Shown here in pieces: positions 1 through 64,000 of a stretch of 64,000 nt of DNA. Numbering within the stretch: position 1 is the first letter of the stretch; each line of letters begins with the position of its first letter. A model generated the notes under the pieces. The model saw nothing but the letters and a program-made list of their open reading frames with translations. It had not been told where the DNA came from and made no database searches. The DNA is from Marchantia polymorpha subsp. ruderalis (lineage: Eukaryota; Streptophyta; Marchantiopsida; Marchantiales; Marchantiaceae): positions 5,312,501 through 5,376,500 of the forward strand of contig AP031352.1 of assembly GCA_037833965.1 (NCBI GenBank), read 5' to 3'. Position numbers and translations under genes: made by a program.

Positions 1-500
1 AACATAAAGGGCTTCTGAATCATTCAACGTTCTGTGAGCTGGTGGCGATTCGAGCTAAGAATCTCGACGTAGCAACTTTTCCGCTGCATGGTCCAGGAGA
101 GGCTAGACAGGTTGTTCCAGCAACCTTCCCCACTAGCTCTGGCTCTTTCATCATCAAGCCTAGAGTGGTAGGCGCCATGGAAAGCTAAGAGCAACATTCT
201 AAGACGCCAATACTCCATAGCGCACCTTTCGGAGCTCTTCATTGTCTGCGAAGGGTGAGTGGGTCCAGCAACTATGAGGCTGGTTTTGGCCACCGCCGGA
301 ATAAAGTGAACAAGTTTGAGCTGAGAGGTTCTCTCTGGGGCTTGTTCGATCTCAGTCGGTAGGTTCGTAGCCGATTCACGTGCGCGAAGTCCCCACATTT
401 CACTCTGCTCTTGGACGGATTTTTCAGAATGGAAATATGTACTACTGCAGCCAAATCATCATAAGCCAATATCCAAGTTAAACGTCACACAAACCACATG
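1..500. other. Unassigned edge region
   Basis: The minus strand is open for about 125 codons between 24 and 398, but the translation matches nothing I recognise. A second minus frame is open at 272-469. The base composition is more balanced than in the AT-rich DNA that follows at 500-1,000, so this could be the end of a gene lying outside the window. No start, splice chain or motif could be supported. Confidence 0.25.
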
Positions 501-3056
501 AGCACTCCAATAGACATCGCCTAAAGTAAAGTCCCTGTCACGAAACTAGCCGTAATGAGTAGAATCCTGAAAATATCAATAATAAATATATTGACACACA
601 TATCATATAGGATGGTCTAAGTTTTATTTTAAATCTACATCTTTATTGATGTATTTCTTACTCTGATAATCAATCTAATAAATCAATCAATTTGCTAAAC
701 ATTGGAAACTGATTGGAATAGATTTTGGAGAGCGAAATATGTATTTAATTAATTATATCAAAATAAGAAATATCGATCTAACATTTTTTGTGTTAAATTG
801 TCATATGATATCTAAATTTATGTATTTTTTACATATTTATCATTAGTTCCAATAATTTTCGAATTATTAGAGTATCAACATCATTGTGGAATGGTATATA
901 TATCATTTAGTACAATGATGAATCATATTTTCATGTTTACAATCCATCTCAAATTGTGTTTGACATGTTTTTTTTTGAAAAGACAATAATACATAGATAA
1001 ACCAAACTTACTTCATTTAAGACATAGCCACTCTTCCTTTAACACTGTATCCAAGTTACAAACTTCTCACTTGATAATCCAAGTTCGCCGTGCACGTCCT
1101 TGCTAACATTTTGTTCTCACTTGGCTGTATTCAGGTGAGAAATCAGCACTGTATGCTTCCCATAGTTTTGGCACCGGTGTATCATGTATTTAAGAAACCT
1201 CTAACATTACGAATGCTCGTGCAATTTAAATACAATATAATATATATACAATATATATATGGTTGTGATGAAATCAATAAACTCCTCGAAAGGAGAATCA
1301 TTCAATTCCTTGTACACATTCCTTACTCCACTTTCTAACTTCCATCACTATATCATTCATACACCCTTAGGTTTTCTTTCTTCATTTACCTCGATTGCAG
1401 AGATACTAATAGTGGCATTTATCGAAGAAATCCAACAGTATTTGAATCGCTCAGAGTCAAAGACTTTCAGTTGGAAGAAGTAATTAGTGACCATAAATCA
1501 GAAAATTACTCCATGATTCACCGAATGTGCAAAACATATCTTTCATGTGTTGCTTTTCCTATCATACATCTACTTGTGATCCTGAAGGAGATGTCGGCAC
1601 AACGGCCAAGAAATCTTGGATCTTCTCGGCGTTATTCTCTACTTTCTTTTGTATCCTCAATATTGTGTACTCCTTTCTTCACCCCAACTGAGCAGGTCGT
1701 TTTCTCCTTATGTTCCCCTTTGTAATCCCCCTATCCACGACACGGAATCTCAATTTTTGTTTTCTGCGTCTTGACCTCTGTCTGTCTCTAAACACTCCCG
1801 ACCTCTGATCTCGACAACTCTGGGAGCTTCCATGTAAACATTAGTCATAGATTGGAAATTCCTATTCTAAAAATCTTCATGTATCAAGGTTTATGAGTTT
1901 TTCTTTTGCGGACCAACAAGAGTAGTGCTTAGACGCAGGTAAAGAGACCCATTTGCCCTACATCTTAACCAAAGTTGGGCCATGCCCATAAGTGTTTCTT
2001 ACCAAAAATGACAAAACTTCAAAACCTTCAGCACGTCGTACATTCGCCTTTGTACTTGCGCTTTCTGAAGTTGTCTTCAAACGCAGTTTGAATTCGCCGT
2101 TGTATCTTTGCAACGATTTGTACATCAGGTCAGATACGTCATATTTATTACCCACAGATTTTTTCTCAAATGAGTAGGTGGCAACTTCTAAGATCACGCA
2201 GTATACTCCTCACAGTGTTAGTTGTCCTTCTAGTTGGATCTGGATCAGAAATGCTGAAGTCTCTGAGGTGAGATTCGAACAGATTCTTCACATCCTCTTC
2301 ATTACCACGATCGATCCAGTTTTCAGGTTGTTTGATCACAAAGTTCAGCTTGTTCTCTTGTGCGAGTTGTCGTTTCAAAATGATTTTCTCATGTTAGGCA
2401 GACTTCATATATTGATCAACCGTTGCAACATTCTCTGCGCATTGATAAAAAAAAATAGCAATCAAGTGCTGGAAGTAATTATTAGTTGCAGCATCAACAT
2501 GTGTTCAGGCTTATGACTCCTGGTCCGGCGCCGTGTCCCTAGAGCTATGTCCTATACTGTGGAGTTCCCACGTTGGGATTGGGCAAGTTTCTACTTTGGT
2601 TACCGAAATCTGATATGGTATGTCTTGTGTACAACGGAGGTCCTGAGATCCTCCAGGGCGGAATCCTCTGTGCACTAAAAAGATATTCTCAACTTAGCAA
2701 CAGATGTCCCAACGATGCAATATTGGAAAAATGTCTTAGGATCACCTCGCAACACCGGCTACTTACAAGAAAGGCTGTCAGTCTTTTCATTTCTATTGCT
2801 TTTACTAGGCCAAGGAACATAGATGTTGATTGACTGAATGTACCTCTTACCTGCATGAAATCTTCAACAAATGTACATGCACGGAACGCCAACACTTTAC
2901 TTTGATATCTCCGATCCCAAACTTGGCGGTGAATGTACACATTCACAAGCCCATTCTCTGAACTTCGGCCAGGTTTTTCGATGCATTCAATTCCTATTTA
3001 CAGAACCCACTCCAATCTCGATACGGCACTCAAACACACTGGCGTGCTACATAAAC
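501..3056. other. Intergenic, no supported gene
   Basis: AT-rich from 500 to about 1,000, more mixed afterwards. Short minus-strand stretches at 1,958-2,197, 2,166-2,378 and 2,689-2,946 read like protein and end near GT donors such as the one after 2,861. I could not join them in phase. They may be exons of the same unrecognised minus-strand gene as the exon at 3,057-3,276, or decayed sequence. Confidence 0.3.
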
Positions 3057-3276
3057 CTGCACGAGCAGTTCCATCACAGTTTCATGAGAAACCTCATGCA
3101 ATGAGGAAGCTTTAACTGCAAGTTCAAGACAATTTAGATGATGCAGAGCAGCAGCCTGACAGTGGAACAAGGTAGAATAAACGTCGCTAATCGCCTTGCT
3201 TATTTTTTCATCTGCTATGTGATACATAGTGACATGATAACGAATGGATTTGCCAGATTCAATGTCGAAGGAGACC
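3057..3276 (-). CDS. Candidate internal exon of an unrecognised gene
   Basis: A 220-nt minus-strand stretch with a TAG acceptor at its high-coordinate side and a CAG|GTTTATG donor at its low side. It is open in one frame for 73 codons. The translation starts VSFDIESGKSIRYHVTMYHI and continues as a likely helical segment rich in Leu, Ala and His. The frame is closed by a stop just outside the acceptor, as expected for an exon. I do not recognise the family. The neighbouring stretches at 2.2-2.9 kb could be further exons, but phases could not be made to agree. It lies downstream of the C2-like gene on the same strand, beyond that gene's stop codon. Confidence 0.35.
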
Positions 3277-5320
3277 CTACATGATCAAAACAGAGAGGAG
3301 GTAGCTAGTGAGGACATGTGGATTGCCCACAACAGCAGAGTGACAAGTGCAGAAAGTGTACCAAGTGCAAATCACCGAGTAGAAGATCAAGTTGCTACAG
3401 TTGAAGAGATCCATGTTTCAGAAATAGAATTGACATGAACTCTTTTCAGGCTTTCTTCCCGAAGAAAGCTCAAGTACATTTTTATCACATCCAGCTGATA
3501 GATCATACTGTACTGACTCACACCAACTTCATGACAAAGGGGGGAATTTGTAGGGTAGCAGAGCAGTGATGTAATTCCACTTATTGGCCGTCCTTTCTAA
3601 GAATTTCTTGACGGATATGAAAGAGAAGCGTTGTCTCTAAGGCATGGTAGAATAGGACACCAGTAAAGGAGCAGGGCATATTGACATAACCGACTCCCCG
3701 CAAAATAATTTAATATATGACAACAAATTACGATTCCAGGACCAGGCAAAACAATTACATTCATGAACAGGTTCTTCTTCTCGGGTTTCCAATCATCCAG
3801 TGATAGCAACTAGAATTCAGAGACAAAGAGAACCATGAGCACTGCCCTTGTGCACTATCCATGCACCGCAAATCATCACATGCTCAAACCTGTTTTTTAA
3901 AGGCTACTGCAGGTCCATAGCTCTTCAAACGGTCTTGTCGATGAAAATGAAAAGAATTGAACCTTTTATAAGTGCGCCAACTCCAGAAAAAATATTTCAG
4001 TAAAAGCATCATACTACGTCTATGGTACGATGTTTTTAAGTTCGACGAAAACAGACGGATAACACGAACTTCAGAGCCAGAGGAGGAGGGAGACCTTTGT
4101 TATAAAAAGTAATGAAGATAGTTCACCCCTGTCATACGACATTAAAGAAGACTGCTAGCTAAGTACCAGGGGCGTGGGAATATGAGCAAGTTGAAGACCA
4201 TCAATGTGAAGGTAAACAGCCCAAAGGTAATATATTCATGAAAGCAGAGAAGATTGATGGTATCATAAGAATTTAAGACCTTATCCAGAAGTCGGTGCCG
4301 GGAATTCAAAGCCTTGATGCTAGTCCCCTTGTGCACAGACCAGGGAAGCGCTAATCCCCGTGTGCACAGCGGTAATCGAACTCCCGAGAGAAAACGAATG
4401 AATGAAAAGCTTTTAACGTCCACCACAACCCCCATGAACCATGGGACAAACACTGCGATAGAGAGATATAGCGGACAGCACGACGGAGCGGAGAGAAGAA
4501 GTTAGAGATGCACATGACGACGAAGAGAAGAGACGTTAGAAACCGACGATAACATGACAACAAAAGTTAAATCAGTAATCTCTATACAAGCCAAATGAAC
4601 ATATCTGGTTGGTCACACTCTGTCAAACAGACACCACTGTGAGAAGTTACTGAGAGCGAGAAGAACATAACGTACATCACGAGAAACTTCATCTGTATTC
4701 TAATTTGGTGAATTAATCCTGCTGTCATAGAAGGCCAAGCAGGATACAAGTGCAGACAAGGCAATTCTAGATTGTTAGAGAGCTACAGATTGACCCCTAG
4801 ACTCTACTCAACAAGAAACCACAGAGAGAAATTGGACACTTGATATTGATATATTGTTTATTTATGTACAGGAACCCACAAAGGGCCAGAGAAGAAACAC
4901 TTTGCACCACATGCAGTTGGAGAGGCTGAGGGGGGGCCGACTGGCTACTGACATGATGATCCAGCACCTCCGTCTTGCTCTTATGTCTACACTCTAGGAT
5001 ATGCATCCATCTAGAATTTGATAAGTTGTATGATTGCTGTGTAGGCTGTTAGAGTCGTAACCGTCCATCTCGAGATTGACACGACAACAGTTATCCAGCG
5101 GAAGAAGCTTAGACCGACCACTCTATCCAACTTACTCCACCTATTCCAGTCTCACGCTGCACTAAGAAGTTAGCCTTCTTCCCACGACGAAGAGCTTGAT
5201 ATCACATTTTGTAGCTTATCCTCAAAGATAAGCAATCACAAGCAAGTTCTCATCGCAGTACTGACAACTTCTATTTTTGCACGGATAGAGTCTTCTCATG
5301 TCATCTAATTCAGTTGTGCG
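3277..5320. other. Intergenic / possible 3' region of the C2-like gene
   Basis: No convincing exon was found. The plus-strand ORF at 3,244-3,438 (64 codons) overlaps the acceptor side of the candidate minus-strand exon and looks incidental. The part just below 5,321 probably includes the 3' untranslated region of the minus-strand gene that stops there. Confidence 0.3.
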
Positions 5321-8300
5321 TCAATTCTTTGCGCCAGTGTCTTCTCGTAGTCCAGCCTTGGTGCCTCTCAGCATCTTCCTCCATCGTAGGACCTCCTCTT
5401 GGCTCTCATTGCCTCCGTAACCTTCTACGGTAGTCCTAGACCCACCTCTTTGCTCATTACTCTCAAAACTTCTGGGCTCATTAGGAGCGACCAGCCCTCT
5501 CAATTCCACGGGAACTACCTGTGCATTGAGGTTGCCTAAAGGATACTCTCTAGCTACAAGGTTGCTGTAGCCTTTACTACCCTTGTCTTTAGCAGTTCTG
5601 TCACTAGGATACTCCGTTTCCGTCGTTACGGGAGAATCCGTGCCGGTTTGCTCATCACAGTCTGACCGAAGGGCAATCTTGTTTCTGAGGTTAATATCCA
5701 GAAATTGGTCAGGTGGGCTAAATTTCTTATCCGGAAGCAGAGGATTTTGAGCTGGTTGGTACTGCGCTGATCTGCGGCTCTGGAGCCCCCCCATCAAGTC
5801 GTTCGGGTTCCTCATCCCAGAAATGACGGTCTCCTTCCATGCTTCCATCTGCTGCATCCGGGTTTGGACTATTATTAAGAAGAATTCCAAGTCTTGAACT
5901 TGAAAGAGTGGAATCTAGGAAGTATACATCAATGGGAAGAATCAAAATAGCTTGGAAGACTTCTAGAACCTACCCACTGGCAAGTTCTTTCTCGCGACCC
6001 ACCCAAATTCTAATCGCTATCCTGAAGGATGATGCACATCCAGCAGAGGTTTCCTAGAGGATATGCCTAACGGAGCAGTGTCCTGCAAAGCATGATGCCT
6101 GCCACTGTAGTGAAGCACTATATTGCCTATGAAGTCTGCCACTTCGGCTATGGTACTAGGACATTGTTCATCAGACGAAAAGACTAATCTCTGTTAGGCC
6201 AAAAGTAGTTGACAAGAATGATGGAAATATGGACGGAGGGAGATTGAACGGAGGATTGCTAGTATTCGGGTGAATGTACACGCCAGGGTGAAATGCACAA
6301 GATGGGAGAGGTGGGCACCCCACCGCAGAGCGCAATCAATCTACATTAGTGTGATTCTCCATATTGTTCTTAGGTTTAGCAGCAAGCAATTTGAATTCTC
6401 TCTTCATCAGATCTGTCAACTGTTCGATCAGGAATTTCAAGACTTGCAGTACCAAAATGCGCCACTACGAAAGCGATATGGAGTGAATTTGGACTAGCAT
6501 GCAAAGTTACGAGGTTCATGGGATCCAGCCCTTCCCAATTTCTTTGAGCAAGGAAAGTTCTTCAATCGAAGGACAAGCCAAACATATGAGCAATCAGAAG
6601 CAGGGCAGCACACTCAGCTGTAGTATAGACGACAGTACGTAAAAGCAGGCAGCCCGCGCTGATACAATTCAATTTCCACCACAAGGAAAAGTTTCGAAGA
6701 CCTACCTGCTTAATATCTGCCCAATTCTCACTCCCTGTTGGAGTTCTCTCTCGCTTGAAACCCAAGGATCCAACTTTGGCTCCTAGCATGAAAGATACTC
6801 CTGCTATCAACAACACACCAAGAACATTCCGAATAACAGCTGTAACACTCCTCTTCGGAGTGGGGTTGGAAACTTTTACGTCTTCTCTTTCGCCACTGGT
6901 ACTCCTTGATCTAGCACCATTCAGCGGGCGGGTTTCTTCGCAATACGGAGAATTTGGAAAGGATTCAATCCCATGTGAATCAGGTGTCGAGCAGGCAGAA
7001 CAAACAACACAGTTATTGCAATTCGAGCTGGTTGACGCGTGCCCGTGGTTTCTTCCATGAGCCTTCTCTGTAGAACTCTCAACGCTTTCTGCAGAGTCAA
7101 TTTTCAAGAAGTGAATCAACATTACCGAGCGTGATAAATAAGTGGACTCATTAGCAATTGTCTATCTTATCTCGAGCCCTGACTGAGCGTTGCTAGCAGT
7201 AATGATAGAGATTCATCAATAGGAAACGCGAGTTGCCCAAAAGAAAATCACAATACCGAGGCAAATTTTCTAGCATCAACTCACTGACTGAATTAAGCCA
7301 GGTGGGCCGATCTTAATATGTGGTAGTTCAATAATTTTTAATGGCTGAAAAGTACACTCTAATGCTCAGCATCCATGCATCGAACAGAATGTGTTAAGTC
7401 AAGTTGCCAACCGTTGGTCCCACAGCTCAGATTGATGCAAACACATACTGTGACAATAGTTTCTTGCTTTCCCTCACCTGCACCACTGCTGTAGGATGAC
7501 GATGAAGAAGATTCAGAGTGGGGTTCCGTCTTTAGTCCCAAGAGGTTCTCTTCGGTGAATGTGACCACCTAATTATCCATAAAAGTTCCAATTCATGCTT
7601 CAGTAATCGAAGGTTATTCGAAAGTATGAACAAATAGAATAAGCTTAAGTAGGCTTTCTGCTGGTCGATATAAAGCAGAAAATGTGGAGCGAGACGCTAA
7701 TTCCTGAGCACCATATCAGCATGATTTTGTGAGAACATGGTTCATCTGGTCAAGTCTAGCAAAAGAAATCGTCACCTCCGCCAGGTCCTTTTCGGGAGAA
7801 GGACCTATCACAGGTAATACATCACAATCTTCAGTTTTGGATCTCAGAAGAATCAGAGAGTTTTTGGTGAAAGGTGCGCCGTGCTTTTCGACTAATGGTT
7901 GGGAGCAGACGGAAGCAGCTTGTAACGCGTATAGGCGCTGCTGCATGGTAACACCAGCAGCAAAAAAAATAGCTGCTTGCAAATCAGATTTACTCAGTGG
8001 AGTGGAATCCCTTTCCCGCCTATATTGTCCTGCACGTGAGAGCGGCGTTACGTGAGTGTAAAGCTCGACAGCAACTAAAGAAACTTTCACAAATCGTCTT
8101 CTTTGATAAAGAAAAAAGCAGAGAATAGAGAATTTTGGAGTTGCGGGACAGAAACAATGAAAAATCAAGCTACAGGAAGCGACTGACGTACCAAAGACCG
8201 ACTTTGATCGTGCGTACTCTGCGACGAACTTTTGTAACTTCGAATTGAGGCCAAGAAGATCGCCTTCCAAATCCTTCAAGAGGTGAATCTGAAAGGCAAC

Positions 8301-9718
8301 GATCTGAACTGAGTTTCGGAAGAAAAATATGGATAATAAATGGGTCAAAGGAAATTGTTCGTAATATTGATTCGGGAATAGATTACAGACCTCTGATTTT
8401 GATTGTATGCATAGAGTCTTCGCCTGGAAGAGGAAAAACCACCAATACAGTCTTCGTAAGCTCGAGCTGTATTTGACTGGATTAACAAATTTGAATCGCT
8501 ACAGAAAAGACAAAAATGTTGAGTGAACCATCCGTGTTTCATATTTCCCAAGTTAGTGAAGACTGTAGTTCAGATGAAATTGGAGATACGGAAGTCATGT
8601 CAGCTACCTCTACTTGCAATTAGCGATAAGCAAGAAGTACGTGAAAAATTTATGGGTACACAGAACAGGAGAAGTAGGAATAACAAACGAATTGAAGAAG
8701 CATCCCGGTCATAATTGAAAGGTCGAACAGCAGGAAGTCATGAGAAAATAAATTCAAAAGTCATATGCTACCCAGTTCAGGTTCTATCATGGTATGTTGG
8801 TACCTGATACAAAGTCTGATCCAATGTGCCATTCTCCTGTCGACGAATCTCATCCGGGTTGATCTGTGTTGATCCAAACTCCGACCCAGGAAGAAGATGT
8901 TTAACCTCAGATTCTTCTGGAATGCGGTGTGAGTCGCTGTAATCCCACCGAAGAAGAACATGAGCCTTCACGCTACTTGGAAAGGTGCAATTTCACTCAA
9001 AAGAATTCGTCATTTCGTTTCCTTTCTACTGTACCTGTGTGGGAAGCTGTCAGAGAGGAAGGTCTCCAAGTCCAAGTCGGGATCCTCTTCAGGGGGAGGA
9101 AATGTACAACGCACCACGATCTGCGCAGCAGCCATCAAAAAATCAGATCATATACACCATGAACTTTCGTGGGGCTTAGTCCTCAGAATGCAACGGACTG
9201 TCATGCTGCATCAGTACGATCCGTCATTGAACAATCTCTACGTCGATGGTACTAGCAATGATAGCATACAACGACATATGCTATAATCCGAAAGGTATCT
9301 TTGAATACGGTATGTGGTGCCTGCACGTACTCCCTAATCGGGTACTCCCACCACTGTATGAATGCTAGTACCTTCAGCTTTGCGGCGCGATGGCGCGGGC
9401 TGCTCGGAGTTAGCGGGTATTCCAAGTACACTTCTGAATCATGTTCTCCAATGAACTGCAAGAATGTTGAAAAAGTTCATCATTCAGTGGTTCTATCATG
9501 ACAAGTCTCATGTTGATGGAAACCATAACGATACTTACAAAATCGACACAGAAAAGACTCCCATATACGTTCAAATATACAATACAAAAGTCCGAAAGGG
9601 TAAGAGAGAGAGAGAGAGGAGAGGAAAATTCGGAAACAGCAGAAACTGGCGCAACACACTCCTGTTAGTCCACGCTCTGAACGAAGTTTCTAATAGATAA
9701 GTCGAGAGAAGCTGATTC

Positions 9719-9756
<38 letters not shown>

Positions 9757-10662
9757 CTCATTGTCGGGAGTTGTTCAACAATAATTGTTTAACCGGGGGT
9801 TTTACCTCCTTGAGATCAACAGTGACGTGACCCGTCAGTCCATAACTGCACGCCTGTGAGGACAAATTTACTTTGGCATTAGTATGTTAACGTCGCCGAA
9901 GTACTGCAACATGTGTCGAGCCGGACTACTAAAATTTCATCTTCATTCTGAAAGAGCTCATGACACGCTTCACGTCAAGTACAAGCTCTTTAGGAGGTCA
10001 ACGAAGAATATTTTGTTACAAAGATGGAACTCAGAATGCTCAATACCTCGTCTGTTAGGTGATCCCCAAGAAGCGCCCGCGAAGAACATGTGGACAACGA
10101 ATTTTATTTAGCATTGGACCCAATTAAGAAACTTAAATGACGCAGCGGAGACCATAGATTTCACTCTTGTGGAAGCACTGATCGATCATGCTCAATTCGT
10201 GATTTGAAACGACTTCAAGATTGACGATCTTACGTCCTATAACTATTTCTTGACCACTATCGAAGCTTGAATCTGGAAAGAGAGGATTTAAGCGATTATT
10301 GCACAATTCGAGGAATCGAATTTCGCGCGTATCCAGTACCAATTTGGCCACTCACCTACGTAGACATGGAGTTTAGTGACGGTTGCTGAATCGGATGGAT
10401 AGACTTGGTAGTTGAGCTGGTGGTCAATGACACATTCATCTCCCACCACCTCAAATTCACCAATTTCCCGCTGTCCAGTGCCATACAGCGCCGTGAGTTT
10501 CAAACAGCGCTTGGCGAGTCTTCCACTTCCAGCTGGACTTCCAGCCGAAGGAAACGATCTCGACTGGAGAGGAACATTGATCTCCGATATTTTCAGGAAC
10601 GTCACGCAGAAATCATATATCCGAGAAGCGCACTTCAGGGAGTATACAGCATTTCCAATCAT
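5321..10662 (-). CDS. NT-C2-like domain protein with one C-terminal membrane segment (12 exons)
   Basis: Exons in transcript order: 10356-10662, 10214-10272, 9806-9853, 9372-9455, 9035-9120, 8804-8936, 8391-8498, 8192-8288, 7776-8029, 7478-7568, 6706-7088, 5321-5851. All join in phase to 726 residues. The ATG at 10,662 is the first after an in-frame TGA. Residues 1 to about 180 have alternating hydrophobic strands and the segments FCVTFLKISEINVPL, TKLHVYVDSS, GHVTVDLKEF and KLKIVVRCTF. This layout resembles the NT-type C2 (EEIG1/EHBP1) domain, which binds membranes or partners; the match is by eye. Residues about 220-290 are basic and aromatic (RRLYWWFFLF). A Ser/Cys-rich stretch (NCNNCVVCSAC, about 445-455) precedes one hydrophobic segment at about 504-530 (VLGVLLIAGVSFMLGAKVG), then a charged 175-residue tail. 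No signal peptide is evident. The donor of exon 2 (GAA|GTCGTT) is weak. The gene structure is well supported; the function is unknown. Confidence 0.72.
9604..9618. repeat. (GA)n microsatellite
   Basis: A short pure GA run in the third intron region of the C2-like gene, about 100 bases from the CT run at 9,722-9,753. The two are complementary and could pair in the transcript. Confidence 0.8.
9722..9753. repeat. (TC)n microsatellite
   Basis: An uninterrupted TC dinucleotide run of about 32 bases, in the intron between exons 3 and 4 of the C2-like gene. On the coding (minus) strand it is a GA run, so it is not the polypyrimidine tract of an acceptor there. Confidence 0.9.
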
Positions 10663-12100
10663 GTCGAACTTTCATGGAATTCCGCAATTTACAACATTCC
10701 TCCGCCTCTCGGCCCCGTCCGCCTCGTCCAAGTTCTCGTCTTCCAGCCTGCCTCTCGAGTCACAGATCGTCTTCACTCATAGTCCCGAGCCAATCCACGC
10801 ACTCACAGACCTCCGCGGCTCAGAGCAAGCTCGGCCGGACGCACGCACGCACGCAAGCAACCAAGCAATCACGCAGTCGACGACGAACCAATCAATGCAA
10901 AACCAAACAAACAACAAGAAGATCGATCCACATGAAAAGAAGAAGCGCGCGATCGAGCGATCGATCGGCCGCCGACGAGGGGCTGCAATCGAACTAAGGC
11001 TCGCCCACACAATTAAAAATCGGCCAAAGTCCTCCTGCGTGGTTTAAAACAAACCACCCCCAAGCCGCGCCGAATGTCAAACCTCCCCATCCCGCTCACA
11101 TTCACAGATTCCTTCTCCTCACGAGCAGCACGAAGCGCCATGATCCTGCTTTCTTGCCTGCTCCTTCTATGCACCTTTCCCCACAGTGGCGCACTCCGCA
11201 ATTCCTCATCAAGCAATTGCTCCGCCGTGCCATTCCTTGCTGCGCCCGGCCTCCAGTCGCGCCCAGTTCCCCAACTCCGGGCGCGGGGCTCCTCCCCGCT
11301 CCCCCCGCTCCCGTCGCCCGCGGCCTTCTTTCGCCGCCCGTGTCGTGCGCCAGGGCCGCGCTCCGGACCGGACCGGAGGCAGAGACGGCCGGAGCGCTGA
11401 ACGTATTTGCGATTATCCGCCGTATCTCGGACATCCGACGATTCGGACGAGGAGATGCGAGGACGCGGCTGCCGGAGAGTGAGCACGATGTGCCCCTCTC
11501 CGCGTGCCAGCTCCTGCAAGACGGACATGACTGGACAGCGGGCCAGGCGCCAAGACTCGCGATCCATTCGCGTGATGCCTTCCAGTTCCGTCAATATGCC
11601 GTATATATGTTTCCGTCGACTCCACTCTCGGCTCTTCGCCTTCTTTGGCGCCCGGCCCCGCAAGGCTGGTCAGTGGCCGCGACGCAGCAGATGGACCCGG
11701 CGCGTTTGGCAGTTACGATTCTGCGGCCGGGCGCCGGAGGCCGGACTCTTCGCTTTCAGGAGGCTTCACGGGGACCGGAAGTCCGAGCGAGGCCCGAGAA
11801 CAGGTTTGCAGAACAGCCACGGCCATGCACTGCACTACACACGACGCGGTCGGTAAGGCCGAACTTTTCAGAGGAACTCGTTTCCTCGGGGATCAGGCAT
11901 CGGACCAATGGACCGATGGATGGTCGTCGGCACGATGCCTGCCTCCGCCCGGATCCAGAGGAGAACGTAGACCACAACTCGGAACACCGGCACAAACGTT
12001 CACATCGATCCCACAGTAGATCTAATCCCTTATTCCGGCATTCTCCAAATTGTTCCTTCACTAAATTGTCCATTTTCGTACCGTGATTAGCCTCTTTCAC
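10663..12100 (-). promoter_or_regulatory. GC-rich leader/promoter region of the C2-like gene
   Basis: Roughly 10.7-12.0 kb is much richer in G, C and CpG than the DNA on either side. It contains long overlapping open frames on both strands (for example plus 11,154-12,086 and minus 11,013-11,663). These are Arg/Pro/Ser-rich with no recognisable domain, as expected by chance in GC-rich DNA. A minus-strand TATA-like sequence (TATATAC) sits at 11,601-11,607, which would imply a leader of about 900 nt. I read the region as promoter plus 5' untranslated sequence. A divergent plus-strand gene cannot be excluded. Confidence 0.45.
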
Positions 12101-15100
12101 TTTTGACACGCTACTGTGCAGTACACGTCTCGAGCTAAAAAATCTTCAGAACCACGTGGAGGAGCGAATTGTAAGTATCGATCGATCCAAGGCACACGTT
12201 CTTGACCTCGGACGAAATTTCTGATCAGATCTGCACCTCGTTATTGCAAATCCATAACTTGGTTACCAATGGCTATCCGTTCGGTGTTGACACGTCTGAA
12301 GCTCCAACTTACTTTTTTTCCGCTACGTTAATAGATTTTTAATACAACTGTGATAAAGATGTAATCAAAGGATCCATTGATATCCTTGTGGGTATTTTAC
12401 ACGGGATTTTTGAAATTAATAGAATGGCGAAATGATATATCTGAGATAAAATAATATATATTACATCTTCAATCCTTATTTACCTTTTTAAAATTAAACA
12501 TATTTAGTTATTTTAGATTTACTTTTTTTGACCTTGCACACCATGTTAATGAACACATTGGTATAGTTTAGGTCAATTTGACGCGAGCTAATCATGAGGA
12601 ATACAGCAACTACGTGCAGATCGAATGAAAAGTCAAAGCTTGCGCTCACGTACGGAGAAAATCTTTTACTGCTTTTAGAATGATGAACAGTCGCTCCTCC
12701 AGAAGCCAGAAGTCGAAGAGACATTGGTTTGCCAACAGTTCAGCTGAAAGTCCGTTAGTTCTTTTAGTTACGAGTTGTATTTAACGTCGGGAGGGACTTA
12801 TATAGCGAGTTGAAAGAAAGAGGTAAGACACGTGAATGTAATTATATGAAACCGAGGGTGTGGGGTTATTCTAACTCCATTGAGAAATACGTCATAGAAC
12901 AAGTAACATGTCATGATTAGCTACATAATATTGAAAATTCTACAGAATTGTGCCTATGTGATCATTCTGATGTTTTACACCAATAACTGATATTTACAGT
13001 AAAGGTTAAGTAGAATATTATGATAGAAAATAGATACTCAATGTTTTACTTCAAACATCTTCCAAGTGGGTGTCTATAGATGTGGAACTATAGACATCTC
13101 CTTGTGATGTTATTGCTAGAGTTATAATATGTGACGAGTGTACACATCCCAGTTTTTGAAAACCATCGATTGTCATTTTACTTGTTGCCCACATTAAAAA
13201 TATAACATAAAAACTATATACAGTTGTATATATCAGTATCATATAAAAAATCATAATTTATTGTACCGTCATAGCTATCATATGTATTCTATAAATGGAT
13301 AAAAGATTTCTATGAATCTAGTTTGATGGTGGTACCACAATCACATCGTAAATGTGTAAATGTAAGTACAAAACCAAGTCTGGCTTCATCCTGGAAGAAA
13401 AGCTAAGTAATTGAAAGCAAGAAAAACCAAACGCATAGCCAACCAAAATTTGAACAAAATCTCTCTTGCTCGAGCAAGGCTGCATTCTCGTGTGATACAA
13501 CGAATTGCCAAATCCACCGAGAGAAAGTGTAAAGATTACCAAAACTTCATATACTTCAAGGTAGCTTGTAACTCTCTGATCCGATTGATGGAGAGAGAGT
13601 AGTAAAACATTAGTTGATGTCCTGTCTCGTCACGCAATCATCTCTTATATGTAATAATAGTACCTACAGGAGAAATAACCCCTCTCCACCCCTCTACAGA
13701 CCTTGCATACAAATCTCAAATACATGACTTCAGCATTACAAATCGAGGAGAATAGCAAAGCTGCACAGTTACTATATCTACAATAACACTCTTGGCAAAA
13801 GGACATAATAGAAAAGAGGTAAAAGTACTTTAATAAGAAAGCAGGAAGTGTTTCTGTAAGTTTTCAATACGATATCCACGACCTTTTTCAATAATTAAAA
13901 CAAATTCTCATTAACTATCTTTGTTTCAAGTTGCTATACATTGACTGTTTTCAATCATCTTAATACAAGACGGTACTTCAATATCTTGAGCAATTATTAT
14001 TTTTGTTCATATATGCTTTTGAGGTTAACATCGCAAATGCTCTTTTCGTTAAAGGAGCATTTTCTTTGTTAGCTTTTCATTACAAGACGTTGCACAGACG
14101 TGACAAGTGTCTCAACTCATGAACATTGGAGAATATTCCACTAACCCTCGCCTTCTGTTGAATTTGCAGATGAGGAGTGGGTACTTCAGAGCCTCGTCGA
14201 CTTAACTCAAGGCTTTCATCGTTGGAGGAAAATATTCATTCATAAGTCTCATCTCTCTCTCTCTCGAGAAAGATAATCGCCTTACTAGTTAGTCAAAGGA
14301 GAGGCAGTGATAACAGTAATTTAACGGTGGCCGATGGAAGCGTCGAGAATTAAAAGGACAAGTGGACGATGAATAGTGGCATCGCATGGCGGAGGCGAGA
14401 CCATTTCCCTTCCACTTGTGCATTCGACACGATCGACGATCGCGTTGTGGCTCAGGGTGAAGGTCGGGGTGAGGCTCACAAAATGCGAGTGTCGATTCCA
14501 TGTTTCCAGCAGCAAGTTGAGCTCGGTGCGATGGAAGCTGTGTCGATCGACGTCACCAAGTGTCGGATAGTCGGATGTGTCACTCCAAAAGAGTTTGCAT
14601 GTCCCGGCGCATACGATCGCTCGGGGATCCAGCATCATCCGATTGTAGCGTTCGTTGCAAGCATGTCCCCGATGGAACTGTTCCCGCCAAATGCTCGCAT
14701 TCGTCAAGAGCGACACAAGTCACTGTCAGACACTGGCCCTGATGTTCCTCGTGTTTCGTGTATCTGGCATGTAGATCGATCGATGACTGTTCGGTATACG
14801 AACCTTACTCCGTGGCATATTCAGGTTGTCTGAAGGGAGCAGTCGGATCCACTTCTCCTCCCGTGAAAGTGAGAACTTGAGAAATCGATCCAGAGTCCAG
14901 ACCCGAGTAGGTCTAATTTGATCATGATCTGGCAATTTATGTCCTAGTCCAGAAGGATCTCAGCGTGCTCTAGACAGTTGACCGCTATCAAACGAGATGT
15001 TGGCAGACATTACTGTCTGCTGAGACATTGAACTTTGACCTCTTATGAAAGGTCCGTTGTACGCGGAACAATATGTGCACGCAGAGTCGAGGAGATATAT

Positions 15101-16579
15101 TTCTCGTTACCTTGAACCCTGCGACCTCCCATGTGCTGACTTAATATGGGAATGCAGGAAGTGTAACAGCGAAGAATGCGAGCGAATTCGCTCAATTGCA
15201 TGACTCTTTCACCTACACTGGTTGCTGATTGATTGACTGATTGATTGTTGGCCTGACATTTCGTAAGTGTCGTCTTCGTTACACGTTGATGCTCTTATTA
15301 GAAAGAGAACATACTGCGACTGCCTTTACATAGTCAGACATTGCAGTTATTAATATTATTAGACAGTGCCAGGGAGACTCCATGTTATCCAGTAAAGACC
15401 ATCGCATCAGGTCCCAAGACATGACAGAGAGAGGCTCAACGATCGGAGGCAATGGGCAGAATACGCATCTACGCCACTAGCAAAAGGGACGTATCATTGG
15501 TTTGTCTCCAACCCATGGGCAGAGTTCACCAGTGTAAAATACTGGCGGAATCTGATTTTTCAATGAAAGATTGATTGTTCTCGCTTCATTGCATGCAGCA
15601 TGTGCTGTTTAGTCCCAACTTCGTGCAGGAGTGACCGACATTTACTGAAGCTGGAACTGTCCTCATTTCTTCTTTCCTTCCTTCGTGGTCGAACGTCGGC
15701 TAGTATATTCAACACATCGGCTCAAGCAAATCTTGTGAACAGATGACATATTTCACTTCATATTCACCCGTCAAAGGTTTGGGGAAAAAGGCATGATATC
15801 GGGTCTTAAAATAGTTCACGAAGGTCATGAGAGCAGCAGTGTCCCAAAGAGAGCAATCTTTCTTCAAAGCTTATCCAACTTGCCAAGACACTATTTCGAC
15901 TTTGTGTGCTGATTTGTTCTACATACATATGATTGGTGAGATAACCCTAAATCCTTGCTTCAAGATACTTGTGCTTTTACAGATATCATGATTGCCTTAC
16001 ATTTTCTGTCTGCATTGTTTTCTCAAGTTTCCCTTCTTGTCAAATCTTCTAGAAGATCGATTGACCGAACTCGAGAGTAATGTAAAACCTGCCAGCTACT
16101 TTTCCAACTTCTCTAAAACTGCATGTTTTCGGCTTTCTAACATTGAGGCCGTCCGTTTCCCAACTACCATTAACCTTCTTGCGACTTGAACTCTCCCATC
16201 CTTCGCATATCTGGACCGTTGTGTACGGCTACTAATGGCTTGATATAGTGTTTACAATGTGTTTGTATGCTTGTGCATATGATCTTCCACGCAACATAGG
16301 TAACAACCAGGTTCATATCCTTCGAATTTACCCATTTTACGCCTCAGGTTTTGCAAGAAGACAAGGTCTGGTTTTAGACAAACATAGAATATGATATATT
16401 TCATAGACCAGACTTATTGTAACGTATTGACGCTCTGGCTAATAACAGTTATGGATGAAACAAACAGCCAACCTAACTGGCGGATTCTCTAAGCGCTCAT
16501 CGACTATTACTGACAAGACCCCACTGTAAGGTTTAGACACGGCGAATCTTTGTCAAGTGTGTTGCTCGGTAACAAATCT
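12101..16579. other. Intergenic, with a GC-rich island at 14.28-14.95 kb
   Basis: No exon chain, RNA gene or transposon domain was recognised. The island at about 14,280-14,950 is open on both strands (plus 14,369-14,833; minus 14,321-14,716). Its translations match nothing known to me and look incidental. A short TC run ends at about 14,264. Short TGAT-type repeats occur near 15,222-15,246. Confidence 0.4.
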
Positions 16580-16873
16580 ATGGACAACCAAATTTATGTT
16601 GAGGCTTCGGTGCTAGTCAGAGATGAACTCTTCTTCCGGGGGAGAGTCAAGGAACATCCCATATCTGAAGGCGTCGTCTTTTGTGAGCACAGAGGACCAA
16701 CATGTTTTGTTTATACAGTGATTGACAATGAAATCTGTGTGAAATCTGACGTGGTGGGTCACAGCAGAGTATCACCTTCTTTCAAGCAAGGTCGTGCAGA
16801 GGACGAGGACTGCAATTTCTCTGGCATGCATGAAATCCAAATGCATGAAACAGTTTCACCAGGAAGTGCCTAG
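16580..16873 (+). CDS. Small uncertain ORF, 97 residues
   Basis: ATG at 16,580 and stop at 16,871-16,873. The translation is of mixed composition, starts MDNQIYVEASVLVRDELFFR, contains several cysteines and histidines, and has no membrane segment or known motif. There is no supported promoter and no splice sites are needed. It could be a lineage-specific gene, the relic of one, or chance. I do not recognise it. Confidence 0.25.
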   Translation: MDNQIYVEASVLVRDELFFRGRVKEHPISEGVVFCEHRGPTCFVYTVIDNEICVKSDVVGHSRVSPSFKQGRAEDEDCNFSGMHEIQMHETVSPGSA

Positions 16874-17737
16874 CCTTTGACCAGTTCTTGTCTGATACTT
16901 TGAGGAGAAAATGAACTTCTAGAACTAAACTCGTAGACGGTAGAAAGTAATAGTATTATAATCTGAATCTTCAACTTCTTTATGTCTTATTTATCATATC
17001 TACCTTGTCTCTCTCCACGAGCTGTTGCCGACGGATGCTCGAGCTAATCCTTTGTAAAACATCGTTAACCGGACATAGTTCCGTCTGGTGTCAAAGGCGG
17101 TATCACTATGTGCACCAAGGTGCGAAGCATGTTGGAAGAATCTGAAACCTTGCAGCTATCGAGAAGTTCCATACGATACCCATATCAAGCATAGAAACCC
17201 CTGTAAATAATTTTTATATATACCAATATATATCAATAGAAAATTTTGAGTTCCAATGTCACGGTAGTACAGTAGGTTTTATAAACAGTCTTGCATCCGA
17301 CATTTACATTGTCCATTTTATACTATATTCTGGTATATCTGTTTGTAAGAACTCCATATTGGGAAGGCAATCTACCACGAGAAAAATGTCAAAGCATAGG
17401 AACGCTTATAGGTCGTTTACTATTTTGCTACATTCTCATGTTCCTTTGAAAATACATATAATTTTATGATGCATATTTGTGTTCCAAGTGACTGACAAGG
17501 TTTTTGACTCCGAGTTTGACTTGCAGCAGATGAAGCCTAAACCTCGTTTCGCTGAGTTTACGGTACACTTTGCATACCTTCGTAGAGTGAAACGCACCTC
17601 CTAGCCTACCACACCAGGCGTTACAAGGCTCGATCGACACCGTCACCACAATCATGCACACTCAACTGTTATGATCGTGCAATACTGCACAGTATGTTGC
17701 TGAACTAGCTTATCTAGACTTTCTTCTTATCTTATCC

Positions 17738-17938
17738 ATGGCTTTTGTCGATAACCTGTCCAAACATCACGCCAAAAGTAAAACACCTCCTTTACATCGT
17801 TGTGGAAGAATCTGGTTCTCACTTTCGGTGGGCGTCCTCCTAGTAATCGTCATTGTTTCCAGTCTTTATCCTGAAGATGAGCCTCTAGAGCTAGCCAAAA
17901 GCTCACCTTTTTACCTGATAAACGAAGCCCACCGATAG
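17738..17938 (+). CDS. Small ORF with one predicted membrane segment, 66 residues
   Basis: The ATG lies in a favourable context (cc-ATG-G) and the stop is at 17,936-17,938. The protein has a basic, His-rich N-terminus (residues 1-25). It is followed by one strongly hydrophobic segment (about 28-45, IWFSLSVGVLLVIVIVSSLY) and a short acidic tail. This is the layout of a small single-pass or signal-anchored protein. I know no family for it and see no supporting neighbours. It may be a chance ORF. Confidence 0.25.
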   Translation: MAFVDNLSKHHAKSKTPPLHRCGRIWFSLSVGVLLVIVIVSSLYPEDEPLELAKSSPFYLINEAHR

Positions 17939-20900
17939 TATTAGAATAACTTACGCATGACCTTTTGTTACACATCATTCACGTATGCATATTGTACAGT
18001 CGAAAAAGACAACGTTGTTCTGCTAATTTGTTAACTATAATCGACTTTCCTTCACAGTCGAGTATGATAAAAAGCACTAGAATGTAAGACAAATGCACCG
18101 TTTCCCATGAAGAATGTACGAAGAAGTTGCAGACTGAAGGTTTGTTTTCTTTGACCGACATCATGGTCTCTTGATTCAGATCTTCATAGGCTTTGATTCC
18201 AACGAACTATGATTTTGCTAATATTGGAACCTGCTGGGGCCCTTCACTCACGATTTCTCTTTCTCTTCGAATGTTAGCGCAAGACCAATATTTGGATAGA
18301 TGCGGCTTGAATCCCTTTGAGCTTTTGAGCTTTTGAGCGTAGGTTCTTATAACATGAACGACATCGTGACACCAAGAAATTGGACTTCTGTCCCCACTAT
18401 TAAACCTGTATATTATTCCTTCTCATCCAACATTCTCTACACGAATGCAAGGTGATGGAGGGATGATGTGGTGGATCACATTTTCATAAACTCTGTTGGG
18501 AATATGATGACATCATGGAGATAATAAAGCAGGAGGGAGGGGGAGGAGGAGAGAATCACAATACTCTCCATATATTAATCAAAAACCACAACATGAAATG
18601 ATTTTTTTATTTCAGACGTGAAATAATTAGTGTAAATGATGTTATCAAAATATTCAGAACATTACGATCGTATAACGGAGGACATGACTGACGGTCAGGC
18701 CTGGAACCGCCAGGAAGATGGATCAGTAACCCAAAAGGGATGAGGATAACAAGCCGACAAAAATTCGATAACGCGTTCTTCAACCCTTGCGTCTAAGAAA
18801 CTGCCGTAGCATTCCACTAACCAACACCTCAGTGTTAGTTCAGTTCCAGCGCCCAACTCATAGATCACACCACTTAAGAGTTTTTCCCTGTCACCCACCA
18901 TGAACGAACGAACATTCACTAGATGGATGATCCCACCTTTCAGCCAATGAGTGGGTACAAGTTTGGGTTGATAAGCTGAGTGGCATGCAATCTTTCTCGC
19001 ACTTTTGCACCGAAACTGAAACTGCAAATCAGCGTTCATGCTTTCAAGTAGGGACAGCGGAAACCTCTAACAACGTACAGGTGAAGAAGATAAGATGTTT
19101 CGTCAATGATTAATGGATGCGAAAATGCAGGATTGAGATAGGTTCTGACATAACAAGGAATTAACGAGGCTTGAGGATATGAAAAGGCCGAGTCTACAGA
19201 TCATGGAGCATGATGTGGATGTTGATACTCCCTCCGGTGATTCGCTTCGCAATGGCGACGCCTTCCTCTGCATGAAAACTCAACAACGTGTCAGTAGACG
19301 ATCGACTAGCCACGAGGAAGATTCGTGGTCCAAGGTCATGTCTTGAAGAAACGTGCGTGTCGCATCATCTTCCGAGATGAATGAGGAGAAATCGCAGCTC
19401 CAGAAATACTGTATTGTCACACCGAGTGAGTGAGGAGATGGGCTCAGGTTTAGGTCAGGGTAAGTGGAATCAATGGCTCGACTGAAATTTACCCAAACCA
19501 CCCTAAACAAACATCAATCAAGAACCCATCAAGAAACTCGTCCCTTTCATCATATTCTCGTCCCGCGACTCTGCCCTTGCTCCAGCGATCTCTCGATTGG
19601 GAGCAAGTCGACAACTACCGAACGAGTGACCGTGCGTTGAGAATATCGACGACGAGTATCGCTCGAGTCCAGCTGTGACTTGGGAGGGCAACGATGAGAG
19701 TAGATATGCAAATACAACAACCAGAAAGGGAAAAGGATAAAACTACTAACCTTTTTGGGTTGAATTTTGGTCCTCAAAATTAGCTTTGAGCATATAACTG
19801 ACTACTTATCTTGGGCCATTGTCTTCAAGAAATCGAAAGAAGAAGATACACACTTTATATGAAATGTTTGAAGTGAATGTTGAATGTTTGAAGTTTAACA
19901 ACATCTGAAGTTTGAAGCCTTTAAAACATCACACATTTTCAAAATATATATTGTATTAATTCACAGTTTATTGATTTGTAAGTTAGTCACAGGTCAATAA
20001 AATGTAGATTTATATATAACTTACGCATCTTACAAAAAAATAATTATTTATTAATTAGAATAATTCTGTAAAAAATATTCGTACTTCAAACTTCAAGTTG
20101 ATATAATATGGTTGCTTAATTCTATGTTTTTTTAACATATTTTTCTCTCGAAATCCTGTATTGATATAAAAACACATCTGAGATTCTATCTTAAATACTT
20201 TGTAAATGGGAGTCGATTACATCAACAACAAAAAAATTATTTAACTGATCTCACAAAGCAGCAGAAAAGAATTAATATCTCATTGTAAAGTGCGATTTGT
20301 TTTGTTCCAAAGTCAAATATGCTAAGATTATAGAGGAAAGACTGGCGCTCTAACATCTGTTGACTTTCAGAGCTTACTAAAATTTTGTTAAATCATACCT
20401 GTTAGCTTGGGCATCGAACAAAAAAAAAGGCTACGGGATTATGGGTTGCAATTTTGAAAAAGTCTTGATTGAGAAGACCGTAAAAATATAGAGTTGTCAT
20501 TGGTGGAGACTTCCTCTTCTACTACGGCCAAACAGGAAATTTCTCCACAAGAGTACTCATCAGATATGAGTTCCTTCATTATTCAGTTTTGAACCGCTAC
20601 GTGAGCCATCGGATCAAAAGACTTAATAGAGCATAATGACATGTGACCGACAATGGCAATCTGTGGGTAACTTTTTTCGTGAATATTTTTATATCACATG
20701 TCATTTATCATATTTTATTTTTTAGATTAACTAATTTTGGAAGTACAATGTACACCTTCACAGTGCACAAATGTGGTTGGAAGCCTTACGAGTAGAGGCA
20801 TTTACTTCACGCTCAAATGCTTGAGCTAATGTGCCTTGTATGAGTGTGTGGACTCTGCTATGCTATAATTTACCTAGAGCCGCTCACGCCTCGATCTTGA

Positions 20901-21853
20901 CATAAGGCACATATCTTCTGACAAATCTTACACTCCAATGCGTTACACTGTAGGCAGACCGGCATTCCCGACAGTGTCACGTGAATCAGTTTATTGCTAC
21001 TAATTGCATCACGTGTTCCTTGTCCCGACATGAGACTAATTGGGTGATTGTCTGAGGTGCCTCGTACTGGCTAGTACTGCCAGGGAAGAGTTATACAGCC
21101 ACACAGGTACAGCAAATACAGGCATTTTTGCCCACGGCTCAATTTCATTCGGAACGACGAGCTATACTTTATGTACGAGAGACTTTATATAGAAGTTTCG
21201 ATAGCACAACTATTACAGTTACAAAAACAGTTACAAAAATTAGACCGGCAGTACTGAGGAGGCATTCAAGCTCTGCAATCTCCACATTATACATTACTGA
21301 CAAAATTGACTTCAGATTGCGGCATACATTTTTGATTGAGGTCTCAAACGAACGAACACTCTGAGAAACTGTCAGCTGACTTTGCCAGGACAGTATTGTC
21401 TTCCAATCCCTACAAGGGTGATGACTAGATACGCATAATATGAACAGCGTAACAGACCGGAAGAACACTCGGTTACAAACGTCTTGCTTGCAATCTTTAG
21501 TCAAATTCGTGGAGCTCAACAATAAATGGCATGAACTGCCTTCTCCACTTGCTGCAGTGCAGGAACAAACCTATGCAGTGTTCGCAGCCCACAATAAAGT
21601 GGGAAACATTCCCTTATAGTTACAACCAGGGTAAAATCCTGGACTGACCCCAGCGTCCAAAAAGGTTGTGCAGATCCAAGTGATTGACTCATGGTGCGTG
21701 AATATCTGTTGACTGACTACTGAGATTAAGGCTCCAACTTCTTCCCAGGAGCAATAAAAAAAATGTTGCTTGCTCTTAGCATGCTATGAATACTGACCTC
21801 CAATGTTGGCGTCGCTAATCTGATCAGTATGATTTAAACGTACTACGTAATCC
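17939..21853. other. Intergenic, nothing supported
   Basis: Mixed to AT-rich DNA (especially 19.9-20.8 kb) with short direct repeats, for example GTTTGAAG near 19,868-19,917. No exon, RNA gene or transposon domain could be supported. The last few hundred bases probably include the 3' untranslated region of the TMEM214-like gene. Confidence 0.4.
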
Positions 21854-24800
21854 TTAAAACATCGAGTGGGTCTTGCTCAGAAGAAGTTTTCCATCCCAGT
21901 CCCAGGGATTTACAGTCGGACTGATTAGGTAAAACCCATACCCGATACCAGCGCAAACAGCGAGAGTCGCCACTGCCTTTGTGCAACTCGGAACTCGGGA
22001 AGTCTTTCTTAATAAGGACTTGCAAACTGACTCAGCAGCCTTCAATTGTGATTCCAACAATGCGTCCCCTTCTGCAGATTCCATACCGTTACGATGCTGC
22101 GGACGTGGAGGGCGACCAACGTTGTTAGAACTCATGTTCACCCATCGGCCATGGATCCTTTAAAACTAGGAACGTCACAAAGCAAGAATTTGTGCACAGC
22201 TTCGGAAGCAAAACACCGCGAAGGGTAGTAGGGAGACCAGCCGAAACAAGACTTACCTTCAAAGATAAAGCCAGCAAGGTTTTCTTAAGGTCGTCGAGAG
22301 GTATCAGATGTGCGGACGTATCCTTCCATTCATTGTTGATATGATTCAAGATGCGCGTACTTCCTTTCAAATTTTCAAGGTGAAGCTTTTCCTGTAAACA
22401 GTACGACACATGTAAGGTTTGGCAATTTGAAGTACTGAGAAATGAAATGAGCCAAGTCTTTTCCAGGAGTGGAAACGTCGATTGGACGAGAGCAGTAGAA
22501 TATGAAATAGAGAATCATACAACTTACCCACTGCTTGTAAGAGTCAGCATTCTGTGACAAGCACCAGACGAAGTTTCCGCATGCTTCCGCTTGAATGGCG
22601 GGCACATCTACAATGCAGACACAAGTACGTGTTACTCCAGACACAGAATTCAAAGGACATGAGGAAAAGGACTCTCGAAGATAGAAAGAACTCGGTACTA
22701 TGAACCTGCGAAATTATTCAGCAGCGCTGTACAGTGAACTTAAGAAAGCACAGCACGCAAAGACAACATTACAACTTAACACTAATATGACAACTAATGA
22801 ATAATATGAGTTACTGGTGTTACAAACAACGTCTAGATGAAAAACCAATACTTGACAAGGCACTCAAGTACAGAGTGAAAGCTTCGAGACTACATACCGT
22901 CTGCTGCACCGGCGAGACTGAGGGGCAAAAGCTGTTGGGCTACGGGCTTTGTAGCTTTACTTCTAGATGTTCCGGCCAACACAATCTCCTTAATAAGAGG
23001 ATAGATTGCTAGAAATCTTTCTGTGGCCTGTACCAAGACACTTTCCTACGTTAAAATCTGGACTTGGTCTCGAAAACCTGACCTTCAAAGGGAGTCCACA
23101 AGCATTTCTGTTTGAACGTTGAAAGCCATTGCAACATCTTCGCAATCCAGCATGAAACAAGTACATTATCAGAGAGGCCGATGTACCTTCGTCTTTGCTG
23201 ATTCGATGGGATATGCAGCCCTTAATACTAACTCATACGCAGCTGGAGGCACAAGTCGCTCTCCTTTCCTAGTCGCACCATTTAGCAGAATGGTCCGTGC
23301 TTTTTTCGTATTTGCAAAAAGTAAACTGGAAAATTTACAAGGCACGATTAATTTCGCAACAATAAACCAAAACGCCCACATACAGCAAGAGGAACTGCAA
23401 TAAAGTGAATGTAAGCACTGGTAAGTGTGTCTTACTTCTCAATAAATTGCAAGGCAATATCCCGTGAAGCAGGGGTGCTGGACTTTCCTACGGCCAAGGG
23501 GAGCAGATTTTGTACCCACAAGGCCATCCCGACGACCAAATCACCTTGCAAGGCCTGGAAAATTTTTGGCACAAATCAATGAACAGCGTACTCACATCTC
23601 AAAACAATATTACATCAACGGCGGTCTAAAATCAAAAGATGAGCTATTTCACCAACCTGGCCATACACCCAAGCTAAGGTGTGCAGCTTTTCTTGACCCA
23701 CAAACTGTGCCCGTACAGCGGAAGCTTGCTGCAAGAAAGCCTCAGGTTTTCTCCGCACCAGCAAAGCTAGGATCACAAGTACTCCAACCTGCAATGAGCG
23801 TTAGCGTCAGTAACTCTTGAAAGTTCAAAATTCCAACAAACCCTCAAGCACAGCGGGTGCAGATCGGACCTGTTTCACCTATAGTTAAAAACGAAAACAC
23901 GCACCTTGGCCTTTGTTGGCAGTGCAGCCACTGTTTTAGATCCCTTGTGGTGCTGTTGCTGCGGCTCATCGAGTATCTCTTTCAACAACCAGAAAGCGAA
24001 CTTTGACAAAGCATCAGCAGGCTTTTGAGCAAGCCAGTCGGATGTCACCTTGGCCACTGGCTCCGGAATGTAACATAAAGGGATCTGCAAACAAACATGG
24101 TTCGTTAGCTCACGAATGTCGGCATTCGTCCTGTCCTGAACATAACTAACTCGCAGTACTTCCAGGTTTCAGGTTTCAGTTCAGATTTCTTCATGTCCAG
24201 TTCAGAGCCATTCTTATATAAAATCAACTTTTGCTTCCAAACGCAGAAGATCTACTTGGAGCCCCTAGAGAACTCCCGGGAGCTGATTCCAGAAGTTTCT
24301 TCCATACATTCACCATATTTACAAGACAAACTGACTGTCCGGCTGTAATTTTTGGGTTCATCAACTGCTAAAAGACTGTGTGTATCGACAGCAGGAAGAA
24401 CTACGAAATACTCCAAATAACAACTACCCGAGAGGGTAGTTGTTATTGATTGATGACCTGCGATTCCTTCAGTACAACCTGCCATATGGACATACCAAGG
24501 ACTCACCTAAAAAACAATCGAATGATTCAGGAAAACGATCGAGCCTACATACCTCTACAGTCTTGGCGAAAGGTGACTCGCGTAAAATCTTGTTCCAAGC
24601 AAATTGAGCGTTGGTAACAGGATTAAATGCGCGCGCAAAGTAGTCCGCCAATCTGATCAATTGTACATCGGGCAGAGTTGCAAAGGATTCCTGCAATTGA
24701 TTGGACAAACTTCAATACAAGAGGCCCGTTTCATTTAACAGATCTACAGTCAATATACACCTACATTAAACCGAGAAAATGACCCGTCGCCAGGAAAGTC

Positions 24801-25540
24801 GGCCTTCGCCGTGAGTTTAAAATTCGAAAAGCCTCGATAATAATCAGAAAATGATCTAATCGACACTCCTGAAAGGACCAAGATAACTTATCACGGAACG
24901 CAGAATAAAACAGCCCCTGACCACTCAAGCTCTTCGATCCGGCCTTTTGGACACAATCCTTTCCTAATCGAGCACTAAAAAAAACACAGGCCGAGCACCA
25001 GATAACTTCAGCTCAATCTGACGTTACATAATCGAAAGCACGGGCATGTGAGAAGCGTACCGAAATTTCTGTTAGAAAAGTGGCAAGTTCATCTACATTG
25101 ATCGCTGCAGCTGCCTCAGCAACGGTCACCTTGGGCTTCTTCGGCTTCTTTGGCTTGGACTTCTTCGCATCCGCGTTATCCTTCCCACCATTGGCTTTGG
25201 CACCGTTCTCATCGGCGTCACTATCGTCCTCGCCAGAATGAGAGAACTCTGCACCATAGGCGGCAGCCGCAGCAGCGGCAGCTTCGAGCTTAGCCTTTCG
25301 TCGAGCCCTGCGTTCTTCGGCCTCGGTCTCGAGAGCCTGGAAGGCTTTCGAATCAGACTTCACGTTCTCAAAACCATCAGATTTGTCCGCTCCAGTCGAC
25401 GATTTAGCAGCCTGGCGCCTCTGTTTCTTGAGGTTGGTTACCTTCTGCCAGCCATGGTCCTTGTACGCGCCTTTGGTGGACAAACCATTGCCCGACTCGC
25501 TCAATCCATTGCTTTCTACCGGAAAAGCGTCCGAAGACAT
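21854..25540 (-). CDS. TMEM214-like (DUF2359) membrane protein, 10 exons
   Basis: Exons in transcript order: 25061-25540, 24553-24690, 23905-24084, 23657-23788, 23436-23554, 23187-23325, 22898-23027, 22528-22607, 22257-22391, 21854-22096. All are in phase and give about 591 residues, close to the roughly 610 I recall for Arabidopsis At1g70770. Family landmarks: the N-terminal DHGWQKVTNLKKQRRQ; a lysine/proline block KKSKPKKPKKPKVTVAEAAA; LPDVQLIRLADYFARAFNPV; ARTILLNGATRKGERLVPP; and a C-terminal hydrophobic segment (about 552-570, AVATLAVCAGIGYGFYLIS) followed by NPWDWD. An alanine run sits near residues 88-95. The animal homologue is an ER membrane protein linked to ER stress. The plant role is unknown, and ER location here is inferred. 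The acceptor of the last exon (CCGCAG at 22,097) was chosen because it is the only one that keeps frame with the family-like C-terminus. Confidence 0.85.
24416..24447. repeat. Perfect 14-bp hairpin in an intron
   Basis: AATAACAACTACCC, a four-base loop (GAGA on the plus strand), then its exact reverse complement. It lies inside the intron between exons 2 and 3 of the TMEM214-like gene. In the transcript (minus strand) the loop reads UCUC. Confidence 0.9.
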
Positions 25541-26620
25541 ACCTCTCGAGATCTAGATCACCTAAAGCGATCAAACCCCACTACCTCGACGATATCGTTC
25601 CAGTTTGAAATTTGCACTTCCTAGCACGCCTCCAAAAAGCTCAAGATCTTGATTCTCAGCCCTGGCACACGAACTTCCTTCCTCACACCGAATCCCCAAA
25701 CCCTGGACGTCCCCTCTTCCGCACCGACTCGGGCTTCCAGATCTGCTGCACCCGGACACTCCCAAACTCCGCAACAACGCTCGCGCGATCCGCCCAAAAT
25801 ACGCTACGCTGCGTCGGGAGCTCCTCCAGCGCCTGCACACACCCCTCGCGGCTTCCTTTGAACGAGCTCCTCGTGCGCAAAACGCTCTCGACTCTCCCTC
25901 CGCCCGCTCGCCCGCTCGCAGTTCTCTTCTCCGCTGCCCTGCTCCTTCCCCCGCTGACAATAAAAGAAGACGCTCCGGTCGCCTTCACCGGCCCGCCCTA
26001 CGTCGTCCCACCGAATTACCGTCTCCCCACGCTGCTGTCGCATCCACGGCCGTGACCTAGCCCAGAGAGCTTCTCAACCGCGACCACGGCGGATCGAGAT
26101 CTCATTTCCACGTAGGTGCCACTCCCACGTGGCTATTACGTGGCTCTACGCTATTGGCCTGTGTGGGTCGGGAATTGTATATATGATGTATTATTCCCAA
26201 TTTTCGAAATCAAATTGCCGGCGGTCGTCGAGACGCTGCACCCAACCAACCGAAGATCCCGCGACCCCCGTCTTCTGTGACCGGGACCGGGTGGGCGTTG
26301 ACCGATCTATCAAGGCCGCTATCTGTCGGTGCGGAACCGGCAACCGCGCCAGTTGACAGAGGACCTGACCGGCGTTGTTCTCCTGTGGGTCCAGGCCTGC
26401 CGCCGGGCCCGAGCCCCCGCTCGGCAGCGAGCGTCACATGGTGGCCCAGCGCTTGGCTACTGCGAGCGAATAATGTGGCGCCACGTCTGCTCAAAATATA
26501 GCGAACGCCTCTGTGACGAAGTCTAAAGCTTCCGTCGACTTCTTCCCAGTCGTTATTCTGACGGTGCCGTCGTCCATACGACTACGGTCGCATGGAAACA
26601 GGCTCGGCGTCGGGCTCAGA
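25541..26620 (-). promoter_or_regulatory. GC-rich leader/promoter of the TMEM214-like gene
   Basis: A GC- and CpG-rich stretch upstream of the ATG at 25,540. A minus-strand TATA-like box (TATATACA, 26,175-26,182) sits in a locally AT-rich notch, which would give a leader of about 600 nt. A minus-strand open frame of up to 129 codons ends at 25,571, about 30 nt before the main ATG. Similar overlapping frames occur on both strands and have no recognisable domain. Confidence 0.45.
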
Positions 26621-28880
26621 CTTCATCTCCTTCACGTTTCCGAGAGAGGACGCGAACTGATAAAGAAAGGCGAAATTTGCTGACCTTACTGCGAGCAAAT
26701 AACAACCAAATCCTCGTTGGCATCACAGTTCTGATAATCCAGTTTCCAGGAAAAAGCACAGGCTTATTCTGCTTCACCATTTGACATAACCTTCTGCATT
26801 ATGACGCCCCGAGTGCTAACACATGAATAAAACCAGCATGACAAGAGGCCATCAAGGTGAGCGAGAGCAGATAGTGAAAGTGAAGCAAGACAGATTACAA
26901 GGCTACAGCACCTGATGTCAAATAATAGTCCAAAGACTGATTGAACCCACTTGATGGGCTCTTCCATCTCTTTTGTTCTTTAACTACGTTCCCTCATTGG
27001 TCCCCCTTCATCGTGTATCTTCTCGAGATATCGACAATGCAAATGCATAATTTAGATTTGTAAATTTCTCGTGAAATTGAGAAAATTCATCAAATTGATA
27101 TTAGCCTTTTGATATTCTCGCTTCGCTTTAAAATGATTATATTTTGGGAGATGTTATTCTTCAAAAAATAAAACATAGTGTGAAGATGCAGTTTCTTCTT
27201 TTATCCTATGCTGAAAATTTCTTACTTACATCCTCTGGGGCTCTTCTCTTCTCCTCCTGTGTCAAAATTTTTTCCTTGCTTTAATTTCTTTTAATTTCAT
27301 ATCGCAATGTCTCCTGAAGTTTTAGCATCCGAACTTCGTGCGAGGACAACAGCAACGAACAGTATTCGAGCTGACCGTGAGAAACACGACGGTCGTGGAG
27401 AAGACGACACTCGAGCGGCCGCTACGGTCGAAGACTGTACGATGTGTTGACACGAACAGACCTGGAGCACCGGATGGGTTTCGAGCAGGTCCGCCTCGGG
27501 AAAACGGATGACAGGCCGAACAAGTGGCGCTGCCGGTAAACTTGGTCCGGCATGCACGAAAACCGGGAACTGAGTTTAGGTGGAATCGAGCAACTCCAGA
27601 GACCGGAATCGCGATCATCGTCGGTGGGACCCACATGACAAGCGTCCACTGCCAGGCGCACGTACGGTCGAGCCTATTACCCTCCGACCGTCCGATGCCA
27701 GACCTTTTCCCCATCGATCGCCCTGTAGACGGTCGGCCTCACTTCGCCTGGAATCTGGATTCAGTCAGCCCCCTTCGATCCATTAGACCAAATGCTGTAC
27801 GTACGTACAACCACAGTCAAGCCTCGAGACTACGTGAAAACTACAGCTATGAGATCACGCTCATTCTCCTGATGGAAGTCCTCCCCTCTACATGTCCCAG
27901 CATTAGTAGCCGCAATCATGGGGCCCATAAAGATATGGAATTGCGTCTTTCGCCCTCAAATGTCAGGTCACTTCGTTCATGTACTCCGTCTCATCGGTGT
28001 AATTTTCTACGATCTCATATACATTAATCTTAAGTTGCACTAAGAGGGATTAAAAAAAATGAGGGGAAAATAGCATTTGTGTTGAGAGGGATAAAATTTT
28101 AATAATGAATGAACAATTAGTATTAATTTAGAGGGAAAAAAAATTAATAAGGATGGAATAAATAGTATATGTGTTAAGATGCATTCAATGTATATGTAGG
28201 GTCCAAAAAGGTAAGAAGAAACTCCACGCAAAGGAAGTCCGGGAAAGAGACCATGCAGTTCGCAGTGGGGACGATTTATTCCATCGCAATCAGCATGTAC
28301 GTGAGAGAGATCTGTTGGCACTTTCAAGGGTCACGAGAGATCGCGAATTCCGAGGAAAATCCACGGAAATTCGACATGCATTATTTAATTGAGGTTATTT
28401 TTGCATGAATCCTCGGCTCGTGTGGTCTACATCGTACTTGACATATCATTATGCGAAAGAGTGATTGAACATTCCAGCATGGTACGTACCACATCGATCG
28501 CTGCGTGTACGCACACCAGTAACTAGACGAGAGTTGATGAAACCATCTCGTACTTTTCTCATGCCTTCCCTTATACGAGGACGGGGATGGTGTCGTTGGA
28601 TCCCCCTTTACTGCACAGGCATCACCCTTGCGACTGGATGCCCTTTATCCACGACGTCCAGCGCTCGAGTTTGTCCCGTCTCCCTCGTTCCCATCATTGA
28701 CGCCATGATCATCGATGAGAAGGTCGCCCACGTTCGTTCTGGGAGGTGTATTGTAGATAGAACAGCAGGACCTTTTCCTCCTTCATGATCTGCAGGACTT
28801 TTTCCCTCTCAACCTTCTTACTCGTACACTTCCCGTAACTGGATCTTGACTTTCTAATTCTCCGCTGACTGAGAATCGGT
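26621..28880. other. Intergenic, with a GC-rich island at 27.3-27.95 kb
   Basis: The flanks are AT-rich. The island contains overlapping open frames on both strands (minus 27,322-27,714; plus 27,524-28,027) that I cannot assign. A plus-strand frame at 28,465-28,788 is also unassigned. No splice chain was found. Confidence 0.4.
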
Positions 28881-28881
28881 C

Positions 28882-29140
28882 TCACCCTTTCAGCGTATGC
28901 AGGTTTTCTTTGGCCCATGAGACGGAGTCCTCCACTTCAGCTTCCTCTAGTTCTTGAAATCTTTGAGATCTTTGTATCTCCACGTCTCCCGTTTCTTCAT
29001 CTAGGAAACGAGCAGAAGATGTGATCAGAAGAGGTGAATTGAATTTGTACGTCGGATTGCTTAAAGCCATCACTTGACTTCCACTATATATAGTGAAAGA
29101 GGATGGAACCTGGAACTCTCCTGGCACCCCCAGGTCATTG
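28882..29140 (-). CDS. Possible last exon of an unrecognised gene
   Basis: A minus-strand frame open for about 80 codons and ending in TGA at 28,882. The translation has plausible protein composition (GEFQVPSSFTIYSGSQVMAL, then a Glu-rich tail). No ATG opens this frame nearby, so it would need a splice acceptor around 29,130-29,145. It lies on the same strand, below the ORF at 29,725-29,973. I do not recognise it. Confidence 0.25.
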
Positions 29141-29724
29141 TTTGTCGAGCAAATGCTTGGGAGATGTCAACTCTCCATTCGAAGTTTTGAGCTCCTTGCT
29201 CTCTGCAGCTCTCGCAGTCCAAAACATGGATTACGAGGTGGACAAAACTGAACCTAAAAAATGCTTTGGGCTGCACTATCCTGAACAGAAACAGCTTTCA
29301 CGTGCAACCTTGTGTCAGCGTAACCGCCCTTTGCTTTATTCAGCTGGAGGCGAGGGATGATCAGGTTTTTAGAGTGCTGTAAGGATTCAGACACACACTT
29401 GTAAATTGCAACACAACTCTTCTGATCGCGTCTTAGGCTCCATTCTCGAAGGTGAGAGGACGGAAACCCAGGGAAGGAAGTGAAAAGTGAAAGCATGAAA
29501 GAAACATTGGCAGATTGGAACATGGAGATTCACATTCACAGCATTTCGAAAATAGCAGGACTCTTGCAGGCAAGAAGAATGTCACGTGAAGACCAATTCG
29601 CACTCGTAGGTTCAGCAGACCGACAACCGCGTCCTTCTTGCTCGATGCAACTTTGATGAACTACGGGACGAAGTCTTGCACATGACCAGATCTTGAGTCG
29701 ATCATCTTGCCCGGCTATTGCTCG

Positions 29725-29973
29725 CTAGAGGACACAGAACTCCAACTGCCAGTCCTTGACCTCGCCGAGCATTAAACCAGTCGCCACTTCGGGAACGCCA
29801 AACCACTCGCAGTCAACATCACAATCTTCTCCACATGCATCCAAATGACCTTTAGTGTTCCCATGTGGAGTTTGGTCCATTTTACTGAGTGTTGCACGTG
29901 GACTTATATTATCACTTTGTGCAATTACTCTTATCAGTTTTTCATTCCTAACAAGCTTGATATCACGAGACAT
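29725..29973 (-). CDS. Small uncertain ORF, about 82 residues
   Basis: An ATG-started minus-strand frame (MSRDIKLVRNEKLIRVIAQS) continues with an acidic Cys-containing stretch (CGEDCDVDCEWFGVPE) and a stop at 29,725. The composition looks like a soluble protein. It could be a complete small gene, or a first exon spliced via an internal GT (for example at the GGCGAG|GTCAAG site) to the downstream frames. No family was recognised. Confidence 0.25.
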   Translation of the reverse strand: MSRDIKLVRNEKLIRVIAQSDNISPRATLSKMDQTPHGNTKGHLDACGEDCDVDCEWFGVPEVATGLMLGEVKDWQLEFCVL

Positions 29974-30846
29974 GGACTTTTCAGTACATAACAAGAGATT
30001 TGGGATGTAGATATGGATATTTGATGACTTCGTCTAGGAAATCATATATTTGTGTTTGAAGAAGTCTCAGGCCATCATACGGTACGTTTACCTGGATTTA
30101 GAAATGAAATGGCTATAAGTGATTTAAAAAAAATCTTATTTAGAAGGGTTTTTAATTTTATAATAAATTTAATTAATCCAGAATACCTTTTAAAATAGGA
30201 AGATACCAATCCGGTTCAACAAATGAAAAATGTACTAATTATAAATGGCTAGTTTCTCATCCTTTATTTTCTTCAGGTTGTGAAGGCATATACTACCGTC
30301 CTTCATATGTAGAGGTGACGTGAATATTGGGTTGTTTCACTTAAACTTACTACTGTAACATACACAAGATTAGTTAATCTTAGATTTACAGCACCAGCCC
30401 TTAAAATTTTGTCTTTGACTGATGGACTATAACCTTAACCTTCATTTCATTAACTCACATGTCGAATATGCTGTACATTCTCTCTCCGTGAATCTTATAA
30501 ATATTGATTTGAAAACAATGTCTTTCAAAATGAGATATCTTCTCAGTAACTCTTCCACCTTTATAAGTAATCTATGTAACATATAACTAGGATTTTTGGA
30601 TCTCTAATATATGTCTCATGGCCAACATTTTCAGGTTACATGTTAAATTATTGTAGTCAATTTCTGAACAAATTATACGTACTACTCAATCACGTAACCT
30701 TGCAAGTCAAAGGATATGTGATTACTTGCAAGTGCAAAATTTTCCTTTCGTTGTTTGAGATTACAAAGCACTAAATTGTCATATGACTAATCTAATATTC
30801 TCTTAAACTTCCTATAGCTAACCAATATGCTTTACACTCATCTATT

Positions 30847-30921
30847 CTCATCTGTTAGAGCAAGATGCTCTAACAGATGAGTATGATTCACGAGCATGCA
30901 AGATGCATGTTCGTGAATCAT
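30847..30921. repeat. Two adjacent hairpins with identical AGA loops
   Basis: Hairpin 1: a perfect 16-bp stem, arms 30,847-30,862 and 30,866-30,881, loop AGA. Hairpin 2 starts two bases later: an 18-bp stem with one mismatch (a G-T pair as RNA), arms 30,883-30,900 and 30,904-30,921, loop AGA. The stems differ in sequence but share loop and design. Confidence 0.9.
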
Positions 30922-30980
30922 TTATTATTTATCGCGAAACTCCACTCTATCATTTTATGGCTTTCTACTTCACAAAAGTC

Positions 30981-31055
30981 TCGGTTTGCACAATGGTAAT
31001 GCTACGCTTGACTTCTCACATGTGACAGTGGTAATATTTCGAATTCAACATGGAT
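30981..31055 (+). other. Weak tRNA-like / possible SINE-head segment
   Basis: The segment has an A-box-like stretch (GCACAATGGTAATGC) and, 30-40 bases later, a B-box-like stretch (TTTCGAATTC) around an anticodon-stem-like repeat (CACATGTG). The acceptor stem does not pair well, so this is not a functional tRNA gene. It could be a decayed tRNA-derived element, or chance. Confidence 0.2.
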
Positions 31056-34022
31056 CCATAATATCTTTTGTACATTTGGAGAGTACATGCAACTACCCAA
31101 CATCATTAAGAATTTTACGATCATGAGTTAAATAGAATATGGATAACTTAACTCAACTTGAATCTACAATGTAATGTGTAACAATTGACTAGGATTAGAT
31201 AAACATCTACTTTGAAATTGAAGAATCATATGACTTTTGCAAATAATTTGTTGCTAAATTTTCCGCATGACATTATGGAGTGACAGCTTATTCCTTGATG
31301 GGTTGTGATCGGAGCCATAAATTATAAAAATTCGAAGGACATAGGTACATGGAGAGGTCATTTAGTTTCAGTGTTACATGAAACTGTGAACATCTATTCC
31401 CACATATTCATGAGGTTGTGTGAAAGAACATCGTATCAGTGTACATAAAGATTTCTCTTGGTAACTGGCCCTATAGGCTTCTATAAGCGACAATCGTATA
31501 CGTTGGTCTAGAGAGCATTACAAGTGAAATGATTTCCATGTATAGCAATCACGTTAGATGAGTCTATGTACAACGCTGATACTGTTAGTTGATTATTTTA
31601 CGTAGATAATTAAGACATCTTAGTTGCCATTGACAATATCTGTCATTGTGATGTCCATGGGGTTGGACTTTATTGCTCCATTGGTTCCATCTATTACCTG
31701 CTTGACGGGACCTTCCCATATTCTGCTAAACATTAATTACTTCTTTTTCCACGTTAACTCTCTTGCTCAGAAGACTTCGGCGAATTAAGGACACTCCGAA
31801 GACGAATCAGAAGAGACAAAGCACCTCCCGCCTCGTCGCGCTGACGCGAAGTTCGGATGGACGGGAGCGATGTGGTCGCAGCAATCCGACAATCGGAAGT
31901 CTGTCCAACTCTTCACAAGATGGAGTTCCATCGAAGGCAGGATCGCATCCGTCGTTGATTCCGCCCTTGCAGGTTCCAGCGGCTGTCGAATGTGCGAGGA
32001 TCTGAAATCAAAAGCTTCGTACGACTCACGTGGACGAATAAATCCACGACTTCATTGTCTAAATTTGTGAGGAACCTGAATTCATCACCCCTAAGTCAGA
32101 ATTGACTAATTTGTATTTCTGTGGAGGTGGTAATGTCGATCTCTTCATTCCAGAACTAGACTTGACTCTTGTCCAACGGCGCAGCTCAGTGCACGTCAAT
32201 CGTATTTGACGCATTCAGACATTACCTAGATGTCATCTATGCCGGAATATGGGTGGCAAGTAATCTCGCAGAAAGAATAATGGAATGGGAACAAACCATC
32301 GAGCCGGTCATCGATGAGACCGACATTGGTCTAGACCCAAATCACGGAATCCGTCGTGTGATGAAGTCCATAACGAGAAGGAAGTGATTCCAATAAACAC
32401 TTTTCTAGGTGATTGCTGGAAGCTACACATATTTCATGCGGAGGAGTCACCGGTGATAAACAAGACATGAAGAATTTCAGCTTTTTTATCCAGTATACGA
32501 CTGCTCGTCCGCAGCTCATTATGCGTTGCATGACTACAGAGGTGTGACGTCACGTCTACGAGGTAGATGGTTCGTGTGCAGAGTACTAGTTCCAAAGCAC
32601 AACTATCGACAGGCGAGCAGGCGTTTATATTCACGTTATTGAACACTCTTTATGACGTGGTTGGTGCATGATCAAGATAGTGCTGGAGAAACAGCAGGTC
32701 GGAATTGGACGGCTTGGGCACATCTACATGAAACCTGGAGATATCGATGCAGCCCCCATACTCGTAGTGAGTAGAAGTGAAGGTAGTCTCCCTCTAGACG
32801 CCCTCTCCAGAGATCCAAGAGGAAGTGGCAGACACGACCATAGATGCAGAGCACTTCGAAACCCTAAAATCGCCACCTATTGCAGCTTCTGGAATGAAGA
32901 TGGATTCAGATTTGGACCACTGGCTGGCAGCTTTCGGTCGATGGTGCCGCTTATTCGTTGCCACATATACTCCTCGTGCAAGGCGAGAACTCACCGGCTC
33001 TAGGCAAATCCTCTTCTGAACAACCATAACGAACTTTAAGTGCCAATTGGCATTCACGTCGTCGTTGTCGCGCCTTCGCCTCGTTGAGGCATCAGGAGGC
33101 GCACAAGTGCCCTGCAACGTAAGCACATTGTGCACCATAAGCGCGTCCAGCATAGGATTTTCAGCGATTCCGGGCGCCAATCTTGCTGATTGAAACAACT
33201 ACCCGCAAGGGGAAAAGAATGGCCTTCCTTACCAGAACCATGAACTTGCGTACGCACCAAGTACAGAAATCAAGCGAAATAAGTAGAAACTCCCTCTTGC
33301 CTCTACTCGATACCTTTCAGTACTTCCTCAAATTGAATCAAACACTCTGAGAACTCCCAATCGTATGATATACTTGTATATATTTAAATAACCACAACAA
33401 CGGTCTCCTTCCAGAATGTATTGCTTCAAAGTCACATTCTACCCTCATGAGTCGGCCAGTCTCTCGTCATCTGTGCGATGTGCAACATTGTGTAGGCAGA
33501 ATTTGTACGTCCAAATATAAAGCACTGACACCCTAAACTCACAGCCTCTGCCGAAGGAAACTAACCTCTCGGACAAGCATCAATACTCTTCACTTTTATA
33601 ATGCCATTGAATGGAAGAAATACAGCCCATCTCTCAATTTGGATGGGATGGAAGGCCAGAAAACGACTTGATCGTCAAGCCCATTGCAAACCTAGATTCT
33701 AGGAAACACATGCTCTTGCTATAAACAATTGAAGACCTTGCCGTGAAAGAATCAAGTAACTAGTTATGATGATAGACCCGGGCGACCAGCTTATGAACAT
33801 TTTGGGTCTCCGCAGGCAAAAACTCTGCAAACAGACGCGATATTCTAGACACAATTATTGATCGCCTCCTCTTGCATCCAGAGATCTAGAATCTGCTGCT
33901 CATAACTAAATGTAGGCAAGTCAAGCAAGCAACGAAGTGTACCTGCTCTGACCCAGGCCTAACCGTATACTACTAGTATTTCATGACGTTTGAGCCTGAA
34001 CAGCAACAGTGTGATCGACAAA

Positions 34023-37000
34023 CTAGCTAATCTGCTGTATAGAGTCCAACTCTGTGGAGGATTCCAAAAGTACGGTGTTTATTAGTTCACTTGGTGCAGA
34101 AATACCAACTTCCTCCATATCAGTGATAATGGCGATGGCCGCATCCTTCTCTCCGAGTGTGATACAAAGTTGTACTGCCTCATTGTAAAGTTTACTGCCA
34201 ACGGAAAATTACAAACAAATATGAGCTGCGATGCCATGGTAAAGATTAAAATTACAAACTGTACTCATTTGTATCTGCCTTTCATACATAGCCTGAAGGC
34301 CAAAGCAAAAAAGAAAGGAACCCAGCATCGAAGGGCTCAAAATTTCCAATGCGTTTCTGGTTTCACTAACTGAGCAAACTTAGTGGTACAATCCCAGACT
34401 TAAAATATGTGAGATTAAAGTCTTACCTTCCAAAAGTTATGTCGAGCTTGTGTGTTTGCTGAATGAGAGATACAATAGCTTCGGGCCAAGGAATTCGCAT
34501 TGCTGCACGTACTAGCATGGCACAGTCTGCAATAGTTGGGGCGCCACCTAGATCCAGGACCTGCAGACGGAAAAAAAGACAATCAAAATCACACCAAAAA
34601 TGTCATCACAATAGCAGACCACTCTTATTGGCATGCATACTCTATCGGTAGAATCCTTGCACGTCAGAACTTTCCAAACTTAACCAAAGAAGTACTTATT
34701 CACATGGCTGCATACTAGACCAAGTATTCACAAAAATAGGATCAAGAGGAAAAAGTCAACAAAATATCTTACCCTTTGCATCATCTGCATACCAAGCTGC
34801 ACTTCAAGTTCTTGAGACCAGCGCTCAGGCTCCTTGGCACGAATATCTTTCTCCCATGTCCAGCCCCATGCATCCGCTATCGTGTAGAGTTCCGCTGGAT
34901 CGAGATACTTCTCATTCCTCAACTTTGCAACCTTCTGCTCAAAAGTCAGTCCCAACCACTCTCCTTCCTTAACTTCCTGCTCATCGTGTACCTGTTCGAC
35001 AAAGACAACCCTTCAGTCAGGTGTGCACAAACATGACTACCTGACGCCCTTATTGTCTTCTCGACAAAAACGAAAAGACGATAAGGGAAGGTATGCCGTA
35101 ACTGCCGCCAGGTATGGCCGTTATATGATGCTAAAACTTACTCGTCTTACTTCAAAACGTGGGAAACGTGTGATTTTTTAGTACAACAAATACCTTTTCC
35201 TCTGCTGCCAAGTCTGCCTTCTTCTTCAAGAGTTGTAGGGCAAGAAGCTCAGGTGCTTCAAGCTCGTCTTCTTCACCACCGTCATCCACAAGATCTTCAA
35301 TTTCCTCGTTTTCCTCCTCCACCTCTTCGTCATCTTCGTCATCGTCCTCTTCTCCATCTTCTATATCTGTTTCGACTGTGAAACCAGAACTGGTTCCACT
35401 AATTTGAAGTAGCTCAATATGTTCGTCCTCTCCAGTCAACCGCTTTCTCCAAAATTCGGTGTTGTCATTCTTAAGGTTCAATCGCTCCATAAATATATCA
35501 CTGGTGTCCTCTTCTACTTGCTGCCGATACAAGAAACAAACGAATGGTAAATATTCCATCACAAAGGAGTTGTATGCACATTCCTGATGTAGTTGGGTCT
35601 TACTCTCATTTAATACTGATGATTGTTTGAAAAGTGCAAAAAAGCAGGATAAAGTGTGGTGTCGTCAGTTTGTTCTAACTTTAGTTGTGACAAGGCAACT
35701 GTATATATTAACTGGGAAACGAAAATCCAACCTCTTCCACTTCATCTTCTGTTGGGGGAACCCACAGAGGTCGACCTCGAGCACGGTTGATTCTCCTCGC
35801 CTTTTGAACTCTTTGGTACAAAACTGGTCGTGTCCCATCGGTGGGCAGACCTTGAGCGTCAAGCTCTTCTTTCAACTCGGATACAAGCATCTTGCTTGCA
35901 GCTTTAGGCTTCTTGGGCTGGAAGACTAGCTCTCCGATCGTCTCCTTTCTCAGCCTAGCCATTATTCTAACTACATCTGCATCTGTGGCTCCCGGTCCAA
36001 GTGCATGCACACCTTCTGCCCGCAGCTTGCGAATAAGCTTTAGAGTGTATCTCCGCCGCATCTGTATGCAATGCTGCTTAAAGGAAGTTTCCATAGGTGC
36101 GGAAAAAGCGAAGCCCTCGCTATCTTCAGACCTGGCGTCCGAGTCAGACCATCTCTTTCGCGTTCCTGATTCACCCCCTTCCGCAACGTATCTGCTCAGA
36201 TGGTAATGGGGCTGTCAGCACGTAATAATATTCCAGGGCTGTCGCGGTTGGCATTTCGAAGATGTATCTCAAAATAAGTAGAATACTCATTGTGCAAAAG
36301 AGAATATCAAACACATATGCGTCAGAGTAAAAGCATCAAACTGTAGAAGCATCGTCCTCACCTAGCAATGTAGTCGACGTCATAACCTAGATCAACTTCA
36401 GCTCCAACGGGCTCAATCCAGGAGCTAATCAGCGTCCGTCCTTTCTTGTTGACTATCATGGCCCTTGACGGTATTGGCTGCGAATCCTTCACCATTGCTT
36501 CCAAGGCTTCCAGCAGATCTAACGCTCGTCCTGTAGTGATCAACAACCAGATGCTTCACACCACTGTCCAGATAATAGTCCTAGGTTGATCATCTGAGTT
36601 AACTGAAGTCAAGATTAAATAGAGGAGCTACCTTCCAAGCACAAGCTTCGTAGATAAAGCGAAAGAGGATCCCCGTTGCTGCCCTCATTATGAAGGTATT
36701 TCAGGCCCCCAGGAAGTCGGCTTAATGCCCGAAAATGTCTGACAGCTTCGTTCGCCACGTTATACTTTGTGAAGCATTCAATCAGAAGCCTGAGGATCAA
36801 AAGCAAACAATTTTGTTTCCAATCAGGTGCACGGCAGGAAATTTCCAAGCCATCGATAGCGACCAGACAACTTCCCGCGGCATACAATGACAACCGAACA
36901 ACACAACAACTCCCCCTTCTCCAGAGTTCTAAAGTCGAGGAATAACTTTCTGCTTCTCTTGACAAATGCTGCCCATAAGACGGAAAGAAAAAGAAAAAGA

Positions 37001-40000
37001 AATAATACTTTATTTGCTTCCGTTGTCAGTCTTGTCATCGAACAGAGCTCTATTTTGCATCTACGTTCGCATTTCATACACAAATGTTACTTACGCATAG
37101 GTTCTCATATTCGGCTGAACTCGTTTGTGATCTTCGATCATCTCCCCAAGAAGATCGATGACCTCTTGGCACCTACAGAGAACATTATCCGCTCCATTGA
37201 CTCAGCAAAGTTCCGGATTGCGGTCAGCGGCAAGCAATTCCCCAAAGCATTTCTCTTTCAAGGCACAAGCATTCCAAAAATAGGAGGCCATAAGGTGTTC
37301 CAAACCCATATCTGATGTCCGCCTACTTGCTTGAAACAAACAAATTTTACTGACCTGTCTCCGTAGTTGTGTCGAATGTGACTCTGGAACAGCCAGTTAT
37401 ACGACTCTGTGTCCGGCTTCACAATATCTGATCGTCCAAAAAATAAAATAGGCATGAATTAGATGCAATGCTTACCCCATTATCGGCCTTGGGTACACAA
37501 GATATAAATACAATATAACGGTAATAAACTCCAACCAAATTCCCCATCATGACAGGACGAATTCTACGCAGTTACAAGCAAGGCAGCACCGTACACAAAC
37601 GAATTGAGCTAGTACTAGAAATTTAGAGCGAGTGGTAGGATTTCCGCGTTACAGTACCCCCAGACACTGGCAAGCTAAGTGATTCCTTACCAAGGCATAG
37701 GTAGAACTGAGAAGCAAGCTACAGCCTAAGTCAGGTTGGTACGAATTTTCCAGAATGACTGACCTTCTCCATAAAGCATTTCCTCGAATGTAGACGCTGC
37801 AACATCAGGGACGTTCGCATTCGCCTACAAAAAAGAGTCGTTCACGTTAACGCCTCCTTCGTGCAACAACGTCTCTCAGCACCGCCCAAACTTTCGAACT
37901 ATGTATGGAAAAGACAATGAACGGAGCTAAAAAACTCGCTGACCCTTTACGGTAGTCGAGATGAGACGGTGCCTAATTAGTTCTTCTGATTAGGCGTATG
38001 ATTTGACGGTAAAATGGTACTTACTTTCCAACCTAGAGTGAGCCCCCTGTGACATCGGGACTCTTCCTACCCCAGAGTCTGTTAAGGCTAGAATTTAAGA
38101 ATTCTAGACATCGATCTCCCTAGTAGCTCGTTCAAGTATGATGTCTAAACAAATCCTCTTGGAGTGCGTTCAATTTCATCGAAAAAAATCGACCTACAGG
38201 CATATTTTTTTCGATCCAAACCTTCGTACAGAATGGCAGCCAAGCTACTATTGACCATTTTCGTGACCATAACAAAATCGGAGCACTGTGAGGAAGACCA
38301 ACTCCTGAGATGTGAAGGTGGATATACAACTCACCTGACACATGAGGAGACAGTTATAATGAAATGTAGTGGGTTGAAACCCGGCGTACTCCAAAGCTCG
38401 CATGATGTTGATGGCATTTCCATGATCTCCAACCTTGGCATTCTCTTCAATCAAAAGATTGTAGAGAGGAACAGTTCCTTTCATACCTCCGTCGGCACCT
38501 TTCAAGAATATCTCATTGGCTTCAGCCAAGAGTCCGGCCTTGTGCAGTTCCTCTGTTACAAAGAAATTCGGAAGTCAGCAAAGATGGAAAGACACAGATA
38601 AAATACATGATGAGCCGCAAGGGCTTAGCCTGTAAAGGAGGTTAAGCCCTTGTAGAGGACCGAAGAGACGCAAATCTAGGTGTTACGTCTCACAGGTGCC
38701 GACGAAATAAACTGGATAGCAAAAAAAAGAACAATTACAAAAAAGTCTATTAATGTTCTATAAGAGACGTTAGCTGTAAGAGAAGGAAAAACAAACCGTG
38801 GGATGAGTACGAAGAGAAAAGATGTAGTAAAACGGTCAAATACATGAAAAAGACTTTCTGTCGAATTGACTGTGGTGCTAACTAATGTGCAGTACAGAGG
38901 ATCCCGTCGGGCAGAACAAATTCTCCAGAGACCATAACCAATATATAACGGAGAGCGTCACAATATGGGAATAAACACATAGCATGTTTGACCAGGATCG
39001 AGATGGAGACCAATGGATGTTATAATGAGAAAATAAATCCTTCTCTTTTCGCGACTAGTGGTGAGTTTACCCCCATTGAATAAGCAACGATCGAGGAATG
39101 ACGAAGCATAGACAATTGATTTCAGATTGCTGGTGTTCATGGCGTTACATTTTCTTGAACACAGAAATATGAAACAAGCACAACAAAGTGTTCAGACTTG
39201 GTCAACACAAAGCCGGCAGACTGAGATTCCAAAGATTGAGACTTACCCACAAGCACCAGCCAAGCAACACGGGGATCTAGGTTGAGCTTTTCCATAGCGC
39301 CAAGAATCTCCGTCCCTCTCAGAGCCTGACCCTGAGATCCAAACAACCTAGCCATTGCAACAAATGTTTCCGGTAAAGGTTTCTCCCCGGCACCAACTTC
39401 CCTCCGAAGCGCTTGTACCTGCACCCATTAAGATGTTTATCAGGCTACATCCGAGCAATCTTTCATCAGAGATGGAAAAGTGCAGGGGAGACGCCAGGAG
39501 TTTAAGAGCTTCGTGAAGAGGGCTTAAGAATCGACGCTCACGATCAAGGTAAAGACCAGTCTCCACGTCTCGTACACCAGACGACGGGCAAATGAACACT
39601 CATGACGACGGGAAAGCCCTGTATGCTCACTTCCTAACCTCTTCAATTCTGAATTCATGTGTCCGAGTGAAACAATGTGCCTTCACGTACTGGTGAAAAA
39701 AAGCCATAGGAAGAGACTGTAACAAAATATACGGTTTTCGACACGAATCTAACAAGGTGTGATCCCCAGTGCAGTGTCTTCCAGGAAACCCTAAAGATGC
39801 CGGTAAGGAAATATTCCACAGACGAGTTTCATTCAAACCACGTATGTCTACAAGCCCAACTTGCGCAATAAAAATAGTTTTCGATACTGCACTAGCTGCA
39901 ATTCAAATGCTAACATAGAAGAGAAGCATTTCATTCGAAATCGACCCGAGGACTTGTGCACAAGATAAAATGTGCGCGAGTCTATCCCTAGTTCGTCATG

Positions 40001-41037
40001 TCTTGTAAGTAATGGAAAATCAGAACGCTTGCATCAAAGAAAGTTGAAAGAGAAGTTACAGGTATCGGAGTTTCACATACCGCTCCTTCAGAGTCCTTGG
40101 CGCGCGTGTACGCTACAATGAGGCCATGGTATGCATGAGGACCAGCCCTTATTCCGGCTATCTCCAGCTCTGCGAGCGCTTCCTCGACCCCATCTACGTC
40201 ACCACTCCGTGCCCTTTCCATTATTGACTCCAAAAACATCAACCGCAGATCACTTTCTTGTCCCACGGCAAGCCTCTCTCTGGTGAAGAGGTCCAAAACC
40301 TGTGTCCTACCTCCCTGCGTAAAAAGTTCATGATTACCCTTCCTACTCTCGTCTACAGCATCTTCCTCTTCGCCTTCGTCTTCTGATTCTAGATTACTAT
40401 CATAATTTTCATCTTCATGCGAAGTACTACTACTGCTCAAGTGATCAGCTTCTAAATCGCTCTCACCTTCGTCGCTAAAATACTCCTCACTCGTGTGGGC
40501 GGATTCTAAATTCTCTACGTTGTCCTCATTTTCATCTCTCACACTCTTCTTCCTCCCCCTCCGCTCAGAAGAGTTGCTTCCAGTGACACCATTCTGCAAG
40601 CCTTTCAGCTTGGACGAACCCTTCGCTTTCCTCTTCCTGGCGTCGGAATCCTCAGTCTGTGTTATACCATCGTCCTCGAAGTCTGGTAGTGCCAATCCAT
40701 TTGAAGGAGAATTTCGAATTTCCGAATCTTCCAAACCCCCAATTTTCCCTTTTCTACCACTCGGCAACTTTCTACTTTCAGCCTCAGAAATCTGACTCTG
40801 CGCCACATAATAGAAGCACATCGAGCTGCCGTAATTCATCCGAGTGTTCCATCTCGGTTTCCTGGGACTACAAACCAAATCACTGCGCCCCAATCTCCGA
40901 GGCAACCATAAACTGCTACCACCGACCTTCAAAGACGAACCACTTCGCCTAGCAAGCTGCACAGCCCCTCTACGCGAGGAGCAGCACGGCGACACGCCCG
41001 CCAGCGGACGGACGGCCTGAGCTGAGGCACAAGCCAT
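34023..41037 (-). CDS. PTAC3: pTAC3/PAP1, plastid-encoded RNA polymerase-associated SAP-domain protein (13 exons)
   Basis: Exons in transcript order: 40081-41037, 39247-39418, 38335-38552, 37764-37824, 37355-37427, 37095-37172, 36632-36789, 36362-36530, 35732-36191, 35194-35520, 34773-34991, 34427-34560, 34023-34194. All are in phase, giving 1,065 residues. The N-terminus (MACASAQAVRPL, rich in Ser, Arg and Ala, no acids) looks like a chloroplast transit peptide. An acidic Ser-rich linker follows (about 160-230), then PPR-like helices to about 630. The SAP domain is at about 728-763 (ASKMLVSELKEELDAQGLP), followed by INRARGRPLWVPP. A second acidic block (about 820-860) precedes NEKYLDPAELY and a C-terminal helical region. 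In Arabidopsis (At3g04260, about 913 residues) the protein belongs to the plastid transcription complex and is needed for plastid gene expression and greening. This copy is about 150 residues longer, apparently in the N-terminal linker. Confidence 0.88.
35047..35087. repeat. Imperfect 17-bp hairpin in a PTAC3 intron
   Basis: Arms 35,047-35,063 and 35,071-35,087 pair at 15 of 17 positions around a 7-base A-rich loop. The hairpin lies in the 202-nt intron between exons 10 and 11. Confidence 0.8.
38618..38652. repeat. 10-bp inverted repeat in a PTAC3 intron
   Basis: CAAGGGCTTA at 38,618-38,627 and its exact reverse complement at 38,643-38,652, separated by 15 bases. It lies in the 694-nt intron between exons 2 and 3. 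Confidence 0.75.
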
Positions 41038-41480
41038 CACGAATCCAATTTCTTCCTGAATTCAACAATCTGCAATTCTACCGACGTATTCTTGCCTCTC
41101 ATGGAACCCACCGACTCGCAATCCTCCATGCGCTCGCTCCAAGCTCAGGCTCTTCGTCGTGACCCGCGCTCTTCGGTGCCGCCATAGCTCGAGCTCCGCT
41201 GCCCGGGACCAAACAGACCACTGTGACGCTCTGCTCCGTCGCTGGAGAGAGAGACACCGAGAAAGGGTTTTGCTTGACATCTGGGTAGGGTTTTACCGTC
41301 GCTTTCCGGTCACTCCCTTCCGGTCCCGTACCTCTTATCCGCAGTTGTCAATTATGATTCCCAGGCCAACTGGACCACCTTATGCTGTTTGGCTCTTTCC
41401 CCCCGATCCTCAAACTCCGGAGCAACATTTAATGCTATGCATCTCAGCCGTCCAAGACCTTCTCACAAATGGGCATTAGA
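41038..41480 (-). promoter_or_regulatory. GC-rich leader/promoter of PTAC3
   Basis: The sequence just upstream of the PTAC3 ATG (41,037) is GC-rich to about 41,350 and then turns sharply AT-rich. A minus-strand frame at 41,062-41,280 stops about 22 nt before the main ATG and would be an upstream ORF if the transcript starts beyond it. No clear TATA box was seen. Confidence 0.4.
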
Positions 41481-44399
41481 AAGATATGGCTTGCAATCGG
41501 CTACATATCTAACAACCTATATAATAAGTTACATTAGATTCTATAACGTTCAAAGTAGTATAGCCCACAAATCTTCACATAATCTTGGATTACCGTTTAC
41601 TCATGTGACTATAGTTCTTCTCATGCGTATTTGGAATTAAATCTCGAGAATGGAGTTTTAAATTTTCTTAATATTATATGTTTATTAATGTATGTCTTTA
41701 TAAACTTAGACAAGGACAAATGTGTTATTTGGATAATTCTTATACGGAAATTTATGTATGTGCATCTTATAATACCCTCATGCATCACCGCTCTCGTGCT
41801 ATACATGGAGAAAGTGTAAATTGGAGTGTGATGATTGGAGATGTAAGCAACTCGAAACTTGTGACCGTAGTCAATTCACACTGTCGGGTGACTGGTGGAA
41901 ACTTGTGAGAAAGGAACTGGATAATATTAAGGTCCACAGTCAGTCAATCAGGGAGCTACATGCATGTGTGGCCGCTGGTACCACTTCCAAAGCACGATTT
42001 TGGATTCCACCCTAGGCTAACGTTGCATCTTTTCACAAAAGCTTTCAACTTTGAATTATTGCTATGCATTCAACAAAGTCGAGTGACTCACCATTGAGTT
42101 AGTAAGAAACATAGATGTTTGTGCACTTACTCTTGCGTTCTCGAGATTCAAATTGATTATGATATCTACTCCCAAAATACTTAGTGTTCCCGCGCTTTTC
42201 ACTTTAGTGTCAAACAAATTCAATTAATTTCATGATATTATTTTTTTATAATTTATATCTACCTAAAGAGTTTTATTCTAACTCAATTTATTGGGATGTA
42301 TAAATAAAGTTAATTACAATTATTTCATCTTAATATAAATTCAGTTATTGTATTTTACATTTATTTTTAAATAATCTTGTCAAAATTCATTTATCTCTTA
42401 ATGATTGTTACATTATATATATAAAATTTTGAAAATATACTTAGAATATATCCTATTATGAATAATATGGACATTATTATCTTACATGCTATAATGAAAT
42501 CTTTTACATCATATTTTAATTATTTAATTAAAAAAATATTTTAAATACAATTTATCTCTAAATTTATATCCAATAAATTATCTTACATATATAAGTATAT
42601 GTTTATTCATATTTCAGTAAATAATTTATATATTATTTATTTTCCGGAGGACCGAGGTATATCCAAAAATGTAATGGGTGACAGATCAGTCATAAGTACT
42701 CCGAGGGATACACTGAACAAACCTCATTTTTGGTAAAAAACCTAAAAAAGTAATAGGAATTTTTCTCATATTTTAAAAATTTTCTTCATGTATCATTTTG
42801 TTATGATTATGTTCCAAATAGTTAATTTTGTTATGGTTCAAATATCAATTAATTTTATTTTTTATTGATGATAGTTGATCTTAAATTTTTTCATTATGTC
42901 ATTTTCACTTGTTGTAAAAATTACAACAAATAAACACCAATCACATTACTTTGTGTCTATTAACTCCTCATATATGTGGCTCAATTAGAAGTGTATTCCT
43001 TGAAATGAAAAAATTTCTTAAATGTTATAGCACTTTTTTACATCGTAATTTACAATATATAATTTTGATTTTGTTGTCAAAAAATAAATCCAATTTAAAA
43101 TGTTGTCATTTCATATTTCACCTAGATAAATCAAATTTCAAAAATTACATGCAAAGAAGTAATCAAATATATCGATGATTTATAGTTTACAATAAGTGGA
43201 TCAAGTAAGAATTTTTATAATGATAAATTTTTATATCGAACAGTGATACTCCATGCTTTCATACATTAATTAATATTATTACATTCTAGTCTACATCTTA
43301 CAATCGTTTCATAATTAAAATTAAAAAAATTTGAAACAATCAATAAGTATTGGCTTGTTTTTATATGAACTATTTCACCTAGAAATAAATAAATTTCATC
43401 TTGAAAATTTTTTTAATTTGAAGTAGAAATTGTATAGACAATCAATCAATTTACAATTTAAACCATTAGTTTTGTAGTTATTATCATCTTTTAGCATTCA
43501 TACAGAGTCAATACACTCTTAAAAAAAACAAAGACACTACTTATAAACAAAAGATATTTTCCTGATCACTCTTCAAGAAACAATAATAATTTTTTTCTAA
43601 TAAAACATTCAATTTACTATCTAATCTACACTAATATAGTTAAGTTACATTTGCGCATACCGTGATTCATGGTCCACTTGTTGTTCCATGAAAATTCATT
43701 GAACTTTAACAACAACTCCAAAAAATAGATACAACTCAAATCTACTTACTCAAGAGAACAAGAGATAAAAATGTGATAGAAAAGAATTCATTTGGTTGAT
43801 TTATGTTGACGAATAACATTTTTAGAGATTCAAGTCATAATCTATGTCTACCTAATAGTTATTCTTTGTAAAAAACTAAAGTATCAATTATTATTATCTT
43901 TAAAACAATAATCTCACACATTGCTAATAATTCAAAGAAAACTTTATTAATTATTATGATTTACCATGATATATATATATATGAAATATAGTTGTGTTGA
44001 AAATACCTATTTAAAGTAATTTGCTTAAATTATTTATATTTGAGAGCAACCAAAATAGCTATGATTAAAAAACTAAAATATTTATTACTATTTTTCTTTT
44101 GTGAAAACAACCGTTCCACATAAACCATTTCAAAATTGTGAAACAACTTTGCGAACACTACACGGTATAATAATATTTTTTGAACCTATCAAAATGCACT
44201 CTTATTGGAAAAAAATTTCCCTTTATATCTAAAACTTGAATTGAGCAATTTGAATAAATTGCTTGCATCACATATAAGTCTAATAAAAAAATATGAAGTT
44301 TACTAAAGTGAACTAAACTAAAATTATTAAGTAAAATTAGCTTATCTATTTTTAATGAGATTGGCTTGAACGTTTTATCATGAGTTTTGTTTGTGATTA
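41481..44399. other. AT-rich block, left flank of the retrotransposon
   Basis: Very AT-rich DNA with no open frame of interest. It lies on the 3' side of the minus-strand gypsy pol remains, so a decayed 3' LTR is expected here. I found no LTR ends or target-site duplication by eye. Confidence 0.4.
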
Positions 44400-44619
44400 C
44401 TTGTTCTCGTTCCAAACGTACAACTAATTACATCCATGTTTGTTCTTTACTTTCAAGTGTATAATATTTTATCTTAAACTTTAGTCAACAAACATACTTT
44501 ACTCCATGCTCACCCTTAATGAAAAATCTTAGATTCAATTAGAAATAACAAGTGTTTTTTAAATACCAAAAAGTAAAAGATCCGAACTTTAATTTTTTTG
44601 TAATTTAAATTATAGTCAT

Positions 44620-45880
44620 ACATAGAAACGAATAAATCTACATCCTAATCTTTATTGTGCATCGCAACAATCTTGTCGAGTATATTATCAATCATACTAT
44701 TAGTTCATTCAGTGAGCCTATTTGCCTTAGGATGATATGTAATAATCTTGCAATGTTAGAACCAATACATGGTGGTCATCTACTCCGCTCTTTGATTCAA
44801 AAAATGATTTATTCTGTCATTCAAAAATTTCAAATATGATCAACATTTTCTTGTATGAAAACTTGGCTTTTGTCTTTGCATCATTTTTTATTGTGGATTT
44901 AATCTTCGCCTATTTAGTGCAATTGTTTATATTTTTTTTTTCTCTTGATAATAGCAATAATATGTCTAATGGAATCAATACTCCATTTTTCAAACGGAAT
45001 CAAGTGTAGAATTGAAGTAAACTAATAAAAGTTAATTTTTATGTCTTTTACAAGCATAATAACCCTTAATAAATTGATGAACATACTTGTGTATTATGTG
45101 CAATCCATACCATACATCCAATATTTTCTTAGTTGTGTTTGTTGAAGCAAAACGTCCACGAGCATACTCCTCATGTAGAGTCATCATTATACTCATACTT
45201 CTTGTTTCTCTAAGCACGATCTCAACTTGTCATCTATTACTTCTTTGTGCAAAACCATGTTTATCAACAAATCATATCAAAAATTTTTATGAATACACTT
45301 GTTAACTCTTGATACATCTTCTTAATTATGATCACATTGTACAAAAAATCAATGATATAACCAAATCATGTGGACTGAAAAAATGCCACTTGAAAAAAAC
45401 TCCATCTAAAAATCTATCATCAATTTTTTTTATTATACTTTAATTTGTTAATCTTAGAAAAATTATCAACGTTAATATGTTGATTATCAAATCTCGTATT
45501 TACCTCATAGTTGAATTTTTGAAGAAGTAACATCTATCTAGATATTCTATTTTGAAAATTAGGCTTATTCATCATGTACTCAAGGGCATTATGATATGTA
45601 TAAAATATCACTTAATACTACATCAAATAATGTTCAAATTTTATTGCAAGAGTAAATGATGTTCCGAACTACTTTATTATTATGAAAGTAGTTCTTCTCA
45701 ACTTTAGCCTACTGATCAAAAGAATATGATGATATTTGTCGTGCTCATCAAACTTGTTCAAAAGAACACCTATGCAAAAGTCCGACACATCTATAAAGAC
45801 ATAAAAGTCCTCGCTCCAATTAAACATCATTAGGATATACATTTAACTATTCGTTGATTCAAATCATTAAAGCTTTGCAT
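44620..45880 (-). pseudogene. Gypsy RNase H and integrase fragment
   Basis: This continues pol beyond the insertion. RNase H landmarks (FIDVSDFCIGVLLNKF) are followed by the H2C2 zinc-binding region; its Cys pair is partly lost (YYACKRHKN). Scattered integrase-core pieces end in a YHPKAN-type box at about 44,680. Stops and frameshifts run throughout. Confidence 0.78.
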
Positions 45881-46389
45881 CTTAGTATGTACCATATTAC
45901 CATCAACATTAATTGGATATTTTAAAAAATGAACTTTTTTGTTAGTAATTGGATTTGGAGAAACAATTGGAAAAATCATTTCACTATATTTTTTTCTTGG
46001 AATCGAACCTATTATTAAAATAATTTTTTTATCATTACCGTAAGGTTGAAAAAAAATTATCAATCTTTTCTTTCATTTCAATAGGAATTTGATTTGAAGT
46101 AACTAATTCAAAATCTTATGTTACAATAAGAATTGCTCCAACATTAAAATTTTTTTTTTTACCATTAGCAAGTACTTGTTATATTTGCATATCATAAATA
46201 TATCAAATTTACAATTTGGACTAAAGAAATTGTGGTATTGAAACAAAGTTAGCATTTGAATTTTGGGAGTGTAGTGCATAGAGCTACATGAAGGTGCTCT
46301 TTGCAATTTATGCGTTCACACTTCAGGAAGACCAAAGAACATCTTTGCGAAGGGGATAATTGTTGGTCTTGATAATTGTTAATTGCTCT

Positions 46390-46777
46390 GGAATTTTGTA
46401 ATGAAAATTTGGTACAAAGATCAGAAGAAGCTGACGTAGGAATGCACATGAGCAACTTTTGGATCATATAGTATATGGTCTGCTATGGAATTTTGTAATG
46501 AAAATTTGGTACAAAGATCAGAAGAAGCTGGTGCAGGAATGCACATGAACAACTTTTGTATCATACAGTATATGGTCTCCTATGGAATTTTATAATGAAA
46601 ATTTGGTACAAAGATCAGAAGAAGTTGGTGCAGGAATGCACATGAACAACTTTTGTATCATACAGTATATGGTCTACTATGGAATTTTATAATGAAAATT
46701 TGGTACAAAGATCAGAAGAAGCTGGTGCAGGAATGCACATGAACAACTTTTGGATCATACAGTATATGGTCTGCTAG
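46390..46777. repeat. Tandem repeat type A, 4 copies of 97 bp
   Basis: Copies start at 46,390, 46,487, 46,584 and 46,681, each opening with GGAATTTT(G/A)TAATGAAAAT and containing GGTACAAAGATCAGAAGAAG. Copies differ at a few positions. The array passes directly into type B. Confidence 0.92.
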
Positions 46778-47357
46778 GGAATTTTATAATGAGAATATAG
46801 AATCAATGTATGGACGCATGAAGGATTTTTTTCATGGTTGACACAAAAATACACATGAGCAACGTTTGGATCATACGATATATGGTCTGCTAGGGAATTT
46901 TGTAATAAGAATATAGAATCAATGTATGGACGCATGAATGATTTTTTTCAGGATTGACGCAAGAATGCACATGAGCAACGTTTGGATCATTCGATATATG
47001 GTCTGCTAGGGAATTTTGTAATAAGAATATAGAATCAATATATGGACACATGAATGATTTTTTTCAGGATTGACGCAAGAATGCACATGAGCAACGTTTG
47101 GATCATTCGATATATGGTCTGCTAGGGAATTTTGTAATAAGAATATAGAATCAATATATGGACACATGAATGATTTTTTTCATGATTGACGCAAGAATGC
47201 ACATGAGCAACGTTTGGATCATTCGATATATGGTCTGCTAGGGAATTTTGTAATAAGAATATAGAATCAATGTATGGACACATGAATGATTTTTTTCATG
47301 ATTGACGCAAGAATGCACATGAGCAACGTTTGGATCATTCGATATATGATCTGTTAG
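46778..47357. repeat. Tandem repeat type B, 5 copies of 116 bp
   Basis: Copies start at 46,778, 46,894, 47,010, 47,126 and 47,242. They share both ends with type A (GGAATTTT... and GCACATGAGCAAC...TATATGGTCTGCTA). The middle is replaced by a longer segment containing ATAGAATCAATGTATGGAC and a T-run. A partial type-A-like copy follows from 47,358 to about 47,400. Confidence 0.92.
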
Positions 47358-47399
47358 GGAATTTTGTAATGAGAATTGGGTACAAAGATTAGAAGAAAC

Positions 47400-48832
47400 T
47401 ACTTGGCTTTATTTCAAATAAGAGGAAAGATCAATGTGTGATTGATGTGATCACCAAAACAATATCTATACTCAATGTCCTTAATACTTGGTCTCATGGC
47501 TATGCAGGCCCCGCATTATTGGGCTCTACATCAAAGCCAAATAGAAGGCATTTTGTAAATTGGAATCAAAAGTATACATGAGTGCTTCTATCTATTTCTA
47601 CAAACATCAAGTACACCTCAATCTCTTTGGTTATATATATTACATATATTGGTAGCATTTGTATATCTAATTAACATTGCTTGTTTCATGTGTGTCTAGG
47701 TTCTTATTCTACAAAGGAAAGTGTATTCTAAAATCAATATTTGCATTTGGTAAAGCGTATGACCAATGTTTGGGCATACGTTTTGGTGGAATACGAGGTG
47801 AAATTAAAGAGCTCTTTGATAAAGGCCCTTCATGACAAATATAAGACTTAAATGAGTATCTAGTCCGTTCATGAGAAGTTGCACATATTGAGGTTAAAGA
47901 TGATCATCATGACACATTCAACCCTACAGATTTTACTTAAAATTGTCATTTCAATGTCATTGATGCAATTTGCGTGGCCATGCAACTCTATGAAGCTAAC
48001 TAGCCGTACCCGTTCTTTGTTTTATCTGATACAGACAGCCTTTTAGAAAAAACAACAAAGATTACTGATTTGAACGAGGAAGAAAAGACCAAGCTTGCTC
48101 TCCATACTCAATGGCTAAAGTACTTTTTTGATAAAAATTCATGTATGATCAAAGTGATAGAGCTAGAGTTCCGACATTGCATTAGACGTATCAAGTAGTC
48201 TCACAAAGCATGGATCAGTGGTAGAATACTTTCTATTGCACACATGTGGCGTACATCCATGCTAGAAAAGCCCAACTCATCATTCAGGAAATTGAATTGG
48301 CTTGAAAAGTTAGTATGCAATAAACGTCGTAAGCCATAGAGAGTACTTGAAACAGGAAAAAGATTTAGAGCTCCAATCGCAAATTTAAGAAAGGTAGAAG
48401 AGTATACTTTGCAACTCATATTGCGAGAAGAAAGTCAAAAGTTCAAAAAAACCTCAAAATCTAATCAAGCAATTACTCCAAGTAAGTGCAAATAGAGACA
48501 AACGCAAACGGTAAAAAGCTACGATCCTATGAGAGACGATCAATTTGACTCTTCCTCCCTAACTTGTCTGCTTGTGATGAATGAATGTTGTTTCAATATC
48601 CCAGTGAAATGAAATCATTTTGTCCAATTCCACATTTAAATGTCACCGTGCGAAGATTATCATCTAGAAATCATATACACCCCTTTTGTTAATACACGCA
48701 TCTCTGACACTATATGAATTGAATCCTGTTGAAAAGAATTTAGTTTATCCTAACGGTAAGACTTGTATTATAATTGCTCTTATTGCATGATAGAATAGAT
48801 ACAACAACAAAAGTCTGGATACTCAAGACTAA
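47400..48832 (+). pseudogene. Broken unrecognised open frames inside the insertion
   Basis: Plus-strand stretches with protein-like composition occur in different frames and are interrupted by stops, for example FFVLSDTDSLLEKTTKITDL and KTKLALHTQWLKYFFDKNSC near 48,010-48,150. A minus-strand frame at 48,201-48,419 overlaps. No transposase signature was recognised. Confidence 0.35.
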
Positions 48833-49379
48833 CAATTATCCCGCTCGCAAAGATGTTCTTCGGTCTTCCTGAAGTGTGAACGCATAAATTGCAGAGAGCA
48901 CCTTCATATAGCTCTGCGCACTACACTCTCAAAACTCAAATGCTAACTTTGTTTCAATACCACACTTTCTTTAGTCCAAATTGTAAATTTGGTATACTTA
49001 TGATATGCAAATATAACAAGTACTTGCTAATGGTAAAAAAAGTTCTTTAAATGTTGGAGAAATTCTTATTGTACCATAAGATTTTGAATTAGTTACTTCA
49101 AATCAAATTACTCCTGAAATGAAAGAAAAAATTGTTAATTTTTTTTAACCTCACAGTAATGATAAAATAAATATTTTAATAATAGGTTCGATTCCAAGAA
49201 AAAAAATATAGTGAAATGATTTTTCCAATTATTTTTCCAGATTTAATTACTAACAAAAAAGTTCATTTTTTTAAATATCCAATTAATGTTGGTCATAATA
49301 TGGTGCATGCAAGTCAATGAAAGTGACACTCTAGCAAAATGTATAATGACTAGCATGTAACAGCTCCTGAAGCTTAATC

Positions 49380-50330
49380 ATCTCTTGACTTAAGTAACAA
49401 TGATATGGAATAAAATGACTAATCATACTATCATCTTATCTTACTCCATCTCAATAATTCTTTTGGATATTTTATGACCTAGAAGAATTTAATCTTTCAC
49501 AGCAAAATTGCATTTGACTTGGTATAACTTTAGATCAATTTTCTTATAGTGTTGAAATGTTTATTTCAAGTAATCAATGTGATCAGTATTTATATCAAAC
49601 ACAACAAAATCATTAATCAAAACTTTCAATTAATTTTACAAAAGTCATGAAAAATATTCATCATTGATATTTGAAACATACCTTGGATATTGCATAATCT
49701 AAATGACATTTGTTGATAGTCAAACACTTTTCATTTTGTTGTAAATGAACTATTCAATTGTTAAGTCTTTTTTTATCAAAGTTGATTATTTCCAAATTTA
49801 CCATCTATAAAATTACAGAGCTTGTGACCAGCCACTGTATCAATAGTCAAATCAAAACCAAAAAAAACTAATATTACTTCCTAGTGTCATCAATTAATTT
49901 TCTGAAATCTGACTGCATCTGATATTTAGTATTTCATTTGTATCAGATTTCATAAATATCATCGTTAGAGTAGACATTCATTCATTATTAAAAATTGGAT
50001 ATATGTAACTAGCTTCAAGCAACCTTTTGATTTCTTCCTTCACTTTTAAAAAGTAATTAGTATCCATATGATGTTGGCTTTGTTTGATTGTTTTTCTTCC
50101 AACATTAAATCAATCATAAGTTGACTTAGCTTAGGATTCATAGATGTGATATCTTTATTGTTCCAAGTAAAGATGTCTAAGTATTCAGCAAGCAGCACAG
50201 TATGCACTTCTATTCACATGTTTTCAAACCATACTATAGTTTGAAGTCTTTGACCTCTTTTTCTGATATTTTTCCGTATTGCTCCGACTTGATTACATCA
50301 ATATTGTTTTTCACTTTCAAATTTAAGCTC
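49380..50330 (-). pseudogene. Gypsy reverse transcriptase fragment, inactive
   Basis: The RT fingers and palm are readable only by changing frame and passing stops. The active-site box, normally an aromatic or hydrophobic residue followed by Asp-Asp, reads LINDFVVFD near 49,590-49,620, so the first catalytic Asp is Asn. It is then followed by the usual gypsy stretch (KIDLKLYQVKCNFAVKD). It ends where the right arm of the insertion begins. Confidence 0.75.
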
Positions 50331-50650
50331 TCCTTAACTTAAATTATCATAGATAAAAACATACTTCTTGATCTGCAATTTTCCTTTGTAATAAATTTCC
50401 TTGCTTGTTGAAACTGATTTCTCTTTACTCTCTTGCACCATCTTGAGATCAGACTTACTCGCTTCTGATATTTGTATTGTTTCAACAACTATATTGCATG
50501 TTATTATGAAGTATGTTGTTGTTAGCCGATTGATAATTTCCTTGCAAAATCTTTCCATAATCAATCATATATGCATCATCAATCTCTGAATCGTCTGGAA
50601 AGTTTTGATCATACTACTCACTAATTTGAGTTGTCTTTCCTTTAGTTTTC

Positions 50651-53600
50651 AATTTTTTCCAAGACACTATATTTGGTTTTTATTCTAATCTATGTGAAAA
50701 TGTAACTATGTATCTGACTATTATTTTTGAAAGATTATTGATAAATTTAATTAAATTTATGACATATGAAATGATTGTAACAATAAAATTATTGATTGTA
50801 ATAATAAAATTTTATAATTCTGATGTAAACTAATATTATGTAATTTGAATTTATATGAAATATATATAAATTTTAAATTATAATTAAAATTTTAAAGCTA
50901 ATTTATATTTTTAATTATATAAGGTGACTACAAGTTTTTTATATGACAAAATTTCAAAATAAAAAATGGTTTGTAATCAGTCATAATATAAAAATGGCCA
51001 TATTCGAATAAATTATTTTTAAATAAAATTTTTTATTATATTTGATATAACAATTGATTTTATAAATACAAATTATTTATTTATAAATTTCAAATGTATT
51101 TCAAATTTTAAAATATTATAATTAAAACGTATGCATTTATAGTAAATAATTTGATAAAGCAGTTGCTTTATATTATTGATACAATCATATGATGTAATCC
51201 ATGCAAAAAAATAAACCATTTATTATTTTTCAACATAATTTAATTTTCATAAAAGAATTATTAACAATTTTACGTCACATCATCATTAATGTTTCAATAC
51301 TTATTTTAGGTTGAGTATAATTCACTATAGGTAATAGATACTAATGAAAGTCTTCTATCAAACAAACGAACATATTCTTGTCGAACAAAGCTCTTGAAAC
51401 GCATGCGAGCACTTCTGAAAAAGAGTTTTAAAATGTAAAGTTTAATAACAAGTCATTCATAAAAACAATTTTTTGGAATCAAAAAACTCTTTAAACAATA
51501 TATACGGATAAAAAAAACATACAATTTGAATAGCTGCCCAATAAGTATTTTCAACAATCATAATGACAATAATGAGCAAGAAGAAACAAAAAATGCAAGT
51601 TGAGTTTAAATTTATCAATGTCAAGGTATACATAACAATGTTTATCCCAAAATTAACTATTTTAAGTCGCATTCTATGTTAATTTGTTTAAATTGCAATT
51701 TACAATATTAAGTAGCATTTGGTCTCAATTCTGAATTGACTCCAAAAATGGTAGTTGAATGAAATGCATTATATAATTATTTGTCCGATGAACTTGGTCT
51801 AAATTCATTATTAATTTGATAAAAAATTTAACATCTTCATTTATAATTATACAACAGTTACATTTTTTTAAATATACATACTTGTATATAAGTATATAAT
51901 TGTTTTAGCACAATTCACCTAAATCATTATGAATATATAGATACATTATGATTTTAACAATTTTTAGCTTGAACAAATAAAAGCTCAATCTACTATTATA
52001 CTACTTTCAATTAAAATTGAATTTTCTACAAATACAATAAATTAAGTATGGTCACGAATAACATTTATGTGGTATATATAGAACATTTTTGATCTATTGA
52101 TACCAAGTATTCTTGTTCAATCTTCAAAAGTGAAACATCATGTTTTTGTGATTACCAAGTTGATTTTTGATACATTTAAATTTTTATTTTGATCAAATAA
52201 ATAAAAACATAATACAATTGTAAGTATATATTTTGTTTAATGTGCAAAGTGTAATAAAATTTAAATAAAATATTTAATGAAAATTTAAGAATGAAATTTA
52301 CATTATATAATTATAAATATTAATCAATATTGATTTATTTTTTAAAAACTAATTTTCTTGCAAAATTTCCAATGTAGGTTAATCTTGTTTGTGGTGTAAG
52401 TTAATGAAACACTAGTTCACAAAAAGTATAACAACATATAAGTTTGATCACAATTGAATCAAGACATCTTATCATGTTAACATTTTTCACGATTTACTCA
52501 TTTCACAAATTGCGTAGATATATTTCAACTAAATATGAAAATCATTGAATTTTTACAAAAGCTTTCATTATAGAAAAAAATGTTTTTGCTTCACAAGACT
52601 AAGTGATGGAATGAATAGCTTGATGACGATTACACCTTTGCTATTGTAAGTATAATGTGACTACCTAGGTATATAGATGTTTTAATTCAAATCTGTCTTC
52701 ATTATTGATACAATGTTTAACTCAAAAGTTACCTTATCCAACATTTTGTCTTGTTATGGAAAAAATCTCTTGAACAAGAAGATAAACAATACTAGAATCT
52801 CTACTTAGTTCCATTATGATAAACATTTTCTAATCTAGATTTTCAAGTTTATGATAGTGAATATAAGATAGTTCAAACCGACATGTGAAACATGTCTTTG
52901 TAGAATAGATTTTGTGAAGAATGAGATGATGAGGTATAAAATTTATTGATAATATCATACCTTATTCTTATATGAGTGATTTTTACCTCAACTGGAACAT
53001 CAATTGCACAAGGGTTTTGCAAAGAGAAAAAGAAAAATCAAGAGCAACTTGATATGATTATTATTGCATGGAAAAAAGTAAGAGTAATGTGAAATAATAA
53101 CACAATATTGAGTCAAATTTGAATATGCACTATTTTGCTTTGCAACGTCATCTACTGCTTGGATGACTTGAAATAATCAAATCAAACTTTTGAATTTAAT
53201 GATATCTTGTTTATCAAATAAAAAAAAGGAAAAATATAATATAATTGAGATATCAATGTTTTGTTTATGATTTCAAATTTTTGGCAAACAAATTAATGTT
53301 GATATCAACGTATTGTTGTGAGATCAATTTAATTTATGCATGTTTATTAGAATAATAGAAATTTTTTTATTCAAATTTTAAATAAAAAATTGAAATTTTG
53401 GTATGTAAATACTATAGATGTGCATACTGATTACTTTTACTTAAAGTTAGGATTTTGAATAAACACTTGAAGTAGAAATGATTCAAGCGTAAAATCTGAA
53501 AACTTTCAATATTCCATCCACTTATTGTAAGTAATATTGGTCACTACCCTCATAAACTAAGAAAATCACGTGGAGAAGATAAACATGTTATTTCTAATAT

Positions 53601-53800
53601 CTTTGATTAGTGACAAGAAGATGTTGATGTGAGTAAAAAGTTCCATTTAATTCTGAAATGTTGTTTACTTGCAAAACCTCGTGAAATCAATAGAGTCTTG
53701 ACAGGATGAATCACGATTTCAGGGAGGTGTTCCATATCTTATAAGGAGTTCAGAATCTAATTTCTGGAGCTAAATTGGTGTTACGGCGTGATCAATACAT
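50651..53800. other. AT-rich block, right flank of the retrotransposon
   Basis: Extremely AT-rich with no usable open frame. It lies 5' of the minus-strand pol remains, so gag and the 5' LTR would be expected here. I could not recognise either. Confidence 0.4.
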
Positions 53801-54949
53801 GAGATGTAATAAAGTGTGATGCACCAAACCGAGCAATAATCAGTACTTGCAGTATATGCAGATCACTTACTGAATACAGAACTATGTACATTTTATATAC
53901 CATTTTCATGTATTGATTATGCTATGTAACATAGTTATTCCTGCCCAGCATTTGTCATGCAAATGATTGGTAAGTCACAATCCAAGACATGGGCAGTCTA
54001 GACTATAATTGTAATGGGCTGATTACCGTATGTAGTCAAAGTCTATCCCGAACGACACTTCTAGCCTCAGATGCAAATTAGGAATGCAGATACTTTGATA
54101 CCATTAATACCGGCTATTATATTGTAATAAATTCCAAAAGAACGAGTCGAACGAAGGAGTGGTGGACCTGGGTGTGAAGTAAGAGAGAAGCAAATGTGTG
54201 TGAAAGGGGTGATATACGTCGATGGACGCCAGGTCACGCAGAGGGCTACCGTACGAAGGGTCTGTACAGTACATGGGAGAGGTGTACGTGACCGGAGTAG
54301 CATCGGAGCGGAGCGGGGCGATCATAGCGAACGGAGTAGTCGAAGGAGGCCAGGTCACACCAGACGGAAAGTGACACACGGACGGAGGCGGAAGCAGAAA
54401 ATGAAAGAAAGAAGGAAAGAAAGGAGGAAAGATAGGAAGAGAGAGAGAGAAAGAAGGAAAGGAGAACGCTGAAGGCTGAAGCGAGCGTTTCCGCTGCATC
54501 TCTCTCTCACGTCTTCTTCCTCGTCCTGCTCCTCCCTCCTTCTCCTTCTGCTGCTGCTGCTGCTTGTGCACTACCGAGTGCGCGCGACGGGCTCGACACG
54601 AGCGTGTAGCCGAGGGGAGGGACATCGTAAATGTGATCTTGTCGCGCCTTCTTGTCCCACTCTGCAATTCGAGAGCAGCGGTAGGGAATTAGTGTCTGAT
54701 CCGGTCGCCTCTAGGTTCGGTCCGGGTGTTCATCGGTCCCAGAGGAGGTCTTTGATCGCTGCTGGGGTGTCTCGCAAGGCGGTCGGAAATCTGGGGTTGG
54801 TCGTGGAGAGATCTGTCGATCTGTTCGTCTATCAGGCGAGGGAGGCGCAGCGGCAGCGGTCCGAGACTGGATCTGTTGTTTTTCGGGCTCACACTCTCGG
54901 GTTGGAAGCGCGGATTTCATTTTTCGATGTGTGAGATTCGTGTTTGAGA
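53801..54949 (+). promoter_or_regulatory. Promoter and leader region of TWD40-1
   Basis: Composition shifts from AT-rich to GC-rich at about 54.15 kb. A purine (GA-rich) tract lies at about 54,395-54,465, followed by a pyrimidine-rich tract at about 54,497-54,560 that ends in a CTG-type triplet run. A plus-strand frame at 54,566-54,934 stops 16 nt before the TWD40-1 ATG and would be an upstream ORF if transcription starts before it. No clear TATA box was seen next to the GC-rich part. Confidence 0.4.
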
Positions 54950-57900
54950 ATGTTGAGATTGGCAGCATTTCGACCGAGTCATGAGAAGATTGTCCGGTTG
55001 CAGCTGCACCCTACCTATCCGTGGCTTGTCACAGCAGATGAATCCGGGAATGTCGTGGTTTGGGATTGGGAGCATCGGCAGGTGAGATTTGCGAGTGGAG
55101 CTTTTTGAAGGGGTCTCGGTTGTTCCTCCGCTTCCGCGTATTTTTATTGTTGGGAAGGAAAGGTGTGAGATTTTTTCTCGGCATTGCAGGTAATCTACGA
55201 GGTCAATGCGATTGGAGTAGATGAGAGACGCCTAGCTGGCGCACAACTCCAAGGAGAGCCTGGTACGTCAGCTCTTTCGCTTTCAGCTTAGGCCGAAAAA
55301 TGTAATGGTTTGTTCTGAAAAAGAGCCTCGCGCTTACAAGCTATAACTTTGAAATCAAGTGCACAACTTGCACAAGTAAACAAATTTCATCTCTTCACGT
55401 GTTTGGTTCCATGGCGACTACAAATTAATTTAATGCTGCTGCCAGGAAGAGTCCTAGCTTTGGTTTTGAGCGTTGCTGGCCCTCGTAGTTGAGCGTAGAA
55501 GTGAACTTGTTAGCTGTTCAGTTGCGCAGGATTCTGGAAACACATACCACGTGAATATGCACTTGGCGTACAAATGACGCTCAGTTGTGGACTTTATAGT
55601 TGTTCCGAAATATAGTGTTTGCACTTGTTCTTCCATATCTAAAGTTGCAACTATCCTGTTCCGTGTTAGGCTTCATGTATGACAATTTCAAAGTAAGAGG
55701 TGTAAATGTCGTGGGCTTCACTTATTACTTATCTACCGAACAACTTATTTATCTGTATTTGAACTTATGTTCTGCTCTGTGTTCTTTCCCTACATTTAAT
55801 ACGTCGCATCTACTATTTGTGATCGTAGATTTGTTGAAATCTGTGCCCATACCAGTTATCGGAAATTAAGTAATTGATATTCATTATGCAGAGCCAAAAA
55901 TCTCCAAGCTTTCGCAGGCGATTAAAGACATCAAAGGAGGAAGGTGAGTTGCCAGTGTTATTTTTCACACATTTTGACAATTGAGAGTCATGTGTTATGC
56001 TTGCTTTTTGTTGGCTAGACAACGTTTTAGATCGGTGTTACGATATTTCGTGCTGGGCAAAAGTGGCAGCCTCTATTTGTGAACCTAACTTTCTATCTGT
56101 TGCTCACTTCGCAGTGTAAAGCATGTCAAGTTTTATGATGACGATGTGCGTTACTGGCAAGGATGGGTTGCACGCGCTGCCATCAGTCAATCTGTCACAC
56201 AGGAGGGCACTCCCCCCGGAGGATTTCAGCCTCTTGGTCCAGGACTTTCATCAATCCGAGGAAGACATTTTCTGGTCATTTGTTGTGACAACAAGGCTAT
56301 ATTTCTTGACATGGTCAGCATGCGAGCCAAAGATGTGCCCAAGCTAGTATTTGATAATAAATCGCCACTCTGGTAAGTTATCATGGAGTTGGGTTCTGTT
56401 CTGTAACAAAGGAATGTGGTTGAGTAGACGCCAAGTCCACACTTTGGACAGTTCAAAATTTCTTGCACAATCATGGGTGTGGACTATTTCACTTCAACAG
56501 CATCAGCTTATATGTCAGGCTTTTTTTGGTCCTTTCATTTTCCTTGCTGACCGACCACAGTAGTCATTCTGCGTTGTAGGCTTTGCCTCAACGCTTTTAC
56601 GGATTATCGGGTGCTCACCCCCTTGTCTGATTCTGTTGTGATGTCTCAGTGTCGAATTTCTTCCGCGAAGTGGAATGAGTGATGGCCCTTTAGCCGCATT
56701 CGGTGGCCCGGATGGCGTTATCAGAGTCCTCTCTATCAGTAATTGGCTGGTACGTTGGCATATTGAAAGTCTGAACCATCATGGATGACTGTATGTGATG
56801 CTGGGTGCTATACAAGTATTTCATTTTCGTTTGTTGGTGACGCGATTTCCTCTCAGTCACAAGAAAGACACAGCCTAATTAGCTCAATGTAAGTGTGTCT
56901 GGCTTCTTTACTACATCGGTGGATTAATCTGTAATCCACATCATCTTTTCCGCAGGTGGTGCAGCGATATGGTCCCGCACACAAAGGGCCAGTTGCGTGC
57001 TTGAAGACTTTCTTGGCCGTTAATGGAGAGGTATTTATTTCCCTTTAATTATTTGGTACAACAGATAGACAACCGTAATATCGGGATCTTCTGTAATTTT
57101 TATTATCCGAAAAGAGAAAAATATTTCAGACTTGTAATAGATCTTTTCATCAACTTTCAGTTCTTCGTACAAATCTCAATTCCGATCTCTCTCGCCTGAC
57201 AAAATAGTTAGTGATTTTTTATTGTTCAGACTATACTGGTCTCAGGTGGTAATGATGGGCTCCTTAACTTCTGGAATGCGGACATTGGTCGAGAAGCTAC
57301 CCCGAAAGTGACCGTCAAGGTCTGTTGGAGGATTCAAAAATTTGTCTTTTGTCGAAATTTTCCTGCTTTGAGACTGTTGAGGTTTTCGTCTTTGTATTGC
57401 TAAGCACCCTCTGCTAATCAAGGATTACAGTATCTCCAAGCCTATCCATGCTGTTTATGCATTAGTCTCTTTGTACTAAATTCATTCTTCGTATTAGACC
57501 CGACTCAGAATATCGTGTTTTCGGCATGTCGGGTACCAAGCTTTGTCAGGAAGGCAGAGAAAGTCAATATGACTGGCACAATTTTTTGGGATGTTTGGGA
57601 TGAGAAACTCTTCTGAACACCACTACTGGTCTGCTCTGGCGCAGGGGCATGATGGCGGTGTCACCGGCATCGAACTAATGAGACCTAAAGAAGGACCTCC
57701 ACAGCTCGTAACTATTGGTGCAGACAAAACGCTCGCCATTTGGGAAACCGTCAGTTTCAAGGTCAGTTAGTAGTTGCCTCGTAAGGACTTGATGAGAGGT
57801 GGTCTTTGATTTCGAGGTGAAGACTTTTAACCACAATGCATGTCTATTGCGCAGAAAGGAAATATTCTAACTATATGTAGAGAGGAGGTTGCAACAATCC

Positions 57901-60900
57901 AGATCTGATGTTCTCGCACTTTTGTACCATTGACATCTGTTTTCTGAAATGCATCAGGAGTTGAGGCGGATGAAACCGGTTCCAAAGATTCCGTGCAGTA
58001 GCGTTGCTACTTGGGCACATCCCCGAGTACCCAGTCTTAATGTGCTGACGTGTGTGAAGGATGCTCATATTTGGTTGGTTCAAATCTCTACTTCATCACG
58101 TGTTTTTTTAAATACTGAGGATTTGATGAAGCTGTAGTGGTCTTCGTATATAGCAGTAGCTGCCTAACTATTTCTTTCAATCCGAGGAGATAAAGTATAC
58201 ATATTCGCTACGTCTGATTCATGAGTGTTGTTGACGACTGCTGCGATCTACAGGGCAACAGAGTCGCATTATGGTGGTACAACACGACCCCTTATTGACC
58301 TCACTTTCATGGTTCCTCCCGCTCAGCTTCCAGCTGGGAAGAAGCTCAAGGTTTGACCATATTATTGATCTTCTTACCGCTTGTGTAATTTTTTTTTGAA
58401 TATATGGTTGAGCTAAATGACTGTTGTCTCATGGATTTTTCTTCCCTTGAAGAATTTTTTCCTCGCGATGGGCTTCCCTTACGCTAAGTCATCTTCAGCC
58501 AGTGACACCAGTTCTCTTGTATATATGTAATCATTAGTGGTTTCTAACTTGTGAACATATGAATGTCCAGGCGTACTGTTTGGCTGTACATCCTCTGCAA
58601 CCGCACCTTGTGGCAACAGGGACAAATCTGGGAGTCATTCTGTGCGAGTTTGATGCCAAAGCTGTACCGGCTGTCGTCCCTCTCCCTAGCCTTCCCGGGA
58701 GTAAAGAACACCGTGTCGTGTGTAAAATCGAGCGGGAGCTGAGACTGTTGACGTTTCAGCTTTCCTCTCACATCAACCCCACTGTCATAAATGCCGGAGA
58801 CATGGGAGCGAGGTTTCGAGCTGAGTCTCCTACAGAAGCACCGCAGTTGATCGTGAAGCAAACAAGAACTCGCGTTGGACCCGTGTCAAATGACTCAGCA
58901 GCCTCGCTTAATATAAGCCACTCTGGAAAGTAGGTACTGTCCTATATTTTCTCTGAGTGACTTGTGTAAAAATGAAAATGTTCTATTTCCGTTTGATGCT
59001 GAAATCTGTCAAGATAGCATGGAAGATTACCGCTGTTTCCTACTTATGTTTTTATATACTACACCACAACTTTGAAACGTCTTGCGTTGTGTTTTTTAAG
59101 GCGCTACTTTGAAGTATTGTCCTGTGTCCTTGTCATACTCTTATTGTCAAGTTGCAGAAATTCTTGCGTGTTTTGGTCTGGGTGCACACCCTGAAGTTGT
59201 ATATGGATCGGAGTCGACTTAAGAAGAGCTGGTTGTGCTGATGTGTAATTGGTTAGGATTGTGATTTTCCGCGTCAACTGAATGTGGGCGTAACACTGTA
59301 CTGCAGATATGTGTCAGTGGTGTGGTCTGACTCACCGATGTACGAAATTTATCGAGCTAGTGATTGGACGCTCCTGGATCAAGGGGTCGCCAAGCACTTT
59401 GCTTGGGATTCATGCAAGGATCGATATGCTCTCTTGCAAACTGTCATGGCGCCTAAACCGCCTCCTGTTTCAAAGCACAGCTCTTCTAGAAAAGCAAAAG
59501 AAGCAGCCGCAGCCCATGCTGCGGCTGTAGCGGCCACAGCAGCTGCAGCCGCCGCCGCTGCAAAGGTGGAAGTTCGCATCTTGCTTGATGACGGCGCTCC
59601 ACACCTACTCACCAAAGCGATTGAAGGGAGAAGCGAGCCCGTATGTTTACTATTCCCCAATCGAGATTGTCTCCTTTCTGTGCTGTATCGTTGGGCATTA
59701 GGTTGGGGCAAGATACACTGCCGTAGAAGGTTTTTGTGTTAAGATGATTCTGCAGAGTTTAATCTGCTAGCTAGTTGTTTGTGATGTATTTGTTAGTCTG
59801 CTTCACGTCTAATCTGTAAATGACTAGAGGTCTATGATTTCCAAGAGTCAATAGAGGCTAACTCAGACGACTCTGGTGACAGGTTTCAGGCCTAGAAGGA
59901 GGAGCTCTACTGGGAGTAGCATATAAGATGCCCCGCCGGATGATCCAGACAAACGTAGGACCCGGCGCAGGAGGTAATTATATGGGAACTACAGCGGGAT
60001 CCACTTTTCAGGCCGAGGATGCCACTAGTGTCAAAATTGGAGAAGCTCCTCCCAACTTCCAGTTATACAGGTAGGCAGTGTACACTCGTTGAATTTGACT
60101 TCAGGAAATATGTTTGTTTGTAGATGGTTCAGATGCTAGATAACGGACCAAGCTCATTTATTATTTTGCCGATGTATTCCGGTAATAATCACACTTGCAG
60201 GGTGATAACTTCTGTTGAAATTGTTAGTTAAAGTATAGGTCAATGCATGAGCTCTCTACATTGAGTTCCATCCGTTTATTAGGGGACCAAATTTTTTTCT
60301 ACATTGTCCTATATTTGCACTGAAAGCATTTCCTGGCTCAAAAAGTCTCTTGATATATGAAATTAATATTACTTGAGTCTAATCCTCTCTTTCATCTTTG
60401 TTTGCAGTTGGGAGACCTATAGACCAGTCAGTCCTATGTTGCCACAGCCAGAGTGGACGGCATGGGATGCAACTGTTGAATATTGTGCTTTGGCCTATAA
60501 CCGTTACGTTATCTTATCATCCCTTCGACCTCAGTACCGCTATCTCGGGAGTGTGGCTATAAACTCTGCCACAGGGGGTGTGTGGCACCGTAGACAGCTC
60601 TTCATTGCCACCCCAACAACAATTGAGTAAGCAGCAATTTAGTTTGTGTACATTTTGACCGAAACTGGATCCGCATATATGCTTTATGCTTTATTTCGTT
60701 TGAGTTTTACTCGTGTGGACAAGAAAGAGAGGTCTGCGTGAGTAGAGATTTCTGTTGTATACTGCATCAGGATCCTCATTAAATGTCGTTGATTGAAATT
60801 AGTGAGACGACCGAGTGGATAGACATAGCTTCTAGTTTCGTCCCGATTTGTCGTACTTCCACGTTCTCGGAGACTCAGAAGACGATTGTCTAGAGTTCCT

Positions 60901-63900
60901 ATACATCATACTGAATTGGATATATGTGGCCAAATTTAGGTGTGTATTTGTAGATGCTGGTATAAGTGCTGTAGACTTGGAGAGAAAGAGGAGAAAGGAA
61001 GAACAGAAGGCTAGATTTGCCCAGTCAAGAGCTGTCGCTGAGCAAGGAGAGCTAGCTCTCTTGACCGTTGATGCTCCCCGTGCTTCAAACGCGGAAAAGG
61101 TGGCACTAAGGCCCCCTATGCTTCAGGTAAAACTCAGATTGGCTCAACTTACTCCTTTCTATCATCCTTCCTTTGGTTGCTGTATTCGTTCAGTCTAAGG
61201 TTATCCAGCACTCGCATGTTGATTGCACACTGGGGCCTCTCGTAGATTTCAAGACCTTGGAAGTATTTGCGGCACCTTGTGCTAAGACTGAAACGGATTG
61301 AAATCTGTTAGATAACTTTTTGAGTGAAGCAAATGAATCTAGGACTGGTATTTGAGACAATCGTTCTGGTTGTCCCGAGGTCTAAACTCACGCACCTGAT
61401 ATTCTTCCTGGAATAGGTCGTGAGGCTAGCATCGTTTCAAATTGGGCCATCTATCCTAAAGCAACTGAAGGTAGAAGGAGAGGTCCCGGCACCACTTAGA
61501 GACGTGGAGGAAAGGAAAGGAACAGAAGTGGCAATTGGAGGAGGGGGTGTTTCAGTGGCTGTATCAAGACTTCCGCAGGAGCAAAAGCGACCAGTTGGAC
61601 CCCTGACTGTTGTGGGAGTTCGAGATGGAGTCTTGTGGTTGGTAGACATGTAAGTAACAATATCCCTCTTGCTACATGTTTGCGAGGAAAGATAGATTAT
61701 CCATTACTCATACAGTCGCATATACGCATCAGGTTCTACCTAGCTCGGGTTCCATTTCTGACGGGCGTCCACACCCTTATAAGACGTTTGATATTATCCT
61801 CGTTTTCAACCGTATTGTGTGAAATCACTTCCACATTTTGTTGCCATCCAACAGCTCCTGTATACGGTGTAGGTGAAGATACACTCATCCTTTATTATGC
61901 CTCCTTACTACTAATTACTGCAGAGACTGCAGACGGTGCAATGATAAGGCGCTTTTAGTAATCGTTTTCTATGTTAGAGGTTGTCACGTGCTGATCCAAA
62001 CTTATAATTGTCACCTGTCTGTTACATGGTTATGACAGGTTTATGACGGCTCATGCCATTGGTTTAAGCCATCCTGGTATAAGATGTCGATGTCTAGCAG
62101 CTTACGGAGACGCTGTGAGTGCAGTGAAATGGTATGTGTTGTCCATCTCAACTGGAGAGGATGATTTTTTGACATATTTCCACCTCAGTTCAGATGTATG
62201 TAATTGCAGTCATTGTAGAACACTCAAATCTTCAAGAGAAGAAGTGCACCAATGTGCACATCCACGAATTAGAAGTTTGCTGTTTAGATGTGATATTGTT
62301 GATGGCATATAAGTTTTGTGTGGTCGTATGCAGGGCATCAAGATTAGGACGAGAGCACCACGACGATTTGGCCCAATTTATGTTGGGCATGGGTTATGCG
62401 TCTGAAGCCTTGCATCTCCCTGGAATTTCCAAGAGGTGCGGGCTGCTTTTGAATCACATCTGTTGAAATAATGTTTGCGTATTTAACTCCTTGCCTCCGA
62501 GATAGTTGGCAGTACAAAATCACGAAATTTAGTTGGCCTCGAATGTATGTTGTAAATGACTCTTGTCCCCAATCCGTCTGTTTCTTCTCCTAATCACTAG
62601 AGGGGCGAAGTTTTGAAATAAAATCACCCTAACTGCTTTAGGCATTTATCCTGCTGGAGTGTTGGTGGTCTAATTTCTTGTGTCTTAGCGTCATGAGAAC
62701 GAGATTGGCTTAAAAGTTTTATATCAACTCCCGACTTGCTGTTTCTCAGGTTGGAGTTTGACCTGGCCATCCAGAGCGGAGACCTGAAAAGGGCCCTCCA
62801 GGCCCTTGTTACTCTGAGTAATAGCAAAGGCTTCAGTCAAGATGTTGATCTTGGTAGTAAAGATACCACCGGGCTGATGTCGGTAACAGTGCCGCAGGCT
62901 GAGGTGAAGGCCGAATCGGTATTTGGAATAGTGAAGTTTGCACGAGAGTTTTTGGAACTAATAGATGCCGCAGATGCGACTGGGCAGGGTGATATTGCTA
63001 AGCAGGCCTTAGTACGGTTGGCAGCAGCCGGGGCCGTTGAGGGTGGACTTAGTTCAGACGAGTTACGAGCACTCTCCTTCCGGCTTGCCTCTCATGGAGA
63101 GTTGACACGTTTAGCTGTAAGTTTGTTGGATCGCACGATCCTTTACATTCTTTTAGAAAAACCTATACTCTGCTTAATCGTCCTCCAATAGGCGGAGATA
63201 TAATTTTGCTAAACCTTTTGGTTTTCACCTCTGGTTGAGAGTTTCAGTAAACGTGTGCCACTAATAATGTGTGTCAATTATATGTTACATCTTTAGTATT
63301 CACCATCAAATCGTCACTTTGATGTCACCCATGCCGTTAGCGTTTATATCTCGTGCCATGAGCAAGTTGTGGGGAATATATGACGTATCTGAACGATAAC
63401 TTTCCTTTGAGTGCAGGTCCAGGCAAACAGGATGATTGGTGCTGGTCTAGGTCGTGAGGCAGCTCTGGCAGGCGCCTTTCTAGGAGATCCCAATATTTTG
63501 GAGAAGTCCTGGCACGATACGGGAATGTTCCCTGAAGCTGCTCTCCATGCCCATGTTTGTACTTTTGCCCACTCTCAAAATTTTTTTACAGCGGCAGTGG
63601 AAGTATCAATCAGTATATATGTTAGGCATTTTGAAGGCAGATGAAAAGTTTGTCCAATTCATATATCTCTAACTTGTGGCACGTTATGTTGGGCTGTGTA
63701 GGCACACGGAAGAAATACTTTGAAGAGCTTGTTACAGCAATGGAATAAGGTTTTGCAGAAGGAATTCACAAACACTTCCTCAAAAGCTGTTCCAGAGCTT
63801 GGACCTACTGTTGATCCTGTACTTGCAGCTCTTGAAAGTGGACTTCCTGGTCTTGCCCAAAGCGGCGGCACGGGACTGACTCCACAGAAGGATGGAATCC

Positions 63901-64000
63901 TACAGAGCTTGACACAGCCCCGGGCACCTTTAATTGAAATCGTTCCACCTGTTAATGCTCCTAGCCCAACTATTCTAGCTCTGACGAAAACGGCTAAACC
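54950..64000 (+). CDS. TWD40-1: TWD40-1, WD40 subunit of the TPLATE endocytic complex (21 exons seen, 3' end missing)
   Basis: Exons: 54950-55081, 55190-55262, 55892-55943, 56115-56372, 56650-56749, 56956-57030, 57230-57319, 57645-57761, 57958-58073, 58254-58350, 58571-58929, 59307-59640, 59883-60070, 60408-60626, 60940-61126, 61417-61649, 62039-62131, 62334-62435, 62750-63116, 63417-63554, 63702 to the edge. All are in phase, about 1,209 residues so far. The translation follows Arabidopsis At3g50590 closely: MLRLAAFRPSHEKIVRLQLH, VVVWDWEHRQVIYEV, GADKTLAIWETVSFKELRRM, MLPQPEWTAWDATVEYCALA, HHDDLAQFMLGMGYASEALH. WD40 propeller repeats fill about residues 1-480. A Lys/Ala-rich stretch (about 550-578) precedes a second beta-rich part, and an alpha-solenoid starts near 905. 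The complex acts at the plasma membrane in clathrin-mediated endocytosis. The C-terminal low-complexity tail starts near the window end. Confidence 0.92.

Follow-up and report, generated by a model that had tools for sequence, protein, structure and literature searches.

A dead gypsy pol sequence of Marchantia polymorpha subsp. ruderalis is interrupted by an insert with long inverted arms. The question raised by this locus is whether the insert is a transposon in its own right or the product of a rearrangement. The original prediction had named a foldback family, a Mutator-like family, and an inverted duplication by rearrangement as candidates. The window, that is, the whole stretch of 64,000 nucleotides that was analysed, was compared with itself, with protein profiles, and with the genome to which it belongs (241 Mb, nine contigs).

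Layout of the insert and its site in gypsy pol

The insert consists of two ~480-bp arms around ~2.45 kb of other sequence. The features of the insert and of the gypsy sequence on either side are the following:

45087-45890, minus strand: dead gypsy pol flank, RNase H side (PF17917, E 1.1e-10)
45891-46372, minus strand: left arm, 3' region of a Mutator-like element (MULE) in inverted copy (self-match, 92% to the right arm; gypsy comparison)
45896-46196, minus strand: decayed petA fragment in the left arm (tblastn with the petA-like frames of locus L009; PF16639, E 1e-10)
46371-46383, no strand assigned: arm/array junction, with the 10-bp stretch GATAATTGTT that repeats 46355-46364
46384-46796, plus strand: 97-bp unit, 4.3 copies, a frame-breaking duplication of a transposase exon
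46727-47376, plus strand: 116-bp unit, 5.6 copies, an overlapping duplication of the same transposase exon
47377-48822, plus strand: 3' half of a MULE transposase gene plus the sequence beyond it, containing stops (own-genome matches)
48823-49304, plus strand: right arm, MULE 3' region at the usual position, behind the transposase (self-match; family loci; gypsy comparison)
48987-49299, plus strand: decayed petA fragment in the right arm (tblastn with the petA-like frames of L009; PF16639, E 8.5e-11)
49305-50100, minus strand: dead gypsy pol flank, RT side (RVT_1 at the equivalent place in relatives L041 and L043)

In the self-comparison, positions 45887-46372 and 48823-49308 aligned as inverted copies that are 92% identical, with ungapped blocks of 324, 109, and 80 nt (92, 91, and 86%, respectively); the K2P distance between the arms was 0.087 over 479 columns. 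This inverted match scored 687 bits, while the maximum in 50 block-of-two shuffles of positions 44001-51000 was 42.8 bits. The two ~480-bp inverted arms and the two-type array that had been noticed in the sequence are thus confirmed. A sharply AT-rich block (42001-54000, G+C 23-33%) surrounds the gypsy sequence and the insert; the whole window has 41% G+C.

The PF17917 match was obtained with a 103-residue stretch of the left flank in which stops were read as X. This flank has 11 further matches in the genome (68-79% identical), and the right flank has 13 (66-84%). In the decayed right flank of the window itself, a Pfam scan of two short frames gave no RT domain; in both gypsy relatives scanned, the corresponding place has RT and then RNase H. 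From the 11 right-flank relatives (L041-L051), the six that match from the first base of the flank were compared with the window. In all six, which carry no insert, the two gypsy flanks adjoin, 28-33 bp apart. Since the flanks adjoin in the relatives, and RT is followed by RNase H there, the event was an insertion into gypsy pol, and the earlier placement between RT and RNase H was right. The left gypsy sequence ends at 45885 (three relatives) or 45890 (the other three) and resumes at 49305 (all six), so that the edges now lie at 45886 or 45891 and at 49304, near the predicted 45893 and 49310. The loss of the 28-33 bp of gypsy target that are absent at the insert may date from the insertion or be older. 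A target duplication, which the original prediction had proposed to look for at both ends, was not found against the six gypsy relatives: the best 11-bp match was 8/11 and was equalled by 70 of 300 random pairs. A GCAT similarity at the junctions was rejected as a target duplication, as gypsy relatives that lack the insert have both GCAT words too.

MULE and plastid sequences within the insert

The interior (47377-48822) has at least 41 matches in the genome, itself included, and is 75-83% identical to those at other places; this count is a lower bound from 40 scored candidates of 76, and many of the matches cover the first 1262 bp. Its match to locus L038 is 79.7% identical over 1414 bp. Just upstream of the corresponding sequence, relatives contain the MULE domain PF10551 (E 2.5e-12 in L028, E 2e-9 in L013). 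The window keeps the sequence 3' of this domain, and Pfam returned no match for one window interior frame, for three other frames of L028, or for six longer window open reading frames. The interior was rejected as a coding gene: every one of the six frames has stops, and the unit lengths, 97 and 116 bp, are not multiples of three. The insert is a dead object that has no intact frame and in which terminal repeats were not found. The Mutator-like assignment holds for the interior, by virtue of PF10551 in L028 and of the identity to family copies.

Both array units come from the transposase exon. The 97-bp unit is one continuous exon stretch of L028 (92%), and the 116-bp unit maps at 85-91% to an L028 exon stretch that overlaps the first by ~75 bp. 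Relatives match the array as one unit-sized piece per place, with a short neighbouring piece added at a few places. Tandem Repeats Finder detected no array of these units in 14 family loci (12 distinct places); four of the 14 have other arrays, outside the exon. The arrays are local duplications, neither satellite nor coding repeat.

The arm sequence is single in 12 of the 13 ten-kb loci retrieved with it, and an inverted pair occurs only in L010. In each of the 12 loci that hold both, the arm comes after the interior and has the same orientation. The right arm of the window thus has its usual position, and it is the left arm that is the additional, inverted copy. In a tree of six arm sequences (those of the 18 in the genome that were usable at full length), the two window arms pair with a support of 0.999, and their K2P distances to the other four are at least 0.155; being mutual closest relatives, they were produced by a single duplication. 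The original prediction had reasoned that arms and interior found elsewhere only within unrelated elements, or arms belonging to the gypsy family, would point to a local rearrangement. The 13 arm loci proved to be MULE copies (12) or petA alone (L017), and none belongs to the gypsy family, so that this expectation is borne out in part; the gypsy flanks and the arms match different places, which excludes the arms as a part of that family. The arms were also rejected as the MULE family's own terminal repeats, since the family repeat is another sequence and the arm is internal in relatives. The earlier difficulty in naming a class for the arms is explained by their nature: they are an internal MULE 3' segment with a plastid petA piece and not terminal repeats.

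The outer ~300 bp of the two arms are a decayed coding sequence of cytochrome f, which is what the "protein-like frame" reported for the arms turned out to be in the PF16639 profile search. A 35-residue frame of the right arm matches 15 distinct PDB sequences, all of them cytochrome f (best E 4.6e-9). The petA piece of L009 is longer, and both Pfam cytochrome f domains are matched there; at L009:5270-5683, in a MULE copy on the 5.6-Mb contig C1, an open cytochrome f-like frame of 138 amino acids is present. In the window, stops and frameshifts do not support a working nuclear petA gene. Both arms stop at one identical petA position, and petA continues past this endpoint in L009, L010, L011, and L017. 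A genome search with the terminus of the insert, allowing up to three mismatches, gave two matches, both being the arms of the window insert. No match elsewhere in the genome crosses the inner arm/array junction (40 of 52 candidates scored).

A whole-genome search for petA-like protein sequence gave 42 matches, corresponding to 37 places, 32 of which are in MULE copies. Twenty-six of the 37 lie within 4 kb downstream of a MULE interior match on the same strand; the further places in MULE copies are the left arm of the window (one) and L012-L016 (five, with partial interior matches). The remaining places are L017 and four without a MULE match nearby (C1:3552552, C2:480025, C2:28547197, and C6:20959690). 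At L017:4801-5202, petA extends further in the direction of its C-terminus, with no MULE interior match in 10 kb; this locus looks like an ordinary plastid-to-nucleus transfer. Counted from the MULE side, petA is nearby for 26 of the 41 interior matches and is lacking for 15, and no petA match was obtained in L018, L020, or L021, which look like full-length copies. In two copies, petA lies between terminal repeats: at 5313-5729 in L014 (repeats at 1270, 21 bp, and 9095, 25 bp) and at 4807-5124 in L015 (repeats at 1005, 24 bp, and 9204, 16 bp). Since 32 of 37 petA places are in MULE copies, the simplest reading of these sequences is that a plastid petA fragment seems to have been captured within the MULE family, in one or more events, and then amplified.

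Origin of the insert

The target-site duplications of MULEs are 9-11 bp long. The family copy L018 has terminal inverted repeats of 132 bp (84% identical) and a putative 9-bp target duplication that matches at 8/9 positions, a level equalled by 9 of 300 random pairs. The family terminal repeat (TTTAGCTGCACAAAC...) was found in 10 of 15 long loci (L010, L013-L016, L018, L020, L021, L038, and L039; the matches in L038 and L039 are weak, E 0.023) and was absent in L009, L011, L012, L017, and L019. Three longer copies (L014, L015, and L018) are bounded by terminal repeats on both sides. Searched with a 25-base word of the repeat, the window gave just chance matches of 9-10 bases, and the insert was therefore filed as a MULE fragment and not as an intact member of the family. 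Some family members have moved or were copied fairly recently, as implied by the 98% identity of L038 and L039 over 4.2 kb. Beside two MULE copies, the stretches L011:249-2390 and L021:1-2140 are 99% identical and contain, by eye, long pol-like open frames; judging from these stretches, the sequence suggests that some retroelement copies may also have moved recently in the genome.

We read the insert as no transposon class of its own. It is probably a rearranged and dead MULE fragment that was integrated into gypsy pol by end joining and not by normal transposition. Of the origins proposed earlier, an inverted duplication by rearrangement fits the arms best, the left arm being an inverted copy of the MULE 3' region. 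In the course of such an event, a linear MULE fragment ending within the petA segment would have been copied or joined head to head, perhaps through template switching or a fold-back. Repair by polymerase theta or break-induced repair would be compatible with the 10-bp repeat at the inner junction, which may possibly be templated filler, as in templated end joining. The evidence for filler is weak: the two copies of GATAATTGTT lie 16 bp apart in AT-rich DNA, and several further 8-11 bp matches to the junction stretch were also found, so the repeat may be due to chance. Both outer ends of the insert would be one and the same fragment end, and the head-to-head product would have healed a break in gypsy. 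Slippage or unequal exchange, earlier or later than this, could have produced the arrays; the events cannot be put in order. Three observations weigh against end joining. Two arms that end at the same base are also typical of a real terminal-repeat element; the gypsy relatives are ~70% identical, so that the 28-33 bp could have been lost earlier from this gypsy copy; and five of the 15 family loci likewise have no terminal repeat, so the absence alone is not special.

The symmetric ends of the arms could also be those of a mobile non-autonomous element, in which the MULE 3' segment served as long terminal inverted repeats and which was moved into gypsy by the family transposase. L010, too, has an inverted arrangement of the same 3' region, and MULEs with duplicated long terminal repeats are known (PMC3310237). 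We regard such an element as improbable, since the family terminal repeat was not found in the window, there is no target duplication (relatives that lack the insert have both best 11-bp words as well), 28-33 bp of the target are missing, and the terminus has no second copy outside the insert. It is likewise unlikely that a full-length MULE jumped into gypsy and then lost both ends, with its 3' region being inverted and duplicated in place. The insert is indeed MULE sequence throughout, petA included, in a gypsy break, and longer copies such as L014, L015, and L018 do have terminal repeats at both ends; yet this history requires that the two sides were truncated independently, at an identical petA position and at the edge of gypsy. 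Given how common MULE copies are, two of them, or two fragments, might have become nested at a single gypsy site with opposite orientations, and L010, whose inverted arms are not mutual closest relatives, may be such a case; in the window, the close pairing of the arms argues for one duplication, which makes nesting highly improbable here.

In addition to the insert, which we take as a product of end joining, inverted arrangements of the 3' region were seen in the family. L010:3328-6542 (C3, ~17.31 Mb) consists of MULE 3' sequence with petA, arranged as an imperfect palindrome of 3.2 kb (84%). Its arms are 0.195 K2P apart and do not group in the tree, one of them being 0.125 from L009, which weakens L010 as a clean fold-back; since the arms are not mutual closest relatives, two abutting copies placed head to head are as likely. 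At the 3' end of L039 (1579-1651), a 73-bp palindrome has 35-bp perfect arms and a 3-bp loop, and L038 and L029 have different, non-palindromic sequence at this position. Altogether, such arrangements occur in three of 16 long stretches (13 arm loci, L038, L039, and the window), a fraction that is no rate, as the arm loci were chosen by arm matches. Other inverted repeats are present in family loci, e.g., L016, L017, and L018. Recurring fold-back of the MULE 3' region is possible but weakly indicated, L039 being the clean example. A wider scenario, in which the MULE family spread captured petA to dozens of nuclear sites while its 3' region folds back during (possibly failed) transposition, so that inverted-arm products could seed long-armed elements, with the window and L039 as two products and L010 perhaps as an old third, strikes us as quite unlikely.

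Relation to known elements and implications

With MULEs that have long terminal inverted repeats, the insert shares MULE transposase DNA in its interior; the MULE domain and terminal inverted repeats occur in its relatives, and the putative target duplication in L018. It differs from them in lacking the family repeats and a target duplication, and in having arms that are an internal 3' segment. Foldback elements have long inverted arms around a loop, and so does the insert. However, a foldback family comprises several dispersed copies with the same ends and target duplications, whereas one insert copy was found here, its terminus and arm/array junction occur at the window locus only, a target duplication is absent, and the arms are explained by MULE sequence. 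The earlier suggestion of a foldback family is therefore not supported. In MULEs with multiple long terminal inverted repeats (Ferguson and Jiang 2012, PMC3310237), it is the true terminal repeats that have been duplicated, and mostly in tandem. MULE end regions are duplicated in both cases; in the window, an internal 3' segment is duplicated, and in inverted orientation.

The petA-bearing family copies invite two further comparisons. Nuclear plastid DNA is known as NUPT. Like a NUPT, the petA fragment, judged from its clear cytochrome f homology, would be plastid gene sequence that decayed in a nuclear chromosome; unlike one, it appears to have been amplified by a transposon, the MULE-free L017 being the ordinary-looking case. 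Pack-TYPE elements are described as non-autonomous carriers of coding DNA (PMC8903248). The family copies L014 and L015 resemble Pack-MULEs in holding a petA fragment between terminal repeats, and the family differs in that the captured fragment is plastid DNA and is found in elements that also hold transposase sequence (e.g., L011, L038, and L039). In a limited search of open-access literature, we recognised no report of a plastid-carrying MULE; the terms plastid, chloroplast, and organelle do not occur in PMC13317346 or in PMC8903248.

Taken alone, the window insert looks like an ordinary one-off rearrangement; the novelty is at the level of the MULE family. The family suggests how chloroplast DNA may turn into dispersed repeats: a DNA transposon captures it and then amplifies it. 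Capture and amplification of petA would bias counts of organelle-to-nucleus transfer, because many petA pieces would be copies of one transfer. The decaying petA copies form a datable series. Should the 3' region prove to fold back repeatedly, the family would also help to test how inverted-arm elements are born.
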